Part shown: positions 1 through 64,000 of the stretch, in pieces
Layout: every line of letters begins with the position of its first letter
How positions within the stretch are numbered: position 1 is the stretch's first letter
DNA from: Actinoallomurus soli
Lineage (GTDB): Bacteria > Actinomycetota > Actinomycetes > Streptosporangiales > Streptosporangiaceae
NCBI RefSeq assembly: GCF_024055715.1
Contig: NZ_JAMXMV010000003.1
Span: 124,001-188,000 of the forward strand
Reading direction: 5' to 3'
Length of the DNA stretch: 64,000 nucleotides
Notes under the pieces: model-generated
What the model was told of the DNA's origin: nothing
Seen by the model: only the letters and a program-made list of their open reading frames with translations
Database searches by the model: none
Position numbers and translations under genes: made by a program

Positions 1-945
1 CTGACCGTGCCGGCGCTGGGTTCGCCGGCGGGCGTTCAGTGGACCGGGCAGATCACGGCGAGCGACGGCCTCGCCGAGAACCTGCGGCCCGAGCCGGGCG
101 GGCTGCTGAGCCTGCGTCTGCCGCCCGCGTCCACCGCCGAGTGGCAGTCGCCGCAGCTCGTCGGCAGCGCCCTGGTGCGCGGCGGGCAGGCCGGCGCGCC
201 CCTCCCGGCGATCGTCACCCGTGACCTCGCCGCCCGCGCGCACGTCGGCGTGGGCGGCCGGCTCAGCCTCGACCAGGGCGGCCTCGCCCATCCGATCACG
301 GTCGCGGGGATCGTCCCCGCACTGCCGTCGGTCGCGCCGGGCAAGCCCGGCGTGATGGTCGACTGGGCCGCGCTGAGCGACCGGGACCTCGCCGCCGGTG
401 TACCCGCGCCCGCGCCCGGCGAATGGTGGCTGACGGCCCGCGACACCGCGCCGGTCGCGAAGGCGCTCGCGGGGCAGACCGTCGTCGACCGGAACGCCCT
501 GCGGCACCGGTTGCGCGACGCCCCGCTGGGGCGCGGGCTGCGGGGCGCCCTCATCCTCGGGTTCGGCGCCGCGCTGGTGCTCGCGGCGATCGGGTTCGCG
601 GTCCACACGGCCGTGTCGGCGCGGGAGCGCGCCGGTGAGTTCGCGGTCCTGCGGGCGCTCGGCGTCGGCGGGCGGCAGGTCCTCGGGCTCGTCGCCGTCG
701 AGCAGGCGTTCCTCGTCGGGCTGGGCCTGGCCGGCGGTCTGCTGCTCGGGATCGTGCTGGCCCGTCTCGTCGTTCCGCACGTCGTGCTCACGGCGGCCGC
801 CACCACTCCGTACCCGCCCGTGCACGTCATCCTGCGGTGGCCCGCGATCGTCTCGATGCTGGGCGCGATCGTCGTGCTGATCGCCGCGGTGCTGCTGCTG
901 TTCGCCCGCTCGCTGCGGCACGGCCGTCCCCTGGAGGAGCGATGA
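1..945 (+). CDS. ABC transporter permease, FtsX/MacB type, 5' end outside window
   Basis: The reading frame is open from the first base, so the true start lies upstream and only the last 314 residues are seen. About 170 residues of a probable extracytoplasmic domain are followed by three hydrophobic segments (roughly residues 180-200, 230-255 and 280-300) with the FtsX-type cytoplasmic pattern ending in LRALGVGGRQV. This is the C-terminal permease module of MacB/LolCE-like exporters, which act mechanically on envelope substrates or drugs rather than forming a channel. Its TGA overlaps the ATG of the next permease (ATGA), so the two are translationally coupled. The substrate cannot be inferred. 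Confidence 0.85.
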   Translation: MTVPALGSPAGVQWTGQITASDGLAENLRPEPGGLLSLRLPPASTAEWQSPQLVGSALVRGGQAGAPLPAIVTRDLAARAHVGVGGRLSLDQGGLAHPITVAGIVPALPSVAPGKPGVMVDWAALSDRDLAAGVPAPAPGEWWLTARDTAPVAKALAGQTVVDRNALRHRLRDAPLGRGLRGALILGFGAALVLAAIGFAVHTAVSARERAGEFAVLRALGVGGRQVLGLVAVEQAFLVGLGLAGGLLLGIVLARLVVPHVVLTAAATTPYPPVHVILRWPAIVSMLGAIVVLIAAVLLLFARSLRHGRPLEER

Positions 946-3506
946 TCCGGCGGACCGCGCGGGCGCACCGGCCGGCGCTGCTCGTCCTCGGGCTGCTCGT
1001 CCTCGTCACGACGTTCCTGGCCGACGCGGGGCCGCGGGCGCTCGTCTCCGGGTACGACCGCGCCGCGCGGGAGACGATGGCCGGGGCGCCGTCCGGCGCC
1101 ACCGACCTCGTCGTGTCGTCCGGGCTGCCGTCGACCGCGGCGGACGAGGCGCAGGCGCGCGGCGCGCGTCTCCTCGCGAGCACGGACGGGCTCGCGACGG
1201 CGGCGCGGCAGTGGCGCGCGACGTTCCCGAAGCCGCTGCGGGACACCATCGTGACGAGCGACTACTTCGCCGGCTCATCGTTCCTGCCGCTCGCGCACGG
1301 CGTGAACCAGACGCTGGGCCTCGGCTACTCCAGCAGCGCGAACGCCCACATCCGGTACGTCTCGGGCCGCCCGCCCGGCCCCGCGCTCGAGACCGCGCTG
1401 CCCGAACGCGCGGCGCGGCGGCTGGGCGTCGCCGCCGGCGACGTCCTGCGCACCGCGACCCAGCCGGCCCTCAACGTGCGGATCACGGGGCTGTTCGTCC
1501 CGGCGGACCCCGGCGACCGGTACTGGGCGTCCGCGTCGCACGCGAAGTTCGCGGACGCCGAGCTGAGGAAGACGCCCGACGGGAACGACGTCGTCCTGGC
1601 GACCGGGATCCTCGACCCGGCCGGCTACCGCGCGCTGTGCACCCGGACGCCGTTCGGGGTCAACGTCACCTGGACGTACACGCCCGGCACCGACCGGGTC
1701 ACGGCCGGGTCCGCGAAGACGCTCGTGGACGACGTCCACCGGTCCGCCGAGAGGATCGCGGGCGAGAACACCTCGATGAGCACGCGGCTGGACTGGGTGC
1801 TCGACGACTTCGTGCAGCGGCTCCGGACGACGCAGGCGCTGATGTTCCTGTCGGTCTCCGGGCTGTTCGCCGCCGCGCTCGGCGTGCTGGCCCTCGCCGT
1901 CGGGCTCCTGCTCCGGCGGATGAACCCCGACCTCCACCTGCAGGCCGCCCGCGGCGCCTCACGGCTCCGGCTCGCCGGGCTCACCGCCGGCGTCACGGCC
2001 CTGGTGACGCTGCCGGCCGCCGCCGCCGGCCTCGCGCTGTCCGCGCTCCTCGTCGACGGCCCGGCGCAGACCGTGTCGTACGCCGCGGTGGCGATCCTGG
2101 TCCTGACGGCGATCGGCGGGCCGACGGCCGCCGGGCTCCGTCTCCCGGGGCGACGGCTGGTCGCCGAGGGCCTGCTCGTCGTGCTCGCGGTGGCCGGGAC
2201 GTACCTCGTCCGCCGGCGCGGCCTCCCCGCCACCGGGAGCGTCGATCCGTTCCTGTCCGCCGTCCCCGTGCTCCTGGCCGTGGCCGCCGGGCTCGTGCTC
2301 CTGCGCGCCCTCCCGTACGTCCTGCGGCCGGTCCAGCGGATTCTCGCGCGGGGGCGGTCGGCGGTCCCGTTCATCGGCGTCGCCCGCGTGTCGACGGCGG
2401 CGCTGCCGCTCGTCGTCGTGCTGCTGGCCGTGGCGGTCATCGGGTTCGGCTCGACGGTCGAGGCGAGCCTGAGCCGCGCGCAGCGCCTCGCGACGTACGC
2501 GTCGGTGGGCGGGGACGCGCGGGTCGACGCGGTGACCATGAGCCGGGACGTGATCGACCGGGTGCGCCGCACGCCGGGCGTACGGGCCGTCGTGCCCGCC
2601 CAGACCGTCCACGCGGCCCGGATGTCCGTGGACGGCCAGCTCATCAGCGAGCTCACCGTGATCGGCGTCGACCTGCCCGCCTACCGGCGGATGATGGCCG
2701 ACACGCCCCTGCGGCCGCCCGCGTGGCCGCGCGGCCCCGGGATCCCGGCGCTGTTCTCCCCCACCGCGCACGCGCCGAAGTCGGGGGTCAGCGTGTCCAC
2801 CGACTACGGCCAGAGCATGCCGCTGCGGAACGCCGGCACGGTCACGGGCTTCCCCGGCCAGTCCGCCGACGACCCGTTCGTCCTCGTGCCCGCCGACGCG
2901 CTCGGCCGCGCCACCGGCGGCGGCAACACCGGCTCGGTCTCCATCTTCGTCCGCGGCGACCACATCGACGCGGCGGCGCTGTCGCGCGCCGCCGCCCAGC
3001 CGTCACTCGGCGCCGCCGAGAAGAACGCCGTGACGACGTACCGCCAGGAGCACGCCGCCCTCACCCAGGGGACGCTCGGCCGGATCGTCGGTCAGGGGTT
3101 CGGCCTGACGGCCGCCCTCGTGACCTGCTACGGAACGCTCGCGATCCTGGTGATGCTGTTCGCGGGCGCGCGAGGCCGCGGGCGCGCCGTGTCGTACCTG
3201 CGCACGCTCGGGCTGAGCCGGCGGCAGGCGCACTGGCTGGCCGTCGTCGAGATCGCGCCGGTGCTGTTCGTCGCGTTCGCCGGCGGGTGGGCGCTCGGGC
3301 TCGTCCTGCCGGGTCTGCTGGGACCCGCCATCGACCTGAGCCCGTACACGGGCGGGTCGCCGGTCCGGCACTTCGTGCCCGACCTGGCGGTCTCCGCGTC
3401 GCTCGCCGGCGGACTGCTGGTCTTCGCGGCCCTGGCCGTGTTCATCGACGCCCTGGTCGCGACGCGGCGCGGCCTCGGCGGCGTGCTGCGGATCGGAGAG
3501 GTATGA
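942..3506 (+). CDS. ABC transporter permease, duplicated FtsX domains
   Basis: An 854-residue membrane protein. It has an N-terminal membrane anchor (about residues 10-30), a long extracytoplasmic region, a first FtsX-like set of helices around residues 300-500, a second extracytoplasmic domain, and a C-terminal FtsX module with the family-like LRTLGLSRRQAHWL near the end. Length and double-module layout match large MacB-like actinobacterial permeases. The ATG at 942 overlaps the stop of the upstream permease, and its own stop overlaps the ATG of the ATPase downstream. Together with its neighbours it should form one exporter complex at the cytoplasmic membrane. The substrate is unknown. Confidence 0.88.
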   Translation: MIRRTARAHRPALLVLGLLVLVTTFLADAGPRALVSGYDRAARETMAGAPSGATDLVVSSGLPSTAADEAQARGARLLASTDGLATAARQWRATFPKPLRDTIVTSDYFAGSSFLPLAHGVNQTLGLGYSSSANAHIRYVSGRPPGPALETALPERAARRLGVAAGDVLRTATQPALNVRITGLFVPADPGDRYWASASHAKFADAELRKTPDGNDVVLATGILDPAGYRALCTRTPFGVNVTWTYTPGTDRVTAGSAKTLVDDVHRSAERIAGENTSMSTRLDWVLDDFVQRLRTTQALMFLSVSGLFAAALGVLALAVGLLLRRMNPDLHLQAARGASRLRLAGLTAGVTALVTLPAAAAGLALSALLVDGPAQTVSYAAVAILVLTAIGGPTAAGLRLPGRRLVAEGLLVVLAVAGTYLVRRRGLPATGSVDPFLSAVPVLLAVAAGLVLLRALPYVLRPVQRILARGRSAVPFIGVARVSTAALPLVVVLLAVAVIGFGSTVEASLSRAQRLATYASVGGDARVDAVTMSRDVIDRVRRTPGVRAVVPAQTVHAARMSVDGQLISELTVIGVDLPAYRRMMADTPLRPPAWPRGPGIPALFSPTAHAPKSGVSVSTDYGQSMPLRNAGTVTGFPGQSADDPFVLVPADALGRATGGGNTGSVSIFVRGDHIDAAALSRAAAQPSLGAAEKNAVTTYRQEHAALTQGTLGRIVGQGFGLTAALVTCYGTLAILVMLFAGARGRGRAVSYLRTLGLSRRQAHWLAVVEIAPVLFVAFAGGWALGLVLPGLLGPAIDLSPYTGGSPVRHFVPDLAVSASLAGGLLVFAALAVFIDALVATRRGLGGVLRIGEV

Positions 3507-4429
3507 GCCTGGACGAACCCGACCTGGCGGAGCTGGAGCGCCGCGCCGGCAGCACCGGCCCGGCGTACGGCGCGGACGCCCACATCGTCTGCGACAACCT
3601 GGTGCGGATCTACCAGACGCAGGGCGTCGAGGTGATCGCGCTGCAGGGCCTGGACCTGCTCGTCGAGGAGGGCGAGATGGTGGCGCTCGTCGGCGCGTCC
3701 GGGTCGGGCAAGTCGACGCTGCTGAACATCCTGGCCGGGCTGGACGTGCCGACCGCGGGCGTGGCGCGGGTCGCCGGGGTCGACCTGCTCGACATGTCCG
3801 GCCGCGACCGGCTGCGGTTCCGGCGGGAACTCGTCGGGTTCGTGTGGCAGCAGACCGCGCGGAACCTCCTCCCGTACCTGTCGGCCGCGGAGAACGTCGA
3901 GATGCCGATGCGGTTCGCCGGTCTCGGGCGGAAGGCACGGCGCACGCGCGCCCTCGAACTGCTCGACCTGGTCGGCCTGGCCGACCGCGCCACGGCGCGA
4001 CCGGCCGAGATGTCCGGTGGCGAACAGCAGCGCGTCGCCATCGCGGTGGCCGTCGCGAACCGGCCGAAGGTCGTCCTCGCCGACGAGCCCACCGGCGAGC
4101 TCGACACGGCGACCGGCGCGTCGGTGTTCTCCGCCCTCCGCACCGCGAACCGGTCCCTCGGCGTCACGACCGTCATCGTCACCCACGACCCGGAGGTCGC
4201 CGGCAACGTCGACCGTACGATCGGCATCCGCGACGGGCGGACGAGCAGCGAGATCCTCCGCCGCACCTCCGAGTCCGGCGACGTCGTCGTCGCGGAGTAC
4301 GCCGTGCTCGACCGCGCGGGGCGGCTGCAGCTCCCCCGGTCGTTCACCACGGCGCTGGACATGAAGGACCGGGTACGCCTGGAACTGGAGACGGACCACA
4401 TCGGAGTCTGGCCTGATGATCACCGTTGA
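3503..4429 (+). CDS. ABC transporter ATP-binding protein with C-terminal AbrB-like tail
   Basis: A 308-residue ATPase of the MacB/LolD class. Visible motifs are Walker A GASGSGKST (64-72), Q-loop WQQ (115-117), signature SGGEQQR (171-177), Walker B VVLADEPTGEL (190-200) and H-loop THD (227-229). After the ATPase core, residues about 263-304 (AVLDRAGRLQLPRS, then ALDMKDRVRLEL) resemble a swapped-hairpin AbrB/SpoVT half-domain, an unusual appendage for an ABC ATPase. The ATG at 3503 overlaps the permease stop, and the 3' end overlaps the second ATPase by 14 bases. It probably pairs with one or both permeases to drive export. Confidence 0.9.
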   Translation: MSLDEPDLAELERRAGSTGPAYGADAHIVCDNLVRIYQTQGVEVIALQGLDLLVEEGEMVALVGASGSGKSTLLNILAGLDVPTAGVARVAGVDLLDMSGRDRLRFRRELVGFVWQQTARNLLPYLSAAENVEMPMRFAGLGRKARRTRALELLDLVGLADRATARPAEMSGGEQQRVAIAVAVANRPKVVLADEPTGELDTATGASVFSALRTANRSLGVTTVIVTHDPEVAGNVDRTIGIRDGRTSSEILRRTSESGDVVVAEYAVLDRAGRLQLPRSFTTALDMKDRVRLELETDHIGVWPDDHR

Positions 4430-5066
4430 GGGCCTGAACAAGGCGTACGGGGCGAACCACGTCCTCCGGGACGTGAGCTTCACGGTCGAGGCCGGGGAGC
4501 TCCTGGCCGTCCGCGGCCGTTCGGGTTCGGGGAAGACGACGCTGCTGAACCTCATCGGCGGGCTCGACAGCCCGGCCTCCGGCCGGGTCGTCGTCGGCCC
4601 GTGGGAGGTGACATCGTCCGGCCCGGCGGAGCTGCAGCGCATGCGGCGGGAGACGGTCGGGTTCGTGTTCCAGTCGTTCGGGCTGATCCCGGTGCTGTCG
4701 GCGGCGGAGAACGTCGGCGTGCCACTGCGGCTGACGCGGACCCCGGCCCGCGAACGCGAGGAGCGCGTACGGCTGCTGCTGGCCATGGTGGGCCTCGCCG
4801 ACCATGCCCGGCAGCGCCCGTACGAACTGTCCGGCGGCCAGCAGCAACGCGTCGCCATCGCCCGCGCCCTGGCCCGGTCGCCGCAGGTGCTCATCGCGGA
4901 CGAACCCACAGGACAGCTCGACTCCGAGACCGCCCAGTCGATCATGCAGCTGATCCGCGCCGTCGTCCGCGACCAGGGCGTCACGGCCGTCGTCGCGACC
5001 CATGACCCCCTCCTGGTCCGCCACGCCGACCGCGTCATCGAACTCCGCGACGGCGCCGTGTCCTGA
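4416..5066 (+). CDS. ABC transporter ATP-binding protein
   Basis: A compact 216-residue LolD/MacB-type ATPase and the last gene of the exporter operon. Motifs are Walker A GRSGSGKTT (34-42), Q-loop FQS (85-87), signature LSGGQQQR (138-145), Walker B VLIADEPTGQLD (158-169) and H-loop THD (195-197). The length is normal for the family. The presence of two different ATPases suggests either a heterodimeric motor or two permease/ATPase pairings. Its start ATG lies inside the 3' end of the preceding ATPase gene, so it depends on translational coupling. Confidence 0.9.
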   Translation: MITVEGLNKAYGANHVLRDVSFTVEAGELLAVRGRSGSGKTTLLNLIGGLDSPASGRVVVGPWEVTSSGPAELQRMRRETVGFVFQSFGLIPVLSAAENVGVPLRLTRTPAREREERVRLLLAMVGLADHARQRPYELSGGQQQRVAIARALARSPQVLIADEPTGQLDSETAQSIMQLIRAVVRDQGVTAVVATHDPLLVRHADRVIELRDGAVS

Positions 5067-5214
5067 GCGCGAAGGGGCAGGTCGCCGCCGTGGCTCAAGC
5101 AGGTCACGCCGAACCGTGGTTCCGGGGCGGTGGTCGTGCTATCCACCGAAGTGGGGTTGTTTCGCCACGACCCCATCGAGTTCGATCCCGAGACCTCTCG
5201 AGAGGACGGAACAC

Positions 5215-5697
5215 GTGAGGACCAGTCACCTGTTAGCGGCACTCGGCGTCCTGGCCGGCGGCATCACGGCCGCTCCGAGCGCGGCCGGCGCCGACGTCAT
5301 CGTTCCCATCGGGCCCGACCAGGGGTTCCACGGCCTCGTGAACGGCGCGCACGACAAAGCGGTGATCAAGATGGTCTGTCCCGGTCCCGCCTATCCGGAC
5401 CAGACCGGGCATCCCATCGCAGGTCAGACGCTGGCAGTGGCCCCGGGTGCCGTCTCGACGAAGGGCGGCGGGTACACCGGCAGCCTGGGCACCTCCGTCG
5501 CCGTCGCCGTCGCCCTCTCCGCGGTGTCCACCGGCGAGCCGATCGTGTTCCACGCCTACAACGTCCCGCAGGACATCCCGACGTCGATCTCGCTGCCCTG
5601 CTACGGCACTGGCACCATCCGGTTCGTCCCCCTGCCCACGAGCGGGACCGCCGTCCCCGACGACGTCACCGTCACCTACGTCAACATCGCCGTGTGA
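5215..5697 (+). CDS. small secreted protein, function unknown
   Basis: A 160-residue protein. The GTG start is preceded by a GAGGACGGA ribosome-binding site and gives an N-terminal signal peptide: a basic start, a hydrophobic core LLAALGVLAGGITA and a cleavage-like AGA around residues 22-26. The mature part is about 130 residues, has two cysteines that could pair, and looks beta-rich (alternating Val/Ser/Thr). It is probably an exported globular protein, similar in plan to the small secreted proteins common in Streptomyces and Actinomadura. No catalytic motif is visible. It is separated from the ABC operon by about 150 bases and is probably transcribed on its own. Confidence 0.72.
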   Translation: MRTSHLLAALGVLAGGITAAPSAAGADVIVPIGPDQGFHGLVNGAHDKAVIKMVCPGPAYPDQTGHPIAGQTLAVAPGAVSTKGGGYTGSLGTSVAVAVALSAVSTGEPIVFHAYNVPQDIPTSISLPCYGTGTIRFVPLPTSGTAVPDDVTVTYVNIAV

Positions 5698-5844
5698 CAC
5701 CGACCCGGACCGCCCGCCCGACGACGTCCGGCATATGCGAGCAAGCGCCGACGGCCCGCCGCTGCCGTCACCGACGTCGTCGGTGAGCGCTACGCATTGC
5801 GGAGACCCCACGCGGTGCTTTGAGGTCGTGGCAGCGACCCGCCT

Positions 5845-7032
5845 TCACGACTCCTCATCAATACCCGGGATGACAGCAAACGAGGTCAACCTCCGCAGCG
5901 ATCGCCTCGTGCCTCTGATATCTAGGTCTCCCGTAGCGGTGACCTGCAACCCATCGCCATGCGCCCGGACAGCTTCGTTGTAATCGGACTCGCTTAGCTC
6001 GACCCTGTACCGACGGGCATCGCCAGAATCATCGGCTACCCCTTGAATAACCACCTCGCCACGCCCGTAATTACCTTCTCGGAAGAGGCGGACCACCAGG
6101 CCGGCTACCGTCACTCCCGACCTAGGCTGCTTCGTTCTCAGATAGTCTGCAGCTTCGCCGAGAATTCGCTGCTGCCCAGGAGTGATTCGAAGGAGCACAG
6201 GAGCGAAATGTTCACGAACGAGAGGTGACCCGGCGAAACGAAGTTGATAGACCTCATAATCTGGACCGCCCAAGGCACTTAGTGCCGCCAATTCTGTAGC
6301 GTTAGGGGTGTCCGGCGCGAACTTCCCGAACGAGGATAGCGGTAGATCCCCCTCACTAACGCGCTCCGCCAACTGTTGCGCCTTCCGGGCGGTTGTCAGC
6401 ATTCGATTCGTTACTCTACGCCCGAAAGGCCGAGGAGGAACCTCCATCAAAACATCCTGACCTTCAGGAGTTGCAACATCTGAATCGTCGTCCGAGTAAA
6501 CGTCTGCCAGCGGAAGAGCAAGCGACAGAACGAAACTCCCCGGCCGGGTGGATAGTCTGGCCTGAGCCGCATAGGCCTCCGCGCGTTGCGGTCGCCGAGG
6601 AGGGAGAACCAAGGAGTCATGATCCAACGCGGCGGCCGACGCAACGACGAAGTTCTTGAGCGCAGAGATTGCGGAGTGCGCCAGGAACAGGGGCGCCTCA
6701 CCCTCAGGAGCATTCGGAGTCAGACGGACCGCTACGTTATCTACTCCACCATGAGTGATATCATCAGCGATCTCCTCTGGCAGACGCCGTTCGACGAACG
6801 ATATCGCCTTCAGTGCTTCGGTGACGAGTTCTACGTAATCTAGGACGCTTTTTTCCGCCGGTAGCACGACACGAACATCGTCATTGGTTTGACTACTCGG
6901 GGACCGCCAAAGACTAGTCCGGCCATCTACATCTTCGAGGGTCCACCCAGAGCCATCAAGATAGGCCGCAAGCGCCCCTAGACTTGGGATCTTTCCAGTC
7001 TCCACTCCAGAGACAGGGCTCAGCCGACTCAT
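5845..7032 (-). CDS. unknown protein, partner of the DUF4365 gene
   Basis: A 395-residue protein of unrecognised family, translationally coupled to the upstream nuclease-like gene (ATGA overlap at 7029-7032). It has no signal peptide or membrane segment, so it is cytoplasmic. The C-terminal third (about residues 300-390, GVTVAGLVVRLFREG and VELSESDYNEAVRAH) has the alternating pattern of a small beta-barrel or beta-rich domain; this is an impression only. Base composition is visibly poorer in G+C than both flanks, with more A/T at third positions, which suggests horizontal acquisition. I would treat it as the second subunit or regulator of a two-gene defence-like module. No biochemical function can be assigned. 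Confidence 0.7.
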   Translation of the reverse strand: MSRLSPVSGVETGKIPSLGALAAYLDGSGWTLEDVDGRTSLWRSPSSQTNDDVRVVLPAEKSVLDYVELVTEALKAISFVERRLPEEIADDITHGGVDNVAVRLTPNAPEGEAPLFLAHSAISALKNFVVASAAALDHDSLVLPPRRPQRAEAYAAQARLSTRPGSFVLSLALPLADVYSDDDSDVATPEGQDVLMEVPPRPFGRRVTNRMLTTARKAQQLAERVSEGDLPLSSFGKFAPDTPNATELAALSALGGPDYEVYQLRFAGSPLVREHFAPVLLRITPGQQRILGEAADYLRTKQPRSGVTVAGLVVRLFREGNYGRGEVVIQGVADDSGDARRYRVELSESDYNEAVRAHGDGLQVTATGDLDIRGTRRSLRRLTSFAVIPGIDEES

Positions 7033-7571
7033 GGCTGCCCCCAGACGTCGATAGCGGGAACAGGAGTCGATCGCCGAATCCCATGCGTTTTAAGCATTCT
7101 GTGCAACCCTGCCTGATCCAGGGTATTCTCGACGGGAAGGTGTATCGCCTGGCTCGTCTTGTTCACCGAAGGCTCCATGCCTTCCAGCGACACCCATGCT
7201 CCGCGACCGCATAGGAGCGTTCCTTCGCTGTGGAGGCGCACGTGCTCACCTTCCTCAGGAACGCCGATAACGACAAGCACCCTACCAACGGCGTGATCCC
7301 GACGCCTGAGTACATCGTAGGTCTCGATGTCAAGGTCATAGCTGAAAACACCCGACGCAAGCTGCCTCAGCTTGATCGTGGTCTTCACTTGAACGTTCAC
7401 CGTAGGGTAGTAAGTCCCTAGTTCTTCCCCTGGGTACACAAGTTGCACGTCCGCCTTCTGGAGATCCACTGTGGTGGACCGGCTATGGAGGAGACCGCAC
7501 CCGGCAGCGACCGCCTCTAGCCAGGCTTCGCCGAAGTCACCTTGCAGGGTGTTCTGGTCTCGGTCCCGCAC
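7029..7571 (-). CDS. DUF4365-like protein, PD-(D/E)XK nuclease fold candidate
   Basis: A 180-residue protein whose first half fits DUF4365: QGDFGEAWLEAVAA (10-23), then LQKADVQLVY (37-46) and NVQVKTTIKL (59-68). The spaced Glu15, Asp41 and Gln61-Val-Lys63 match the catalytic arrangement E...D...(E/Q)xK of PD-(D/E)XK nucleases, the superfamily I would place DUF4365 in. The rest is beta-rich and may bind the partner or nucleic acid. A GTG start is inferred; no good ribosome-binding site is visible. It is the first gene of a two-gene, AT-richer cassette on the minus strand. Cleavage of nucleic acid is an inference from the motif, not shown. Confidence 0.72.
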   Translation of the reverse strand: MRDRDQNTLQGDFGEAWLEAVAAGCGLLHSRSTTVDLQKADVQLVYPGEELGTYYPTVNVQVKTTIKLRQLASGVFSYDLDIETYDVLRRRDHAVGRVLVVIGVPEEGEHVRLHSEGTLLCGRGAWVSLEGMEPSVNKTSQAIHLPVENTLDQAGLHRMLKTHGIRRSTPVPAIDVWGQP

Positions 7572-7620
7572 GTGGCTGATTGTGCCGCATTAGGCAACGG
7601 GACGCGGTGAGTTGGACACA

Positions 7621-8163
7621 ATGGCCTTTGATACGGGATTGGTCATGCGTCGAGGCCGCGTCGCCGCCCACAAGCAGTACGAAGCATGGCCTACTGCGGC
7701 AGCAGAGGGAGGGGACGGCTGTGAGGTGTTCTGGACGGACGGCGCTCGCGCGTACGTCCGCCGCGACGGGGTGGACGAGCCGCTCGAGCCCTCACCTGAT
7801 TCGCGGCTGGTGGACGTCAACCTCGATCCGCCGTTCCCGAACGCGCCGGGTTTCCGCGCCGTCCGGCTGCTCGCCGAGGCCGGATTCGTGGAACGCTTCC
7901 GCCCGCGCGTCGTCTCCACCACCTTGGCGGTCGCCTGGGTCGCCGCCGGGCGGCGGGCCGCGTACGTCACCGACGGCCATCTGCGGGACAGCGTGCACTT
8001 CGCCGCCGGCATCGCGTTGTTCCAGGCGGCCGGCTGCGTGGTGACCGGCATCCACGGTCAGCCGCTGCACACCGGCCCGGGCGGGCTCGTCGTGGCGGCA
8101 GACCGGGAGACGCACACGGCGTTGCTGGACCTCATCGGCGACCGGCTCCCGCCCGGCCGGTAG
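7621..8163 (+). pseudogene. inositol monophosphatase-like protein, N-terminally truncated
   Basis: The frame encodes 180 residues resembling the C-terminal two thirds of the inositol monophosphatase/FIG family. The stretch STTLAVAWVAAGRRAAYV followed by RDSVHFAAGIALFQAAG corresponds to the late substrate- and metal-site region, where the family has a W-D-x-A-A-G-type motif. The early metal motifs (GEE and DPIDGT) and about 80-100 N-terminal residues are absent, and the family is usually about 260 residues. The break lies next to the AT-richer DUF4365 cassette, so island insertion may have removed the 5' part. ATG at 7621 is the best internal start; a TTG at 7612 is also possible. A short but functional variant cannot be excluded. 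Confidence 0.5.
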
Positions 8164-8168
8164 GTCTG

Positions 8169-9434
8169 TCAGCCTCCCATCGCCGCCAGGAAGGCGAGCG
8201 TCTTCGGCCAGCCTTCCGCCTGTGCGACGGCGTCCGCGGCGCGGGTACCGCCGTTCTCGATGAACTCTCCGGCGGTCGCGTTCCAGAAGCGGACGCCCGT
8301 CGGGAGGTAGGGGAAGGTGCCGACCTGGTGGCCCGCTCCGGGATACACCAGTGCCTGGTGCGGGATGCGGTTGTGCTCGCGGTCGAGTTCGGTCACGATC
8401 TGCCGGGCCGAGACCGCCGAGGCCCAGACCGCGTCCCGGTCCCCGGCGATCGCCAGGACCGGGCCGTCGATGTGGTCGAGAGGGATGGTGTCCTGCGGTA
8501 TCGGCCGGCCGTGCCACGTCCAGGCGTTCCCTCCGGTCCCGTGGGCGCCGATACCCGGGTTGACCCTGTTCGACGGCGAGTACACGATGACGCCGTGGAT
8601 CAGGTCGGGATAGAACTGACCGAGCAGTAGGGCCGCCTCCGTACCGCGCGAGTAGCCGCTGGTCACCACGTGCGCCGGGTCGACTCCCGGTTGGGCGGCG
8701 AGCGAACGGGCCGCCCGGGCGAAGTACTCCAGCGGGATGTCGGTGAGGCTGCCGGGCAGGCCCGGATCGCGGAAGTAGGCCAGGGAGAGCGCCGGATGGC
8801 CGTGTGAGGCGAGCAGGGCGGCCTCGTAGTCCCCGAACTTGCCGCCTTCGGAACCGCCGAACAGCAGCACCGCGGGGTGGCGGCCCCCGCCCGCCGGCGG
8901 CAGGAACAGGTCGCCGTCCACCTTGTCCGCCGCGACCGTGAAGCTCTTGTGGGTGACGCCGGGGGTGAGCCACTGCCGGGTCAGTGTCCTCGTCGCCAGC
9001 CGATGGCCGTGCACGGCGACGGTGATCTGCACGCTGTAGGAGGGCGATATCTCCGGAGGCAGGGGGTGGAAGGCCCGCTCGTCGGGGTCGCCGCCGGGCG
9101 GGGCCATCGACCAGAACAGCCCCATCCCTTCGGCACCGGTGTACGTGCCGGAGCGCGGGCGGGCGTGGTCGAGATCGACCGTCCCGTGGCCGTCCGCGCG
9201 GAACACGGCCCGGCTGCGCCATTCCCCCTCGGCGTAGTCCCGGGCGGCAGCGCTCACCTCGACGGTGTCGTGGGGTGCGAGACCGCGGATCGTGAGGTGG
9301 ATCGGCCGATCGGCCAAAGCGGCCGGGGCGTCGACTCCGATCACGGCACGGTCGCTGTGCCGCGGGCCGCACCCCGTCACCATGCAGCCGACCGCGATGG
9401 CTAAAACCCCGAGTGCCCGATCTCTTAACCGCAT
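8169..9434 (-). CDS. acyl-CoA thioester hydrolase/BAAT-type alpha/beta hydrolase lipoprotein
   Basis: A 421-residue protein. The ATG at 9434 follows an AGGGGGAATGG ribosome-binding site and opens a lipoprotein signal with lipobox VTGC (Cys22). Residues about 30-155 look like the beta-sandwich N-terminal domain of BAAT/acyl-CoA thioesterases. Residues about 160-420 form an alpha/beta hydrolase with an oxyanion-region GGSEGG (194-199), nucleophile elbow GYSRG (Ser262), acid Asp in GDRDAVW (about 334) and His369 in GAGHQ. It is probably anchored outside the membrane, where it would hydrolyse an ester, thioester or amide. Secretion makes an intracellular CoA role doubtful. The gene is single and nearly abuts the phosphatase remnant. 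Confidence 0.82.
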   Translation of the reverse strand: MRLRDRALGVLAIAVGCMVTGCGPRHSDRAVIGVDAPAALADRPIHLTIRGLAPHDTVEVSAAARDYAEGEWRSRAVFRADGHGTVDLDHARPRSGTYTGAEGMGLFWSMAPPGGDPDERAFHPLPPEISPSYSVQITVAVHGHRLATRTLTRQWLTPGVTHKSFTVAADKVDGDLFLPPAGGGRHPAVLLFGGSEGGKFGDYEAALLASHGHPALSLAYFRDPGLPGSLTDIPLEYFARAARSLAAQPGVDPAHVVTSGYSRGTEAALLLGQFYPDLIHGVIVYSPSNRVNPGIGAHGTGGNAWTWHGRPIPQDTIPLDHIDGPVLAIAGDRDAVWASAVSARQIVTELDREHNRIPHQALVYPGAGHQVGTFPYLPTGVRFWNATAGEFIENGGTRAADAVAQAEGWPKTLAFLAAMGG

Positions 9435-9541
9435 CCCATTCCCCCTGATGACCGGGTCCGTGAACATGACGATATAACGCTGATTCGACGAGGCCACGGC
9501 GATCCCCCGGCAGTGTCGGCGGGGAACTCTACGGTGAGGTC

Positions 9542-10432
9542 ATGAACAGCGCCCGGATGGTCCGTACGACCGAGGCACCTCCGCTTGACATCGCCGACGC
9601 CGTCCCTGGTCTGGGCGCCTACGCCCGTACGGTGGTGCGGTTGCATCCCCGGCCTGGCACGCCCGATGCTTCGGGCAGTCACATCGGTGGTCCGCTGTTG
9701 TGGCCGGTGGATGAGCCATGGCCGTACTGCTCGGACGCCTACTGGGGGGACGGCGGGGACAAGGAGCCGGACCGTCCGGTGGCGATGGTCGCGGTGGCCC
9801 AGCTCGCCGCGGTGGACTTTCCTGAGATCTCCTTCCCCACCGGCACCGATCTCGCGCAGATCCTGTGGTGCCCGAGCGATCACCCGGCGTGGGACTACGC
9901 GCCGGCGTTCCGGCTCGTCTGGCGCGACTCCGCCACCGTGACCGAGACTCTCGCGGCTCCGCCGGCACCGCGCTTCGTCGGTGAGGAGGACTATGTGCCG
10001 CGGCCATGCGTGCTGCACCCGGAACGCGTGATCGAGTTTCCGTGGCATGAGGAGCTCCCCAAGGATCTCCGCGAGGAGCTGGACGAGTGGGAGGCCGGGG
10101 AGAGTCTGTACCAGCGCATGTTGTCGGTGGTGCCCGGCTGCAAAGTCGGCGGCGGAATGTCCTGGGAGGTCGGCGACATGGGCGAGCCGCCCACGTGCGA
10201 TGCCTGCGGCGCGCCCGTGAACCTGCTGCTGCAGCTGGACAGCCGCGAATGGTCCACCGACCCGCTCGGGCTCCGGTGGCAGCCGCTGGAGGATCGGCAC
10301 CTGGAATTCGGCACCAGCGACTACGCTCTGGCTCACGAGCCGACCGGCCTGCAGATCAGCCGCCACAGTCACGGCGGCTTCTTCACCTGCTCGGCCGTTG
10401 CCGAGCACCCGGCCATGTTCCTCACCCAGTGA
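9542..10432 (+). CDS. DUF1963-like (YwqG family) protein
   Basis: A 296-residue soluble protein with the DUF1963/YwqG pattern: an early GGPLLWPVDEPWP, then the VAQLAAVDFPE segment, FPTGTDLAQILWC, and a late KVGGGMSWEVGD followed by CDACG, a CxxC that could bind a metal. YwqG-type proteins have no established biochemical role. They are often scattered singly and sometimes lie near toxin-immunity loci. The start ATG follows GGTGAGG. The gene runs convergently to the truncated TetR gene, with 15 bases between stops. I am confident of the family pattern but not of function. Confidence 0.72.
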   Translation: MNSARMVRTTEAPPLDIADAVPGLGAYARTVVRLHPRPGTPDASGSHIGGPLLWPVDEPWPYCSDAYWGDGGDKEPDRPVAMVAVAQLAAVDFPEISFPTGTDLAQILWCPSDHPAWDYAPAFRLVWRDSATVTETLAAPPAPRFVGEEDYVPRPCVLHPERVIEFPWHEELPKDLREELDEWEAGESLYQRMLSVVPGCKVGGGMSWEVGDMGEPPTCDACGAPVNLLLQLDSREWSTDPLGLRWQPLEDRHLEFGTSDYALAHEPTGLQISRHSHGGFFTCSAVAEHPAMFLTQ

Positions 10433-10447
10433 CCTGGAGCGTTCGGC

Positions 10448-11005
10448 TCAGGCGACGGTTCCGGTCAAGATTACTTTTAGGCCTGCCCGGAATCGCAGGT
10501 CGCGATCGCCGGTAAGGATCGCGACGGCGTCGGAGCTTCGGCCGGCTTCGGTGCCGCCCTGGCGTGGCAGCGACTGGACGAGGGCGTCCCACTCCCCGCC
10601 GGCGAGGAGGGTGAGGTAGGCCTGTTCTTCGATCACGAAGCCAGTGGTGTAGTTACGGAGGGCGTAGGCGACGTCCCCCGCGTCGAGGGACGGCAGGATC
10701 AAGCCCTCCAGCAGCTTGCGCAACGTGGCGGAGATCGTCGCGGTCGCGGCGAAGGGTGAGTAGGAGCCGGCCACAATGCGGCCGCCGTCGCGGAACCCGA
10801 GCATGGCCGCGCGCAGGCGTTCGCAGCAGGTGATCACCTGGTCGACGGTGGGCGAGTCCGTGTCAATGCCGGCCAGGTCGATCGTGGCGTAGACGGCGTC
10901 GGCCATGGCACGTTGGAGATCGCGCTTGTCCCGGAAGTGCTTGTAGAGCGCGCCTGGAGTGACCTCGGCCGCGGCGGCCAGTCGGCGCATCGTCAGCGCG
11001 TCCAA
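10448..11005 (-). pseudogene. TetR-family regulator lacking its N-terminus
   Basis: The surviving 185 codons begin at LDALTMRRLAAAAEV, i.e. in the middle of the TetR helix-turn-helix, continue through the recognition helix (GALYKHFRDKRDL) and include the whole TetR_C ligand domain. A normal member has about 20 further residues before this point, containing the first helix of the DNA-binding domain. The only possible start here is a TTG at 11005. Immediately upstream the sequence changes to the middle of an MFS transporter reading the other way, so the first helix and the divergent promoter are gone. DNA binding is likely lost. Confidence 0.7.
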
Positions 11006-11010
11006 GCGCG

Positions 11011-11982
11011 ACGTCCGGCTCGGCAGGGGCGCTCGGCCTCGTACTCGGCGGAGTGATCACAACGGGTCTGGGCTGGCGCTGGGTGCTGCTCATCAACGTC
11101 CCGATCGGCGCCGCGCTGTGGGTCCTGGCCTCCGCGTGCCTCGACCCGTCACGCGACCGCGACCGACGGCCCCTCGACCTTCCCGGAGCGCTCACGGTGA
11201 CTCTCGGCGCAGCGGCACTGACCTATGGCATCTCCCAGGTCGGCGGATACGGGTGGACCTCGGAGCGCGTCATCGTCGCACTCCTCGTCGCGGTCACCAT
11301 GCTGGGACTGTTCGTCGTCGTCGAGCAGCGCAGCCCGGCCCCTCTGGTGCCGCCGTCGATCCTGCGGCGTGGCAACGTCCTGGTCGCGAACACGATCGTC
11401 GCCGGCCTCAGCGCGATCATGACGGCGACCCTGTACTTCCTCTCCCTCTACCAGCAGCGAATCCTCGGGGACAGCCCGCTGCGCACCGGGCTCGCCCTCG
11501 TACCGATGAGCGCCGTCCTGACCCTCGGCGCTATCACTTCCAAGTCGCTGCTGTCCCGGTTCGGCGCACGCCCGCTCGTAGCCGCGGGAGGCCTCCTGAT
11601 GGCAGGCGGTCTGGCCTGGCCGGCCACCATCCCGGCACACGACGACTATCTGCTGCACGTCCTCGGGCCGACCCTCATCTGGGCGGCCGGAGCGGGCATC
11701 GTGACCATGCCCTGCGCCGCCCTCGCCACCGCCGGCATCGCCGCCGAACACGCGGGCCTCGCGTCAGGGCTCGTCAACACCGCACGGCAGACCGGAGGCG
11801 CGATAGGTCTCGCCGCCCTGGCCACCGTCGCCAGTACGGCGACCGCCCGCTCACGCTCCACCGACTCGCTGGAGCGTGTCGTCCACGGGTACAGCGTCGC
11901 CATGCTCGTTGCGGGCATCACTGCCGCGCTTGTCGCGCTCGTCGCCCTGGTGGCCGGAACGAGCAGACACCGGCAGCGCTGA
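11011..11982 (+). pseudogene. MFS drug transporter (EmrB/QacA type) lacking TM1-4
   Basis: In-frame sequence from 11011 reads SGSAGALGLVLGGV and then WRWVLLINVPIG, the conserved motif C/TM5-TM6 region of 14-TM drug/proton antiporters. It continues with about nine further membrane segments to a normal C-terminus. Roughly 140 N-terminal residues, including TM1-4 and the motif A loop, are missing. A GTG at 11053 could start a 309-residue remnant, but this would not be a working antiporter. The lost 5' part lies exactly where the truncated divergent TetR gene begins, so one deletion removed both N-termini and the shared regulatory region. Confidence 0.72.
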
Positions 11983-12025
11983 ATCCTGCCAAGGCCGGCC
12001 ACGGTGTGAGAACGGAGGCGGCGCG

Positions 12026-12466
12026 TCAGCCGATCTGTTCGGCCAGGGCGACGATGATGCCGGCGGGGCCGCGGAGGTAGCAGAGCCGGAAGATGCTCTC
12101 GTACTGCGCCACCTCACCGAGGAGTTCGGCACCGTGGGGGCGCAGGCGGGCGATGGTGGCGTCGATGTCGTCGACGGCGAACATGACGCGGTGCAGGCCC
12201 AGGGTGTTGGGCGGCGGGTTCTCCGGCTCGGCGCCGACCGCGGCGGGGTGGTGGTACTTCGTCAGCTCCAGCTTGCTGTGGCCGTCCGGGGTCCGCATCA
12301 TCGCGATGTCGCTCCGGACGCCGTCGAGTCCGACGGTGTGGTCGGCGAAAAGGCCTTCGATCTGTGCCTTGCCCTCCAGCTCCAGGCCGAGCTCGGTGAA
12401 GAACGCGACGGCCGCGTCCAGGTCGTCGACGACGATGGCGACGTTGTCCATCCGCTGAACGCTCAC
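12026..12466 (-). CDS. VOC/glyoxalase-bleomycin-resistance family protein
   Basis: A 146-residue protein with two beta-alpha-beta-beta-beta modules. The first starts MDNVAIVVDDLDAAVAFF and the second LHRVMFAVDDIDATIARL. The end, RGPAGIIVALAEQIG, carries the usual metal-ligand region (here I-V-A-L where many members have E-L-x-Q). Members are metal-dependent lyases or dioxygenases, or drug-binding proteins; which applies here cannot be read. The GTG at 12466 is preferred over an upstream ATG because it starts just before the first VOC strand. It is divergent from the kinase gene, with 74 bases between the two starts. Confidence 0.8.
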   Translation of the reverse strand: MSVQRMDNVAIVVDDLDAAVAFFTELGLELEGKAQIEGLFADHTVGLDGVRSDIAMMRTPDGHSKLELTKYHHPAAVGAEPENPPPNTLGLHRVMFAVDDIDATIARLRPHGAELLGEVAQYESIFRLCYLRGPAGIIVALAEQIG

Positions 12467-12540
12467 GGTCCCCGAGCATAGACCGCGGTGAGCCGCCGGT
12501 TCTCCGCAACGCCGCACGCCTTCAGGCTCTTCGTGGTGGA

Positions 12541-14193
12541 ATGTCGGGCAGTCGTATGAAGATCGTTCGGGGAGAGACGTTGCCGGGTGAGCTGAGCCTG
12601 GAGGCCGGGCTGCTGCTGGCCCGGCGGTACCGGCTGGACGCCCCCATCGGCGCGGGCGCCATGGGTCAGGTGTGGCGTGGGGTGGACCTCGGCCTGAACC
12701 GGCCGATCGCTATCAAGATCCTCCCGCCGCACGTGGCGCAGGACCAGACCGGAGTCGCGCGGTTCCGCCGGGAGGCCGAATCCGCCGCCGGTCTTCAGCA
12801 CCCCGGCATCTGCGCGGTCTTCGACATCGACCTGCACGACTCCGTCATGTTCCTCGTGATGGAACTCCTCGAAGGATCCGACCTGGCCCGGCTCGTCGCG
12901 GCGCATCCCGCCGGGCTGCCGATCGACCAGGTCGTGGGACTGGCGGAGCAGATCACCGACGCGCTCGCGGTGGCGCACGCACGCGGTGTCGTCCACCGGG
13001 ACATCAAACCGGCGAACCTGTTCCTGCAGCAGGACGGCCGGGTGAAGATCTGTGACTTCGGCATCGCCCGGCTGGCCGACCGTACGACGCTGACGGCCAC
13101 CGGCGGGCTGCTCGGCACGCCTCGTTACATGGCTCCAGAGGAGTTCCGCGGCGTGCCGGCCGACCACCGCGCCGACCTCTATGCGCTCGGCGGGGTGCTG
13201 TACGAGCTGTTCACGGGGAGGCCCGCGTTCGACACGGACGACCCGGGACTCGCCTCGATCATGTACAAGCACCTCAACGAGGCGCCCCTGCCGTTGCGGT
13301 CACACCGTCCGGACATCCCCGTTCACCTCGAGCGGCTGGTCCTGGACCTGTTGGCCAAGCCGGCCGGCCAGAGGCCCGTCAGCGCCGCCGCCGTACGGGA
13401 CTTCCTGCGCCGGTCCGGGCACACCGCCGTTCCGCCCGCCGGGCCGCCGCCGTACCTGCGCCCGCAGCCGCCCACCGTCGACCAGGCTCCGGGGACGCCG
13501 ACGGTCACCGCGCCCTCCGTCGCGCCGAAGAGCCGGAAGGGCGTTGTCGCCGCCGTCGGTGGCGTGCTGGGAGCGGCGCTGCTCACGGCCGGGGCCCTCG
13601 CACTGCCGAACGCCTTCGGTGGCCACGGCTCGAAGCCGAGGACGACGGCCATGGCGCATCCGTCCTCCACCGGACTCCCGACGCTCCATCCGGTCGGTGA
13701 CACGGTGCCGGGCCAGGCCGGTCCCGGCACCTGGAAACAGCTCGGCCAGACGGCCGTCGTGCCCGTCATCCAGGGGATGCGTACGGATGCGGTGGGGGTG
13801 ACCGTGACCTCGATCGTCAAGGGTTCCAAGGCCGACCTGGCCCCCCTGGCGTTGTCGCGGTCGGTCAAGGACAAGACCCCGTACTACGTCCACTTCTCGC
13901 TGACCAACCTCGGGCCCGACGACCCCTATATGACCTTCAATCCCACCTACTCGATGCACGGGGCCGACTCCGCGGGCATTGCCGTCGGCGACACCATCAC
14001 GTCGAGGGACGCGAAGTCATACCCCACGCAGTGTCGCCCGGTGGTCATCGAAGACGGCGGCTTCCATCACGGCGCCCGTTACGACACCTGCACGGTCATC
14101 CTGAATCCCCGATCCGGGGACATCACCACGGTGCAGTGGTGCCAGGAACCCTACGACATCGGCAAGGACCAGGGCATCTACTGGAAACGGTGA
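12541..14193 (+). CDS. transmembrane Ser/Thr protein kinase (PknB-like)
   Basis: A 550-residue receptor kinase. The N-terminal Hanks kinase domain (about 28-290) has the glycine loop GAGAMG (37-42), catalytic Lys59 in AIKIL, HRDIKPAN (152-159), DFG (172-174), a threonine-rich activation loop and APE (198-200). A proline-rich linker leads to one membrane helix (about 335-355), and the last 190 residues are extracellular with no PASTA motif. It should phosphorylate cytoplasmic targets in response to an external signal bound by its unique C-terminal domain. It is followed after 9 bases by a pseudokinase gene of the same plan, so the two are probably co-expressed and may act together. Confidence 0.9.
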   Translation: MSGSRMKIVRGETLPGELSLEAGLLLARRYRLDAPIGAGAMGQVWRGVDLGLNRPIAIKILPPHVAQDQTGVARFRREAESAAGLQHPGICAVFDIDLHDSVMFLVMELLEGSDLARLVAAHPAGLPIDQVVGLAEQITDALAVAHARGVVHRDIKPANLFLQQDGRVKICDFGIARLADRTTLTATGGLLGTPRYMAPEEFRGVPADHRADLYALGGVLYELFTGRPAFDTDDPGLASIMYKHLNEAPLPLRSHRPDIPVHLERLVLDLLAKPAGQRPVSAAAVRDFLRRSGHTAVPPAGPPPYLRPQPPTVDQAPGTPTVTAPSVAPKSRKGVVAAVGGVLGAALLTAGALALPNAFGGHGSKPRTTAMAHPSSTGLPTLHPVGDTVPGQAGPGTWKQLGQTAVVPVIQGMRTDAVGVTVTSIVKGSKADLAPLALSRSVKDKTPYYVHFSLTNLGPDDPYMTFNPTYSMHGADSAGIAVGDTITSRDAKSYPTQCRPVVIEDGGFHHGARYDTCTVILNPRSGDITTVQWCQEPYDIGKDQGIYWKR

Positions 14194-14202
14194 GGGGCGA
14201 CC

Positions 14203-15795
14203 ATGCGAAGTACCTTGGGGCGGCAACCCGGTGAGGCACTGGCCGGGCGGTACCGTCTCGACGCGGTGATCGGCGGCCCCGGCGCCGCGGTCGGTGAGGT
14301 ATGGCGCGCGTTCGACCTCCGGCTGAACCGGGTCGTCACCGTCAAGACCTTCGCCGCACCGGCCGCCAGCGACCAGGCAGGCGTCGCCGCGTTCCGTCGT
14401 CAGGCCGAGAAGGCGGCGGCGGTGCGGCATCCCGTGGTCGAGGCGATGCTGGACATCGGAACCGCCGAGTCCCCGCTGTTCCTCGTGACCGAGCACCTCG
14501 AAGGGCAGGACCTGAAGACCGTCCTGGCGACGCAGGGCGGCGGGCTGCCCGTCGGGCAGGTCACCAGAGTGGCCGAACAGGTCCTCGACGCCATGACGGC
14601 CGCGCACGCCCAGGGCGTCGTTCACGGTGGCCTCACGTCCGCCGACCTGTTCCTGCTCGACAGCGGGGACGTGAGGCTCTGCAACCTGGGCGTCGGCGTG
14701 ACGCGGACGGGCACCGCCGATCCCCGTACGGATCTGTACGCCCTCGGCCGCGTCCTCTACGAACTGCTGACCGGCGCACCGCCGGCGGAGTCATCCCCCG
14801 TACCGCCGGCGTCCCGCCGCGCCGACGTCCCCCCGTACCTCGACCGTCTGGTGCTGGATCTCCTGACCGAGGACTCCGCCGCACGACCACAGAGCGCGGC
14901 CGCCGCCCTCGCGGTTCTCCGTGAGTCGATGGGGCCCGCTCTCCAGCCCACGGCCCGTTGGGCACCGGCGAGTCCCTCGGGGCCGGCCTCGACCGTCAAC
15001 GACGGCGTACCGGTCGAGGCCGCGAGCAAGAGCGGCCGGGGGCGTCTCCTGGCGGAGATCGCGGGGGCCGCCGTGCTGGTGGCGGCCGCGGCGGCCGGTG
15101 GGTATCTCGTGCACGGCGGTACGGCCGCCAAGGCGCCGTCGCGTCCGGTGGCCGGCAGGTCCACCGCGGGCACCACGGCCCCGGCACCGCCCGGTGTCGG
15201 CCCGAAATCGCCGCCGCTGGTCCCGGGTTGGCAGGTCGTGGTCGCGGCCAACTTCGGCGTGGTGTACGACGTCCCGCCGGGGTGGAAGGTCGAGGATCCC
15301 GGCACCGGGGTGGGCCTCACCGACGCCAGCGGGAATGTCGCCGTCGGTTCGAACGGCGTCGCCGACATCAGCCAGAACGGCCCCCACTACGCCGACTGCA
15401 CGATCGTCCAGTCGGGGCTGCTCGGTGGTGCGGGCATCACCTCGGCGACAACGGGCCAGCTGCAGTCGCTTGAGGTGACCGCCGCCCACAACGCGGTCCA
15501 ATGGGCGAACTTCGGTTACCAGCGCGGAGGTGTGCTGCCCCGTACGGTGGAAGCGCCCGCGGAGCACGCGAGGATCGGCGGCCTCCAGGCCGTGGTGCAG
15601 AAGGTCGTGGCCACGACGAAGGGCGGTAAGGGGACCGCGTGCGAGCCGAACGGGGGCACGGTGTACGCCGCGACGTTCGCCTCCCGGCAGGGCGCACCGG
15701 TCACCTTCTACGTCTACTCCAACAGCACCGGGCCGGGCAGCGTGAGCGACAAGAGGCTGCGTCAGATCGTCGACACGATCCGTCCGCTGGCGTGA
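14203..15795 (+). CDS. transmembrane pseudokinase
   Basis: A 530-residue protein with the same layout as the preceding kinase: kinase-like domain (about 15-240), linker, one membrane helix (about 284-304), and an extracellular domain of about 225 residues with several cysteines. The ATP-site Lys48 in TVKTF remains. The catalytic loop HRDxKPxN has become HGGLTSADL (141-149), so the catalytic Asp is lost. DFG is NLG (161-163), and the activation loop with APE is deleted. It cannot be a normal phosphotransferase. By analogy with pseudokinase modules such as that of mycobacterial MviN, it may be a substrate or allosteric partner of the upstream kinase; that is inference. Confidence 0.88.
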   Translation: MRSTLGRQPGEALAGRYRLDAVIGGPGAAVGEVWRAFDLRLNRVVTVKTFAAPAASDQAGVAAFRRQAEKAAAVRHPVVEAMLDIGTAESPLFLVTEHLEGQDLKTVLATQGGGLPVGQVTRVAEQVLDAMTAAHAQGVVHGGLTSADLFLLDSGDVRLCNLGVGVTRTGTADPRTDLYALGRVLYELLTGAPPAESSPVPPASRRADVPPYLDRLVLDLLTEDSAARPQSAAAALAVLRESMGPALQPTARWAPASPSGPASTVNDGVPVEAASKSGRGRLLAEIAGAAVLVAAAAAGGYLVHGGTAAKAPSRPVAGRSTAGTTAPAPPGVGPKSPPLVPGWQVVVAANFGVVYDVPPGWKVEDPGTGVGLTDASGNVAVGSNGVADISQNGPHYADCTIVQSGLLGGAGITSATTGQLQSLEVTAAHNAVQWANFGYQRGGVLPRTVEAPAEHARIGGLQAVVQKVVATTKGGKGTACEPNGGTVYAATFASRQGAPVTFYVYSNSTGPGSVSDKRLRQIVDTIRPLA

Positions 15796-15921
15796 GTCCG
15801 GCGGGGCCGGCCACGGCCGTCACGGCGCGTCGGCCTCGATATCGCCCGCCGGACGAATCGCGGACTCCCGGCGACGCCCCGTACCCGCCCGGGCATCGCC
15901 ACCGAGCGGGTGACGGCCCGG

Positions 15922-17127
15922 TCATGGGTGGACACGGTGCGGAACGCCGTCAGCGGTGCCACAGAAGGCGGTGTCGACCGTGCTCTGGAGCGCGTCCAGA
16001 ATCTGTGGGGTGTGGGGGTCGGAGAGGTCGCGCAGGGTCACGGACAGGGTGATGCCGCGACGGCCGTCGACGGTGTGCAGGCTCTGGCTGCCGTAGCCGA
16101 CGATGCCCCCGTCGTAGCCCCAGACCGTGACGCCACAGGGGAGTCGCATGCTGTCGATGCCCAGCCCGTCCGCCGCCCCGGCCGGGCCGCCGTCGGGAAT
16201 CGGAACCGTCCTCTCCATCTCGGCGAGCCACCTCGCGGGCAGCAGCCGGCCGCCGAGCAGCGCGGCGTAGAACCGGTCGAGGTCTCCGGTGGTGGAGATC
16301 ATCGCGCCCGCGGGCCCCGCGATCGAGGGGTTCATCCGGGTGATGTCCACGGCCCGGCCGTCGATCTCCATGTATCCGTGCGCATGCGGGCCGGGAATGC
16401 CGGGGTCGTGGTAGGGCACGGTCGTGTCGTGCAGCCCCAGCGGCCGTACGATCCGGCGGGTGACCTCGTCGTGCCAGGGCCGGCCGGTGACCTTTTCGAT
16501 GATGAGACCGGCCAGCACGTAGTTCGTGTTCGAATAGTGCCAGCCCTCGCCCGGCGGGAAGTACCGCGGAAGCGCGGCGCCGCTGCGGGCGAGCTGTCCG
16601 GCCGGGAACGTGTGGAACCGCACCTTCTCCAGGAACGGCCGGCCGGCTATCGGATAGGTCTCGGTGTCATCGAGGTAGTCGGCGATCCCCGAGGTGTGGT
16701 TCAGGAGCTGCCGCAGCGTGATGTGCTGCCCGCCGGGCACCAGGCCGGGCAGGTACCGCTCGACCGGGTCGTCCAGTCCCACCCTCCCCTGCGCCGCGAG
16801 TTGGAGCAGGACCGTCGCGGTGAACGACTTGGTGATGCTCCCGATCCGGAAGCGCCCCTGCCGGGGCACCGGTTCCGCGCCACCCAGCCGGGCGTGCCCA
16901 CTGACACCCCGCCACCGGCCGTCGGTGCCGACCACTTCGGCCTGCGCCCCCACCGCCCCCGCAGCCGTCACCGCGTCCAGCGACCGCTGCAGCCGCTCTC
17001 CCCGGGCCGACGAGACCGGCGCCCGGCCACCTGCGGCACGGGCCGAAGTGATCGGGACCGCCAGCGCGGCCAGGCAGGCCGCCCACACGGTCACGGTCCG
17101 CCACCGGGCCTTCGCACGTGCGTCCAT
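15922..17127 (-). CDS. secreted serine hydrolase, beta-lactamase/DD-peptidase family
   Basis: A 401-residue protein. The ATG at 17127 follows a CAGGAGG ribosome-binding site and begins a signal peptide (basic RAKARWR, hydrophobic core, AAG cleavage region near residue 33). The class C/R61-like core has SITK (Ser97, Lys100), YSN (198-200) and LLNHTSG (141-147). The third motif, normally HxG or KTG, reads WGYDGG (336-341), so the usual His/Lys is Asp. It probably acts outside the cell on D-Ala-D-Ala peptides or esters, but the altered motif leaves true peptidase or lactamase activity uncertain. It is a single gene on its strand. Confidence 0.85.
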   Translation of the reverse strand: MDARAKARWRTVTVWAACLAALAVPITSARAAGGRAPVSSARGERLQRSLDAVTAAGAVGAQAEVVGTDGRWRGVSGHARLGGAEPVPRQGRFRIGSITKSFTATVLLQLAAQGRVGLDDPVERYLPGLVPGGQHITLRQLLNHTSGIADYLDDTETYPIAGRPFLEKVRFHTFPAGQLARSGAALPRYFPPGEGWHYSNTNYVLAGLIIEKVTGRPWHDEVTRRIVRPLGLHDTTVPYHDPGIPGPHAHGYMEIDGRAVDITRMNPSIAGPAGAMISTTGDLDRFYAALLGGRLLPARWLAEMERTVPIPDGGPAGAADGLGIDSMRLPCGVTVWGYDGGIVGYGSQSLHTVDGRRGITLSVTLRDLSDPHTPQILDALQSTVDTAFCGTADGVPHRVHP

Positions 17128-17493
17128 CAGACACCTCCTGTGAGTACGTCGAATGCCACGGCAGCACTCAACGCCCCCACGGCCCGCTGCGGCGTCACCA
17201 TGCCGGGGGAACCTGGCTCTCCGCCCGTGGCGTGATGACATCGCCTCGACGGACACCGCAGCGGGAGCCGGAGGCGTTGCAGCGGTTCCTGTTCCGCGAG
17301 AACGGAATAAGAAACGTCCCCAATATCGACTTCCACTTTGGTGGTATTGACAGGTCGATAACGAGTCGGCTATTCGCGCGAATCCTGAACCGAAAGCCAT
17401 CGCAGTGAGCAATGATTCACTATGGACCCATGAGGCGAAGATCATGTATTTTCGCGTGAAGTCATTCCGCCGCGATCAAGGGGACGATTCGAA
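17128..17493. other. 366-base intergenic region between divergent secreted-protein genes
   Basis: This stretch separates the serine hydrolase (minus) from the small secreted protein (plus). I see no credible coding sequence; the short frames have no ribosome-binding site and no family pattern. It becomes AT-richer towards the right. It should contain promoters for both genes, and the best candidate for the plus-strand gene is listed separately. Confidence 0.6.
17347..17376 (+). promoter_or_regulatory. candidate sigma-70-type promoter
   Basis: TTGACA at 17347-17352 is followed, after 17-18 bases, by CTATTC/TATTCG at 17370-17376. It lies about 118 bases upstream of the small secreted protein gene. 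The -35 element is perfect and the -10 is weak. Transcription start is not known. Confidence 0.35.
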
Positions 17494-17811
17494 GTGCGCA
17501 TGGGGAAGATCACGGTGGCCGCTCTCATGGCCGGCGCCATGGTGGCGGCGGTCGGGCCGCTGGCGGCACCTGCCGACGCTGGGACCGGAACAGATTTCCG
17601 GGTGGCCGGCGTCAGGATCTGGGCGTCCGACAACCCCTACTCGGGAATCCTCGGGCTGGGCTACCCGGGCCAGGGCTTCGACGTCGACACCGTCTATACC
17701 AGCGCCGCCTACACGTGCGACAACGGCGTGACGTCATGGGGGGCGTTGCACGGCCGCGACATCGCGACCGGCGTCACTGGATTCGTCCCCATCTGCAACA
17801 CGACCTGGTGA
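17494..17811 (+). CDS. small secreted SH3-like protein
   Basis: A 105-residue protein with a signal peptide (hydrophobic ALMAGAMVAAVGPLAA, cleavage near ADAG at residues 27-30) and a mature domain of about 75 residues. The pattern GLGYPGQGFDV... then GALHGRDIATGVTGFVP resembles a bacterial SH3-like fold, in which the last segment is the closing strand pair. Two cysteines could form a disulfide. The GTG at 17494 is favoured because AAGGGG lies about 9 bases upstream; the ATG at 17500 is the alternative. Such proteins are abundant in the exoproteome of filamentous actinomycetes, and the ligand is unknown. Confidence 0.68.
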   Translation: MRMGKITVAALMAGAMVAAVGPLAAPADAGTGTDFRVAGVRIWASDNPYSGILGLGYPGQGFDVDTVYTSAAYTCDNGVTSWGALHGRDIATGVTGFVPICNTTW

Positions 17812-18067
17812 TCTCAGGCCAGGGCCGAAGGTCGAGTAGCGTCCCCGGTACCTGGCCCTGAATCCGGCCGATTCCCCCAAGCCCGACGCCGCCTCGGCTT
17901 CGGTACCTGCGAGTCGGTCCGACCGTAGATGAAGTGTCGCGGGCATCTTTCACGGTGATCATCCGCCGCTCTTCACCGCCGCAGCTCGCCCAAAGCTCGG
18001 CGAAACCGATGGCACGCATGAGGAGTCTCATCGTCCGCGAATCCAGAGAAGCGAAGGAGCCACTGAG

Positions 18068-18742
18068 ATGTCCCGCCGGACCTCGAGCCTTTTCACTGCC
18101 GCAGTCCTGAGTCTTGGTCTGGCAGCCGGCACCGACGCATGCGGTTCGTCGCATCCGCCCGTCACCGAGCCGACCACTCTCACGCCTGCGAAGCCGTCGC
18201 CCACGCCGGCCGGACCGCGGTACAAGGCGGTCGGTAACGTCTGCGCGCTGCTTTCCGACCAGGTCGCCTCGACGTACATCACCGCACCCAAGAGCGCCGG
18301 GGGCACGCGCTATAGTGACGCGTCCGAGACGAGCCGCGACTGCACATGGTCGACGAACTGGAACGGGCCGAAGGCACCGCGCGGCGCCGGCAGCATCAAC
18401 GTCACCATTACCTGGCACTACGACTCGCGGTACGGGGAGACGGGCACGCAGCTCGCCCAGAGCGACTACCGGAATTTGTTCCGCGCCAACAAGCCCTCGG
18501 GTCCGCTGTCGAGCACCGCTCCGATACCCGGAGCCGACGAGTCTTGGAGCTCGGTGAAGATGGGGAGCCTCGCCCCTACGGACGAGCCCGACGGCAGCAG
18601 CGCCGGGCTCGACGCGCGACGGGGCAATGTCGTGCTCGTGCTCGGCTACAGCCGGGGTGACATCAACAGGACTCAGATGAACACCGCCGTGCGGCGGCTC
18701 GGTCAATATCTACTCGCCCAGGCGACGGCCATACCCGCATGA
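18068..18742 (+). CDS. DUF3558-like lipoprotein
   Basis: A 224-residue protein with a lipoprotein-type signal (hydrophobic AAVLSLGLAAG and Cys25 in TDACGS, a weak lipobox), a Pro/Thr-rich linker, and a domain starting near residue 55 with CALLSDQVAS and later RDCTWS. This two-cysteine layout is typical of DUF3558-type actinobacterial lipoproteins. An AAGGAG ribosome-binding site precedes the ATG. The role is unknown; related proteins sit on the outer face of the membrane and often lie near kinases or transporters. Here it stands alone between the SH3-like protein and the protease operon. Confidence 0.7.
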   Translation: MSRRTSSLFTAAVLSLGLAAGTDACGSSHPPVTEPTTLTPAKPSPTPAGPRYKAVGNVCALLSDQVASTYITAPKSAGGTRYSDASETSRDCTWSTNWNGPKAPRGAGSINVTITWHYDSRYGETGTQLAQSDYRNLFRANKPSGPLSSTAPIPGADESWSSVKMGSLAPTDEPDGSSAGLDARRGNVVLVLGYSRGDINRTQMNTAVRRLGQYLLAQATAIPA

Positions 18743-19140
18743 CGACGCCCATCCCGGCCGTGCATCAGTGCGGTCACCGCCGTCGGCGGAGGCATCACCC
18801 CTCCCAGCGCACCGAGCGAGGTGGGTCGCTGCACTACAACGCTGGTCGGCGGCGCGGAGGTCTCACGCCTTCTGACATCGGTGCCCAATCCTGCCGAGGC
18901 AGGATTCTTCATCGCATGGCCGCTTGATCGTTCGGGTGATGATACATACGTGCAGAATGAACTCATGACGGCAGTTGCTCCCCGACGGTCCCGCCTGACC
19001 GTGCGGGCGGCGCCGTCGGGCGGACCGCCCGCCGCCCCCGGTGTGAGGCCCGCATGCGGACTCCCGACAGACAACGTCGATTCTTTGTCTTACGCTGCTT
19101 CTGACGGAATGGCGTGAGGGCACGGATTCGGGAGCATCGT
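18743..19140. other. 398-base intergenic region before the Trypco2 operon
   Basis: No convincing gene is present; a 98-codon open frame beginning at 18821 has no ribosome-binding site or family pattern. The region contains a terminator-like hairpin at 18887-18906 and then an AT-richer segment (TTGATC around 18926, TACATA around 18943) that may hold the promoter of the protease operon. Direct evidence for that promoter is weak. Confidence 0.5.
18887..18906 (+). terminator. short hairpin, possible terminator
   Basis: AATCCTGCC and GGCAGGATT form a 9-base perfect inverted repeat with a two-base centre (in practice a 7-bp stem with a 6-base loop), followed by CTTCATC. There is no long T run. It lies 145 bases after the DUF3558-like gene. 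Confidence 0.4.
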
Positions 19141-19476
19141 TTGGCACTGGACGATATGGAACTCGCGGAGGCTGTCAGAGCCGTACGTGACGAGCTGTTG
19201 AGAGCCGCCACCCAAGGTGCCGGCAGCGAAGTTTCGTTCGAGGTCGGACCGATCGATCTCGAATTCAGCGTAGAGTTGCGCAGGGACACGCAGACCCGCG
19301 GTGGAATACGGGCTTACATCGTCTCTGCGGAGGCCAACGCGGGCAAGAGCCAGGTTCGTACCCATCGGGTCTCCCTATCCCTGACTCCTCGCCGGACGGC
19401 CGACGGCGGTCCCTTGCTGATCGCCGCGGACGGTGAGGGAGACCCGGCTGGCCTGGCCGATGCTGGGCCGCTGTGA
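19141..19476 (+). CDS. Trypco2 (trypsin-co-occurring domain 2) protein
   Basis: A 111-residue protein matching the Trypco2 layout: an N-terminal helix MELAEAVRAVRDELLRAA, then SFEVGPIDLEFSVEL, and a final strand HRVSLSLTPR. These small proteins are encoded next to trypsin-like proteases in predicted actinobacterial and cyanobacterial conflict systems, and presumably regulate or target the protease. I chose the TTG at 19141 because GGGAG lies 6 bases upstream; GTG at 19114 and ATG at 19156 are alternatives. Its stop overlaps the protease start (GTGA), so the two are coupled. Confidence 0.75.
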   Translation: MALDDMELAEAVRAVRDELLRAATQGAGSEVSFEVGPIDLEFSVELRRDTQTRGGIRAYIVSAEANAGKSQVRTHRVSLSLTPRRTADGGPLLIAADGEGDPAGLADAGPL

Positions 19477-21620
19477 CGGGCGCTGCGAGAGGCGGCCGCG
19501 CGGCAGGCCCCCAGCATGAGCGCGTGGTCGCCGTGCTCAGCGGCCGAACCGGCAGCGGATATCTGCTGGCGCCCCGGCTGGTGCTAACGGCCGCGCACGC
19601 CGTGGCGGACGTGCGCAGCCTACGGGCGGCGGCCGTACGCGGCACCGGTGTGCGAGACTGCCGCCTCATCTGGCAGAGCCCACAAAGCGACGTAGCGCTC
19701 CTGCTAGCGGATCGCGACCTCGTCAGGACGGATGTGGCCGCTCGGCTGGAACCTGTGCGCTGGGCACGGCCTCCAGACGATTCGCCTATCGATGACTGTC
19801 AGGTGATGGGCTTTCCGCATGCGGAACGGCGTCCCGATGAACTTCTGGACGTTCAGCACATCGAATGCGCACTTCGCCCCGGATCGGGCATTGTTCGTGA
19901 CCGTTACATCCTTGACATCAAGGACGTGGCTCCTGAGCCGGTCAAGGGAGAGTCGCCTTGGCAGGGCATGTCGGGTGCCGCGCTCTTCGCGCGGGGCCAT
20001 GTGCTCGGCGTCGTGGTTGCCGCGTCTAGGAACTGGGGACACCGGCGGCTGGAAGCGGCCAAGAGCCGGATGCTCCTGGACGACCCGCAGTTCGTGGAGG
20101 CTCTCTCCCAGTACATCTCGACGGCTCCCACGATGATCGAATTGCCCGCGGTCACACGGCACCGCACACAGTTGGCGCTCGGCGGCGCACTGCATTCGAC
20201 CCCGGAGCAGTTGGCGGAGACGGTACGCGCCGAGTGGAGCATGGCCCGGGGACGGTTCTTCGAGACCATGGGCACGGCCGAGCGTCCATCCGAGGGCTGG
20301 GCGAACCTGCTGGCATGGATACGGGAGTTCGACGACCCGGCCATCGATGATGTGGAGAGCCGGTTGGAGCTGGTCGATCGATGGCTGACCAGCCCGGATC
20401 TCTCGCCCGATCTGAAACTGTTGCGCCTCTTGTCCTGGCTGGATCCCCAGGGCCCGGCCGTCTGGTGCGGGACGACCCTGACGATCGAGTCGCTGGCCGA
20501 AGCGTGCCTGGCCGGCCGCGTGGAGGAAGAAGGCCCGGCGGCACGGTTGTATCGCGACCTGTGCGCAGGGGGACTGCTGGACGCCCTTGCGGAGTTCGCC
20601 GAGCTACGGACGCTCCGCGGGACGCAACGCGACTGGGACACGGCCTGGAGCACCTGGTGCGAGTTGGTCGCGGAGTTCGGGACACGGCTGCCGATCGAGG
20701 TCAGAGAGTGGGCCAGCGGGCCTTCTCGGGGAATGCTCTTGGCGGCCGTCCTTCCCGACGCCGTCACGCAGCGCGTCATACACGCTGTCGCCGAGCGCGT
20801 CACCCCTCCGGCCACCGGAGCGGTCTGGTGGTACGACGAGATGACCGCGCGGAACTCTGACCCCGACAGCCCTGTCGGAAAGCTGCTGCGTACCGACATC
20901 GCCGGGTTCGCGACGGCCGACCTGGTGCGCGAACGCGAGCAGTGGCTGACGAACGGTGTGACGCGCGCCGCCGCCGAGCGGTACGACCGGGAGTGGGCCG
21001 CCTACGAGGTCGGCCGGCGTTCGCTCGCTGCCCGGCTCGGCGCGGCGCTTCGGGCCGCGGTCTGGATCGCAGAGTGGGCCGCGGCCCTGATCGGGCTCAC
21101 CTGGCTGGTGTGGGGTCTGCCCGAGCCCGCCATCGCACGGGAGACGTCCTGGCAGTTCGCGTTGTTCGCGCTGGCCGCCTTCGCGGGTCGGCTTCCCGGG
21201 GTCGTACGGCTCGGCGCGGCATACCGCCCGCCGCTGCTCACCTGGGCGGGCGGTGGGCGCGGGCCGGACGCCCGGGCCGTGTTGGCCCGAACCGTCGGTG
21301 TGCTGGTGGCGCCTGTGGTCGTGGGTGTGCTGGTCCACGACCTGGGGTCCGTCCTGACCACCGTGTACGTCGCGCTGGCGATGATCTGCGTCTTCAGGTT
21401 CACACGAAGGGGCGGCATGCACGACTGGGACGAGGAGCACCAGGAACGGCTACGCGAGTACGAGACTGGAAAGAACAGCCCGCTGACGCCGCTTGTTCAG
21501 GGGGTGCGATCACGGTCGCCCCGCGACCGTGCCGAGGCGTACCGCGCGTTGTTGGACCCTCATGACCCGGATCGAGCCCGGCGGCTTCCGCCAGGCGACG
21601 GGAGGAACCGTGACCTTTGA
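19473..21620 (+). CDS. membrane-anchored trypsin-like serine protease of a Trypco2 operon
   Basis: A 715-residue protein. The N-terminal 200 residues are a trypsin-fold protease with His42 (LTAAHAV), Asp73 (SDVALLL) and Ser167 (GMSGAALF). Residues about 210-520 are a helical region I do not recognise, rich in Trp, Leu and Glu and including LLRLLSWLDPQGP. Residues about 525-650 contain four hydrophobic segments, and a charged tail follows. There is no N-terminal signal, so the protease domain should face the cytoplasm if the tail is anchored in the membrane. With Trypco2 upstream and an unknown protein overlapping downstream, this fits a proteolysis-based immunity or cell-suicide device. The trigger and the target are unknown. 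Confidence 0.82.
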   Translation: MTGAARGGRAAGPQHERVVAVLSGRTGSGYLLAPRLVLTAAHAVADVRSLRAAAVRGTGVRDCRLIWQSPQSDVALLLADRDLVRTDVAARLEPVRWARPPDDSPIDDCQVMGFPHAERRPDELLDVQHIECALRPGSGIVRDRYILDIKDVAPEPVKGESPWQGMSGAALFARGHVLGVVVAASRNWGHRRLEAAKSRMLLDDPQFVEALSQYISTAPTMIELPAVTRHRTQLALGGALHSTPEQLAETVRAEWSMARGRFFETMGTAERPSEGWANLLAWIREFDDPAIDDVESRLELVDRWLTSPDLSPDLKLLRLLSWLDPQGPAVWCGTTLTIESLAEACLAGRVEEEGPAARLYRDLCAGGLLDALAEFAELRTLRGTQRDWDTAWSTWCELVAEFGTRLPIEVREWASGPSRGMLLAAVLPDAVTQRVIHAVAERVTPPATGAVWWYDEMTARNSDPDSPVGKLLRTDIAGFATADLVREREQWLTNGVTRAAAERYDREWAAYEVGRRSLAARLGAALRAAVWIAEWAAALIGLTWLVWGLPEPAIARETSWQFALFALAAFAGRLPGVVRLGAAYRPPLLTWAGGGRGPDARAVLARTVGVLVAPVVVGVLVHDLGSVLTTVYVALAMICVFRFTRRGGMHDWDEEHQERLREYETGKNSPLTPLVQGVRSRSPRDRAEAYRALLDPHDPDRARRLPPGDGRNRDL

Positions 21621-22392
21621 AGCGTCCCCCGACGCGGCCGGCCAGTTCGATCGCAAGGCGGTCAGGCAGTGGCTCAAAGAGCAGATCGTATTGGAACCCG
21701 AGGTCTGTGGCCGAATCAAAGTCATCTTGGATGACGCCAAGAAGGATGCCTTCAGGGCCAAGGACACCAAGAAGAGACGCAGTGCCCGGCACCGGCTGGA
21801 GACAACGCCGGTGGTCACGCTGCTGCGCAAGGATCCCAGGGTCAATCCCCGGCATCTCACGTACGCCGGGATCGTCACCGCCGCTCATGTCATCGATCTG
21901 GGTGCGAGCAAGCTTGCGGCCAAGACGGGCATCGACGCGGCCGCCGCCGAGAGGTGGGTCCGGGCGGCCAAGGACGTCAAACGGGCCCAGAGCGATGACA
22001 GCCGCCCGCCGGATCATGTGTCCGCCTGGCGCGAAGAGGACGTCGCGTTGGTGAGTGCGCTGATCGTGCTCGATTCCGCATGGAGCCTGTACCTCGCCCC
22101 GCACACCAAGGTTCTCACCGACCCGGTCGAAGAGGCGCGGATACTCCTCCGGCGTACCTCTGCGCCTCTGTGGAAGCTCTACCCGGGCCGTCGGGCCCTG
22201 GTGATCGAGGACATCGCGAGCCTGGCGCAACGAATCGATCCTATGGAGACCGCCGAGGCGAAGTCCCAGGCAGAGAGGCATATCTCCCGGCATTACACGC
22301 TCGTGGGCCAGTTGAGTGATCCCCACGAGGTCGCACGGATCTGGCAGTACAAGAGGGAGGATCTGCTGGAGTTGCTGAAAGAGGTCCCGTAA
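21610..22392 (+). CDS. unknown protein, third gene of the Trypco2-protease operon
   Basis: A 260-residue soluble protein with no recognised family. The GTG at 21610 is preceded by a strong GGAGG with 4-base spacing and overlaps the end of the protease gene by 11 bases, so it clearly belongs to the operon. The first 60 residues are rich in Lys/Arg and charged helices (KDAFRAKDTKKRRSARHR). The centre contains RHLTYAGIVTAAHVI and AAERWVRAAKDV, and the C-terminus is helical (WQYKREDLLELLKEV). It could be a nucleic-acid-binding sensor, protease substrate or effector; none is shown. Several upstream in-frame codons exist, but none has a comparable ribosome-binding site. Confidence 0.7.
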   Translation: MTFEASPDAAGQFDRKAVRQWLKEQIVLEPEVCGRIKVILDDAKKDAFRAKDTKKRRSARHRLETTPVVTLLRKDPRVNPRHLTYAGIVTAAHVIDLGASKLAAKTGIDAAAAERWVRAAKDVKRAQSDDSRPPDHVSAWREEDVALVSALIVLDSAWSLYLAPHTKVLTDPVEEARILLRRTSAPLWKLYPGRRALVIEDIASLAQRIDPMETAEAKSQAERHISRHYTLVGQLSDPHEVARIWQYKREDLLELLKEVP

Positions 22393-22968
22393 AGGGCGCC
22401 GAAGTCGGCGGACTTAGTCGCCGAATACGGGAGGCGTTTTGACGGCGCGGCCAACGGTCATTCGCCGTTGCTGAACGGGTTGGCGCTGGCTGCGGTCTTC
22501 TGAAATGTTGCCGGTCTTGCTGGAGTGGGCACGGACGTGCAAAAGCCCTTTGATTCGCATGGCTGGACGGCCCTCCAGGTCGCTGCTGCCTATGGCTACG
22601 TCCGCGACTCAGACCGCCGATATCAACCGAGCAATCGCGGCCGAGAAGCAGTGCGAAGCAGAGCACGATCTGGCCACCTCTCACGTGTTCGAGAGGAGCG
22701 CTTGATGGGCCACAGCCGTCGACGGCGAGTTCGGCGCGCGCCTTGACCTGACGCTGGGATCGACCAGCTCAGGGCGACGACGGTGCGCCTCAGCCTGGAT
22801 GTCCTCCCCGCTACCACCAATGCTCGTCGGCCGGCCTTCTCCTGAACCCCGGCAAAGTCGGCGCACCAGTCTCGGCCAGCTCGACCGTCCGCTCTACGGT
22901 GTTCGCCGTTGCCGTCAAGAAGGCGTGTCCAGTTGATCCCGCCCCAGGCTCTCACCTGGGAAAACGAG
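22393..22968. other. 576-base region without a recognisable gene
   Basis: Between the Trypco2 operon and tRNA-Thr. Only short frames are present (the longest plausible one about 66 codons at 22505-22705), none with a ribosome-binding site plus a family pattern. Composition is less biased than in the flanking genes, which suggests decayed sequence. The only structured element I see is the hairpin at 22943-22960 just downstream of the tRNA. I found no copy of the tRNA 3' end that would mark an attachment site. Confidence 0.55.
22943..22960 (-). terminator. hairpin downstream of tRNA-Thr
   Basis: CCCAGG and CCTGGG form a 6-bp stem with a 6-base loop. On the minus strand it comes 8 bases after the tRNA 3' end and is preceded by CGTTTT. 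It is a plausible processing or termination hairpin, though short. Confidence 0.4.
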
Positions 22969-23041
22969 AGCCTCCGGCCGGGATCGAACCGGCGACCTGC
23001 CGCTTACAAGGCGGACGCTCTGCCAGCTGAGCTACGGAGGC
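22969..23041 (-). tRNA. tRNA-Thr (anticodon UGU)
   Basis: On the minus strand, 73 bases fold as a cloverleaf. The acceptor GCCTCCG pairs with CGGAGGC, followed by discriminator T. The D arm is GCTC...GAGC, the anticodon loop is CTTGTAA giving anticodon TGT (reads ACA), and the T arm is GCCGG-TTCGATC-CCGGC. The top pair of the anticodon stem is a T-C mismatch; the other stems are perfect. CCA is not encoded. It marks the right edge of the accessory stretch. Confidence 0.93.
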
Positions 23042-23150
23042 GTGCTGCTTTCGCAGCCTCACCACGATAGCGCGTATACGCCGCGAGTCAGACTCCGTTC
23101 CTGGCGCGTTGCCCTCATCGCCACCTCGATCGTTCGGCGCCTGGCACCAG

Positions 23151-23172
23151 TTAATGAACCGTGCTTCAATAA
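23151..23172. promoter_or_regulatory. inverted repeat at the TetR gene start, candidate autoregulatory operator
   Basis: TTAATGAA (23151-23158) and TTCAATAA (23165-23172) form an 8-base inverted repeat with one mismatch and a 6-base spacer, ending 4 bases before the GTG start of the TetR gene. The position suits repression of a leaderless or very short-leader transcript. Binding by this regulator is inferred only. Confidence 0.4.
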
Positions 23173-23176
23173 CGGC

Positions 23177-23788
23177 GTGGCACGGCCGAGGAAGTTCACC
23201 GATGAGCGTCTGCTGACGGCCGCCGCGGCGGTGATCAGCCGGTTGGGGCCAGGGTTCACGCTGGCGGACGTCGCGCGGGAGGCCGGGGTCGCCGTGGGGA
23301 CGGTGGCGCAGCGGTTCGGGTCCAAGCACGGGCTCCTGGCGGCGATGACCAGGACGGCGGTGGGGTCCGCTCGGGAGGGCATGCGCGCGGCCGCGGAGAC
23401 GGACGGCGATCCCCTGGGCATGGTGGTCGACGTGCTGGTCGACGCGTTCGCGCCGTTGGACGATCCCGCACGGGCGGCCAACAACCTGGCGCAGCTGGCC
23501 GTCGACCTGGCCGATGAGGAGCTGCGCGGGCTGCTGGCGGACCTGCACGCGGCACTGGAGGAGGGGCTGGTCCCTCTCCTCGACCGGGCGGTGCGGGAGG
23601 GCCGGCTGCCGGCGGCGCCCCCTCCCGCGGTGGCCGCGCGGATCCTGGCCGCGGTCACCGACGGCACGGCGCTGCACTGGTCGGCGCGGCCGGCGGGGAG
23701 CCTCCGCGACCGGCTGCGTACCGACCTCGGCGCGGTGCTCGCCGGCTGGTGCCGCGATTCGGAAGCGATGATCGAGGAGGGTATGTGA
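23177..23788 (+). CDS. TetR/AcrR-family regulator
   Basis: A 203-residue regulator with a complete N-terminal HTH: ARPRKFTDERLLTAAAA, FTLADVAREAGVAVGTV and QRFGSKHGLL as the recognition end. The C-terminal helical ligand domain carries DLADEELRGLLADL. The GTG at 23177 is chosen because it starts just before the first HTH helix and no other start fits. Its TGA overlaps the GTG of the downstream dehydrogenase-like gene, so it probably controls that gene and itself through the inverted repeat at 23151-23172. The ligand is unknown. Confidence 0.86.
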   Translation: MARPRKFTDERLLTAAAAVISRLGPGFTLADVAREAGVAVGTVAQRFGSKHGLLAAMTRTAVGSAREGMRAAAETDGDPLGMVVDVLVDAFAPLDDPARAANNLAQLAVDLADEELRGLLADLHAALEEGLVPLLDRAVREGRLPAAPPPAVAARILAAVTDGTALHWSARPAGSLRDRLRTDLGAVLAGWCRDSEAMIEEGM

Positions 23789-24696
23789 CCGGTCCGTTGA
23801 AGGGACAGGTCGCGCTGGTCACCGGGGGCACCCGGGGGGCCGGTCGCGGCATGGCGGTCGAGTTGGGTGCGGCCGGTGCGACGGTGTACGTCACCGGCCG
23901 TACGACGCGGGAGGCACGCAGCCCGCTGGGCCGTCCGGAGACGATCGAGGAGACCGCCGAGCTGGTCACGGAGGCGGGCGGCCGGGGCATTCCGGTGCGC
24001 TGCGACCACATGGTCCCCGCCGACGTACGGGCGCTGGTGCAGCGGATCGAGGAGGAGCAGGACGGCCGTCTGGACGTCCTCGTCGACGACACCTGGGGCG
24101 GCGATCAGTGGGTCGAGTGGAAGCCGCTCTGGGAGCACGACCTGGACAACGGCCTGCGGGCGCTCCGCAACGGCCTGGAGACCCATCTGATCACGCTGCA
24201 CACGGTCCTTCCCCTGCTCGTACGGCGGGGGCGGGGGCTGGTCGTCGAGGTCACCGACGGGGACGACATGTTCAACGACCGCTACCGGGGCTCGATGTTC
24301 TTCGACATGGTGAAGGTGGCGATCACGCGGCTCGGCAAGATGCTGCGGGACGAGCTGGCCCCGCACGGGGTCACGTCACTGTCGCTGACGCCCGGGTTCC
24401 TGCGGTCGGAGGAGGTCCTGGAGCACTTCGGCGTCACCGAGGAGAACTGGCGGGACGGGATCGCCAAGGACCAGTGGTTCGCGATCTCGGAGACGCCGCG
24501 GTACATCGGGCGGGCGGTCGCCGCGCTGGCCGCCGACCCGGAGGTGGGCCGCTGGTCCGGCAGGGCGCTGTCGTCCGGGGTGCTGGCCAAGCACTACGGG
24601 TTCACCGACCTCGACGGCTCGCAGCCGGAGGCGAGCCGTTTCTTCGAGGAGGTCTACTTCGGTAAGAAGGACGCCCCCGTCGAGGACTATCGCTGA
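23785..24696 (+). CDS. short-chain dehydrogenase-like protein with Phe replacing the catalytic Tyr
   Basis: A 303-residue Rossmann-fold protein with the N-terminal nucleotide-binding motif TGGTRGAGRG and an SDR-like core. The relatives I know have YxxxK in the active site, in a context like YDLVK; here the codons read TTC TTC GAC ATG GTG AAG, giving FFDMVK, so the Tyr is Phe. The family NNAG/NDxWGG region is DDTWGG. Loss of the Tyr hydroxyl should strongly reduce or abolish normal hydride-transfer catalysis, so it may be a binding protein or use another chemistry. It is coupled to the TetR gene and followed by a strong hairpin. Confidence 0.82.
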   Translation: MTGPLKGQVALVTGGTRGAGRGMAVELGAAGATVYVTGRTTREARSPLGRPETIEETAELVTEAGGRGIPVRCDHMVPADVRALVQRIEEEQDGRLDVLVDDTWGGDQWVEWKPLWEHDLDNGLRALRNGLETHLITLHTVLPLLVRRGRGLVVEVTDGDDMFNDRYRGSMFFDMVKVAITRLGKMLRDELAPHGVTSLSLTPGFLRSEEVLEHFGVTEENWRDGIAKDQWFAISETPRYIGRAVAALAADPEVGRWSGRALSSGVLAKHYGFTDLDGSQPEASRFFEEVYFGKKDAPVEDYR

Positions 24697-24701
24697 CTTG
24701 T

Positions 24702-24741
24702 GCCGAGGTTCTTCGTCGCCGTGGGCGCGAAGAACCTCGGC
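24702..24741. terminator. bidirectional terminator hairpin
   Basis: GCCGAGGTTCTTCG (24702-24715) and CGAAGAACCTCGGC (24728-24741) form a perfect 14-bp stem with a 12-base loop. It lies between the convergent SDR-like and rlmB genes. There is no T run, as is common in high-GC actinobacteria. Confidence 0.7.
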
Positions 24742-24748
24742 GCTGTGG

Positions 24749-25660
24749 TCAGGAGCGGCGGCGGGAGATCTCGTACATGGCGATGCCCGCCGCGACGCCG
24801 GCGTTCAGGGACTCGGCCTTCGGGCCCATGGGGATGGTGACCAGTAGGTCGCAGGTCTCGGCGACGAGGCGCGACAGGCCCTTGCCCTCCGAGCCGACGA
24901 CGAGCACGAGCGGGCCGCTCGCGGCCTCCAGGTCGCCGACGCCGACCGCGCCCCGGGCGTCGAGGCCCGCGACGAACAGGCCGGCGCTCTGGTACGACTT
25001 CAGGGTCCGTACGAGGTTCGTGGCGCGGGCGACCGGGACCGAGGCGAGGGTGCCGGCGGAGGTCTTCCACGCTCCGGCGGTCACGCCGGCCGCGCGGCGC
25101 TCGGGGACGAGCACGCCGTTCGCGCCGAACGCGGCGGCCGACCGGACGATCGCCCCCAGGTTGCGCGGGTCGGTGACCCCGTCGAGGGCCACGATGAGCT
25201 GGGGGGTGCCGCGCTGCAGCAGGTCGTCGGGGTGCGCGTAGCGGTACTCGGGGACCTGCAGGACGATGCCCTGGTGCACGGCCCGGTCGGTCATCCGGTC
25301 GAGCTCGGTCCGGCCGGCCTCGAGCAGCGGCACACCGGCGTCCGTGGCGAGCTTGATTGACTCGCGGACGCGGTCGTCGGACGCGCCGGTCATGACGTAG
25401 AGGGCGCTCGCCGGGATGCCCGCGCGCAGGGCCTCGACGACCGGGTTACGGCCGGTGACCAGCTCGGGTCCTTCGGGCGCGGATCGCCGGCCGGTGCGCT
25501 CGGCGGGAGCGGACGACGAGGGCGTACGGCGCGAGCCGACGGTGGCCGTGCCGGTCCGCGTCGCCGACTTGGCGGCACGGGCGACCTGCCGGTTGCCGTA
25601 CCAGTGCCGGTCCTCGGCCTTCGGGGTGTGACTCGGCCCCTTTTTGCGACGCTTCGCCAT
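24749..25660 (-). CDS. rlmB: 23S rRNA (guanosine-2'-O)-methyltransferase RlmB/TrmH family
   Basis: A 303-residue SPOUT methyltransferase with a basic, disordered N-terminal tail (about 70 residues). It has a small substrate-binding domain beginning [15 protein letters not shown] and the three SPOUT motifs: [29 protein letters not shown] and [22 protein letters not shown]. Enzymes of this type methylate the 2'-O of a conserved guanosine in the 23S rRNA peptidyl-transferase region using S-adenosylmethionine. It lies downstream of cysS on the same strand, the standard actinobacterial order, with the Clp-N gene between them. Confidence 0.92.
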
Positions 25661-25733
25661 GGTTTGCCCTCCGCTGGTGCACAGGGCGCTGTCCCGCCCC
25701 CAGAACGGGCGATCTTTCGCCCCCCACCAGACT

Positions 25734-26396
25734 CTACGCGGAACCGGGACCCGGGCCGTCCCGAAGGAGCCGCTCGATGCGCTCCAGACGGTGCTCGATG
25801 GCGCTCAGGCGTCGTTCGATCGCCGTCTCCGGCGGCTGCGGCCCCGTCACATGCTCGGCCGCCGACCGCGACCCCTCCCCCGCCGCTCGCGGGCCCTCCT
25901 CCCCGGCCGGTCGTACCGGGGGTGCCGTCGGCGGCTCGTCAGGGGGCGGCTCGGGGCTGCGGAGGAAGGTCATGACGTCGCGGCGCAGTTCGAGGGTGTC
26001 GACGCCGCACCGTCGGAGGATCCGGGCGCCGGTGCCCTCGGTCTCCCGCATGAGGCCGAGGAGGATGTGCTCGCTGCGGATGTAGTCGTGGCCGAACTGC
26101 AGTGCCTCGCGCAGCGACAGTTCGAGGACCTTCTTGGCGCGCGGGGTGAACGGCACCTCGGTGTCGGGCGGCGCCGTGCCCCTCCCGACGAGCTCCTCGA
26201 CGTCCCCGCGCGCGGTGTCGAGGGTGAGGCCGGCGGCATCGAGGGCGCGCACCGCGCCGTCGGTGTCGCCGCGCAGCAGACCGAGGAGGAGATGCTCGGT
26301 GCCGATGTGCCCGTGTTCGAGGGCGTGGGCCTCTTCCTGGGCGTGGACGACGACTCGTCGGGCGGTGTCGGTGAACCGCTCCAACACGTGCACCAC
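25734..26396 (-). CDS. Clp N-terminal (Clp_N repeat) domain protein
   Basis: A 220-residue protein made of two Clp_N repeats. The first is [16 protein letters not shown] and [12 protein letters not shown]; the second is [16 protein letters not shown] and [13 protein letters not shown] Pro/Glu-rich linker and a short C-terminal coiled coil ([20 protein letters not shown]) follow. It lacks the AAA+ ATPase modules of ClpC, so it is not an unfoldase. Stand-alone Clp_N proteins of actinobacteria are thought to act as adaptors or decoys for ClpC substrates. The GTG start lies within a GAGGTGGTG context. It sits between cysS and rlmB. Confidence 0.85.
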
Positions 26397-26527
26397 CTCG
26401 GCAGGGGAGGTACGGCCCGGCCGGGGCGGCCGGTGGGTCCCGATCTCCCCGAACCGTACGTCCCCACCGGAACGGCACGCTTAACCGGATCGGGGGCCCC
26501 ATCACCGTTGCCCCTCCCGGCGTGCGG

Positions 26528-27919
26528 TCAGGAGCGCTTGAGCTCCCAGCGGGGCCCGCGCGGGGTGTCCTCGATGACGATGCCGGCGGCGGTCAGGCCG
26601 TCGCGGATGGCGTCCGCGGCTGCGTAGTCCTTGCGGGCACGGGCCGCCTGCCGCTGCTCCAGGGCCACCGACACGAGCGCGTCGACGACGTCGCGAAGGT
26701 CGCCGGCCGCGCCCTCCCACTGCTCCGACAGCGGGTCGAGGCCGAGGACGCCGAGCATCGCGCGCACCTCGGCGAGGACGCGGATCACGGTGTCCTTGTC
26801 GCCGGTGGCGAGCGCGGTGTTGCCCTCGCGGACCGCCTCGTGCACGACGGCCAGCGCCTGCGGCACCCCGAGGTCGTCGTTCATCGCGTCGGTGAACGGG
26901 GCCGGCAGGGCACCGGGCTCGACCCGCCCGGCCAGCTCGACGGCGCGGGTCACGAACCCCTCGACGCGCTGGTAGGCCACCGCGGCCTCGCGGAGCGCCT
27001 CGTCGGAGTAGTCGATGATCGACCGGTAGTGCGCGGCGGCGAGGTAGTAGCGGACCTCGACCGGCCGGGCGCGGTCGAGCAGGTCGGTGAGCAGCACGAC
27101 GTTGCCGACGGACTTGCTCATCTTCTCGCCGTTCACGGTGAGCAGGCCGTTGTGCAGCCAGTAGCGGGCGAACCCGTCGCCGGCCGCGCTCGACTGCGCG
27201 AGCTCGTTCTCGTGGTGCGGGAAGATCAGGTCGACGCCGCCGCCGTGGATGTCGAACGTCGCGCCGAGGTACTTGGTCGACATCGCCGAGCACTCGAGGT
27301 GCCAGCCGGGGCGGCCGGGACCCCAGGGCGTCTCCCAGCTCGGCTCGCCCGGCTTGGCGCCCTTCCACAGCGCGAAGTCGCGCGGGTCGCGCTTCGCCGC
27401 CTCGTTGGGCGTGTCCCCGGCCGGGCGCATGCTGTCGAGCCGCTGGTTGGACAGCGCGCCGTAATGCTCGGCCCAGGACGCCACGTCGAAGTAGACGTCG
27501 CCCTCGACGGTGTACGCGTGGCCGGCCTCGATGAGGCGGCGCATCAGCACGATCATCTCGGGGACGTGGCCCGTCGCGCGCGGCTCGATGGTCGGCGGCA
27601 GGCAGCCGAGCGCGTCGTAGCCGCGGCCGAAGACGCGCTGGTTGGCCTCGGCCACCGCGAACCACGGGACGCCGGTCTCCGCCGAGACCCGGATGATCTT
27701 GTCGTCGATGTCGGTGATGTTCCGGACGAACGTCACGTCGTATCCGGAGGCGAGCAGCCAGCGGTAGACGAGATCGTAGATCACACCGGAGCGCATGTGC
27801 CCGATGTGCGGAGCGGCCTGCGGGGTGGCACCACAGACGTAGATCCCCGCCCGGCCCGCCTGCAGCGGGACGAATTCGCGGATGCCACGGGTACCGGTGT
27901 CGTATAGGCGCAGGCTCAC
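26528..27919 (-). CDS. cysS: cysteinyl-tRNA synthetase
   Basis: A 463-residue class I synthetase. The HIGH motif is HIGH at residues 38-41, preceded by YVCGATPQ whose Cys29 is a zinc ligand. Further zinc and substrate residues are in WHLECSAM and HHENELAQS, and KMSKS occurs near residue 270. The length is normal. It charges tRNA-Cys with cysteine, an essential step; its paralogue MshC would carry the same motifs but has a different C-terminus and length. The GTG at 27919 gives the family start MSLRLYDT; upstream codons would add a non-conserved extension. Confidence 0.95.
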
Positions 27920-27971
27920 GCGTAAGAGGCTATTCGATGCCGGTCGTCTCCCGTGACTGAAATCGCGTCCC

Positions 27972-28826
27972 TCACCCATTCATTGACCTCACCGATCGTC
28001 CGCCGTTCCCGTCCGGCCGTACGTCGCCGCGCAGCCGCCGTGTCAGCTCGCCGAACGCCACGGCGTTCGGGACCTCGGCGGCGATCGCCGTCAGCCCCGC
28101 CGGGCGGTCGGAGCGGTCGACGTGGACCATTCCGCCCTCGATCTCCACCCGGTCGACGTTCTCCCAGGGGACGAACTCGCCGTCCTTGGCGATGCCCTGG
28201 CGGGTGACGCTGAAGGGCCCGAGGCGCACCTTGCCGCCGGTCTCGACGCGGGACAGGTACTTCGGCAGCACCCGTTCGGTCACCTCGCGGGAAACGGTCT
28301 CGACCAGTTCGCGGGCGCCGGGGACGTCCCCGTCGATCAGGGCCTCCCCCTCGGTCCCGGGCCGGCCGGACAATGTCAGGTGCCACGTGGCCACGCCGGT
28401 CGCGGCCGACCGTACGCCGGAGACGCGCAGTTCCGTGACGGCGTCCCACGTGAACGGGGTCACCGCGCGCCAGGAGGACAGCACGACGCCGTCCTCGAAC
28501 AGGTGGACGGTCGTCGGGCTCTGTCCCGGCAGGACCTCCTGTACGAGGACGCGGCCGGCCGCGCCGAGGTACGCGGCGGTGAGCAGCAGGGAGAGCCCGG
28601 ACGCCCAGCCGAAGCCGTCGAGCAGGAACGCGACGGCGAAGGGCAGCAGCACGAGACCCGGCAGGCCGAGCAGCACGAGCCACGTGCGGGACCGCCGGTC
28701 TGCGGACCGGGGACGGTACACGGCCCGGAACTCGCCGACCCGCGCGTCCTCGGCGGCCCGGCGGACCCGAGCCGGGAGATCGGCCGCGGTCCCTGTTTTC
28801 ACCATGAAGAGGGAAGAATCTGACAT
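27972..28826 (-). CDS. DUF6585-like membrane protein
   Basis: A 284-residue protein. Residues 25-45 contain [19 protein letters not shown], followed by two adjacent membrane helices (about 48-90). The long C-terminal part is cytoplasmic and beta-rich, with [13 protein letters not shown] and later [28 protein letters not shown], which looks like two PH-like or bPH domains. The function is unknown; related proteins are common in actinomycetes. An alternative ATG exists 21 bases inside. It lies upstream of cysS on the same strand with a 52-base gap and may be co-transcribed. Confidence 0.7.
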
Positions 28827-29005
28827 ACGACCGCCCGCATACCCACCAGCGGGCGCCTTGAAGCCGGAGCGCCGGATCCGGCCACTTCCCCGGTCCCGAT
28901 CGGACGCGGCTCGGACCCCTCCCGCGCCGAGCCGGGCGACACGCGGGCGCGCGGTGAGAGCAGGAGCACGTTGATCCGGTCAAGATAAGGGAACCCTCCG
29001 AGACG

Positions 29006-30436
29006 ATGGTTGGCTTCCCTGCTATGAGTGACTCCCCCGCTCCGTACTCCACGGCGCAGCGGCGGCTGCTGACGGCGGCCGGCGGCGTCGGCGTCGCGGC
29101 GCTGGCCGGCGCGACGTTCGTGCTGTCCTACGACGACCTGCGAGCGCTCGCCCTCCAGGGCGGCGCGGACCGGCACCGGGCGTTCCTGTACCCCGGCATG
29201 GTCGACGGCCTGATCGTCGTGACGATCCTGTCGATCCTCACCGCGCGCCGGTCCCCCTGGTGGGCGCGCGCGATCCGCTGGCTGCTGCTCCTCGCGCTGA
29301 TCGTCGGCGCCGGCGCGGCCGGGGTCGAACGCGCGGTCCACGGCTACGGCGGCCTGTCCCGCACGTGGCTGTCCGGAGGGGTCGCGGCGGCGCCCTGGGT
29401 GATCCTCGCCGTCGCCGTCTGGCTGTGGCTCTCCATGATCAAACAGCTCGTACGGACCCGGCGGCGCGACGCCGTGCCACCGGCGGCCCCCGCGGCCCCG
29501 GACTCCCCGCCGGACACGACGGACGGCGACCGGGCGTTCATCCCCGGTCTCGGGGACGAGGCGTACGCCGAGACCCGGCCGCTCCCCCGCCCGGCCCCGC
29601 CCCTCGCCCTGGAACCCGGCCACGACGCCGTACGGGACCGGCCGCGCGAGAGCGCGGTGACGACCGCGTCGGACGAGCCCCGACCCGAACCCGGGACCGT
29701 ACCGGGCCGGGAGACGGACCCGGACCTCCCACCGGCCGGGGCGCGCCACGACGGCGTCGCGGAGGCGGACGGCGAGCCGGAGACCGCACCGGATCGGACC
29801 CGCGAGGACCGGATCCCCCTGCCCCGCCCGGCCGCCCCCGTCGCAGCGGATCCGGAACCGGCGCTCCCGCCCGAACTGGAGCGGCAGGCGGATCGCGCGT
29901 GGCAGCCCGGCCCCGCCCTGCCTCCGGGCGCGGAGCCCGAGGCCGCGCAGGACACCGACGAGACCTCCCGGCCCGCGGAACGCACCGAGCCGGACGACGA
30001 CCTCGTACCGGATACCGACGCGGAGGTGATGGTGCCCGTGCAGGACACGCCCGTGGACCCCGAGCAGGAAGAGCCGCCGCCGCGCTGGGTGGCCCGGACC
30101 TCGCTGCCGACCGACGTCCGGCTGGTCGGGCCGCCGCAGACCAGGCGGCTCGGCGACACGCAGCCGGACGGGATCAGGCTCCGCGACACCGATCCGGACG
30201 GCATCCCGATAACCGGCGTGGCCGGCGAGACGCCCGCCGGTGAGCAGGAGGACGCGTACGCCGACGACCGTGCCGAGAACCCGGACGCCGGCGCCGAGGC
30301 CGGTGACGACGGACCGTGGAGCCCGCCGGAGGGCGGGCGTCCGGCCGGTCCTGGCAGCGCCTCCGACGAGGAGGACGTGGCGTCGACGCCGCCGTCGAGC
30401 ACGTTCCGCAGCTCTCCCACTCCGCCGCGGGGCTGA
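29006..30436 (+). CDS. DUF2637 membrane protein with long acidic tail
   Basis: A 476-residue protein. The first 145 residues are a DUF2637-type four-helix membrane domain (YSTAQRRLLTAAGGVGVAA, then FLYPGMVDGLIVVTILSIL, and two more helices). DUF2637 proteins occur with conjugative-element and sporulation functions, but the role is unknown. The remaining 330 residues are disordered and rich in Pro, Glu, Asp, Arg and Thr, with repeats such as DTDPDG. The ATG at 29006 is used; an in-frame ATG at 29024 is equally possible, and neither has a clear ribosome-binding site. It is divergent from the DUF6585-like gene. Confidence 0.75.
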   Translation: MVGFPAMSDSPAPYSTAQRRLLTAAGGVGVAALAGATFVLSYDDLRALALQGGADRHRAFLYPGMVDGLIVVTILSILTARRSPWWARAIRWLLLLALIVGAGAAGVERAVHGYGGLSRTWLSGGVAAAPWVILAVAVWLWLSMIKQLVRTRRRDAVPPAAPAAPDSPPDTTDGDRAFIPGLGDEAYAETRPLPRPAPPLALEPGHDAVRDRPRESAVTTASDEPRPEPGTVPGRETDPDLPPAGARHDGVAEADGEPETAPDRTREDRIPLPRPAAPVAADPEPALPPELERQADRAWQPGPALPPGAEPEAAQDTDETSRPAERTEPDDDLVPDTDAEVMVPVQDTPVDPEQEEPPPRWVARTSLPTDVRLVGPPQTRRLGDTQPDGIRLRDTDPDGIPITGVAGETPAGEQEDAYADDRAENPDAGAEAGDDGPWSPPEGGRPAGPGSASDEEDVASTPPSSTFRSSPTPPRG

Positions 30437-30553
30437 CCCGTCCAGGGCCGCGCGTGCGGCCGAGCCCCCGGCAGGGACGCCCGGCCGTGTCACCGGCCCG
30501 CTCGCGGTCGGCTCGTCCCCTGGGCCGGGCCCCGGCAGGGACGCCCGGCGGCG

Positions 30554-31072
30554 TCACGCCGCGCTCGCGGGCCGGCTCCTCGCCAGCCGCCACCCGGCAG
30601 TCACCCAGCACACCCCCCACAGCAGGAAGAACGGCGACCACAGCAGGAGATCCCAGCGCGCCAGACTGCGGACCAGCGCGGCGTGCCCGGCCGGCGCCGG
30701 GCGGACCCCCGCCAGCAGCAGCCCGTCGCCGGCGAACCCGAGGCCCAGCGGCCCGACCGACCGAACGATCATGATGGTGCCCAGCGTCCAGGTGATCACG
30801 AGCAGCGGCCGGCGCGGGATGGCCGTGCCCCAGGGCCGCACGGTCGCCAGCGCGACGACGACCCCGATCACCGCGGCCCCGGCCAGTGCCCAGTGGCTCG
30901 CCACGAACAACGGGTCGCGCGCGAGCAGCCGCGCACGGAGGTCCGGAGGCAGCGGATCCCGGTCGGCCAGCGCGTTCGCCCCCAACGCCTGGGCCAGCTT
31001 CATCGACCCGTAAGCGGTCGCGCAGGCGGCCGCGCCGTACGCGCCGGCCCGCACCCGGTCAGACCCCGGCAC
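30554..31072 (-). CDS. DUF3995-like four-helix membrane protein
   Basis: A 172-residue membrane protein with four predicted helices: one near the N-terminus, about residues 62-80, about 90-110 and about 140-162. The pattern HWALAGAAVIGVVVALATVRPWG resembles the DUF3995 group. It overlaps the upstream gene of similar size and topology by 14 bases (GTG at 31072), indicating translational coupling and possibly a heteromeric complex. No enzyme motif is present; the function is unknown. Confidence 0.65.
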   Translation of the reverse strand: MPGSDRVRAGAYGAAACATAYGSMKLAQALGANALADRDPLPPDLRARLLARDPLFVASHWALAGAAVIGVVVALATVRPWGTAIPRRPLLVITWTLGTIMIVRSVGPLGLGFAGDGLLLAGVRPAPAGHAALVRSLARWDLLLWSPFFLLWGVCWVTAGWRLARSRPASAA

Positions 31073-31511
31073 GTCGCGTCACCACGACGAAGGACCGGGT
31101 CATCGCCGCCACCAGCCCGGCCGCGACGATCCCGAGGATGCCGTGGTACCAGCGCCAGCCCACGCCCATCCCGACGAACCCGTCGACCGCCATGATCACC
31201 GCGCCGGCGCCGACGGCCGCCAGCATCACCGCGAGCCCCGCCAGCATCGCCTTACGCGGCAGTCGCCGCCCGAGCGAGGTGACCGTGGCGAGCGCCATGC
31301 ACGCGCCGAGCAGACCGGTCGCGGTCGCCATCCACTGCGCCGTCGCCGCGTCCAGGAAGTAGTGCTCCTTCTCGGCGGCCGACACCGGCGGCCCGCCGGG
31401 GAACCCCAGCCGGGACTGCGCCGCGAACGCGGCCTTGCCCGCCGCGTATCCCAGGAACAACACCGCGACCGCGCATCCAGGCCAGCGTCGCGGCCGATCG
31501 AAGAGGACCAT
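31059..31511 (-). CDS. DUF3995-like four-helix membrane protein
   Basis: A 150-residue protein with four membrane segments (about residues 12-30, 58-78, 88-108 and 122-142) and a conserved-looking polar loop AEKEHYFLDAATAQW. It is similar in size and topology to the protein encoded immediately downstream, and the two genes overlap by 14 bases. They may be distant paralogues. It is divergent from the fumarylacetoacetase gene, with 132 bases between starts that must hold both promoters. Confidence 0.65.
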   Translation of the reverse strand: MVLFDRPRRWPGCAVAVLFLGYAAGKAAFAAQSRLGFPGGPPVSAAEKEHYFLDAATAQWMATATGLLGACMALATVTSLGRRLPRKAMLAGLAVMLAAVGAGAVIMAVDGFVGMGVGWRWYHGILGIVAAGLVAAMTRSFVVVTRRAGV

Positions 31512-31643
31512 TCCGTGACCGTAGCCAGCGCGCGTCGGACGCCGATTCCCGGAGACGAGGGATCCCGCTCACCCGCGAGAGGGAGGATGACCGACTCCGT
31601 GGGTCCTTTCGGACCTGCGGGCGCGCCTGGGAAGGTAGGGATC

Positions 31644-32846
31644 ATGGAGACGTGGGTCGACGTGCCCGAGGGCAGCGGATTCGGGATCGAGAACCTGCCG
31701 TACGGCGTGTTCTCCCGGCGCGGCGAGTCGCCGCGGGTGGGGGTCGCCATCGGTGATCAGGTGCTGGACCTGGCCGGACTCGCGGCGGCGGGGCTGCTCG
31801 CCGACCGGCGGTGGTTCGCCGCCGGAACGCTCAACGCGTTCATGTCCGCCGGACGCCCCGCCTGGGAGGCGACCCGGGACCGCTTGACCGTGCTGCTCAC
31901 CGATTCGGAGCACCGAGGCCGGGTCGAGCCGCACCTGGCCCCGCCGGGCGAGGTGGAGCTGCACCTGCCGTTCGAGGTCGCCGACTACGTCGACTTCTAC
32001 TCCTCGCGCGACCACGCGACGAACGTCGGCCGGATCTTCCGCCCGGACGCCGAAGCGCTGCCGCCCAACTGGCTGCACCTGCCGATCGGGTACCACGGCC
32101 GGTCCGGCACCGTCGTGCCGTCCGGGACGCCGATCGTACGGCCGCGCGGGCAGCGCAGGACCGAGGACGGGCCGGTGTTCGGGCCCTCGGTCAAGCTGGA
32201 CATCGAGGCGGAGGTCGGCTTCGTCGTGGGCGTGCCCTCGGAACCGGGCCGGCCCGTGCCGACGACCGGGTTCCGCGACCACGTGTTCGGCTTCGTGCTG
32301 GTGAACGACTGGAGCGCCCGCGACATCCAGGCGTGGGAGTACCAGCCGCTCGGGCCGTTCCTCGGCAAGTCCTTCGCGACGTCCGTCTCACCCTGGGTGG
32401 TACCCCTGGCCGCCCTCGAGAGCGCCCGTACGGCCCCGCCGGCCCAGGACCCGCAGCCGTTGCCGTACCTGCGCTGCGACGAGCCGTGGGGGCTGGATCT
32501 GACTCTGGAGGTCGAGCTGAACGGGCACGTGGTGAGCCGCCCGCCGTTCGCGACGATGTACTGGACAGCGCCGCAGCAGCTCGCGCACGCGACCGTGAAC
32601 GGCGCGGCGCTGCGCACCGGTGACCTGATGGCCTCGGGGACGGTGTCCGGGCCGGAGCGGGATCAGCGCGGCAGCCTCATCGAGCTCACCTGGGACGGCC
32701 GCGAGCCCCTGGAGCTCCCCGACGGGCGCCGGGCCTACCTGGAGGACGGCGACACCGTACGGATCCGGGCGACCGCGAGCGGGCCCGGCGGCGCGCCGAT
32801 CGGGTTCGGCGAGGTCACGGGCACCGTCCTGCCGGCGCTCCACTGA
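31644..32846 (+). CDS. fahA: fumarylacetoacetase
   Basis: A 400-residue enzyme of tyrosine catabolism, hydrolysing fumarylacetoacetate to fumarate and acetoacetate. The N-terminal SH3-like domain includes NLPYGVFSRRGESPRVGVAIGD. The catalytic domain has Asp117 in YVDFYSS, His124 in HATNVG (general base), Glu188 and Glu190 in DIEAEVGF, and NDWSARDIQAWEYQPLG with Asp222, which are the metal and substrate ligands of the family. The ATG at 31644 is preceded by GAAGG. The gene stands alone here; homogentisate dioxygenase is not in the window. Confidence 0.94.
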   Translation: METWVDVPEGSGFGIENLPYGVFSRRGESPRVGVAIGDQVLDLAGLAAAGLLADRRWFAAGTLNAFMSAGRPAWEATRDRLTVLLTDSEHRGRVEPHLAPPGEVELHLPFEVADYVDFYSSRDHATNVGRIFRPDAEALPPNWLHLPIGYHGRSGTVVPSGTPIVRPRGQRRTEDGPVFGPSVKLDIEAEVGFVVGVPSEPGRPVPTTGFRDHVFGFVLVNDWSARDIQAWEYQPLGPFLGKSFATSVSPWVVPLAALESARTAPPAQDPQPLPYLRCDEPWGLDLTLEVELNGHVVSRPPFATMYWTAPQQLAHATVNGAALRTGDLMASGTVSGPERDQRGSLIELTWDGREPLELPDGRRAYLEDGDTVRIRATASGPGGAPIGFGEVTGTVLPALH

Positions 32847-32992
32847 CCCCGTGCCCGCGGCGCACCACCCGGGCGACGTGCTCTCCGGGGCCGCGCCGGG
32901 CACACGAAGGAACGCCGGACCCACGACACGGCCAAAGGACGCCGGGACCGTGACCCGCCGAGGAGCGCCGGGAGGTCGGACGCGCCGTGGAG

Positions 32993-33475
32993 TCAGACGA
33001 GGACGAGGGCCGTGGCGATGGCGGCCAGGCCCTCTCCGCGGCCCGTGAGGCCGAGCCCGTCCGTCGTGGTGCCGGCCACGCTGACCGGGATGCCGCCGAG
33101 CGCCTCGCTCAGCGTCTTCTCCGCCTCCGCGCGGCGCTTGCCGATCCGCGGGCGTACGCCGATGACCTGGATCGAGACGTTGCCGATCGTGTACCCGGCC
33201 GCCGTGATGCGGCGGTCGACCTCCCGTAGGAGCTCGACGCCGGAGGCGCCCGCCCAGCGCGGGTCGGCGGTGCCGAAGACCGCGCCCAGATCGCCGAGAC
33301 CGGCGGCCGACAGCAGCGCGTCGCAGGCCGCGTGCGCCGCCACGTCACCGTCGGAGTGTCCCGCGAGGCCGTCGCCCTCACCGGGCCAGTCGAGGCCCGC
33401 CACCCGGAGTGGACGGCCCGAAGCGAACGGGTGGACGTCGACTCCGACGCCCACCCGTGGAAACCGAGTCGCCAA
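32993..33475 (-). CDS. ispF: 2-C-methyl-D-erythritol 2,4-cyclodiphosphate synthase
   Basis: A 160-residue enzyme of the MEP isoprenoid pathway that cyclises CDP-methylerythritol 2-phosphate with loss of CMP. Visible motifs are GVDVHPF (Asp13 and His15, metal ligands), [11 protein letters not shown] (His48, metal ligand), the family core [10 protein letters not shown], and the C-terminal [17 protein letters not shown]. The TTG at 33475 gives the usual short lead before RVGVGVDVH and begins 4 bases after the carD stop, so the two are coupled. IspD, commonly between carD and ispF in other actinobacteria, is absent from this position. Confidence 0.94.
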
Positions 33476-33479
33476 GACG

Positions 33480-33962
33480 CTAGTTGGCCAGGACCTCGTC
33501 GAGGAGGGCCTCGGCCTTGTCCTCGTTGGTCTTCTCGGCCAGCGCCAGCTCGCTGACCAGTATCTGCCGCGCCTTGGCCAGCATCCGCTTCTCGCCGGCC
33601 GACAGGCCGCGCTCCTTGTCACGCCGCCACAGGTCTCGGACGACCTCGGCGACCTTGTTGACGTCGCCGGATGCGAGCTTCTCGAGGTTCGCCTTGTAAC
33701 GCCTCGACCAGTTCGTGGGCTCTTCGGTGTAGGGTGCGCGAAGCACCTCGAACACCTTCTCAAGCCCCTCCTGGCCCACGACGTCACGAACACCGACCAG
33801 CTCGGCGTTCTCCGCGGGAACGCGAACGGTGAGATCGCCCTTATCGACCTTCAGGACCAGGTAGGTCTTGTCCTGACCTTTGATGGCACGAGTCTCGATG
33901 GCTTCGATCCGAGCAGCCCCATGGTGGGGGTAGACGACAGTGTCGCCGACCTTGAAAGTCAT
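33480..33962 (-). CDS. carD: CarD-type RNA polymerase-binding transcription factor
   Basis: A 160-residue global regulator that stabilises the RNA polymerase-promoter open complex, notably at rRNA promoters. The N-terminal RNA polymerase-interaction domain begins [19 protein letters not shown] and continues [17 protein letters not shown]. The C-terminal helical DNA-binding part includes [17 protein letters not shown] and the family Trp in [13 protein letters not shown]. The ATG at 33962 follows a GAAGGGG ribosome-binding site. It is the first gene of the carD-ispF operon and divergent from the membrane protein at 34247. Confidence 0.96.
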
Positions 33963-34246
33963 GTGACAAGTACCCCTTCCGCTATGGATAAGGGTAGCAC
34001 GCTGCAGGGACCTGCTGAACCGACCATCCGGACATATACGCAGGTCAGCGCGGTAATTAGGGTATTGACAAAGCACGAATTCGGTGCAACACCGGGCCAT
34101 GGCGATTGGTTTGGGCCACACCGCTCACACGGCGACGGAAGCGGCTCATACTGGAGATGGACGAGCCGACACGGGCCCGTGATCCCGCTGTGGACGCGGC
34201 ACGGGACCGGGTGGGGCCGGCAGCGGTCCGAGAAGGTAGGTGTGGC

Positions 34247-34969
34247 GTGGGGCTTCACGGCGACCCTGACGACTATGGGCTTCCCAAGGTCGACATCGTC
34301 GTCCCGGACGACGCGCGGGAACTCGACCGCGACGTGCTCGCGTACCGCCGTGAGCTGCGCCAGAAACGCCGCCGCGAGCGGTGGCAACGGCTCGCCCGCC
34401 CCTTCACGCGCTACGGCATCGCCGCGCCCTTCATCGCCAGCGCCGTCCTCGTCGCCCTCATCAGCGGAGTGCTGATGACCGTCGTCTCGCCGCGCCCCGT
34501 CAACCACGCCGTCCAGGTGCCGCCCACCGGCGCCGTACGCCACCGGCCGGGGGACCCCGGTGGCGCCCTGCCGTCCGGGACCCTTGTCGTCAACGGCCGG
34601 ACGATGCCCGTCGACACGCTGATCAACGTGGCCGGGGTCGTCCTGATCGTGCCGCGCGACTGCCGCTGCGACGCCGCCGTCACGCACGTCGCCCAGCAGG
34701 CCGTGAGCCAGGGCGTCCAGACCTGGGTGATCGCGGACGGGCGCACGGGCAAGGACGCGGACGACGTACGGCGGCTCGCCGACACGGTCCCGCGCGGCGA
34801 CGCCATCCCGGCCGAGGATCCCGAGCGAGTGCTCTCGACCGCCTTCCGCGCGGCGGGTCTCACGGCGGTGCTCGTCCGGCCGGACAAGATCGTCCGCGAG
34901 ATCGTCCGTGGCGTCCAGCCGAACCGGAACCTCGCCCCGGACCTGCAGGCGCTGCACACCCCGAGCTGA
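34247..34969 (+). CDS. single-pass membrane protein of unknown function
   Basis: A 240-residue protein. A cytoplasmic N-terminus with YGLPKVDIVVPDDARELDR and a basic RQKRRRERW stretch precedes one membrane helix (about residues 62-85) and an extracytoplasmic domain of about 150 residues with a CRC pair (DCRCD). The GTG at 34247 is chosen because AAGGTAGG precedes it and the sequence from there has the character of related actinobacterial proteins. An ATG at 34157 would add 30 low-complexity residues. The position next to carD is typical for this family, but no role is known. Confidence 0.72.
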   Translation: MGLHGDPDDYGLPKVDIVVPDDARELDRDVLAYRRELRQKRRRERWQRLARPFTRYGIAAPFIASAVLVALISGVLMTVVSPRPVNHAVQVPPTGAVRHRPGDPGGALPSGTLVVNGRTMPVDTLINVAGVVLIVPRDCRCDAAVTHVAQQAVSQGVQTWVIADGRTGKDADDVRRLADTVPRGDAIPAEDPERVLSTAFRAAGLTAVLVRPDKIVREIVRGVQPNRNLAPDLQALHTPS

Positions 34970-35230
34970 GCGCTCCGATCCGGCAGGACGTTCCTACGGC
35001 CCGCCGGGCAGAGTCGTTCCGGGTACCGGCCCGGCCCGCCGGCGGAGAACCGCCCGGCCCGCCTCCGGAGAACCGCCCGGCCCGCCGCGAGGGGACCACC
35101 CGGCCCACCCGCGGGGAACCACAAAAGCCGCCCCCCGTCAAGGCCGGTGCGGATACCCTCGCTACGCTTCAGACCGGGCGTTCCGCACGCCTCGGAAGAC
35201 CCAAGCCCTGCCCAAGGAGAGAACGACGCC

Positions 35231-36130
35231 GTGAGCCGCAACCGTCGCCGGGCCGTCGCCATGGCCATCGCCGGTGCCTTCGCCGTCGCGCCGCTGGTGT
35301 CCGCCTGCGGCGCCGGCCAGCATCCGCAGTCGGTGCTGCCGACCCGCCTGACCGAAGGCGTCAACGCCTCCGTGGGCCACGTCGACGTGCGCAACGCCTT
35401 CGTGCTCGGCCCCGACCCCGGCCAGCGACTTCCCCAGGGCGCCAACGCGCCGTTCTACGCCTACATCGTCGACAAGGCCGGCTCGGACCGGCTCGTCGGC
35501 GTCGACGCGCCGGGCGTCGCGCAGTCGGTCCAGATCGCGGGCGGGGGCATCGACCTGCCGTCGAACCAGCTGATCTCGCTCAACCCGCAGTCCGGCGGCC
35601 GCCCGGCCGGCGTGCCGACCCCCGGCACCTCGCCGAGCGGGACGCCGACCCCGGCCACCTCGCCCGGCGCCACCGCGACCCCGGGCGCGAGCGGCACCCC
35701 GGGCAAGGCCGGAAAGAAGGCCAAGCCCGGCAAGTCGGGCACGGCCACCGCTCAGAGCACGCCGAGCAGCCCCGCCGCGAGCGCGTCGAGCCCGGCCGGC
35801 ACCACCGGGGCCGCGACCCCGCTGGTGATCCTCAGCGGGCTCACGGCCCCGCTGAACGGCGGCGAGAACATCCGGCTCACCCTGCACTTCCAGCAGGCCG
35901 GCTCGCTGACCGTGACGGTCCCCGTCATCCCGCGGGCGGACTACTACTCGACCTACCCGCCGGCGCCGAGCGGGACCATCGCGACCACCCCGAAGCCGGG
36001 CACCCCGGGCTCCCCCACGACGCCGGGCGCGAGCCCGACGCCGGGTGCGAGCACCAGCCCCACCGCGGGGGCGGCCACGCCGACCAAGCACGCCAAGGCC
36101 AAGAAGGCCTCCGCGAAGCCCACCGGCTGA
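35231..36130 (+). CDS. PCu(A)C-like lipoprotein with low-complexity insertion
   Basis: A 299-residue lipoprotein. The GTG follows AAGGAGA, and the lipobox is LVSAC near residue 21. Residues about 40-125 (NASVGHVDVRNAFVLGPD, NAPFYAYIVDKAGSDRLVG) and about 195-240 (LVILSGLTAPLNGGENIRL, then AGSLTVTVPV) together resemble the beta-sandwich of PCu(A)C periplasmic copper chaperones. The two parts are split by about 65 residues rich in Thr, Pro, Gly, Ala and Ser, and a similar tail follows. The Met/His copper ligands of true PCu(A)C proteins are not visible, so copper binding is doubtful. It is probably a cell-surface protein. Confidence 0.7.
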   Translation: MSRNRRRAVAMAIAGAFAVAPLVSACGAGQHPQSVLPTRLTEGVNASVGHVDVRNAFVLGPDPGQRLPQGANAPFYAYIVDKAGSDRLVGVDAPGVAQSVQIAGGGIDLPSNQLISLNPQSGGRPAGVPTPGTSPSGTPTPATSPGATATPGASGTPGKAGKKAKPGKSGTATAQSTPSSPAASASSPAGTTGAATPLVILSGLTAPLNGGENIRLTLHFQQAGSLTVTVPVIPRADYYSTYPPAPSGTIATTPKPGTPGSPTTPGASPTPGASTSPTAGAATPTKHAKAKKASAKPTG

Positions 36131-36178
36131 GCGCGACGGCACTCCGACGGCCTGAGCGCCACGGAGCGCCCACGACGA

Positions 36179-36212
36179 AGCCCGCCGGACTCCGCATCGG
36201 GGTCGGCGGGCT
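36179..36212 (+). terminator. hairpin after the PCu(A)C-like lipoprotein gene
   Basis: AGCCCGCCG (36179-36187) and CGGCGGGCT (36204-36212) form a perfect 9-bp stem around a 16-base loop, 49 bases after the lipoprotein stop. It leads directly into the tandem-repeat array. A T run is absent. Confidence 0.55.
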
Positions 36213-36510
36213 CTCGCGTTCCCAGGCGTCTCACAGAGGCATGAACCGCACTTCTGGGGCCCAGATGTCGCACGGGGTCCCGAACCGCACCGCTGGGACC
36301 CCAGGCGTGTCGCGGAGCGGCCTGAAGCGCTGCTCTCGGGCTCCAGGCGTCTCACAGGGCGGCCCGAAACGGCTCTCGCCCCCACGGGTCTCACAGAGCG
36401 GCCCGAGACGGCTCTCGGGCCCCATGGGCCTCACAGAGGCTCGAACCGTCCCTCGCGCGCCAGGAGGTCTCGCAGGGGGCCTGCATCGCGGCTCTTACGT
36501 TTCCTGGCGG
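36210..36510. repeat. degenerate tandem repeat, seven copies spaced 39-42 bases
   Basis: The anchor GTCTCACAG and its variants occur at 36228, 36267, 36307, 36349, 36388, 36428 and 36467, i.e. spacings of 39, 40, 42, 39, 40 and 39 bases. Each copy also carries a CTCTCGGGCCCCA-like block before the anchor and a GCGGCCCGAACCG-like block after it. An eighth, weaker copy may follow. The array fills most of the 562-base gap between the lipoprotein and regX3. The indels break the reading frame between copies, so it is probably not coding. The remaining bases up to 36692 show no feature. Confidence 0.8.
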
Positions 36511-36692
36511 CGGTCGGTATCGCGGCTCGCGCCTTCTGCGGCGTACCGCTCCGGCTCGTGCCGCGCCCGTGTTCCCCGAGTCCCACCGCGGCACGGCCAC
36601 GAGGCGGCTCGTACCGCGGCGGCTCCGGCGTGCCAGGAGCCCGTGGCGATACGGCCGCCGAGCCGTTCCCGCCGAGCCGTTCCCGTCGCGGC

Positions 36693-37379
36693 TTACTCGT
36701 CGGGCTCGAACTTGTAGCCGAGTCCGCGCACGGTGATGATGAAACGCGGCGTCGAGGGAGCCGGCTCGATCTTGGCCCGCAGGCGCTTGATGTGCACGTC
36801 CAGCGTCTTGGTGTCCCCGACGTAGTCGGCGCCCCAGACGCGGTCGATCAGCTGCATCCGGGTGAGCACCCGCCCGGCGTTGCGCAGCAGCACCTCGAGC
36901 AGCTCGAACTCCTTCAGCGGCAACGGCACCTCGTTGCCGGAGACGGTCACGACGTGACGCTCGACGTCCATGCGGACCGGCCCGGCCTCCAGGGTCGCGG
37001 GCGCGAGCTCCTCACCGTCGCCGCGGCGGCGGAGCACCGCGCGGATGCGGGCGACGAGCTCCCGTGAGGAGAACGGCTTGGTGACGTAGTCGTCGGCGCC
37101 GAGTTCGAGGCCGACGACCTTGTCGACCTCGCTGTCCTTGGCCGTCAGCATGATCACCGGGACGTTCGACCTGGTGCGCAGCTCCCTGCACACCTCGGTG
37201 CCGGGCAGGCCGGGCAGCATGAGGTCGAGCAGGACGAGGTCGGCGCCGGACCGGTCGAAGGACTCCAGGGCGTCCGGCCCGGTGGCCGCGACGGCGACTT
37301 CGAAACCCTCCTTGCGCAGCATGTACGACAGCGCGTCGCTGAACGACTCCTCGTCTTCCACGACGAGCACTCGGGTCAC
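36693..37379 (-). CDS. regX3: OmpR-family response regulator RegX3
   Basis: A 228-residue regulator. The receiver domain begins VLVVEDEESF, with phospho-acceptor Asp52 in LVLLDLMLPG and the switch Lys in MLTAKDSE. The C-terminal winged helix contains LTRMQLIDRVWGADY and DVHIKRLRAKIEP. With SenX3 it forms the actinobacterial phosphate-starvation two-component system (PhoP in Streptomyces) that activates phosphate-uptake genes through PHO boxes. The GTG start overlaps the senX3 stop by one base, so translation is coupled. Confidence 0.95.
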   Translation of the reverse strand: MTRVLVVEDEESFSDALSYMLRKEGFEVAVAATGPDALESFDRSGADLVLLDLMLPGLPGTEVCRELRTRSNVPVIMLTAKDSEVDKVVGLELGADDYVTKPFSSRELVARIRAVLRRRGDGEELAPATLEAGPVRMDVERHVVTVSGNEVPLPLKEFELLEVLLRNAGRVLTRMQLIDRVWGADYVGDTKTLDVHIKRLRAKIEPAPSTPRFIITVRGLGYKFEPDE

Positions 37380-38557
37380 TAGGGGGCCTCCCGTACGGTG
37401 TCTTGCTCAGGTGTTTCCTTCGCGGATGCGGAGGTGGAAAGCAGCGGAAGGCGGATGGTGAAGGTCGAGCCGGATCCCTCCTTGCTCCAGACGTTCACAT
37501 CGCCCCGGTGCCGGGTCGTGACGTGCTTGACGATCGCGAGTCCCAGGCCGGTGCCGCCGGTCTGCCGGGACCGCGCGGGATCGACGCGGTAGAACCGCTC
37601 GAAGATGCGCTCGAGGTCGGCCTCGGGGATGCCGATGCCCTGGTCGGTCACGCTGACCTCGGCGTGACTCTCGTCGGCCAGGCGCGTGCAGACGACGACC
37701 CTCGTGCGCTCGGGGCTGTAGGCGATCGCGTTGTCGACGAGGTTGCGGACCGCGGTGATCAGCAGCTCCTCGTCGCCGTACACCCGCAGGTCGTCGCGGC
37801 CGCCGATGGCGAGGGTGATCTCCTTCGGCTCCGCCTTGAGGCGGCATCGGTCGACGGCGTCGTGGACGACGTCGTCGAGGGCGACCGTACGGGGGCGCTC
37901 GACGACCTCGCCGCCCTGCAACCGGGTGAGTGTGATGAGGTCCTGGATGACGTTGGTCAGGCGGGCGGACTCGTGCTGCATGCGCTTGGAGAAGCGGCGC
38001 ACGGCCTCCGGGTCGTCGGCGGCCTCCTCGACCGTCTCCGACAGCAGGGACAGCGCGCCGACGGGCGTCTTGAGCTCGTGGCTGACGTTCGCCACGAAGT
38101 CGCGGCGGACGGCCTCGACGCGGCGGAACTCGGTCAGGTCCTCGGCGAGGACGAGGACGAGACCATGCGATCCCATGGGCGCGACCCGGACCGAGAACCA
38201 GCGGCCCTCCCGGCGGCCGTGGACGACCTCGATCTCCTCTTCGCGGATCTCCCCGTCGCGGCGCACCAGACGTGCCATGGCGATGAGCTCGTCGACGAGC
38301 AGCCGGTCCCCGCTGACCAGGCCGAAGGCACGGGCGGCCGAACTGGCGCGCAGCACACGGTCCTCGCCGTCGATGACGACCGCCGAGGACGGGAGGACGC
38401 TCAGCACGGACGCCACGCCGCTGGGCAGCCCGGAGACCGGCGAGGGGACGTCGGCGGGCCGCTGGGCGCGCTCGCTCGCGCGCACGGCCAGCCCTGCCAC
38501 CAGGCCGGTGAGGAGCCCGACGCCACTCGCCAGTCCGGCGACAACCTCCACGTTCAC
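37379..38557 (-). CDS. senX3: sensor histidine kinase SenX3
   Basis: A 392-residue membrane sensor kinase with an N-terminal membrane segment (about 4-26), a PAS-like region (about 50-145), HisKA with phospho-His160 in NVSHELKTPVG, and HATPase_c with ITAVRNLVDNAIAYS, VSVTDQGIGIP and TGLGLAIVKHV. It phosphorylates RegX3 under phosphate limitation and is held off by the phosphate-transport/PhoU complex. The GTG start lies 63 bases from the array of 11-base PHO-box-like repeats in the region shared with phoU, which fits autoregulation. Confidence 0.94.
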   Translation of the reverse strand: MNVEVVAGLASGVGLLTGLVAGLAVRASERAQRPADVPSPVSGLPSGVASVLSVLPSSAVVIDGEDRVLRASSAARAFGLVSGDRLLVDELIAMARLVRRDGEIREEEIEVVHGRREGRWFSVRVAPMGSHGLVLVLAEDLTEFRRVEAVRRDFVANVSHELKTPVGALSLLSETVEEAADDPEAVRRFSKRMQHESARLTNVIQDLITLTRLQGGEVVERPRTVALDDVVHDAVDRCRLKAEPKEITLAIGGRDDLRVYGDEELLITAVRNLVDNAIAYSPERTRVVVCTRLADESHAEVSVTDQGIGIPEADLERIFERFYRVDPARSRQTGGTGLGLAIVKHVTTRHRGDVNVWSKEGSGSTFTIRLPLLSTSASAKETPEQDTVREAP

Positions 38558-38619
38558 ACTTTGGATCGTAGGCGGAATCCTGCCGGGCTCCGCGCGCGGA
38601 CCAGGTCGGACGCAAGGAC

Positions 38620-38663
38620 GTTCGTCAAAAGTTAACCTGCAACTCCGCGACCGTTCATGCCGT
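38620..38663. promoter_or_regulatory. candidate PHO box (four tandem 11-base units)
   Basis: Four consecutive 11-base units run from 38620: GTTCGTCAAAA, GTTAACCTGCA, ACTCCGCGACC and GTTCATGCCGT. Units 1, 2 and 4 start with GTT and resemble the GTTCACC-plus-4 direct repeats bound by phosphorylated PhoP/RegX3 in Streptomyces and mycobacteria. The array lies between senX3 and phoU, where such boxes are known to control both genes. Unit 3 is poor. Confidence 0.65.
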
Positions 38664-38710
38664 CCGACGATGCTGCCAACTGGATATCCACGCCTCTTTT
38701 AAGGATCTTT

Positions 38711-39367
38711 ATGCGAGACGCCTACCACGAGGAGCTCGACGGGCTCTCCGACAAGCTCGTGGAGATGACGCGGCTGGTGCGGTCGGCCATGACACGTGCC
38801 AGCACCGCCCTGCTGGACGCCGACCTGCGGCTCGCCGAAGAGGTCATCAGCTGCGACGAGCAGGTCAACAAGCTCAACACGGAGATCGAGGAGACGGTCT
38901 TCGACCTGATGGCGCGGCAGCAGCCGGTCGCCCGCGACCTGCGGATGCTGATCGCCGCGCTGCGGATGAGCGGCGATATCGAGCGGATGGGCGACCTCGC
39001 CGTCCACCTCGCCAAGACCGCCCGCCGGCGGCACCCCGAGTCGGCGATCCCGCCGGAGCTGCAGGCGACCGTCCTGGAGATGGGCCAGATCGCCGAGCGC
39101 ATGATCGCCAAGGCGGGCAGTGTCATCGCCTCCCACGACGTCGAGATGGGCCTGGAGCTCGACGGCGACGACGACCAGATGGACCGGCTGCACCGGAAGC
39201 TGTTCGACGCGCTGCTGTCGCCGAAATGGCGCCACGGCGTCGAGCCGGCCGTGGACATCTCCCTGGCCGGCCGCTACTTCGAGCGGTTCGCCGACCACGC
39301 GGTCCACGTCGCGGAGAACGTCGTCTACCTGGTCACCGGCGAGCACGCGGCCGACATCACCGACTAG
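38711..39367 (+). CDS. phoU: phosphate-signalling protein PhoU
   Basis: A 218-residue protein made of two PhoU helical-bundle repeats. The first begins YHEELDGLSDKLVEM and includes DLRMLIAALRMSGDIERMGDLAVHLAK. The second ends ISLAGRYFERFADHAVHVAENVVYLVTG. PhoU transmits the state of the phosphate transporter to the sensor kinase and limits phosphate uptake. The ATG at 38711 follows AAGGA with normal spacing; an upstream in-frame ATG is rejected because it runs through the PHO-box array. The senX3-regX3 genes are divergent, and a strong terminator follows. Confidence 0.95.
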   Translation: MRDAYHEELDGLSDKLVEMTRLVRSAMTRASTALLDADLRLAEEVISCDEQVNKLNTEIEETVFDLMARQQPVARDLRMLIAALRMSGDIERMGDLAVHLAKTARRRHPESAIPPELQATVLEMGQIAERMIAKAGSVIASHDVEMGLELDGDDDQMDRLHRKLFDALLSPKWRHGVEPAVDISLAGRYFERFADHAVHVAENVVYLVTGEHAADITD

Positions 39368-39382
39368 CCCCCGAGACGAGTG

Positions 39383-39420
39383 GATCCCGGCAGCGAGCGC
39401 TGCCGGGATCTTCTTTGTGT
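39383..39420 (+). terminator. intrinsic terminator of phoU
   Basis: GATCCCGGCAGC and GCTGCCGGGATC form a perfect 12-bp stem with loop GAGC, followed by TTCTTTGTGT. It is the best intrinsic terminator in the window and lies between convergent phoU and gpmA, so it may serve both. Confidence 0.85.
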
Positions 39421-39435
39421 CGGAGAAGCGTTAAA

Positions 39436-40182
39436 TCACTTCTTGCCCTGGTTCGCGACGGCCTCGATGGACTTCTTGGCGGCCTCGGGGTCGAGGTACT
39501 CGCCGCCCTTCTTCAGCGGCTCGAAGTCCTCGTCGAGCTCGTAGAGGAGCGGGATGCCGGTCGGGATGTTGAGACCGGCGATGTCCTCGTCGGAGATGCC
39601 GTCGAGGTGCTTGACCAGGGCGCGCAGCGAGTTGCCGTGCGCGGCGATCAGGACCGTACGGCCGGCCGCGAGGTCCGGGACGATCGCGTCGTACCAGTAC
39701 GGCAGCAGGCGGTCGACGACGTCGGCCAGGCACTCGGTGCGCGGGATGAGCTCCGAGGGCAGGAGGGCGTACCGCGGGTCGTTGATCTGGGAGAGCGGGT
39801 CGTCGTCGGCGATCGGCGGCGGCGGCGTGTCGTACGACCGGCGCCAGGTCATGAACTGCTCGTCGCCGTACTCCTCACGCGTCTGCGCCTTGTTCTTGCC
39901 CTGCAGGGCGCCGTAGTGCCGCTCGTTGAGCCGCCAGGACCGCCGTACGGGGATCCAGAGCTGCTCCGCCGCGTCGAGCGCGATGTTGGCCGTGCGGATC
40001 GCCCGCTTGAGCACCGAGGTGTGCACGACGTCGAGCTTGAGGTCGGCGTCGAGCAGCAGGTCACCGCCGGTGACCGCTTCCTCTTCCCCCTTCTCGGAAA
40101 GATCGACGTCCACCCAGCCCGTGAAGAGCCCCTCGGCGTTCCAGACGCTCTCGCCATGCCGGAGAAGTACCAAAGTCGCCAT
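39436..40182 (-). CDS. gpmA: 2,3-bisphosphoglycerate-dependent phosphoglycerate mutase
   Basis: A 248-residue glycolytic enzyme interconverting 3- and 2-phosphoglycerate. The phospho-histidine motif LLRHGES holds His9. The family segments [34 protein letters not shown] and the second catalytic His in [17 protein letters not shown] are all present. Length and ending (NQGKK) match actinobacterial GpmA. The gene is single and convergent with phoU, a common neighbourhood in this phylum. Confidence 0.96.
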
Positions 40183-40212
40183 GGCAAACGAGCGTAGTGC
40201 CTCGTCTCGGCC

Positions 40213-41025
40213 TCAGTGTTTCCGGGCGACACCCGCGAGGAAGTAGCTCTGCGCATAGCGCTCGGCGATCCGCTTGGACTCGACCGTGTCGGGCCGCCAC
40301 GCCGAGACGTTGACCAGACCGGGCTCGACCAGATCGAGGTCGCCGAAGAGGCCGCGGATCCGCTCCGTGCCGCGGGCGATGATCGGGGTCGAGGAGCGCC
40401 GGTAGATCTCGGTGACGGGCTCGACGGCCTCCGGGAGCGCGTCCCCGCAGACGTGGCTCAGCACGAAATACCCGCCCGGCGGAAGGGCGTCCCGGAACCG
40501 CGTCACGACCTTCTCGGGGTCGTCGGCGTCCTGGAGGAAGTGGACGATCGCCACGAGCAGGATCGCGATGGGCCGGTCGAAGTCGAGGCGCTCGCGAACC
40601 TCGGGGTTCTCGAGGATCTCCTCGGGGCGGCGCAGGTCGGCCTGGACGATGTGGACGTTCCGGGCGCCGGCGAGGATCGCGCGGCCGTGCGCGAGGACGA
40701 CCGGGTCGTTGTCGACGTAGACGACGGAGGCGTCGGGGACGACCGAGTGCGCGACCTGGTGGACGTTGTTCTGGGTGGGCAGCCCGGTGCCGATGTCGAG
40801 GAACTGCCGGATGCCCGCCTCGGCGAGGTACCGCACGGCCCGGCCGAGAAAGGCGCGGTTCTGCTGGGCGGCGAACCGGATCTGGGGGGCGATCCCCAGG
40901 ACCATCTCGGCGGCGGCACGGTCGGGCGCCAGGTTGTCCTTGCCGCCGAGGAAGTAGTCGTACATGCGGGCCGCGTTGGGGGTGCTCAGATCGACACTCT
41001 TAGGGGCCTCGTCCCGATCCGTCAC
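40213..41025 (-). CDS. DUF574-type SAM-dependent methyltransferase
   Basis: A 270-residue protein with the DUF574/Methyltransf_19 signature. PNAARMYDYFLGGKDN occurs near the N-terminus, FLDIGTGLPTQNNVHQVA carries the SAM-binding GxGxP, and VVYVDNDPVV and LLVAIVHFLQD follow. These families are greatly expanded in filamentous actinomycetes; most have no known substrate. The GTG at 41025 follows GGAGGGGG with suitable spacing. It is upstream of gpmA on the same strand, with 30 bases between them. Confidence 0.88.
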   Translation of the reverse strand: MTDRDEAPKSVDLSTPNAARMYDYFLGGKDNLAPDRAAAEMVLGIAPQIRFAAQQNRAFLGRAVRYLAEAGIRQFLDIGTGLPTQNNVHQVAHSVVPDASVVYVDNDPVVLAHGRAILAGARNVHIVQADLRRPEEILENPEVRERLDFDRPIAILLVAIVHFLQDADDPEKVVTRFRDALPPGGYFVLSHVCGDALPEAVEPVTEIYRRSSTPIIARGTERIRGLFGDLDLVEPGLVNVSAWRPDTVESKRIAERYAQSYFLAGVARKH

Positions 41026-41186
41026 TCCATGCCCCCTCCGGCCTGACTCCTGCGACCCAAGGTAGTTTAGCTACTTAAAGCCACCAATGGTGCGCAATAC
41101 GCATAGAAGGGTGGAACGCGTTATCGCTCTGCCCGGCGCTCTCGCCCTCGCTCTTCCCGCCGGCCCGGCCGGTCAGGAAGGACCGG

Positions 41187-41729
41187 TCAGGAAGGGCCGA
41201 TCGAAGGGCCGGAGGCGGCGCTCTCCGCCGCGCCGTCAGCGGCACCTCCGGGCAGGATGCGCGCGAACGGCCGGAGATTCGCGACGCTCTCCCCGCGGCT
41301 CACGCGCCACTCCCACTCGCGCCTGATCGACTCGGCGAACCCGAGTTCCAACGCGCGGTCGAAATTGTCGTCAGAGTAGGTGAGCACGCAGCCGAGAATG
41401 CGGTCGATCTCCTCCGGCTCCACCGCCGAGAGCGGCAGCCGTCCGACGATGTACACGTCCCCGACCGGGTCGAGGGTGAACGCGACGCCGTACATCCCGC
41501 CGTTCTTGCGCAGCAGCCAGCGGTAGAACTCCTCGTGGTTCTCGTCCGGCTGCCGGCAGAAGAACGCCTCGACGTGCAGGCTGTGGTCACCGGCGATCAG
41601 CCAGGTCATGGTGGCCAGCTTGTGGCGTCCGGGCAGCTTGACGAGGTACGCGCCGGGGCGCGGCCGTTCGTACTCCAGCCCCTGCTCGTCCAGGATCGCC
41701 CGCAGTGTCTCGTCGGCGTTAGCACCCAT
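41187..41729 (-). CDS. YbjN-domain protein
   Basis: A 180-residue protein of the YbjN (type III secretion chaperone-like fold) group common next to mshA in actinobacteria. Key stretches are YLVKLPGRHKLATMTWLI, EAFFCRQPDENHEEFYRWLL and YIVGRLPLSAVEPEEIDRIL. The C-terminal 25 residues are Ala/Gly/Ser-rich. The function is unproven; YbjN itself is linked to stress and motility in E. coli. The ATG has a GAGGGG ribosome-binding site. It follows mshA after 18 bases, so the two probably form an operon. Confidence 0.85.
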   Translation of the reverse strand: MGANADETLRAILDEQGLEYERPRPGAYLVKLPGRHKLATMTWLIAGDHSLHVEAFFCRQPDENHEEFYRWLLRKNGGMYGVAFTLDPVGDVYIVGRLPLSAVEPEEIDRILGCVLTYSDDNFDRALELGFAESIRREWEWRVSRGESVANLRPFARILPGGAADGAAESAASGPSIGPS

Positions 41730-41747
41730 GCCGTCCCCTCTCGTCGA

Positions 41748-43004
41748 TCAGGCCGAGACGGCCATGGTGCGGGCCTCGACGGCCTCGGCGTAGACCTCCA
41801 GGAGGCGGTCGGCCGTCTCGTCCCAGCCGAACGCCCTGGCGTGGCGTACGGCGGCCTCCGACATCGCGCGCAGCCGCCCGGGAGCACCGAGCAGACCGCG
41901 CAGCACGCGAGCGTAGTCCGCAGGATCATGGCCGTCGATCAACACTCCGGACCGGCCGTCCCGTACGGCGATGCGCAACCCGCCGACCGCCGCAGCGACC
42001 ACCGGGGTGCCGCACGCCTGCGACTCGACGGCGACCAGGCCGAACGACTCGCTGTGCGAGGGGACGACGGTGATGTCGGCGGCGCGGTACCAGTCGGCGA
42101 GCGCGTCCTGCGGGCAGGGCGGCTCGAACCGTACGACGTCCGCGACGCCGAGCCGGTGCGCGAGGTGCCGCAGCTCCTCCGGCCGGGCGCGGCCGGACCC
42201 GCTCGGCCCGCCGACGATCGCGACGATCAGCCGGTCGCGGAGGCCCGGATCGTCCTCGATCATGCGGGCGGCGGCGCGGACGACCACGTCCGGCGCCTTG
42301 AGCGGCTGGATGCGGCCGACGAACAGCAGGACGGCCGCGTTCTGCGGCAGGCCCAGCCGGCGCCGCGCGCCGCCGCGCGGCGTGAACCGGGACAGGTCCG
42401 CGCCGGGCGGCACGGTGGCGACCTGCTCGGGGTCGGCGTCGTACAGCGAGATCAGCTGCCGGGCCTCTTCGGCGGTGTTGGCCACGAGCCGGTCGGCCGA
42501 GTCGACGACCTGCTGCTCGCCCAGCACCCGGCCGAGCGGTTCGGGCGAGTCGTCGGTGGCCAGGCAGAGGTTCTTGACCTTGGCGAGGGTGTGCATCGAG
42601 TGGACGAGCGGGACGCCCCAGCGCTGCCGCGCGGCCCAGCCCGCCTGGCCGGAGAGCCAGTAGTGGGAGTGGATCAGGTCATAGTGGCCGGGCTCGTGCG
42701 CCGCCTCCGTACGCAGCAGGTCGGAGGTGAACGCGCACAGGTGACCCGGCAGTTCGGACTTGTCGAGCTCCTCCAGCGGCCCCGCGGCGACGTGCCGCAC
42801 CGAGACGCCCGGCGCCAGCTCGGCGACGGGCGGGAGCGTCCGCGAGGTCGCGCGGGTGAACACGTCGACCTCGACGCCGCGTTCGGCCATTCGCTTGGCG
42901 ACCTCGACGATGTAGACGTTCATTCCGCCTGCGTCGCCGGTCCCCGGTTGCTCCAACGGCGATGTGTGAACACTGATCGTCGCTACGCGGGCGAGACCCG
43001 ACAC
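41748..43004 (-). CDS. mshA: D-inositol-3-phosphate glycosyltransferase (mycothiol biosynthesis)
   Basis: A 418-residue GT-B, family 4 enzyme that transfers GlcNAc from UDP-GlcNAc to 1-D-myo-inositol 3-phosphate, the first committed step of mycothiol synthesis. The diagnostic N-terminal [19 protein letters not shown] is present, with [20 protein letters not shown] (donor-binding domain) and [22 protein letters not shown] containing the E-x7-E retaining motif. The GTG at 43004 is preferred because GGAGG lies 9 bases upstream; the GTGs at 43010 and 43013 are too close to it. It shows that the organism makes mycothiol. Confidence 0.94.
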
Positions 43005-43108
43005 GGACACCACCTCCGATAGAGCAACTTACCGACCACACAACCGCATTCCCCCCGCCCGGGTCTCCCCGTGACCGCGCAGGCCATGCGCCTGAGAAGA
43101 TTGCATCC

Positions 43109-43873
43109 GTGCGGAAGACAGCAGTGATCACGGGTGCAAGCAGTGGAATCGGCGCGGCGACCGCGCGGCGGCTCGCGGCGGAGGGGTTCGACGTGGTGCT
43201 CGCCGCGCGCCGCGTCGACCGCCTGGAGAAGCTGAAGGCGGAGATCGAGAGCGCCGACCCGGCCGGCCGGCGGAACGCCGTCGCGGTCGTCGCCCTCGAC
43301 GTGACGTCACAGGAGTCGGTCGACGCGCTCGCGGCGTCCCTGCGGCAGTGCCACGTCCTGGTCAACAACGCGGGCGGGGCCGCCGGCCTGGACCCGGTCG
43401 CGACCACGGACCCGGCCGACTGGCAGTGGATGTTCGAGACGAACGTCCTCGGGTTGATGCGCGTCACCAAGGCGCTGCTGCCCAAGCTGATCGACAGCGG
43501 CGACGGCCACATCGTCAACGTCACCTCGCTGGCCGGGCACGCCGTCTACGAGGGCGGCGCCGGGTACACCGCGGCCAAGCACGGGGCCGCCGCCGTCAAC
43601 GACACGCTCCGTCTCGAGCTGTACGACCAGCCGGTCCGCGTCACCGAGGTCGCGCCGGGCATGGTCCGGACGGAGGAGTTCTCCCTCGTCCGGTTCAAGG
43701 GCGACGAGGAGAAGGCCGCGAAGACGTACGACGGCGTGGCCGAGCCGCTGGTCGCCGAGGACGTCGCCGACTGCATCGCCTGGGCCGTCACCCGCCCGTC
43801 GCACGTCAACATCGACCGGATCGACGTCAAGCCGCGCGCCCAGGCCGCCGCACACAAGGTGCACCGGGTCTGA
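43109..43873 (+). CDS. SDR-family oxidoreductase (YdfG-like)
   Basis: A 254-residue classical short-chain dehydrogenase with cofactor motif TGASSGIG (8-15), LAARRVDRLEKL favouring NADP, LVNNAGGA, the catalytic Ser in VNVTSLAG and YTAAK (YxxxK). The C-terminus matches serine/3-hydroxy-acid dehydrogenases of the YdfG group (EVAPGMVRTEEFSLVRFKGD). The substrate is probably a small hydroxy acid or sugar alcohol but cannot be fixed. The GTG start is used. It is divergent from mshA, and a 43-bp tandem-repeat array follows. Confidence 0.92.
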   Translation: MRKTAVITGASSGIGAATARRLAAEGFDVVLAARRVDRLEKLKAEIESADPAGRRNAVAVVALDVTSQESVDALAASLRQCHVLVNNAGGAAGLDPVATTDPADWQWMFETNVLGLMRVTKALLPKLIDSGDGHIVNVTSLAGHAVYEGGAGYTAAKHGAAAVNDTLRLELYDQPVRVTEVAPGMVRTEEFSLVRFKGDEEKAAKTYDGVAEPLVAEDVADCIAWAVTRPSHVNIDRIDVKPRAQAAAHKVHRV

Positions 43874-43905
43874 GATCAGGACGGTCCGCGGGCGGCCACG
43901 CCTGC

Positions 43906-44120
43906 GGCGCCCGCCCCGTCCCCGGCGGTCCTCTCCGACGGCGTCATCGGCGCCCGCCCCGTCCCGAGCGGTCCTCTCCGACGGCGTCATCGGCGCCCGC
44001 CCCGTCCCGAGCGGTCCTTGCCGGCCATGTGCTCGCCGGCCACCCCGTCCCGAGCGGTCCTTGCCGGCCATGTGCTCGGCGGCCGGCCCGTCCCCGGCGG
44101 TCCTTCGGTGGCCGCACACT
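43906..44120. repeat. tandem repeat, five units of exactly 43 bp
   Basis: Units start at 43906, 43949, 43992, 44035 and 44078 without any indel. The anchor CCCCGTCC recurs at 43914, 43957, 44000 and 44043, with GCCCGTCC at 44086. Units 1 and 2 are almost identical. Unit 3 is a hybrid with the second half of unit 4 (CCTTGCCGGCCATGTGCTC). Unit 5 is degenerate. The array ends 6 bases before the GTG of the methyltransferase gene, so it occupies that gene's whole upstream region after the SDR gene. Confidence 0.9.
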
Positions 44121-44126
44121 GGGTGC

Positions 44127-45113
44127 GTGTCCCGTCCCCCACGGCCCGAAGGGGTCATCACCCGCGGCACGACCGCGCCCAACCGGCTCCGCCGCGCCGA
44201 CCGCTGGATCGTCTCGGTGCACGGCCCGCTGCTCCGGCGGGCCGAGCGGCCCCTCGTCGTGGACCTGGGATTCGGGGCCTCGCCGGTCACGACGGCCGAG
44301 CTGTTCGGGCGGCTGCGCGTGGTGCATCCCCGGGTCGAGGTGGTCGGCATCGAGATCGATCCGGCCCGGGTCGCCACCGCGAAGCCGCGCGAACGCGAGG
44401 GTCTGTCCTTCCGCCTCGGCGGCTTCGAACTGCCCGTCGACCGCCCGCCCACGCTGGTCCGGGCGTTCAACGTGCTGCGGCAGTACGGGGAGGGCGAGGC
44501 GTGGGCGGCGTGGGAGCGGCTGTGCGCGGGGCTGGCTCCCGACGGCGTTCTGGTCGAGGGCACCTGCGCGGAGACCGGCCGCCGCGCCTCCTGGGTGACC
44601 CTCGGCGCCCGCGGCGCGGACGGGACGCCGACCGCCGGCGCGGGGCGGAGCACCGGCGGCGGAAAAGGCGCGGGGGCCCTACGGGACACGGGGAGGGTCC
44701 AGGGCGCGGACGCGGTACGAGGCGCGGGGGCGGTGCGGGGGCGTCGTGACCCGCGGCCGGGTGGGGCCGAGCCGCGGACGGTCACGCTGGCGGCCCACCT
44801 TCCGACGTTGTCGCGGCCGTCGGATCTGGCGGAGCGCCTGCCCAAGACGCTGATCCACCGCAACGTGCCCGGCGAACGGGTGCACGAGCTGCTGGCCGCC
44901 TTCGACCGCGCGTGGGCGGCCGCCGCGCCGCAGTCGGTGTTCGGGCCGCGCCAGCGCTGGGTCACCGCGGTGCAGCTCCTGGCGCGCGACCACCCGGTGC
45001 TCACCGCGCCGCCGTACGGCGGGCGGGCGCGCTGGCGGCTCGGGGAGGTCACCCTCCCGTGGTCGGCCGTCGCCCCGGACCAGATCTCCTTGATCCCCTC
45101 TTTGCGCGAATAA
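44127..45113 (+). CDS. class I SAM-dependent methyltransferase-like protein
   Basis: A 328-residue protein with a methyltransferase core: VVDLGFGASPVTTAEL (SAM loop, GFGAS), VEVVGIEIDPARV, RAFNVLRQYGEGEAW and APDGVLVEGTCAETGRR. An insertion of about 50 residues rich in Gly, Arg and Ala (about 165-215) interrupts the domain. The C-terminal part contains HRNVPGERVHELLAAFDRAW and ends ISLIPSLRE. Orthologues commonly lie near mshA in actinomycetes, and the substrate is unknown. The GTG at 44127 is the best start; it lies directly after the 43-bp repeats, so transcription or translation must begin within or next to the array. Confidence 0.78.
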   Translation: MSRPPRPEGVITRGTTAPNRLRRADRWIVSVHGPLLRRAERPLVVDLGFGASPVTTAELFGRLRVVHPRVEVVGIEIDPARVATAKPREREGLSFRLGGFELPVDRPPTLVRAFNVLRQYGEGEAWAAWERLCAGLAPDGVLVEGTCAETGRRASWVTLGARGADGTPTAGAGRSTGGGKGAGALRDTGRVQGADAVRGAGAVRGRRDPRPGGAEPRTVTLAAHLPTLSRPSDLAERLPKTLIHRNVPGERVHELLAAFDRAWAAAAPQSVFGPRQRWVTAVQLLARDHPVLTAPPYGGRARWRLGEVTLPWSAVAPDQISLIPSLRE

Positions 45114-45192
45114 CGACATATAGCCATAGAAACGACTTTTCGGGCGAACGACCGTTGGAGTACTGGTCGACTTCACCGAGGAGATGATTTCC

Positions 45193-45903
45193 ATGGGCGA
45201 ACGCCACGAGATGCGGTGGGGCGGGCTGGCCGGCATCGGCGCGGTGATCTTCGCGGTCGTCGGCCGGATCGTGATGGGACCCATGCCGCAGCTCACCAGC
45301 CCGGTCGGCACGGTCACCATGTACCTGGCGACCCATCGGGCGCACATCATGTGGGGCACGGTGCTCTTCGCCATCGGGATCGCGCTGTTCCTGTGGTTCG
45401 GCGCGGCGCTGTCGACGGCGTTCCGGCGCGCGGACGAGGCCGGCGACGCTCCCACTGTCGTCCTCGCCGGGTTCATCCTCGTCTCCACGCTGGCGTTCAT
45501 GGCCATCTCGGTGTTCGCCGGCATGACGTACGCCATGACGGAGTACCGGACGCTGCTGCTGTTCGCGCCCGCTCCGTACGCCACGATGACGGTCGTGGGG
45601 ACGGTCGCGGGCGTCGCCACCGCGCTGACGTTCGCGGCGATCACCGTGGCCAACGCCCGCACGCACCTCCTTCCGCGGTGGATGGCGCTGTTCGCCGGGG
45701 TCGTCGCGGTGATCCGGCTGCTGGCCGTCTTCACCCTGGGGATCACCGGCGGTGTCCTGGTGCCCGGCGGATGGCTGGAGACGTACGTCCCCGGCATCCT
45801 CGCCGCGCTGTGGGTGCTGGCCGCGAGCGGGCTCCTGGTGCGGGAGCACCTGCCGACCCTCCGGATGCGCGCGCCGCGCGTCATGGGTCCCCGCCGCGCG
45901 TGA
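45193..45903 (+). CDS. DUF4386-like six-helix membrane protein
   Basis: A 236-residue integral membrane protein with six predicted helices (about residues 10-30, 52-75, 90-112, 125-155, 168-188 and 200-220). It includes GTVLFAIGIALFLWFGAAL and TTVVGTVAGVATALTFAAI-like segments similar to DUF4386-type proteins, which have no known activity. The ATG at 45193 is chosen because GAGGAG lies about 10 bases upstream; an ATG at 45184 sits too close. It appears monocistronic. Confidence 0.72.
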   Translation: MGERHEMRWGGLAGIGAVIFAVVGRIVMGPMPQLTSPVGTVTMYLATHRAHIMWGTVLFAIGIALFLWFGAALSTAFRRADEAGDAPTVVLAGFILVSTLAFMAISVFAGMTYAMTEYRTLLLFAPAPYATMTVVGTVAGVATALTFAAITVANARTHLLPRWMALFAGVVAVIRLLAVFTLGITGGVLVPGGWLETYVPGILAALWVLAASGLLVREHLPTLRMRAPRVMGPRRA

Positions 45904-46021
45904 CCTATCGAGCAGGCCATTCCCATCTCTGGCCGAAGCCGTGATATGCCCGGTAATGTAAAGTCGCCTTTTCTCGGGTGCGACATCCGTCATGCCGCGT
46001 CGGCCATTGCGAGGGGAACGC

Positions 46022-46366
46022 ATGACGAGGAGCGACAACGCTCTCAACTGGCAGGTTCAGCAGGAGAAACTGTCCGCGGCCGCGGAGGGGACCTATCAGA
46101 TCGCCCGTGGCCTGCGCAGGACGGTCACCGAGACCTCTGCGGGGTGCCTGGCGGTCACGTCCGGTCACCAGGGTTTCTCGTGCGTCGGGACGCTCGCGCG
46201 GCTCCACGAGGCGCATTCCGCGCATTTCGAGGGCCATGCGGCCGAGGCCGACGAACTGACGCACCGTTTCCTGAACACCGGGACGACTTACACGGGCGCC
46301 GAGCATGCCGCCTGGGGCGCGGTGGGCCGGGCCAGGCAGGTGACCGAGTCGGCGCGAGAGGTCTGA
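46022..46366 (+). CDS. small ESX/WXG100-superfamily-like protein
   Basis: A 114-residue, mainly helical protein preceded by GAGGGGAACGC. Two long helices (about residues 8-35 and 60-110) and the WQVQQEKL and AAWGAVGRARQVTESAREV stretches resemble secreted EspC/DUF2580 or WXG100-like helical hairpins, though there is no exact WxG. It lies one base upstream of a gene for a WXG-like/transglycosylase fusion, so the pair probably forms a heterodimeric type VII substrate. No signal peptide is present, as expected for ESX substrates. Confidence 0.65.
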   Translation: MTRSDNALNWQVQQEKLSAAAEGTYQIARGLRRTVTETSAGCLAVTSGHQGFSCVGTLARLHEAHSAHFEGHAAEADELTHRFLNTGTTYTGAEHAAWGAVGRARQVTESAREV

Positions 46367-46367
46367 C

Positions 46368-47366
46368 GTGACGATCTCGTACCAGCAGCTCAGGGATGCC
46401 AACCCGGCGATGTTCCACCAGAGCGCGGCGGCGTGGAAGGACTGGGCCGACGCCGCACTGGTCCACGCCGGGTACGTCGACGACCGGGTCAATCCGCACA
46501 TCCAGCCGGGGCACTGGGACGGCATGGTCGCCGAGCTGGCCCGCGGCAAGGTGACCGACGCCAAGTCGCGGCTGACCGACTCCGCCGGTCGCCTGAAGAC
46601 CATCGAGACCGTGCTCGTCCAGGCCGGCCAGGACTTCGAGCAGGCCCAGCAGGATCTGCTCGAAGCCGTCCGCGAGGCCCAGGACACGTGGCACTTCGAG
46701 GTCGACGGCGACGGGCACATCACCATCCCCGGGCCCCTCATCGACCCGAAGACCAAAGACAAGGACACGATCACCAAGACCAAGAACGCCGCGGCGACCC
46801 TGCAGACGAAGATCTCGGCGGCGCTCTACCGGGCGGACCAGGCCGACAAGGGTGTGAACAACGCGCTGAACGGCCTGTTCCCCCCGAAGGGCGGGTCGCC
46901 GACCGGCGGCGCGGGCCCGACCGGGGGCCACGGGCCGAGCGGGTGGAACGGTGACTACGGGCCGAGCGGCGGTCCGCCGCTCCAGAAGCCCAGCGGGAAC
47001 GTCGCGGAGTGGATCCGGCAGGCGATCGCGGTCCTGCACCAGCACGGCATCAACCTCGGCCCGAACGACGCGAGCTACATCGCGACGATCATCCAGTACG
47101 AGTCCGGCGGCAACCCGCACGCGATCAACCTCTGGGACTCCAACGCCGCCGCCGGTCACCCCTCCAAGGGCCTCATGCAGACCATCGACGGCACCTTCAA
47201 CTCGTACGCGATGCGCCAGGCGGGCGGTGCGGCGCCCAACGTCTGGAACCCCGTCGACAACATCGTCGCCGGCGTGAACTACGCGCTGCACCGGTACGGT
47301 TCGCTGGCCAACGTCCCCGGCATCCGGAACCTCATCCACCACACCGGCGGATACGTCGGCTACTGA
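46368..47366 (+). CDS. putative type VII-secreted lytic transglycosylase with WXG-like N-terminal domain
   Basis: A 332-residue two-domain protein. Residues 1-170 are a helical hairpin domain with W23, W26 and W50-D-G and long amphipathic helices, like WXG100-type or DUF4226 secretion domains. A Gly/Pro/Ser linker (about 172-210) follows. Residues 212-332 are an SLT-type transglycosylase with catalytic Glu245 in IIQYESGGNP, SKGLMQTIDGTF and VAGVNYALHRYG. It should cleave peptidoglycan, perhaps to let large secreted proteins through the wall. It is coupled to the small ESX-like gene and converges on the operon of the 3210-residue giant. Confidence 0.82.
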   Translation: MTISYQQLRDANPAMFHQSAAAWKDWADAALVHAGYVDDRVNPHIQPGHWDGMVAELARGKVTDAKSRLTDSAGRLKTIETVLVQAGQDFEQAQQDLLEAVREAQDTWHFEVDGDGHITIPGPLIDPKTKDKDTITKTKNAAATLQTKISAALYRADQADKGVNNALNGLFPPKGGSPTGGAGPTGGHGPSGWNGDYGPSGGPPLQKPSGNVAEWIRQAIAVLHQHGINLGPNDASYIATIIQYESGGNPHAINLWDSNAAAGHPSKGLMQTIDGTFNSYAMRQAGGAAPNVWNPVDNIVAGVNYALHRYGSLANVPGIRNLIHHTGGYVGY

Positions 47367-47385
47367 CCCCCCGGCGGGCCGGACG

Positions 47386-47988
47386 TCACGCGTCGCGCAG
47401 ACTGCGGAAGTCCCGGAGACTCCGCTCGTAGAAGGCGAGCTCCTCCTCCAGCCGCGCCCTCGTGAACCGCTCCGGGGCCTCCTGGCGGGTAAGGGTTCCG
47501 AGCTCCGACCAGAACGCCGTCTCGGGCACCTCGTCGGCGTCCGGGGGAAGGAACCTGGCGGCCTCGCGCAGCGCCGCACGGGCCACCTCCCAGCCCTGCA
47601 CCACGTTCCGGTAGAGGTCGTCATCGGAGGTGTCCCGGGCGGAGTCGAGGCTCTCCAGCATCGCCCGGCGCGCGTACGCGGCGGCGACCTGCACCCACTG
47701 CCCGGCGTCGATCAGCTCGGAGGGCCCGTCACCGAACATCAGGTCCTCGTCCCGTGCCGTCGCCTCGCTCGCGTACGGGATCACGACCTCGACCGGGTCG
47801 CCCTGACCGGCCCCCTCCCTCTCGATCCGCAGCGTCCAGGCGTCCGGCCCCTCGGTCAGCGTCGTCCGCGGGCGGGAACCGCCCGCCGGCTCGCCGCCGG
47901 ACGCCGCCGGTTCGTCGCCGGACGCGGTCGCGGACAGCAGGAGGTCGGCGTACAGCTCGGCCTCACGAAGCGTCCTGGCAATGGGCAC
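47386..47988 (-). CDS. immunity-like protein, paralogue of upstream gene
   Basis: A 200-residue acidic soluble protein of unknown function. It shares with the protein encoded 4 bases upstream the N-terminal PIARTLREAELY, the middle SELIDAGQWVQVAA, and the C-terminal DEVPETAFWSELGT followed by PERFTRARLEEELAFYE. The two are clearly paralogues. The GTG at 47988 is chosen because AAGGAG lies about 9 bases upstream and because it aligns with the paralogue start. Its place after a giant WXG100-like gene suggests an immunity or chaperone role; this is inference. Confidence 0.7.
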   Translation of the reverse strand: MPIARTLREAELYADLLLSATASGDEPAASGGEPAGGSRPRTTLTEGPDAWTLRIEREGAGQGDPVEVVIPYASEATARDEDLMFGDGPSELIDAGQWVQVAAAYARRAMLESLDSARDTSDDDLYRNVVQGWEVARAALREAARFLPPDADEVPETAFWSELGTLTRQEAPERFTRARLEEELAFYERSLRDFRSLRDA

Positions 47989-47992
47989 GGCC

Positions 47993-48556
47993 TCAGTCTC
48001 CTTCTTCGCGTCGCTCGGGCGCATCGCCCGCCCGGTGCCCGCTCAGCCGGTCGCGGTAGTCCTCCCGGAGGGCCCGCAGCCGGTCCCGGGTGAACCGGGC
48101 GGGCTCGGCGTCGCGCTCCCGCCGTCCGCGTCGGGACCAGAAGGCCCGCTCCGGCACCGCCTCGTCGCCGGGGCCCAGGAACTTGACGATCTCATCGACC
48201 GCGGCCACCGCGATCGCCAGTGCGCGGCGTTCCTCGGCGGGATCGTCGGCGGGGGCGTTGCGTGAGGTGAGGTCGGCCACCCACAGCCATTCGCCGGCGT
48301 CCAGCAGGCGCGACGGCTCCGGCCCTCCGAACGTCGGGTAGCCCACGGGCACGACCTCGTGCTCCGGCAGGCCGAAGAGGTGCTCGCGCGCGTTCCCGCA
48401 CCCGGCGCACGTGCCCGCGTACCGGCCGACCGGCGTCCCTTCGGCCAGGACGATCCCGTGCCTCCAGGTCGTCTCCACCGATCCGCAGACCTCGCACGGG
48501 TGAAGGTCGAGGTAGAGGTGTGCCTCATCCCTCGTCCGCGCCACGGGAAACGGCAT
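47993..48556 (-). CDS. immunity-like protein with zinc-ribbon-like cysteines
   Basis: A 187-residue protein. The N-terminus FPVARTRDEAHLYLDLHPC and then C-x2-C pairs (CEVCGS and CAGCGN) form a likely zinc ribbon. The rest matches its downstream paralogue (SRLLDAGEWLWVADL, DEAVPERAFWSRRG, ARFTRDRLRALREDY). The paralogue has lost all these cysteines. Proteins of this type recur in actinomycetes next to large secreted toxin-like genes. It starts 36 bases after the giant gene and is probably in its operon. Confidence 0.72.
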   Translation of the reverse strand: MPFPVARTRDEAHLYLDLHPCEVCGSVETTWRHGIVLAEGTPVGRYAGTCAGCGNAREHLFGLPEHEVVPVGYPTFGGPEPSRLLDAGEWLWVADLTSRNAPADDPAEERRALAIAVAAVDEIVKFLGPGDEAVPERAFWSRRGRRERDAEPARFTRDRLRALREDYRDRLSGHRAGDAPERREEGD

Positions 48557-48592
48557 CGCGCTCCCTCCTCTCCCGCCTGTTCCAACGAAACC

Positions 48593-51500
48593 CTAGACGC
48601 CGCCTCCCCCGGGCCCGGACGCCACGGCGCCCTCGCCGGTCGCCTCGCCCTGCCAGGACCCGGGTCGCGCGTCGGCGTCGGGCCGGATCGCCTGCCTGCG
48701 GGGAACGTCCCGGTCGGGAACGGCGACGCCCCGGCCCAGCAGCTCGGCGCGCACGTGGTCGCCGAAGGTCCCCTCCCCGTCCCACTCGTTGAACAGCCGG
48801 CGCAGGTCCACGCCGTGCTCGTCCGCCCGCTCGGAGTACCACCGGTCCAGCGTGGCGAACGCCTCGGCGAAGCCGCCGTCGGTCCACTCGTCCTCGGAGT
48901 GCAGCATCCCGTCCTTGGTCGCCAGGTAGCGGTGTGCCTCCTGGCCGGGCACCTCCACCTCCACCCGTACGTCCGTCTGGTTGAGCATGGCCTTCATCAG
49001 CGCCTGCCGGAGCGGGGCCGACGGCCGCCGCGGATCGGCGGTGACCAGGTCCCAGTGCCGGTCCGCGCCGCCGGCCGCTCCGCCGGGCGCGCCGTCGGAT
49101 GGCATCGGCCAGGCGGGCGCCTCCGGCCGGGGGGCCTCCTGCCGGTCCCGTGCGGCCTGGTACTCGTAGTCCGGCAGCGTCAGGTTCACGGTGCCGTGGG
49201 CCGTTCCGCTGATCTCCTTCTTGCCGTGGGTCACGGTGATCTCGGCGATGTAGTGCGCGCGCGCCTCGGTCCCCTCGCCCTTGACCATGGCCGTGGTCTC
49301 GATCCTGAGCCCGCTGCTCGTTCCGACGCTCTCGGACGCCTGCGCGCCGGTGGCGACCGACTCGCTTCCCCCGAGCGGGCCCACGGGCACGTTTCCGGAG
49401 AACCCCCGGGTGACGGGGAAGAGCCGCCCCTTGGAGATGGAGTATCCGGACATGTGCTGGTCTCGCCACACCTTGCCGTACTCCACGTCCGTCAACCCGC
49501 CCACGTCGATGGACGGATCGACGAGCGTGAACCTGATCCGCGCGGTCGCCTCCTGGCCCCCGTAGTGCACGGTGAGCGAGCGTCCTGCGCCGGTCAGCTG
49601 CTCGAAGTTGGCCTCGCGCCAGGTCGCGCGCCACTGGTGCGCCAGCTGGAACTCGATCTCCGGGCGTGCCCCCGCGGGGAGCAGCTCGCTGAACGCGTCG
49701 AGCATGAAGGCGTGCGGCCCCTCGCCGTCGATCTCGTGCGCGTAGACCTTGGCGCCCTCGAGGATGAACGGCCGGTGGTCGGCCGGCCCGCCCGGAACGG
49801 AGGAGTGGTCGGGGGCGGACGGTCGATCGGGAACGGACGACCGGTCCGGGGTGGACGGCTGAGCGGCGGACGGCTGAGCGGCGGGTCGCTCCTCGACGGG
49901 GAAGGCCTGCTCCGTGGGCACCCACCGGACGACCGTTCCCTCCAGGGTGGCGGTGGCGCGGGTGAGGGCCTTGGGCGCCTTGTCCTCGTCGACGAGCCGG
50001 CCGGACTGCAGCGGCGCCCGCTCGACCTCGAGGTCGACCCTGAGGGACTGCCGGAACTTGGTCAGGCCGAACTTGGCGACCCGGTTGACCTTGGTCTGCT
50101 GCTCGCCGCTCGACTGGGTGACGGACGTGCTGCGGCCCGTGGACGCGCTGCCCGTCGTGTCCGTGTCCGAGCCCGACACGCCGCCGCCGAGGGACTTGCC
50201 GTCGGTCTCGGAGGTGCCGGTCTCCAGGTAGTCGTACTTCTGCCCGATGTGCCCCTGATCCGGGCGTACGGCGAGCACCTCGTGGTCCTGGCCCGTCACC
50301 GCCTTCATCCGCAGGTGGAGCAGCTGCACGCCGTGCGAGGTGTTGATCTGGACGGGGACGCGCTCGACGTGGCCCAGGAAGTCGATCGCGTCCCGGAAAT
50401 GGCCGTACGGGCGCTTGCCGGCGAAGGTCCGGTAGAGCGCGTGCTTCAGCGCGTGGTCGGTGTTCAGCGCGTCCGGGGCCACCTCCTCCACGAGGCGCCT
50501 CATCGCGTCGTAGAGCTTGACCTCTTCCCCGCTCGGGGTCTTGAGGTGCATCTCCTCGACCATGGCCGAGTGTTCCCAGGGGTCGGGGATCGTGATCCGC
50601 CGGGGCTCGTTCACCAGGTCGACGGCCCGGGTGATCTGCTCGCGCAGCAGGTGCTCGGCGGGGGCCTTGGTCAGGCTGGGGCCAAGGCCCGTCGCCGACT
50701 CGAGCTTCGCCTTCAGCACGTCGGGGGTGTGGTGCTCGGCCAGCGGCACGTGGGCTCCGGCCTCGGCCGCGTCCGCCAGGTCCTTGGTGTAGCGCTGGAG
50801 GAGCGGGCCGGCCAGGTCCCGGTCGAGGTGCATGGTGCCGTTGAGGACCCGTTCGACGGCGTCGGCCGTCAGCGCCGGCGGGTGCTCCAGCGTGCCCGCG
50901 GCGTACAGCTCCAGGCTGTTGACCTCGCCGATCGACAGGAGCATCGGGCGATCCGGCAGGGGCACCGTGACGGGCTTGTGGTTCCCGCGCTGGACGACGG
51001 CCTCGAGGTCGGCGCTGGCGCGATGGACGTACTTGTTGTCGAGGCCGATCTTCAGGTCCTCGTGGGCGCCGATCTGGAGAGTCGACGTGGACGTCGAGGT
51101 GTTCCTCCCCTTGGACCCGTCGACCTCTCCGCCGGCCGTCGAGCCGCCCGCCTGGTGCTCGGTGCCGTTGAACGACCCGCTGGTGCTGTGGCTGTGCGAC
51201 TCCGACCGGGAGCTGCCCGCGCTGGAGAGGTTCATCCGGATGACGCCGTCGACGTCCGGGGCGACGACGATCTCCCCCACCGAGGTCACGTCCCGCATCC
51301 TGAGCGTGACCGAGATCGCTTCCGGCACCGGCCCGTGCGGGTCCACGATCAGCTCGACCGTGTACGGCGCCCCGGCGAACCACTCCGGATGCGAGCGCAC
51401 GTTGTCGGGATGCAGCAGGGCGGAGAGCTGGTTGTAGCCGGTGGTGCCGGGCTCGAGACCGGCCGCCGCGGCGACGTCCTTCACCGCGCCGCGCAGGTCG

Positions 51501-54500
51501 AGCGCCTGCACCTGGACCTTCTCGCGCACCGCCGGCGGGAGCGGGCGTTCGGCGTCCGCACCGGTCGCGGCCGGATCGGCGGCGGGCCGGTCCTGCGTGT
51601 CGCGCGGCAGCAGGTCCGTGGAGATGACCACCTCCGCGCTGCCGTCCTGGGTGATGATGTTCTTCCCGTCGAGGTCGACCCCGCTCTTGTCCGGGATATG
51701 CCATCGCGTCTGCCGGCCCGTGGGCTCGTGCAGCTCCACCGCGTTGCCGGTGTTGCCCTCGGACGCGCCGATGCTGTGGCCGTTGTTCCGGGAGTGGTTC
51801 ACGCCGGCCTTCGGGGCGAAGCCGGCGTGCCCCTGGCCGGGGTCGTGTCCCAGGGACGCTCCGCCGCCGTACTCCCACGCCGACGAGGCGGCGCGCGACC
51901 GGCCGGCCGTGTCCGACCCGATGCCCAGGTAGGCCTCGCCCCGGTCGTTGGTCGTCTCGATGACCCTGGCGTTGGCGAAGTCCTGGTCCTTCCAGAGGGT
52001 CAGCGTGCGCGTCTCCGGCGCGTGCCCGCTCCGGACGTGCGTGAGCGGGATGTCCAGCGCCCTCTGGCCGGCGGCGTTGTAGTGCGTCGCCACGAACCGC
52101 GGGTCCAGGGCGTCCCGTACCTGTTCCAGGGTGAGGGCCTGGCCGATCTGCTCGACCATGTCGCCGTCCGGGTCCCAGATCTGCCGGCCCTCGGCGTCGA
52201 GCTCCGGCAGGAAGCCGTCCTTCTGCAGCTCCTTGATGATCGCGTCGTGGACGCGTGCGTCGCCTTCGGCGTCGGGGCCCATCCGGACGTTCTCCACCAG
52301 TGCGTCCCCGGCTCCGCGCACCTGGCCCCTGCCCGTTCCCAGGTGGGCGGGGAGCTCGGCCTTGTAGCCCTGCGGCACTCCGGGGTCGCCGTCGTCGCGC
52401 GACGCCACCGAGCCGTCGGGTCTCCTCATCACCTCGCCCGAGGCGTCGTGCTCGACCGCCGCCGCGTCGACCGGTGCCCCGTGCCGGAGGAGTTCGTTCT
52501 CGGGAGCCTGGACGACCTCCTCACCGGTGTGCGTGAACCGCAGCGTCCTGTTCTCGCCGATCACCGTGACCCGGGCCTCGTACACCACCTCCTTGAAGTG
52601 CATCACCACCTCATGGCCGGTGGCGCGGTTCACGATCACGAAGTAGGCGTTGCCGCCCATGTTGATCCCGTCCGAGCGCGCGCGGTTGTAGCCGCCGGAC
52701 ACCTTGGGCCCCACGCCGAGGCCGTAGTCCTTCGGCCCCGGTACGGCGTCGAAGGAGTCGATCCCCGGGATCTTGAGGCCGAGCGAGCCCGAGACGTCGA
52801 TCGAACGGTTGAAGGACTCCGATCCGTTCACGCCGACCACGCCGATGCGCAGGCGCTCCTGCCACACGTCCTTGCTGGCCTTGGTCAGCGGCACGGCGCT
52901 GTCCAGCACCATCTTCTTGGTCAGCTGGACCTCCAGCTTCGGCCGGCCGTTCTCGAAGATGATGTCCGGCACCCCGGACTCCCGGTTGGCGGCCTTGTAC
53001 GAGTGGCCGGGGAGCTTCTGGGTGATGGCCGTCTGGAGATCTCTCTGGGCGCTCTCGCTGAGCGGGTGCCCCTCGGCCCGCAGCCCGTCCACGGTCGTCT
53101 TGAGCAGCTCCTCCGGCCCGTGCGACCAGAGGGTCACGTGCTCGGGGAACGGCGTCCGGCCCCGCTCCTCCGGCGGCAGCTGGAACGTGTGCTCCGGGGG
53201 CGGCAGGGTCTGGGAGTGCGGGAGGTACAGGTGGAGTTCGGCCGCGTCGTCGCCGACGCCCTGGGTGACGCGCTCGACCGACGTGCCGGGGGCCGTGCCG
53301 GTGTCGCGCGACTCCACGTGGACGACGACCTGCTTGGCGGCGAACCGCCGCTTCGGCCCGCGATCGTCGGCGACGTCGCCGTACCGCGCGTCGACGAGGA
53401 CACTGCCCTTCTCGGACAGGTTCCTGCCGACGGTCACCCCGACACTGGGCGCGACGTGCTCCAGGACCCCCTTGACCGCCGAGTGATCGGGCATGACCTT
53501 CGCCAGACCCGACCCGTCGAGGCCGAACGGGGTGCTGAGGCTTCGTGCGAGGGCCGCCCCGGCGGTGACGCCGGTCTGGGGAAGCGAACCGCTGACGTTC
53601 TGGGAGGCGTCCACGGGATCGTCGAGGACCTCGACGAGATCACGGGCCTCCCACTTCACCCAGAGCCTGTGCCCGCGAACGCGTAGTTCGGCGCCCTGCG
53701 GGGACAGCACGTGGCGGAGTTTCGCCCCCAGCTGGTCCTCCACCTCGGAGGGGGTCACCCGGTCGGTGCTCCCCTGGTGCGCCAGCATCTCGTTCCAGCG
53801 CTCCGTGGTCGCGTGCAGCAGCGGGAAGCGGCCGGTGATGGCGCCGTTGGACAGGACGTGTTCCGAGGGCAGCGCCGCGTCATGCGCCTCCTGGTAGGCG
53901 GTGAAGCGCTCCTGCGCGTCGTGGGCCAGCGCGACGACGTCGTCGTGCGACACCCCCGTCGCGGACGCCGGAGGATGCTCCCCCGTCTCGAGGCGCTCCA
54001 GGGAGCGCTGCAGCGCCTCGTACCGGTCGTGCGCCTCGGCGGCCCTGTCCAGCGCCTTGTCGTACGCCGCGGCCATCTCCCGGTGGTACTCCTGCAGCGT
54101 CCGCGCCTTCTCGCTCGCCGCGGCGGCCTTGCGGCTGCGTTCGAGCGCACCGCTGTCGCGCTCGCCCGCCTCCTTCATGGCCTCCCGGAAGGAGGCGTCG
54201 GCCCCCTCACCGGCCTCCTGCGCCTTCGCGCGGTGGAAGTCCACCCGTTCCAGCAGCGCCTCGAAGTCCCGGTGCAGGGCGGCGGTGATCTCGTGGGTCC
54301 TCGCCCTGACCTCGGAGACCGGCGTGACCGTCGCGACGCTCCCGCCGTCTCCCCCCGGCGCCAGGGTGGCAGGGTCGCCGGCGGCGCGCGCGGGCGCTCC
54401 GGCCTCCGCCGTACGGGCCTCCGCCGGGAGAACGCCGTCCCGCCCGCTGACCCAGGGCGGCTGCGGGGGCGTCCGCCCCCGGTCCCGCATCTCCGCCGCG

Positions 54501-57500
54501 AGGTCGTCGATCTCCCGGGTCAACCGCTCCCGTACGACCGGGTCCGTGGCCTCCAGCCACTCGCGCGCCAGGTACCGGTGGCGGGTGAAGTACTCGGCCG
54601 TACGGTCGGGGCCGCTGAACGCGGACCGTACGTCGTCCATGAACCGGCGGATCACGCCCTGGCCGGACCGGACGTCCCGTGCCGCCAGGGACTGCAGCCG
54701 GTCGTGCACCGCGTGCTGCCAGATCTGCGGCAGCTTTCGCCCCTCCTCCGCGACGACGTGCGGAGGCAGGCCGGCCGCCACGGCGGCCTCCTTCGACATC
54801 ATCGTCGGGGGCACGGCGAACCCGTGCTCGCCGAAGTCCGCGAGCTGCGAGAGCGGATCCCGCGTCACCGCGTGCGGCAGCTCCCGGACCTCGACGGTGA
54901 ACCGCTGGTCGCCCCAGTGCTCGGTCTCGACGACGACCGTCCTGCCGTCGTCGGCCACGCGCCACCCGCGCACCTCCGGGCCGAAGTCCGACGGCAGCAG
55001 GTCGTCCAGCGCCCGGTGCACCTCCTGCACGCTGAGTTCCTGCATGTGGGCGGGACGGTCGGGGAGGGCGGGCCCGGCGGGGTGCGTCGCGCCGGACGGC
55101 CGTGACCCGTCCGGGACCGTTCCATCCGGCCGGGGGCCGCGCGAGGCCGGGGCGCCGTTCGCCGACGCGCCGCTCTTCGACGGGTCGGCGCTCTTCGACG
55201 GGTCGGCGCTCTTCGACGGGTCGGCGCTCTTCGACGGGTCGGTGCCGAGCGCCTCGACCTGCCGGGTGATCGACCGTGCCGTCGGCTCGTGCGCCGACGG
55301 CCGCAGCAGGGTGTCCGGCTCCACCGAGCGGCCCAGGACCGACGCGGCGCGCGCGGAGTCTCCCGACAGCACCTCCCGGCGCACGGCGGCGACGTCGTCG
55401 GCGAACTCCGGGTGGAGGTCGGCCATGCGCTGGAGGGCCTCCAAGGCGCCGTCCACCCGCGGCCGGCCACCGAGCCGGGCGACCTCGCCGCCCAGCCAGG
55501 CCGTGGCCTCGGCGCGCAGCCGCCCCGGGCCGACGCCGTCGGCGGCCCGTCCGGTCAGCCGCTCCTCGGCGTTGGAGAGCACCTTTGCCGGGACGTCGAC
55601 GGCGCGCCCATCCGGTCCGGTCACCCGCAGCCCGCCGTCCTGCAGCGGCAGACCGTCCGGAGCGGCGATCCGGCGTCCGTCGGTCACCGCGTCGCGTGCC
55701 AGGTCGGCGGGCGTGTCGGCGGGCGTTCCCCCGCGCGGGGGCAGGGCCGGGTCTCCGCCGTTCTCCACCCCGGCGGGCGCGGCGGTGGTCTTCGGCGGAA
55801 CGGCTCCGCCGGAGCCCTCGGGCCCGGCCGGTGTCGCCGGTGCCGGGAGCGGTGCCTCTCCGGCCGGAACCGGGGTGACGGTGGTGCCGTTGGTCGCGGG
55901 CGGGGCACCCTGGCCCTGGTCCCCGGTCGCCACCGGCGCCCCGTGGTGCTGTCCTCCGGTCGTCGCGGGAGGGGCGCTCTGGCTCTGTCCTCCGGTCGTC
56001 GCGGGAGGCGCACCGTGATCTCGCCCACCGGTCGTCGCCGGAGGCGTCCCCGGGGACTGTCCTCCGGTCGTCGCGGGAGGCGCGCCCTGGCTCTGCCCGC
56101 CCGTCGTCGCCGGAGGCGCGCCCTGGCTCTGCCCGCCCGTCGTCGCGGGAGGCGCGCTCGGGTTCTGCCCACCCGTCGTCGCCGGAGGCGTGCCCTGGGA
56201 CTGCCCGCCCGTCGTCGCCGGAGGCGCGCCCTGCTGTTCTCCGCCGGTCGTCGCGGGAGGCGTGCCCTGGGGCCGGCCCGCGGGGGCGGGGAGAGCGCCG
56301 GGCGCCCCACCGCCCTCTGTTCCACCGGTCGGCGCGGGGGGAGCGGCCGGGACGATCTGTCCTCCGGGGCCCTCCGTCCCCGGTGGTACGGCCTGCGCCG
56401 GGAGCGACGGGGGCTCGGGGTTCAGGATCCCCACGACGCTCGTGCCGGGGGCCGTGGGCGGGGTGCCGTGGTTCGGGCCCGCGACAGTGGCCGGCCCGTC
56501 GGAACCCGGCAGCGCCGGAAGGTCCGGCCGGGGCGTCTGGACCGGATGCGAACCGGTGCCGGCCAGCTCGATGCCGGACCCGGGTGCGGCCGGATGGGCG
56601 CCACCGGCCTGCGCTTCGCCCGTGCCGCCCGTGTGGCCGGTGGCCGGGCCGGGGTCCCCGGACACCGGCACTCCGTCGCGCGCGATGACCTGGCCCGGGA
56701 TGTCGTAACCGACCCCGCTGTCGGAGGTGAAGTTGTAGTCGTCGCGGGGATTGGGTATGCCGTCCCGGGAGAACGGCGGAGTCACCCGCCCGTCGTTGCT
56801 GTAGGAGGCCCGCGGACCGCCCCCCTCCTCGAAGGGCAGACCGTTCGGCGGAGGAGGCGGCCCACCATTCCCGCCGGAGCCGGGCGGAACCCCATCCGCA
56901 CCGGAGCCGGATCCTGACCAAGGGCCATCCCCGCCGGGAGGCGGAGGCCCGTCATCGCGGGGCCCGCGCTTCATGATGTCGCTGAAGGCGCCGATGCCGG
57001 CCATCCCGAAGCCGAACGTCGCCGCTTCCTTGAGGTTCACGTGCCCGTCGTCGAACGCCGCCTGCGCCGCGACGTTCCCCGCCGTGGCGGCGGTGCCCGA
57101 GAACAGGAATCGGCTGCCCCAGCCCTTCAGGCCGGGAGCCTCCATCGCGTTCGACAACGCCGTGGTGATGTTGTTGCCCCGCAGCCCGACCCAGCCGCCG
57201 GCGGCGCCCATCACCCCACCGGCGACGGCGCCCGTGCCGATCGCCTTGAACAGCTCGCCGGTGTCGAAGTGGTCCTGCGCGCCCGTCTCCATGAAGGACG
57301 TCTGCCGGACGACGTCCATTCCGCCGCCGTACCAGACACCGGCCACGACGGCGTCGACCACCGCGCGCACCAGACCCTGCAGGGCGATGCCGGCGGCCTT
57401 GGTGGTGGCCAGCGCGCCGGCGATCGAACCACCGAGCGTCGGCCCGGACCACGCCTTCGCGATGATCCAGGTCACGATCAGGAAGACGATCATGCGGTCG

Positions 57501-58225
57501 AACTGCAGCCGCGCGCCCTTCTTCTGCCGGATCAGCAGATCGACCGACCTGCCGAGACCGCGCAGGTCCGAGACCAGCCCCTGCAGCCCGCCCTTGCCGT
57601 TCTCTCCCTTCAGCAGGTCCGTCTTCAGGCTGAACAGTTCCTTCGCCACGCCTTCGTTCGGCGACTTCACCGCCTGCACGTGACGCGAGACCTCAGAGGC
57701 CACCTTCTCGGCCTCCGCGGCCGCGTGGAGGAACGCCTCGCGCAGCTGTGCCAGCGCGGCCATGTTCCCATCGGGGTACTGGACGCCCAGCCCCAGCGAT
57801 TCGAGGAGGTAGAAAATCTCCTTGCCCCCCGTGGGGGGCGGGTCCGACTCCGGGAGCGCATCGCTCGCCGGAGGCAACGTGTAGTGCTCGATCGCCGGGA
57901 CGGGGACCTGCTCACCCCTCGGGCGTTCGGCCTGCTGGTACGTCGCACCGGAAGCGATCATGCGCCGGCCCGCCGAACGCAGTTGGTTCACCATTCCGGC
58001 GATCTCGTCGAGCGTTCCTTGCCGGGATTCGCGGAAACCCGGCCTGCCCGATCCCCCGTTGAAGAAGGCCAGCCCGATGTCGTCCTGGCCGTAGCACTCG
58101 CCGGCCGCACTCACCCGGTAGACCAGCGAATCCGCCGCGTTCGCCAGCGAGTCGGCGACCGAGAGAATCGCACGGCCCGCCGAGACCCACGTCTGGGAGT
58201 AGGCGACCAACCTGTCGGCGACCAC
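48593..58225 (-). CDS. giant (3210-residue) WXG100-like polymorphic-toxin-type protein
   Basis: GTG start with a GAGGGG ribosome-binding site. Residues 1-110 form a WXG100-like helical region (YSQTWVSAGRAIL). About 135-240 is a second helical part (LESLGLGVQYPDGNMAAL), and about 243-415 is hydrophobic and Gly/Ala-rich, the layout of CpnT-like N-termini. Proline-rich linkers (425-860) include ten 12-residue PATTGG repeats. Near 995-1018 are four ADPSKS repeats, and near 1300-1412 a coiled coil. From about 1600 to 3050 come five or six beta-rich modules, each with a Ser/Gly/Asn-rich hairpin-like stretch (near 1812, 2118, 2345, 2678 and 2968). The final 150 residues are unrecognised. It is probably exported by a type VII system; toxin activity is inferred from context only. 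Confidence 0.82.
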   Translation of the reverse strand: MVADRLVAYSQTWVSAGRAILSVADSLANAADSLVYRVSAAGECYGQDDIGLAFFNGGSGRPGFRESRQGTLDEIAGMVNQLRSAGRRMIASGATYQQAERPRGEQVPVPAIEHYTLPPASDALPESDPPPTGGKEIFYLLESLGLGVQYPDGNMAALAQLREAFLHAAAEAEKVASEVSRHVQAVKSPNEGVAKELFSLKTDLLKGENGKGGLQGLVSDLRGLGRSVDLLIRQKKGARLQFDRMIVFLIVTWIIAKAWSGPTLGGSIAGALATTKAAGIALQGLVRAVVDAVVAGVWYGGGMDVVRQTSFMETGAQDHFDTGELFKAIGTGAVAGGVMGAAGGWVGLRGNNITTALSNAMEAPGLKGWGSRFLFSGTAATAGNVAAQAAFDDGHVNLKEAATFGFGMAGIGAFSDIMKRGPRDDGPPPPGGDGPWSGSGSGADGVPPGSGGNGGPPPPPNGLPFEEGGGPRASYSNDGRVTPPFSRDGIPNPRDDYNFTSDSGVGYDIPGQVIARDGVPVSGDPGPATGHTGGTGEAQAGGAHPAAPGSGIELAGTGSHPVQTPRPDLPALPGSDGPATVAGPNHGTPPTAPGTSVVGILNPEPPSLPAQAVPPGTEGPGGQIVPAAPPAPTGGTEGGGAPGALPAPAGRPQGTPPATTGGEQQGAPPATTGGQSQGTPPATTGGQNPSAPPATTGGQSQGAPPATTGGQSQGAPPATTGGQSPGTPPATTGGRDHGAPPATTGGQSQSAPPATTGGQHHGAPVATGDQGQGAPPATNGTTVTPVPAGEAPLPAPATPAGPEGSGGAVPPKTTAAPAGVENGGDPALPPRGGTPADTPADLARDAVTDGRRIAAPDGLPLQDGGLRVTGPDGRAVDVPAKVLSNAEERLTGRAADGVGPGRLRAEATAWLGGEVARLGGRPRVDGALEALQRMADLHPEFADDVAAVRREVLSGDSARAASVLGRSVEPDTLLRPSAHEPTARSITRQVEALGTDPSKSADPSKSADPSKSADPSKSGASANGAPASRGPRPDGTVPDGSRPSGATHPAGPALPDRPAHMQELSVQEVHRALDDLLPSDFGPEVRGWRVADDGRTVVVETEHWGDQRFTVEVRELPHAVTRDPLSQLADFGEHGFAVPPTMMSKEAAVAAGLPPHVVAEEGRKLPQIWQHAVHDRLQSLAARDVRSGQGVIRRFMDDVRSAFSGPDRTAEYFTRHRYLAREWLEATDPVVRERLTREIDDLAAEMRDRGRTPPQPPWVSGRDGVLPAEARTAEAGAPARAAGDPATLAPGGDGGSVATVTPVSEVRARTHEITAALHRDFEALLERVDFHRAKAQEAGEGADASFREAMKEAGERDSGALERSRKAAAASEKARTLQEYHREMAAAYDKALDRAAEAHDRYEALQRSLERLETGEHPPASATGVSHDDVVALAHDAQERFTAYQEAHDAALPSEHVLSNGAITGRFPLLHATTERWNEMLAHQGSTDRVTPSEVEDQLGAKLRHVLSPQGAELRVRGHRLWVKWEARDLVEVLDDPVDASQNVSGSLPQTGVTAGAALARSLSTPFGLDGSGLAKVMPDHSAVKGVLEHVAPSVGVTVGRNLSEKGSVLVDARYGDVADDRGPKRRFAAKQVVVHVESRDTGTAPGTSVERVTQGVGDDAAELHLYLPHSQTLPPPEHTFQLPPEERGRTPFPEHVTLWSHGPEELLKTTVDGLRAEGHPLSESAQRDLQTAITQKLPGHSYKAANRESGVPDIIFENGRPKLEVQLTKKMVLDSAVPLTKASKDVWQERLRIGVVGVNGSESFNRSIDVSGSLGLKIPGIDSFDAVPGPKDYGLGVGPKVSGGYNRARSDGINMGGNAYFVIVNRATGHEVVMHFKEVVYEARVTVIGENRTLRFTHTGEEVVQAPENELLRHGAPVDAAAVEHDASGEVMRRPDGSVASRDDGDPGVPQGYKAELPAHLGTGRGQVRGAGDALVENVRMGPDAEGDARVHDAIIKELQKDGFLPELDAEGRQIWDPDGDMVEQIGQALTLEQVRDALDPRFVATHYNAAGQRALDIPLTHVRSGHAPETRTLTLWKDQDFANARVIETTNDRGEAYLGIGSDTAGRSRAASSAWEYGGGASLGHDPGQGHAGFAPKAGVNHSRNNGHSIGASEGNTGNAVELHEPTGRQTRWHIPDKSGVDLDGKNIITQDGSAEVVISTDLLPRDTQDRPAADPAATGADAERPLPPAVREKVQVQALDLRGAVKDVAAAAGLEPGTTGYNQLSALLHPDNVRSHPEWFAGAPYTVELIVDPHGPVPEAISVTLRMRDVTSVGEIVVAPDVDGVIRMNLSSAGSSRSESHSHSTSGSFNGTEHQAGGSTAGGEVDGSKGRNTSTSTSTLQIGAHEDLKIGLDNKYVHRASADLEAVVQRGNHKPVTVPLPDRPMLLSIGEVNSLELYAAGTLEHPPALTADAVERVLNGTMHLDRDLAGPLLQRYTKDLADAAEAGAHVPLAEHHTPDVLKAKLESATGLGPSLTKAPAEHLLREQITRAVDLVNEPRRITIPDPWEHSAMVEEMHLKTPSGEEVKLYDAMRRLVEEVAPDALNTDHALKHALYRTFAGKRPYGHFRDAIDFLGHVERVPVQINTSHGVQLLHLRMKAVTGQDHEVLAVRPDQGHIGQKYDYLETGTSETDGKSLGGGVSGSDTDTTGSASTGRSTSVTQSSGEQQTKVNRVAKFGLTKFRQSLRVDLEVERAPLQSGRLVDEDKAPKALTRATATLEGTVVRWVPTEQAFPVEERPAAQPSAAQPSTPDRSSVPDRPSAPDHSSVPGGPADHRPFILEGAKVYAHEIDGEGPHAFMLDAFSELLPAGARPEIEFQLAHQWRATWREANFEQLTGAGRSLTVHYGGQEATARIRFTLVDPSIDVGGLTDVEYGKVWRDQHMSGYSISKGRLFPVTRGFSGNVPVGPLGGSESVATGAQASESVGTSSGLRIETTAMVKGEGTEARAHYIAEITVTHGKKEISGTAHGTVNLTLPDYEYQAARDRQEAPRPEAPAWPMPSDGAPGGAAGGADRHWDLVTADPRRPSAPLRQALMKAMLNQTDVRVEVEVPGQEAHRYLATKDGMLHSEDEWTDGGFAEAFATLDRWYSERADEHGVDLRRLFNEWDGEGTFGDHVRAELLGRGVAVPDRDVPRRQAIRPDADARPGSWQGEATGEGAVASGPGGGGV
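55173..55244. repeat. four exact 18-bp repeats inside the giant gene
   Basis: The unit CTCTTCGACGGGTCGGCG starts at 55173, 55191, 55209 and 55227, with only end-unit variation. It encodes ADPSKS-type hexapeptides near residues 995-1018. It keeps the frame, so copy number could change without disrupting the gene. Confidence 0.9.
55889..56270. repeat. 36-bp tandem repeats inside the giant gene
   Basis: About ten copies of a 36-bp unit encode 12-residue repeats such as QSQGAPPATTGG at about residues 650-778. The anchor GTCGTCGC recurs at 36-base spacing (for example 56103 and 56139). Variation is mostly in the QSQG part (QNPS, RDHG, QHHG). It forms an extended proline/threonine linker between the hydrophobic N-terminal region and the modular C-terminal part. 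Confidence 0.85.
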
Positions 58226-58626
58226 GGCTCACCCCTCGCCGTGTACGAACAGGACGAGCCGGTGCCGACGGTTCACCGCCGGCGATTCTCGTGATGCTCG
58301 AACGTCTTCCTTCATGTCGGTCCCCCATCGGCTACTACGCGGCAACGCGGGTATCAGCGGCGGGCGCGAATGAAACGGCCCGACACGCGCCGCGGCTCGG
58401 ATTCGGATGCGGCGCGCTCCGCACCGATGGCCGGTAAGGGAAGGGCGGCGGTGGGCGTACGCGAATGCCCGGGCACCACGCGGTGCGGGGAATGGAGGCC
58501 GCCGATGAGGTTCGCGGGCAGGCGGTGCCGTGCGGTCACCGGGTCGCCCGTCCGTCCGGGCGGTGATGTCTGTAGCCAGACAACCGTTACCTCACAGGAC
58601 GCCGACACTGCGCGCAGATGAATAGC

Positions 58627-58636
58627 GTGTTAACAC
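58627..58636. promoter_or_regulatory. perfect 10-base palindrome GTGTTAACAC
   Basis: The palindrome is placed about 400 bases upstream of the giant gene in AT-rich DNA, with TATTCA close by on the minus strand. It could be an operator. No linked regulator gene is obvious. Confidence 0.3.
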
Positions 58637-58703
58637 AAGTTTCCAGCGAGTAAACCACCGGTCATTTGACATGGCAATACCTAACGTTCTCTTTATCGAT
58701 CCA

Positions 58704-58753
58704 GGAAACGGGCACCGGACGCCGCCCGACGACGCCGCCCGGTGCCCGTTTCC
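58704..58753 (-). terminator. long hairpin downstream of alaS
   Basis: GGAAACGGGCACCGG (58704-58718) and CCGGTGCCCGTTTCC (58739-58753) form a perfect 15-bp stem with a 20-base loop, 15 bases after the alaS stop on the minus strand. No T run follows. Confidence 0.7.
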
Positions 58754-58768
58754 TGATCGCGTCCCTGG

Positions 58769-61312
58769 TCAGCCGCCGCGGAGCAGGTCGCGCGCCGACG
58801 CCGCCGCCAGACGCAGCGCCTCGTCCAGGTTCCGGACCCGCCGGCCGCCCGCGTTGGCGACGGTGCCCTTGCCGCCCGCGCCGCCGCCGATCGCGGTGGC
58901 CGCGGCCGCCAGGACCGTACGCGCCGGCTCGCCGAGGTCCGGGCCGACCGCCGCCACCATCAGCGCCCGGCCGCCGATCTCCGCGCCGAGCACGACGACG
59001 CCGCCCCGGCGCCGCAGCACCTCCGCCGCCAGCGGACGCAGCTCGTCCGCCCCGACGCCGTCGACCCGCTGGACGACCAGCCAGCCCTGGCCGACGCGCT
59101 TGGCGTGCCCGGCCAGGCGTACGGCCTCCGCGGTCAGCTCCTCCCGCCGGTGCCGCTCCAGCACCCGGCGCGCCTCCGCCAGCTCGGCCAGCCGCCGCCG
59201 CAGGCGTTCCGGCGCCTCGTCCGGGCGGGCCCGCAGCAGGTCGGCGAGCTCGGTGAGCAGCGCCCGCTCGCCGTCCTGGTGCCGCAGCGCGTCCGCGCCG
59301 GTCAGCGCCTCGATCCGGCGGACGCCCGAGCCGATCGAGGACTCCCCGAGCAGATGGATCGGGCCCGCCTGTGAGCCGTGGCCGACGTGGGTGCCGCCGC
59401 ACAGCTCACGGGAGAAGTCGCCGATGTCGACGACGCGCACCCGCTCGCCGTACGTCTCGCCGAACAGCGCCATCGCCCCGGCCGCCTCCGCCCGCGCCCG
59501 GTCCGCGTGCCACACACGAACCTCCGGGTCGGCGAGCAGGTGCTCGTTGACCAGCGCCTGGACCGCGCGCAGCCGCTCGGGCGAGAGCGGTTCGAAGTGC
59601 GCGAAGTCGAACCGCAGCCGTCCCGCGTCGACCAGCGACCCGCGCTGCGCGGCGTGCGCGCCCAGGGTCCGGCGCAGCATCGCGTGCAGCACGTGCGTCG
59701 CGGTGTGGGACCGCGCGACCGCCGCCCGCCGCTCGGCGTCCACGACCGCCTCCGCCTCCTCCGGGAGGACCTCACCGGACTCGACCCGCGCGACGTGGAC
59801 GTGACCGGGCCGCGTGTCCGTGACCGTGAGGACCGCCCCGGACGCCGTACGGATGACGCCCCGGTCGCCGACCTGGCCGCCCGCCTCGGCGTAGAACGGC
59901 GTCCGGTCGAGGAGCACCTCGACCTCGTCCCCCTCGGCCGCCGCCGGAACCTCCGCGCCGTCGCGCAGGATCGCGCGCAGCCGTACCTCCGCGTGCGTCG
60001 CGTCGTAGCCCACGAACGCGGTCGTGCCGGTTCCCGGCCGCGGTTCCCGGCCCGGTTCCGTACGGCCGGACCGGCTGCGCCGCCGTCGCTCCTCCAGGAG
60101 CGAGGAGAAGGCGTTCTCGTCGACGGTGAGACCCGCCGCCCGCGCCGCGTCGACCGTGAGGTCGAACGGGAAGCCGTACGTATCGTGCAGGTCGAACGCG
60201 ACCTTCGGCGACAGCCGCCGCTCCCGGATCGCGGAGTCGAGGATCCGCGACCCCTGGCGCAGCGTCCGCGCGAACCCCTCCTCCTCGGCGGTCACGACCT
60301 TCTCGATCAGCGGGCGCGCCGTCTCCAGCTCCGGCCAGGTCGCGCCGTGCAGGTCCACCACCGCGCCGGTGAGGACGGGCAGCACCACGTCGTCGACGCC
60401 GAGGAGGCGCGCGTGCCGGATCGCCCGGCGCAGGAGCCGCCGCAGCACGTACCCGCGCCCGTCGCCCGACGGCAGGACGCCGTCCGCGATGAGGAACGCC
60501 GCCGTCCGCGCGTGATCCGCGACGATCTTCAGTGCGGTCTCGTCGCCGCCGCCCGCCAGCTCCCGTACGCTCTCCAGCACCGGGAGCATCAGGTCGGTGT
60601 GGAAGATGTCGGGCACGTCCTGGAGCACGATCGCGAGGCGATCCACGCCGAGACCCGTGTCGATGCTCTTGGCCGGAAGCTCCCCCACGATGCGGAAGTC
60701 CTCGTCGCGGACGTCCTGCATGAAGACGAGGTTCCACAGCTCCAGGTAGCGCTCGCCGCCGGTCGCGGGACCGCCGCCGGGGCCGTACGCCGGGCCGCGG
60801 TCGTAGTGGATCTCCGAGCTCGGCCCGCACGGTCCGGCCATGCCCATCGACCAGTAGTTGTCCACCTTGCCGAGGCGCTGAATCCGCTCGCCGGGCACGC
60901 CGAGCCGGCGCCACAGGCGCTCGGCCTCGTCGTCCTCCTCGTACACCGTGACCCAGAGCCGGTCACGCGGCAGGCCGAACCCCTCGGTGATCAGCTCCCA
61001 CGCCCACGCGGTCGTCTCCTCCTTGAAGTAGTCGCCGAAGGAGAAGTTGCCGAGCATCTCGAAGAACGTCACGTGCCGGGCGGTACGGCCGACGTTGTCC
61101 AGGTCGCCGGTGCGCGCGCATTTCTGCAGCGTGGTCGCGCGGCGGAAGTCCGGGATGACCTGGCCGAGGTAGTACGGCTTGAACTGGTTCATCCCCGCGT
61201 TGGTGAGCAGGAGCTCGGGGTCGGGCGAGACCAGGGGACTGGAGGGCACACGGCGATGCCCGCGCGCGGTGAAGAAGTCGAGGAAGACGGAACGAATCTG
61301 CGTGGAACGCAT
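58769..61312 (-). CDS. alaS: alanyl-tRNA synthetase
   Basis: An 847-residue class II synthetase. The catalytic domain starts MRSTQIRSVFLDFFTARGH with TNAGMNQFKPYYLG and NVGRTARHVTFFEMLGNFSFGDYF. The editing domain has the zinc-site HTATHVLHAMLR and CGGTHVGHGSQAG, and the C-terminal oligomerisation domain includes GGGAGGKGTVANAGG. All domains are complete, although the protein is somewhat shorter than typical AlaRS (about 880). Actinobacterial alaS usually sits with ruvX and aroE; none of these is nearby, so this may be a second, accessory copy. The ATG follows GTGAGG with 7-base spacing, within a structured leader. Confidence 0.93.
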   Translation of the reverse strand: MRSTQIRSVFLDFFTARGHRRVPSSPLVSPDPELLLTNAGMNQFKPYYLGQVIPDFRRATTLQKCARTGDLDNVGRTARHVTFFEMLGNFSFGDYFKEETTAWAWELITEGFGLPRDRLWVTVYEEDDEAERLWRRLGVPGERIQRLGKVDNYWSMGMAGPCGPSSEIHYDRGPAYGPGGGPATGGERYLELWNLVFMQDVRDEDFRIVGELPAKSIDTGLGVDRLAIVLQDVPDIFHTDLMLPVLESVRELAGGGDETALKIVADHARTAAFLIADGVLPSGDGRGYVLRRLLRRAIRHARLLGVDDVVLPVLTGAVVDLHGATWPELETARPLIEKVVTAEEEGFARTLRQGSRILDSAIRERRLSPKVAFDLHDTYGFPFDLTVDAARAAGLTVDENAFSSLLEERRRRSRSGRTEPGREPRPGTGTTAFVGYDATHAEVRLRAILRDGAEVPAAAEGDEVEVLLDRTPFYAEAGGQVGDRGVIRTASGAVLTVTDTRPGHVHVARVESGEVLPEEAEAVVDAERRAAVARSHTATHVLHAMLRRTLGAHAAQRGSLVDAGRLRFDFAHFEPLSPERLRAVQALVNEHLLADPEVRVWHADRARAEAAGAMALFGETYGERVRVVDIGDFSRELCGGTHVGHGSQAGPIHLLGESSIGSGVRRIEALTGADALRHQDGERALLTELADLLRARPDEAPERLRRRLAELAEARRVLERHRREELTAEAVRLAGHAKRVGQGWLVVQRVDGVGADELRPLAAEVLRRRGGVVVLGAEIGGRALMVAAVGPDLGEPARTVLAAAATAIGGGAGGKGTVANAGGRRVRNLDEALRLAAASARDLLRGG

Positions 61313-61321
61313 GGACGAGCC

Positions 61322-61424
61322 TCACGAGGTCGGCGGAACGGTGGCACGCACACGCCGAGCCGGGCCGGGCCGGGACTACCCGTCCCCCGGCTCGGCGCGA
61401 CTAGCTCGCCGCCCCACCTCGTGA
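61322..61424 (-). promoter_or_regulatory. structured leader of alaS that may sequester its Shine-Dalgarno sequence
   Basis: In the mRNA, TCACGAGGT (61424-61416) can pair perfectly with ACCTCGTGA (61330-61322), whose end overlaps the GTGAGG Shine-Dalgarno sequence (61325-61320). Inside lies a second perfect 12-bp stem, CGCCGAGCCGGG with CCCGGCTCGGCG (61397-61386 with 61364-61353). No T-box TGGNACCGCG motif is visible. The structure could control translation or cause attenuation; this is inferred from base pairing only. Confidence 0.5.
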
Positions 61425-61590
61425 AGCTCCATGGCCCGGGACCGTACCCGCGCGGTTCCCGGCCGCACAATCGAATTTCCGCCCGAGAGCGCGATCCCGG
61501 CAGGGCGGGGCCGCCGGGAAGGCCGCCGCGCCCTGGAACGTTTACCCAGGTGAGGGACCGTCTCGCGTCGCCAGGAACACGCTACGTACA

Positions 61591-61615
61591 GTAGTACTAC
61601 GAGTTGTAGTACTAC
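61591..61615. promoter_or_regulatory. double palindrome, candidate BlaI operator
   Basis: GTAGTACTAC, itself a perfect palindrome, occurs at 61591-61600 and again at 61606-61615, separated by GAGTT. It ends 10 bases before the BlaI-type gene. TAC/GTA-rich dyads of this kind are bound by BlaI/MecI repressors, so autoregulation of the repressor-peptidase operon is likely. Confidence 0.75.
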
Positions 61616-61625
61616 GCGAGATAGG

Positions 61626-61994
61626 ATGCATCCCGTGAAGGGTCTTGGAGAGCTGGAACGCACGGTCATGGAGGTCCTGTGGGACCGGGAGAACGGCGCG
61701 ACCGCCCGTGAGGTGGGCCGCGCCCTCGCGGACGATCGCGACCTCGCGCACACCACGGTCATGACCGTTCTGGACAGGCTGGCCAAAAAAGGTTTTCTGG
61801 TTCGCGAGAGGGAAGGCCGCGCCTGGCGCTACCGTCCGGTAGCGACGAAAGAGGCGTACGTCGCCGAGATCATGCTGGGGGCGCTCAATATGACGGGCGA
61901 CCGCGACGCCGCGCTGGCACACTTCGCGCGCTCCGTCTCCGGTGACGAGGCCGACCTGCTGCGCCGCGTACTCGACGAGGTTGAAGGGACATAA
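61626..61994 (+). CDS. BlaI/MecI/CopY-family transcriptional repressor
   Basis: A 122-residue winged-helix repressor. LGELERTVMEVLWDRENG, the HTH ATAREVGRALAD and HTTVMTVLDRLAKKGFLVRE, and the C-terminal dimerisation helix SGDEADLLRRVLDEVEG match the family closely. It represses its own operon, which contains an M56 metallopeptidase 6 bases downstream. In mycobacteria the equivalent pair responds to beta-lactams. The ATG at 61626 is used; the GTG at 61635 is possible. The double palindrome immediately upstream is the expected operator. Confidence 0.92.
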   Translation: MHPVKGLGELERTVMEVLWDRENGATAREVGRALADDRDLAHTTVMTVLDRLAKKGFLVREREGRAWRYRPVATKEAYVAEIMLGALNMTGDRDAALAHFARSVSGDEADLLRRVLDEVEGT

Positions 61995-62000
61995 CCCGGG

Positions 62001-62915
62001 ATGACCGGCACGGCCCTGCTCGCCCTGGTGGCAGCCGGCAGCGCGTTCGGCGCGCACCGGCTGACGCGCGCCCGTTGGACGTGGCGGACGCCTCGTACCG
62101 CGATCCTTCTCTGGCAGGCCCTCGGCCTGGCCTGGGGCCTCGCCTCCATCGGCACGCTGCTCGGGTTCGGCGTGGCGCCGTATGGTCAGGGCGTCATCGG
62201 CGGCGTCATCCGCTTCTTCGCCGACCCGCACGCCCTGTCGTCGATCCGCGTCGCCTCGGTCGCCGCCGGCCTCACCTTCATGCTGATGCTGATCGTCATG
62301 CTGCTGGTCGCGATCGCCGGCGTCGTCCGCGCCCGGCGGCGGCACCGCGCCCTGCTCGCGCTGGTGGCGCACGGCGACCCGGAGATCCCCGGCACGCTCG
62401 TCCTCGACCACCCGGCGGCCGCCGCGTACTGCGTCCCCGGCGTCCGTTCGCCCAAGGTCGTGGTCAGCGCCGGCACGCTGGAGCTCCTCGGCCCGCCCGA
62501 GCTGGCGGCCGTGCTCGACCACGAACGCGCCCACGTCCGCGAACGCCACGACCTGGTGCTGCTGCCCTTCACCTCGCTGCGCCGGGTCTTCCCGCAGGCC
62601 GGCATCATCAGCCGCACCCTCGACGCGGTCGAGCTGCTCGTCGAGATGGCCGCCGACGACCGCGCCCGCCGCCACCGCCCCGCCAAGGAGCTGGCCACCG
62701 CGCTGCTGCGCTTCGCCGCCGCCCGACCGGCCCCGACGCCGGCCGGCACCCTCGGCGTCGCCGGGGTGGCCGCCGAGGAGAGCAGCCCGATCCTGGTCCG
62801 CGTCCGGCGGCTGCTGTCCCCCGCGCCGCTGCCGCGCCCGCTCCGCGGCGCGATGCTCGCCGCCGCCACCCTGGTCGCCGTCCTCCCCCTGGTCCTGTAC
62901 GCCATCCCCGCCTGA
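62001..62915 (+). CDS. M56-family membrane metallopeptidase
   Basis: A 304-residue membrane protein with four or five hydrophobic helices (about residues 3-22, 37-58, 88-110 and 278-300) and a cytoplasmic zinc-protease domain. The HExxH motif is HERAH in LDHERAHVRERHDLVLL, followed by VEMAADDRARR, where the third ligand lies. M56 (BlaR1-like) peptidases cleave the cognate BlaI repressor on signal. This one lacks the large extracellular penicillin-binding domain of BlaR1, as do the mycobacterial versions, so its signal input is unknown. It is in an operon with the repressor. Confidence 0.88.
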   Translation: MTGTALLALVAAGSAFGAHRLTRARWTWRTPRTAILLWQALGLAWGLASIGTLLGFGVAPYGQGVIGGVIRFFADPHALSSIRVASVAAGLTFMLMLIVMLLVAIAGVVRARRRHRALLALVAHGDPEIPGTLVLDHPAAAAYCVPGVRSPKVVVSAGTLELLGPPELAAVLDHERAHVRERHDLVLLPFTSLRRVFPQAGIISRTLDAVELLVEMAADDRARRHRPAKELATALLRFAAARPAPTPAGTLGVAGVAAEESSPILVRVRRLLSPAPLPRPLRGAMLAAATLVAVLPLVLYAIPA

Positions 62916-63037
62916 CGCCGGCCATTCCGCGATCCGGCGCAGTTCATCAGGACCGCGCCGCCGATCCGGCCGGGGCAGCGCGGCCCGCTCGGTCCCGCCC
63001 GGTCGGGGAGCGGAACCGGTGCCGTTCACAGGGCTCG

Positions 63038-63535
63038 TTACGGGGCGTTGAACCACTGCGGGGTGTCGAGGCGGAACACGTCGGGTGGCGTGACCTTGCG
63101 CAGGTCCTCCACCATGGCCCGCAGCCGATCCTCGCCGATCACACCGGCCCACTGGTCGCGCAGGTGCTCGAAGATTCGCTCCGACCGCTCGAGCGCGTCG
63201 TAGGCGTGCGGGGTCAGCGTGTACGTCTTACGGCGCGCATCGCTGGGATCGTGCCCGGGCCGCAGGTAGCCGAGACCCTCCAGCATGTCGATGGTCTTGC
63301 CCGCCGCCTGCTTGGAGACGCCCAGCGCCCGGCCCAGGTCGGCGGCCGTGGTCCCGTACGGGCCGCCGGCTCGCATGATGGCCTGGAAGACGAACCCGTG
63401 CATGGGCCGCATCTGCGGATGGCCCTGTCTGGCGAGCTCCTCGTGCAGCTCGTCGATGAGCACCCGAAACGCCAGCAGCAGCCGCAGCGGCAGTTCGAAG
63501 CCCTGGAGATCGCTTGACAAGATGGACAACCTCAT
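63038..63535 (-). CDS. MarR-family transcriptional regulator
   Basis: A 165-residue winged-helix regulator. The DNA-binding part has GTTAADLGRALGVSKQAAGK and IDMLEGLGYLRPGHDPSDARRK (wing with the family DxR), then LTPHAYDALERSERIFEHL in the C-terminal dimerisation helix. The ATG at 63535 is chosen; an upstream TTG would run through the operator. It is divergent from a cupin gene, and an inverted repeat lies directly upstream, so it probably represses both genes. Confidence 0.88.
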   Translation of the reverse strand: MRLSILSSDLQGFELPLRLLLAFRVLIDELHEELARQGHPQMRPMHGFVFQAIMRAGGPYGTTAADLGRALGVSKQAAGKTIDMLEGLGYLRPGHDPSDARRKTYTLTPHAYDALERSERIFEHLRDQWAGVIGEDRLRAMVEDLRKVTPPDVFRLDTPQWFNAP

Positions 63536-63543
63536 TAACCATA

Positions 63544-63562
63544 TAGACAACGCTCTTGTCTA
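63544..63562. promoter_or_regulatory. inverted repeat, candidate MarR operator
   Basis: TAGACAA and TTGTCTA form a perfect 7-base inverted repeat with a 5-base spacer (CGCTC), 9 bases upstream of the MarR start and 72 bases before the cupin gene. Further GACAAC/TTGTC half-sites occur nearby at 63516-63530. Confidence 0.65.
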
Positions 63563-63633
63563 TTCTAGGGAAGTGAACCGTGGCGCTCGTCCGTCATACC
63601 GAAAGCCGCCGATCTGAGACCCCGAACGCCGTC

Positions 63634-63956
63634 ATGACCACCCTCGCCTCACCGACCCTGGGCGGTACGCGATCCTCCATCTGGCGCACCGAGGTCAAGC
63701 CCGACGTGAAGGGCCCCGTCCACATCTTCGACGTCGAACAGATCTGGACCTTCCTTGAAGGGGAGGCGACCATCGAGCTCGATGGCGAAACCTCCACTGC
63801 GGGCCCCGGTGACACGGCCGTCCTGCCCGCCCACACCACCCGCCGGCTCACCGCCGGCCCCCAGGGCTACACCGCCATCGTCACGGCCCCCGCCGACGCC
63901 CGCGCCTGGACCCCCGGCGACACCGGCAACAAGATCACACCCCCTGGATCGCCTGA
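63634..63956 (+). pseudogene. cupin-domain protein with probable 3' frameshift
   Basis: The frame reads MTTLASPTLGGTRSSIWRT, HIFDVEQIWTFLEGEATI, and then GDTAVLPAHTTRRLTA, a single compact cupin of about 105 residues. It would sense or bind a small molecule or metal and is regulated by the divergent MarR protein. At the C-run 63940-63944 the frame changes. Adding one C would give ITPPWIA and a TGA at 63954, which looks like a natural family ending. As written the frame instead continues without a stop to the end of the window. This is either a sequencing error or a real indel; the first 100 residues are intact. Confidence 0.55.
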
Positions 63957-64000
63957 CCGACAGCCCCGGAGATCACGGCCGGTGAAACATCGAGTTCGCG

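Follow-up and report, generated by a model that had tools for sequence, protein, structure and literature searches.

A 3210-residue protein with a type VII-like N-terminus and its neighbours

The window (the whole 64,000-nucleotide stretch of the Actinoallomurus soli genome analysed here) holds on its minus strand a gene at 48593..58225 that translates as a single intact frame of 3210 residues, with a GTG start, no internal stop and a GC content at third codon positions (GC3) of 0.93. From the N-terminus, the encoded giant protein comprises a WXG-like segment, a WXG100_2-like domain, a hydrophobic stretch, a Pro/Gly/Thr linker, a degenerate zincin-like domain, a helical hairpin, six modules (M1–M6), of which M4 and M5 are separated by a helical insert, and a conserved C-terminal domain (Table 1). 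The linker contains 11-residue tandem repeats (PPATTGGQSQG-like) at about 55850-56250 (-), and AlphaFold2 (AF2) places helices at residues 1303-1353, 1360-1414 and 1427-1451 of the helical hairpin region. A preliminary description had read one uninterrupted minus-strand gene of 3210 residues, with the N-terminal layout of type VII substrates and no recognised C-terminal toxin. The translation agrees with the first of these claims; the second is supported at the level of the family by PF25547, which is below cut-off in the window protein and over it in 4/4 N-terminal pieces of relatives (L012, L015, L011, L014). The third also holds: from residue 1500 onward, neither Pfam (E up to 0.1) nor NCBIfam gives a match, and the chain has no exchangeable C-terminal toxin domain; its last domain is the conserved one at 3060-3170, for which neither collection returns a toxin. 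Since the module region matches neither Pfam nor NCBIfam, such regions have probably gone unannotated.

Table 1 Features of the locus and of two very large relatives (window coordinates unless a contig is named; module bits from the common module HMM)
Feature	Residues	Position	Strand	Evidence or remark
EspC-like type VII substrate, convergent with partners		45992..46366	+	PF10824 24.0 vs cut-off 23.5
Lytic transglycosylase (SLT), adjoins EspC-like gene, likewise convergent with partners	332 residues	46368..47366	+	PF01464 3e-11
Partner B, overlaps 3' end of partner A	212 residues	47386..48024	-
Partner A, two CxxCG pairs	187 residues	47993..48556	-	starts 36 bases past giant's stop
Conserved C-terminal domain	3060-3170	48716..49048	-	family HMM 2e-45
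M6, predicted hairpin 2891-2935 / 2962-3000	2840-3032	49130..49708	-	87.8 bits
M5, predicted hairpin 2633-2684 / 2693-2740	2570-2774	49904..50518	-	101.5 bits
Helical insert, conserved, M4/M5 interval	2452-2544	50594..50872	-	family HMM 2e-28
M4, predicted hairpin 2302-2352 / 2367-2413	2244-2432	50930..51496	-	109.1 bits
M3, predicted hairpin region 2097-2168	1991-2207	51605..52255	-	81.2 bits
M2, predicted hairpin region 1787-1888	1705-1915	52481..53113	-	97.3 bits
M1, most divergent, predicted hairpin 1553-1570 / 1591-1619	1497-1695	53141..53737	-	60.9 bits
Long helical hairpin	1298-1497	53735..54334	-	family HMM 1e-61
Zincin-like domain, catalytic motif degenerate	1040-1270	54416..55108	-	HAVHD; relatives HE[IL]SH
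Pro/Gly/Thr-rich linker, tandem PPATTGG-type repeats	~420-840	55706..56968	-	read from translation
Hydrophobic segment	~246-298	57332..57490	-	Kyte-Doolittle 19-residue windows >1.6 starting 246, 277, 279, 280
WXG100_2-like domain	142-275	57401..57802	-	PF25547 20.9 bits vs cut-off 27
WXG-like N-terminus, upstream of WXG100_2-like domain	~1-110		-	by eye
Very large frame (L085-L087)	19,630 residues	G267 contig C17, ~1913-60803	+
Second very large frame (L089-L091)	at least 10,692 residues	G267 contig C23, ~38923 to beyond 70999	-

Judged from the N-terminal sequences of its family and from ESX genes near a relative and in its own genome, the giant is likely exported by an ESX (type VII) system. 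At one related locus (L013), an FtsK/EccC-type ATPase, EccD and two WXG100 genes lie within ~10 kb of the giant, and the window's genome (G000) has five EccD loci over cut-off, two of them on the window's contig. Small genes lie upstream on the giant's strand, one or both of a YbaB-like (sub-cut-off in L014) and a WXG-like gene being recognised by eye in 21/24 giants; upstream of the window giant, neither is found.

Six homologous modules with predicted long beta-hairpins

With the module register set by windowed profile comparison, a common module HMM, whose training set included these modules, detects six homologous copies in residues 1497-3032 (61-109 bits), and in the reversed protein four fragments of at most 27.6 bits. 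Plain self-BLASTP of the giant returns no internal repeats. In profile–profile comparison based on a 24-row family profile, the highest of 30 reversed-profile controls scores 45.6, a value exceeded by 9/15 module pairs, each of them within M2-M6; the five pairs involving M1 score 23-42, none above that control, and module versus non-module pairs reach at most 21.1. The preliminary description had proposed five or six similar modules from about residue 1600. Six is borne out by the HMM and their resemblance by the profile comparison; the array, however, begins at residue 1497.

AF2 predicts one hairpin per module, with strands of 18–52 residues, at moderate to low confidence (mean pLDDT 63, pTM 0.52 and 0.33). 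The Ser/Gly stretches picked out earlier near residues 1812, 2118, 2345, 2678 and 2968 sit inside the predicted hairpins of M2-M6, and the alternating pattern then ascribed to them is seen as lag-2 hydropathy autocorrelation relative to shuffles, with z of 3.5 (M2), 5.7 (M3), 6.6 (M4) and 6.6 (M6), a lower value of 2.3 in M5 and -2.3 in M1. Each module is predicted from the models to be an alpha/beta head bearing one long Ser/Gly/Thr-rich beta-hairpin. Two outcomes that would have counted against the preliminary description, modules dissimilar in profile comparison and models of unrelated disordered segments, were not seen. That description had also proposed that the hairpins may form a fibre or a membrane-inserting structure; their best amphipathic 10-mers lie just slightly above shuffles, and structure searches (Foldseek, VIA) with the AF2 models return outer-membrane barrels and MACPF pores, none significant.

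Module number and order are fixed among relatives

Relatives of the giant occur in 4/8 genomes of the genus group (own genome counted), and a profile search of the GTDB collection returned six loci, in Actinomadura, Actinoallomurus and Nonomuraea. Identity to the window giant is 24–35% across 23 relatives. Counting matches with E<1e-4 over at least 100 profile columns, the common HMM finds six modules in 25/25 giants (38-152 bits; reversed sequences at most 31 bits), 24 of which contributed to its training; L065 was left out of the alignment for its length. Outside the training also stood L107, L010, the second L011 giant and the very large frames described below. The held-out giant L107 (N. 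gerenzanensis) has six modules and is followed directly by partners A and B. Five common-HMM matches are found in each of two more distant proteins, L010 and the second L011 giant, and position-specific HMMs recover one each of M1-M6 in L010. Two of the 25 giants, those of L013 and L053, sit at the edge of a contig and could be missing their N-termini. The second L011 giant (L011:16330-22563 (-), 2077 residues) is convergent with the first and similar to it at the N-terminus; its five module matches are weak.

In a FastTree phylogeny of 144 family modules together with 32 modules of the very large frames, each position from M1 to M6 is marked by one split that gathers its 24 family tips to the exclusion of every other family tip (support 1.0, 0.89, 0.63, 0.99, 0.98 and 0.93, respectively). 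These splits indicate that the array predates the spread of the family and that its order was kept, each position being under its own constraint. On this comparison, the ordered array is unlike an adhesive repeat that grows and shrinks.

The block recurs in very large proteins

A module query against 394 genomes of the class matched 6, own genome counted. One genome of another family (G267) has two open frames bearing the module block, one 19,630 residues long and the other at least 10,692 (Table 1). The common HMM, whose training set contained neither frame, matches them 17 and 18 times (E<0.05; reversed sequences no higher than 5.2 bits); with an iterated HMM (gen2) the counts are 17 and 20 (E<0.01; reversed sequences no higher than 8 bits), grouped into about four clusters per frame, the common-HMM count being the cleaner of the two because gen2 includes modules of the frames it scores. 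One cluster per frame is collinear with M2-M6, preceded in the second frame by an M1 match; the other clusters are divergent and out of M2-M6 order. The 19,630-residue frame opens with a WXG100_2-like start (25.4 vs cut-off 27) and carries three Scabin-like ADP-ribosyltransferase (ART) stretches, an EndoU match, a glutamine deamidase match barely over cut-off and an HExxH motif close to its C-terminal end. The Pfam scan covered this frame except for ~100 residues and one codon; in the second frame it covered, in two pieces, all but about the first third and gave no match.

A zincin-like domain that is degenerate in the window copy

An HMM built from HExxH copies identifies 37 zincin-like copies in 23/25 giants. 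The HExxH motif and a later Glu are intact in 16 of these copies, spread over 15/25 giants, and middle copies often read HExxD. The single window copy reads HAVHD, with no HExxH plus third ligand, and the giant's nearest relatives are likewise without an intact copy (HGITD in L011, HEVTD in L013). C-terminal zincin pieces that were tested have no Pfam or NCBIfam match over cut-off, DUF6782 appearing below it. The giants of L012, L014, L016, L057 and L058, which carry a C-terminal zincin, end in a short Cys-rich tail (CxC...CxCG) that is absent from the window protein.

Two conserved partner genes

Partners A and B are paralogous (hhalign probability 99.5). Partner A, which has no Pfam or NCBIfam match, is predicted by eye to be a zinc ribbon from its two CxxCG pairs. 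A partner-A query matched 26/150 genomes of the family, own genome counted. Twenty regions from 19 of these genomes were examined (G070 twice); G000 and G003 had been covered beforehand, and G046, G087, G029, G129 and G108 were left out of the set. A module-bearing giant adjoins partner A in 18/20 regions, the exceptions being L064 (no giant within the region) and L066 (an unrelated giant), and partner B is present in 14/18 module-bearing loci. Partner A is 59–65% identical to the window's in 17/18 of these loci and 52% identical in L065, and is hence far more conserved than the giants (24–35%). By their conservation beside the giant, the two small genes are shown to belong to its system.

In L066 (9201-17591), the partner-A homologue stands by an unrelated 2385-residue giant near EccC- and EccD-like genes (by eye); that giant has sub-cut-off matches to a XopAI-like ADP-ribosyltransferase effector and to Nudix enzymes. 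A class-wide search matched 19 of 394 genomes, own genome counted, and nine regions were examined. Partner A adjoins zincin-profile proteins without modules in three of them (L093, L094, L095), a single frame in L099 matches both partner A and the zincin profile and not the hairpin modules, and the remaining five have neither a zincin-profile nor a module match. The metal motif is altered in the L093, L094, L095 and L099 proteins (HExxE, REISE, HEITD). Taken together, the conservation of partner A and its neighbours speak more for a chaperone, an escort or a zincin cofactor than for toxin-specific immunity, and do not settle the choice.

A candidate delivery protein

We tentatively read the protein as an ESX-exported delivery giant whose six hairpins would join in one tube, the enzymatic payload of most relatives not being recognisable in this copy, a reading that we hold at somewhat short of even. 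It is favoured because the number and order of the modules are fixed and because the block recurs in a chain with toxin-type domains; the tube, the pore and the cargo are what we infer beyond the homology itself. In outline, the six hairpins of one chain would line up to form one 12-stranded beta-sheet tube or barrel, a covalent pseudo-hexamer, which after export could act as a conduit or pore by which the protein's own enzymatic payload reaches its target. For most relatives this payload would be the zincin, and for one very large relative its ART, EndoU and deamidase domains; partners A and B would serve as a cytosolic chaperone or escort pair. In the window copy, where the catalytic residues of the zincin are lost and the C-terminus carries no payload, the tube itself might be the active part. 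The narrower proposal, that six non-identical modules form a covalent pseudo-hexameric barrel whose 12-strand tube carries toxin domains of the same protein into a target cell, appears doubtful.

The long beta-hairpins of the AF2 models resemble those of MACPF-type pore formers (perforin, pleurotolysin, poly-C9), which appear as weak Foldseek rows, none significant; the window protein has no Pfam match to MACPF or beta-pore-forming families. MACPF domains carry two hairpins each, and their pores assemble hairpins from many subunits, whereas those of the window giant come from one chain. To our knowledge, the route by which type VII toxins pass from the producer into the target cell is unsolved. 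If the narrower barrel proposal is true, the giant would offer a built-in, one-protein delivery channel for such toxins, in blocks that recur about four times in the very large relatives. A single tube or pore of six modules, if it forms, would be a new kind of delivery part, for which the ordered block, found in 25/25 giants and again in the G267 frames, is a concrete and testable candidate.

The closest rival to the delivery tube is a cocoon, in which the six hairpin modules would form a closed shell protecting an enzyme payload until delivery, as in RHS/Tc-like proteins, with no membrane entry. Weakly hydrophobic Ser/Gly/Thr-rich hairpins suit a soluble beta shell, enzyme domains lie beside module clusters in one very large relative, and a constant number of modules is as compatible with a closed shell as with a pore. 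However, no payload for such a shell can be recognised in the window copy, which has no Pfam match to RHS/YD repeats up to E 0.1, and its predicted strands of up to 52 residues far exceed those of YD repeats in length; we regard the cocoon as unlikely. Less probable again is a surface fibre or adhesin, with the modules forming a stiff, elongated beta structure on the cell surface for attachment or contact competition. The long Pro-rich linker, the Ser/Gly-rich hairpins and the lost enzyme residues of the window copy would accord with it, and the neighbouring SLT and EspC-like genes hint at cell-wall passage, but adhesive repeats usually vary in number, whereas six position-specific modules recur in 25/25 giants, and no anchor family is among the Pfam matches. 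A classical polymorphic toxin, with the zincin as effector, partners A and B as immunity proteins, the modules as scaffold and the window copy inactivated, is the least probable: the 16 copies with HExxH and later Glu in 15/25 giants and the module-less zincin-profile neighbours of partner A in L093, L094 and L095 (3/9 regions) speak for it, but the metal motif of those neighbours is altered, the window gene is intact, partner A also stands by the unrelated giant of L066, and its identity of 52–65% against 24–35% for the giants reverses the usual pattern of toxin-specific immunity.

Among described systems, actinobacterial multi-toxin proteins longer than 10,000 residues were reported in 2012 (Zhang et al. 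2012, PMC3482391). As far as that account is available, its WXG-type giants are very long chains with ART, metallopeptidase and other toxin domains in each protein, and the 19,630-residue G267 frame resembles them; the window copy, with no toxin match, is unlike them. The available text covers toxin domains, and the six-module hairpin block, its fixed number and the partner genes are not found there. Its Tox-MPTase / PVC-metallopeptidase zincins have the HExxH and later Glu that many relatives also show, unlike the window copy, which lacks the motif. CpnT of M. tuberculosis, a type VII substrate, needs its N-terminal part for secretion and bears a toxin at the C-terminus (PMC8092274, PMC8593097); set beside the giant by description only, it compares with it as a probable type VII substrate and differs in that nothing in the available portions of its description resembles the module array.

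Upstream of the giant, a full-length alanyl-tRNA synthetase gene lies at 58769-61312 (-); elsewhere in the genome, contig C21 holds another full-length copy and C33 a partial match. An extra alaS may point to inhibitor resistance or to a special function.
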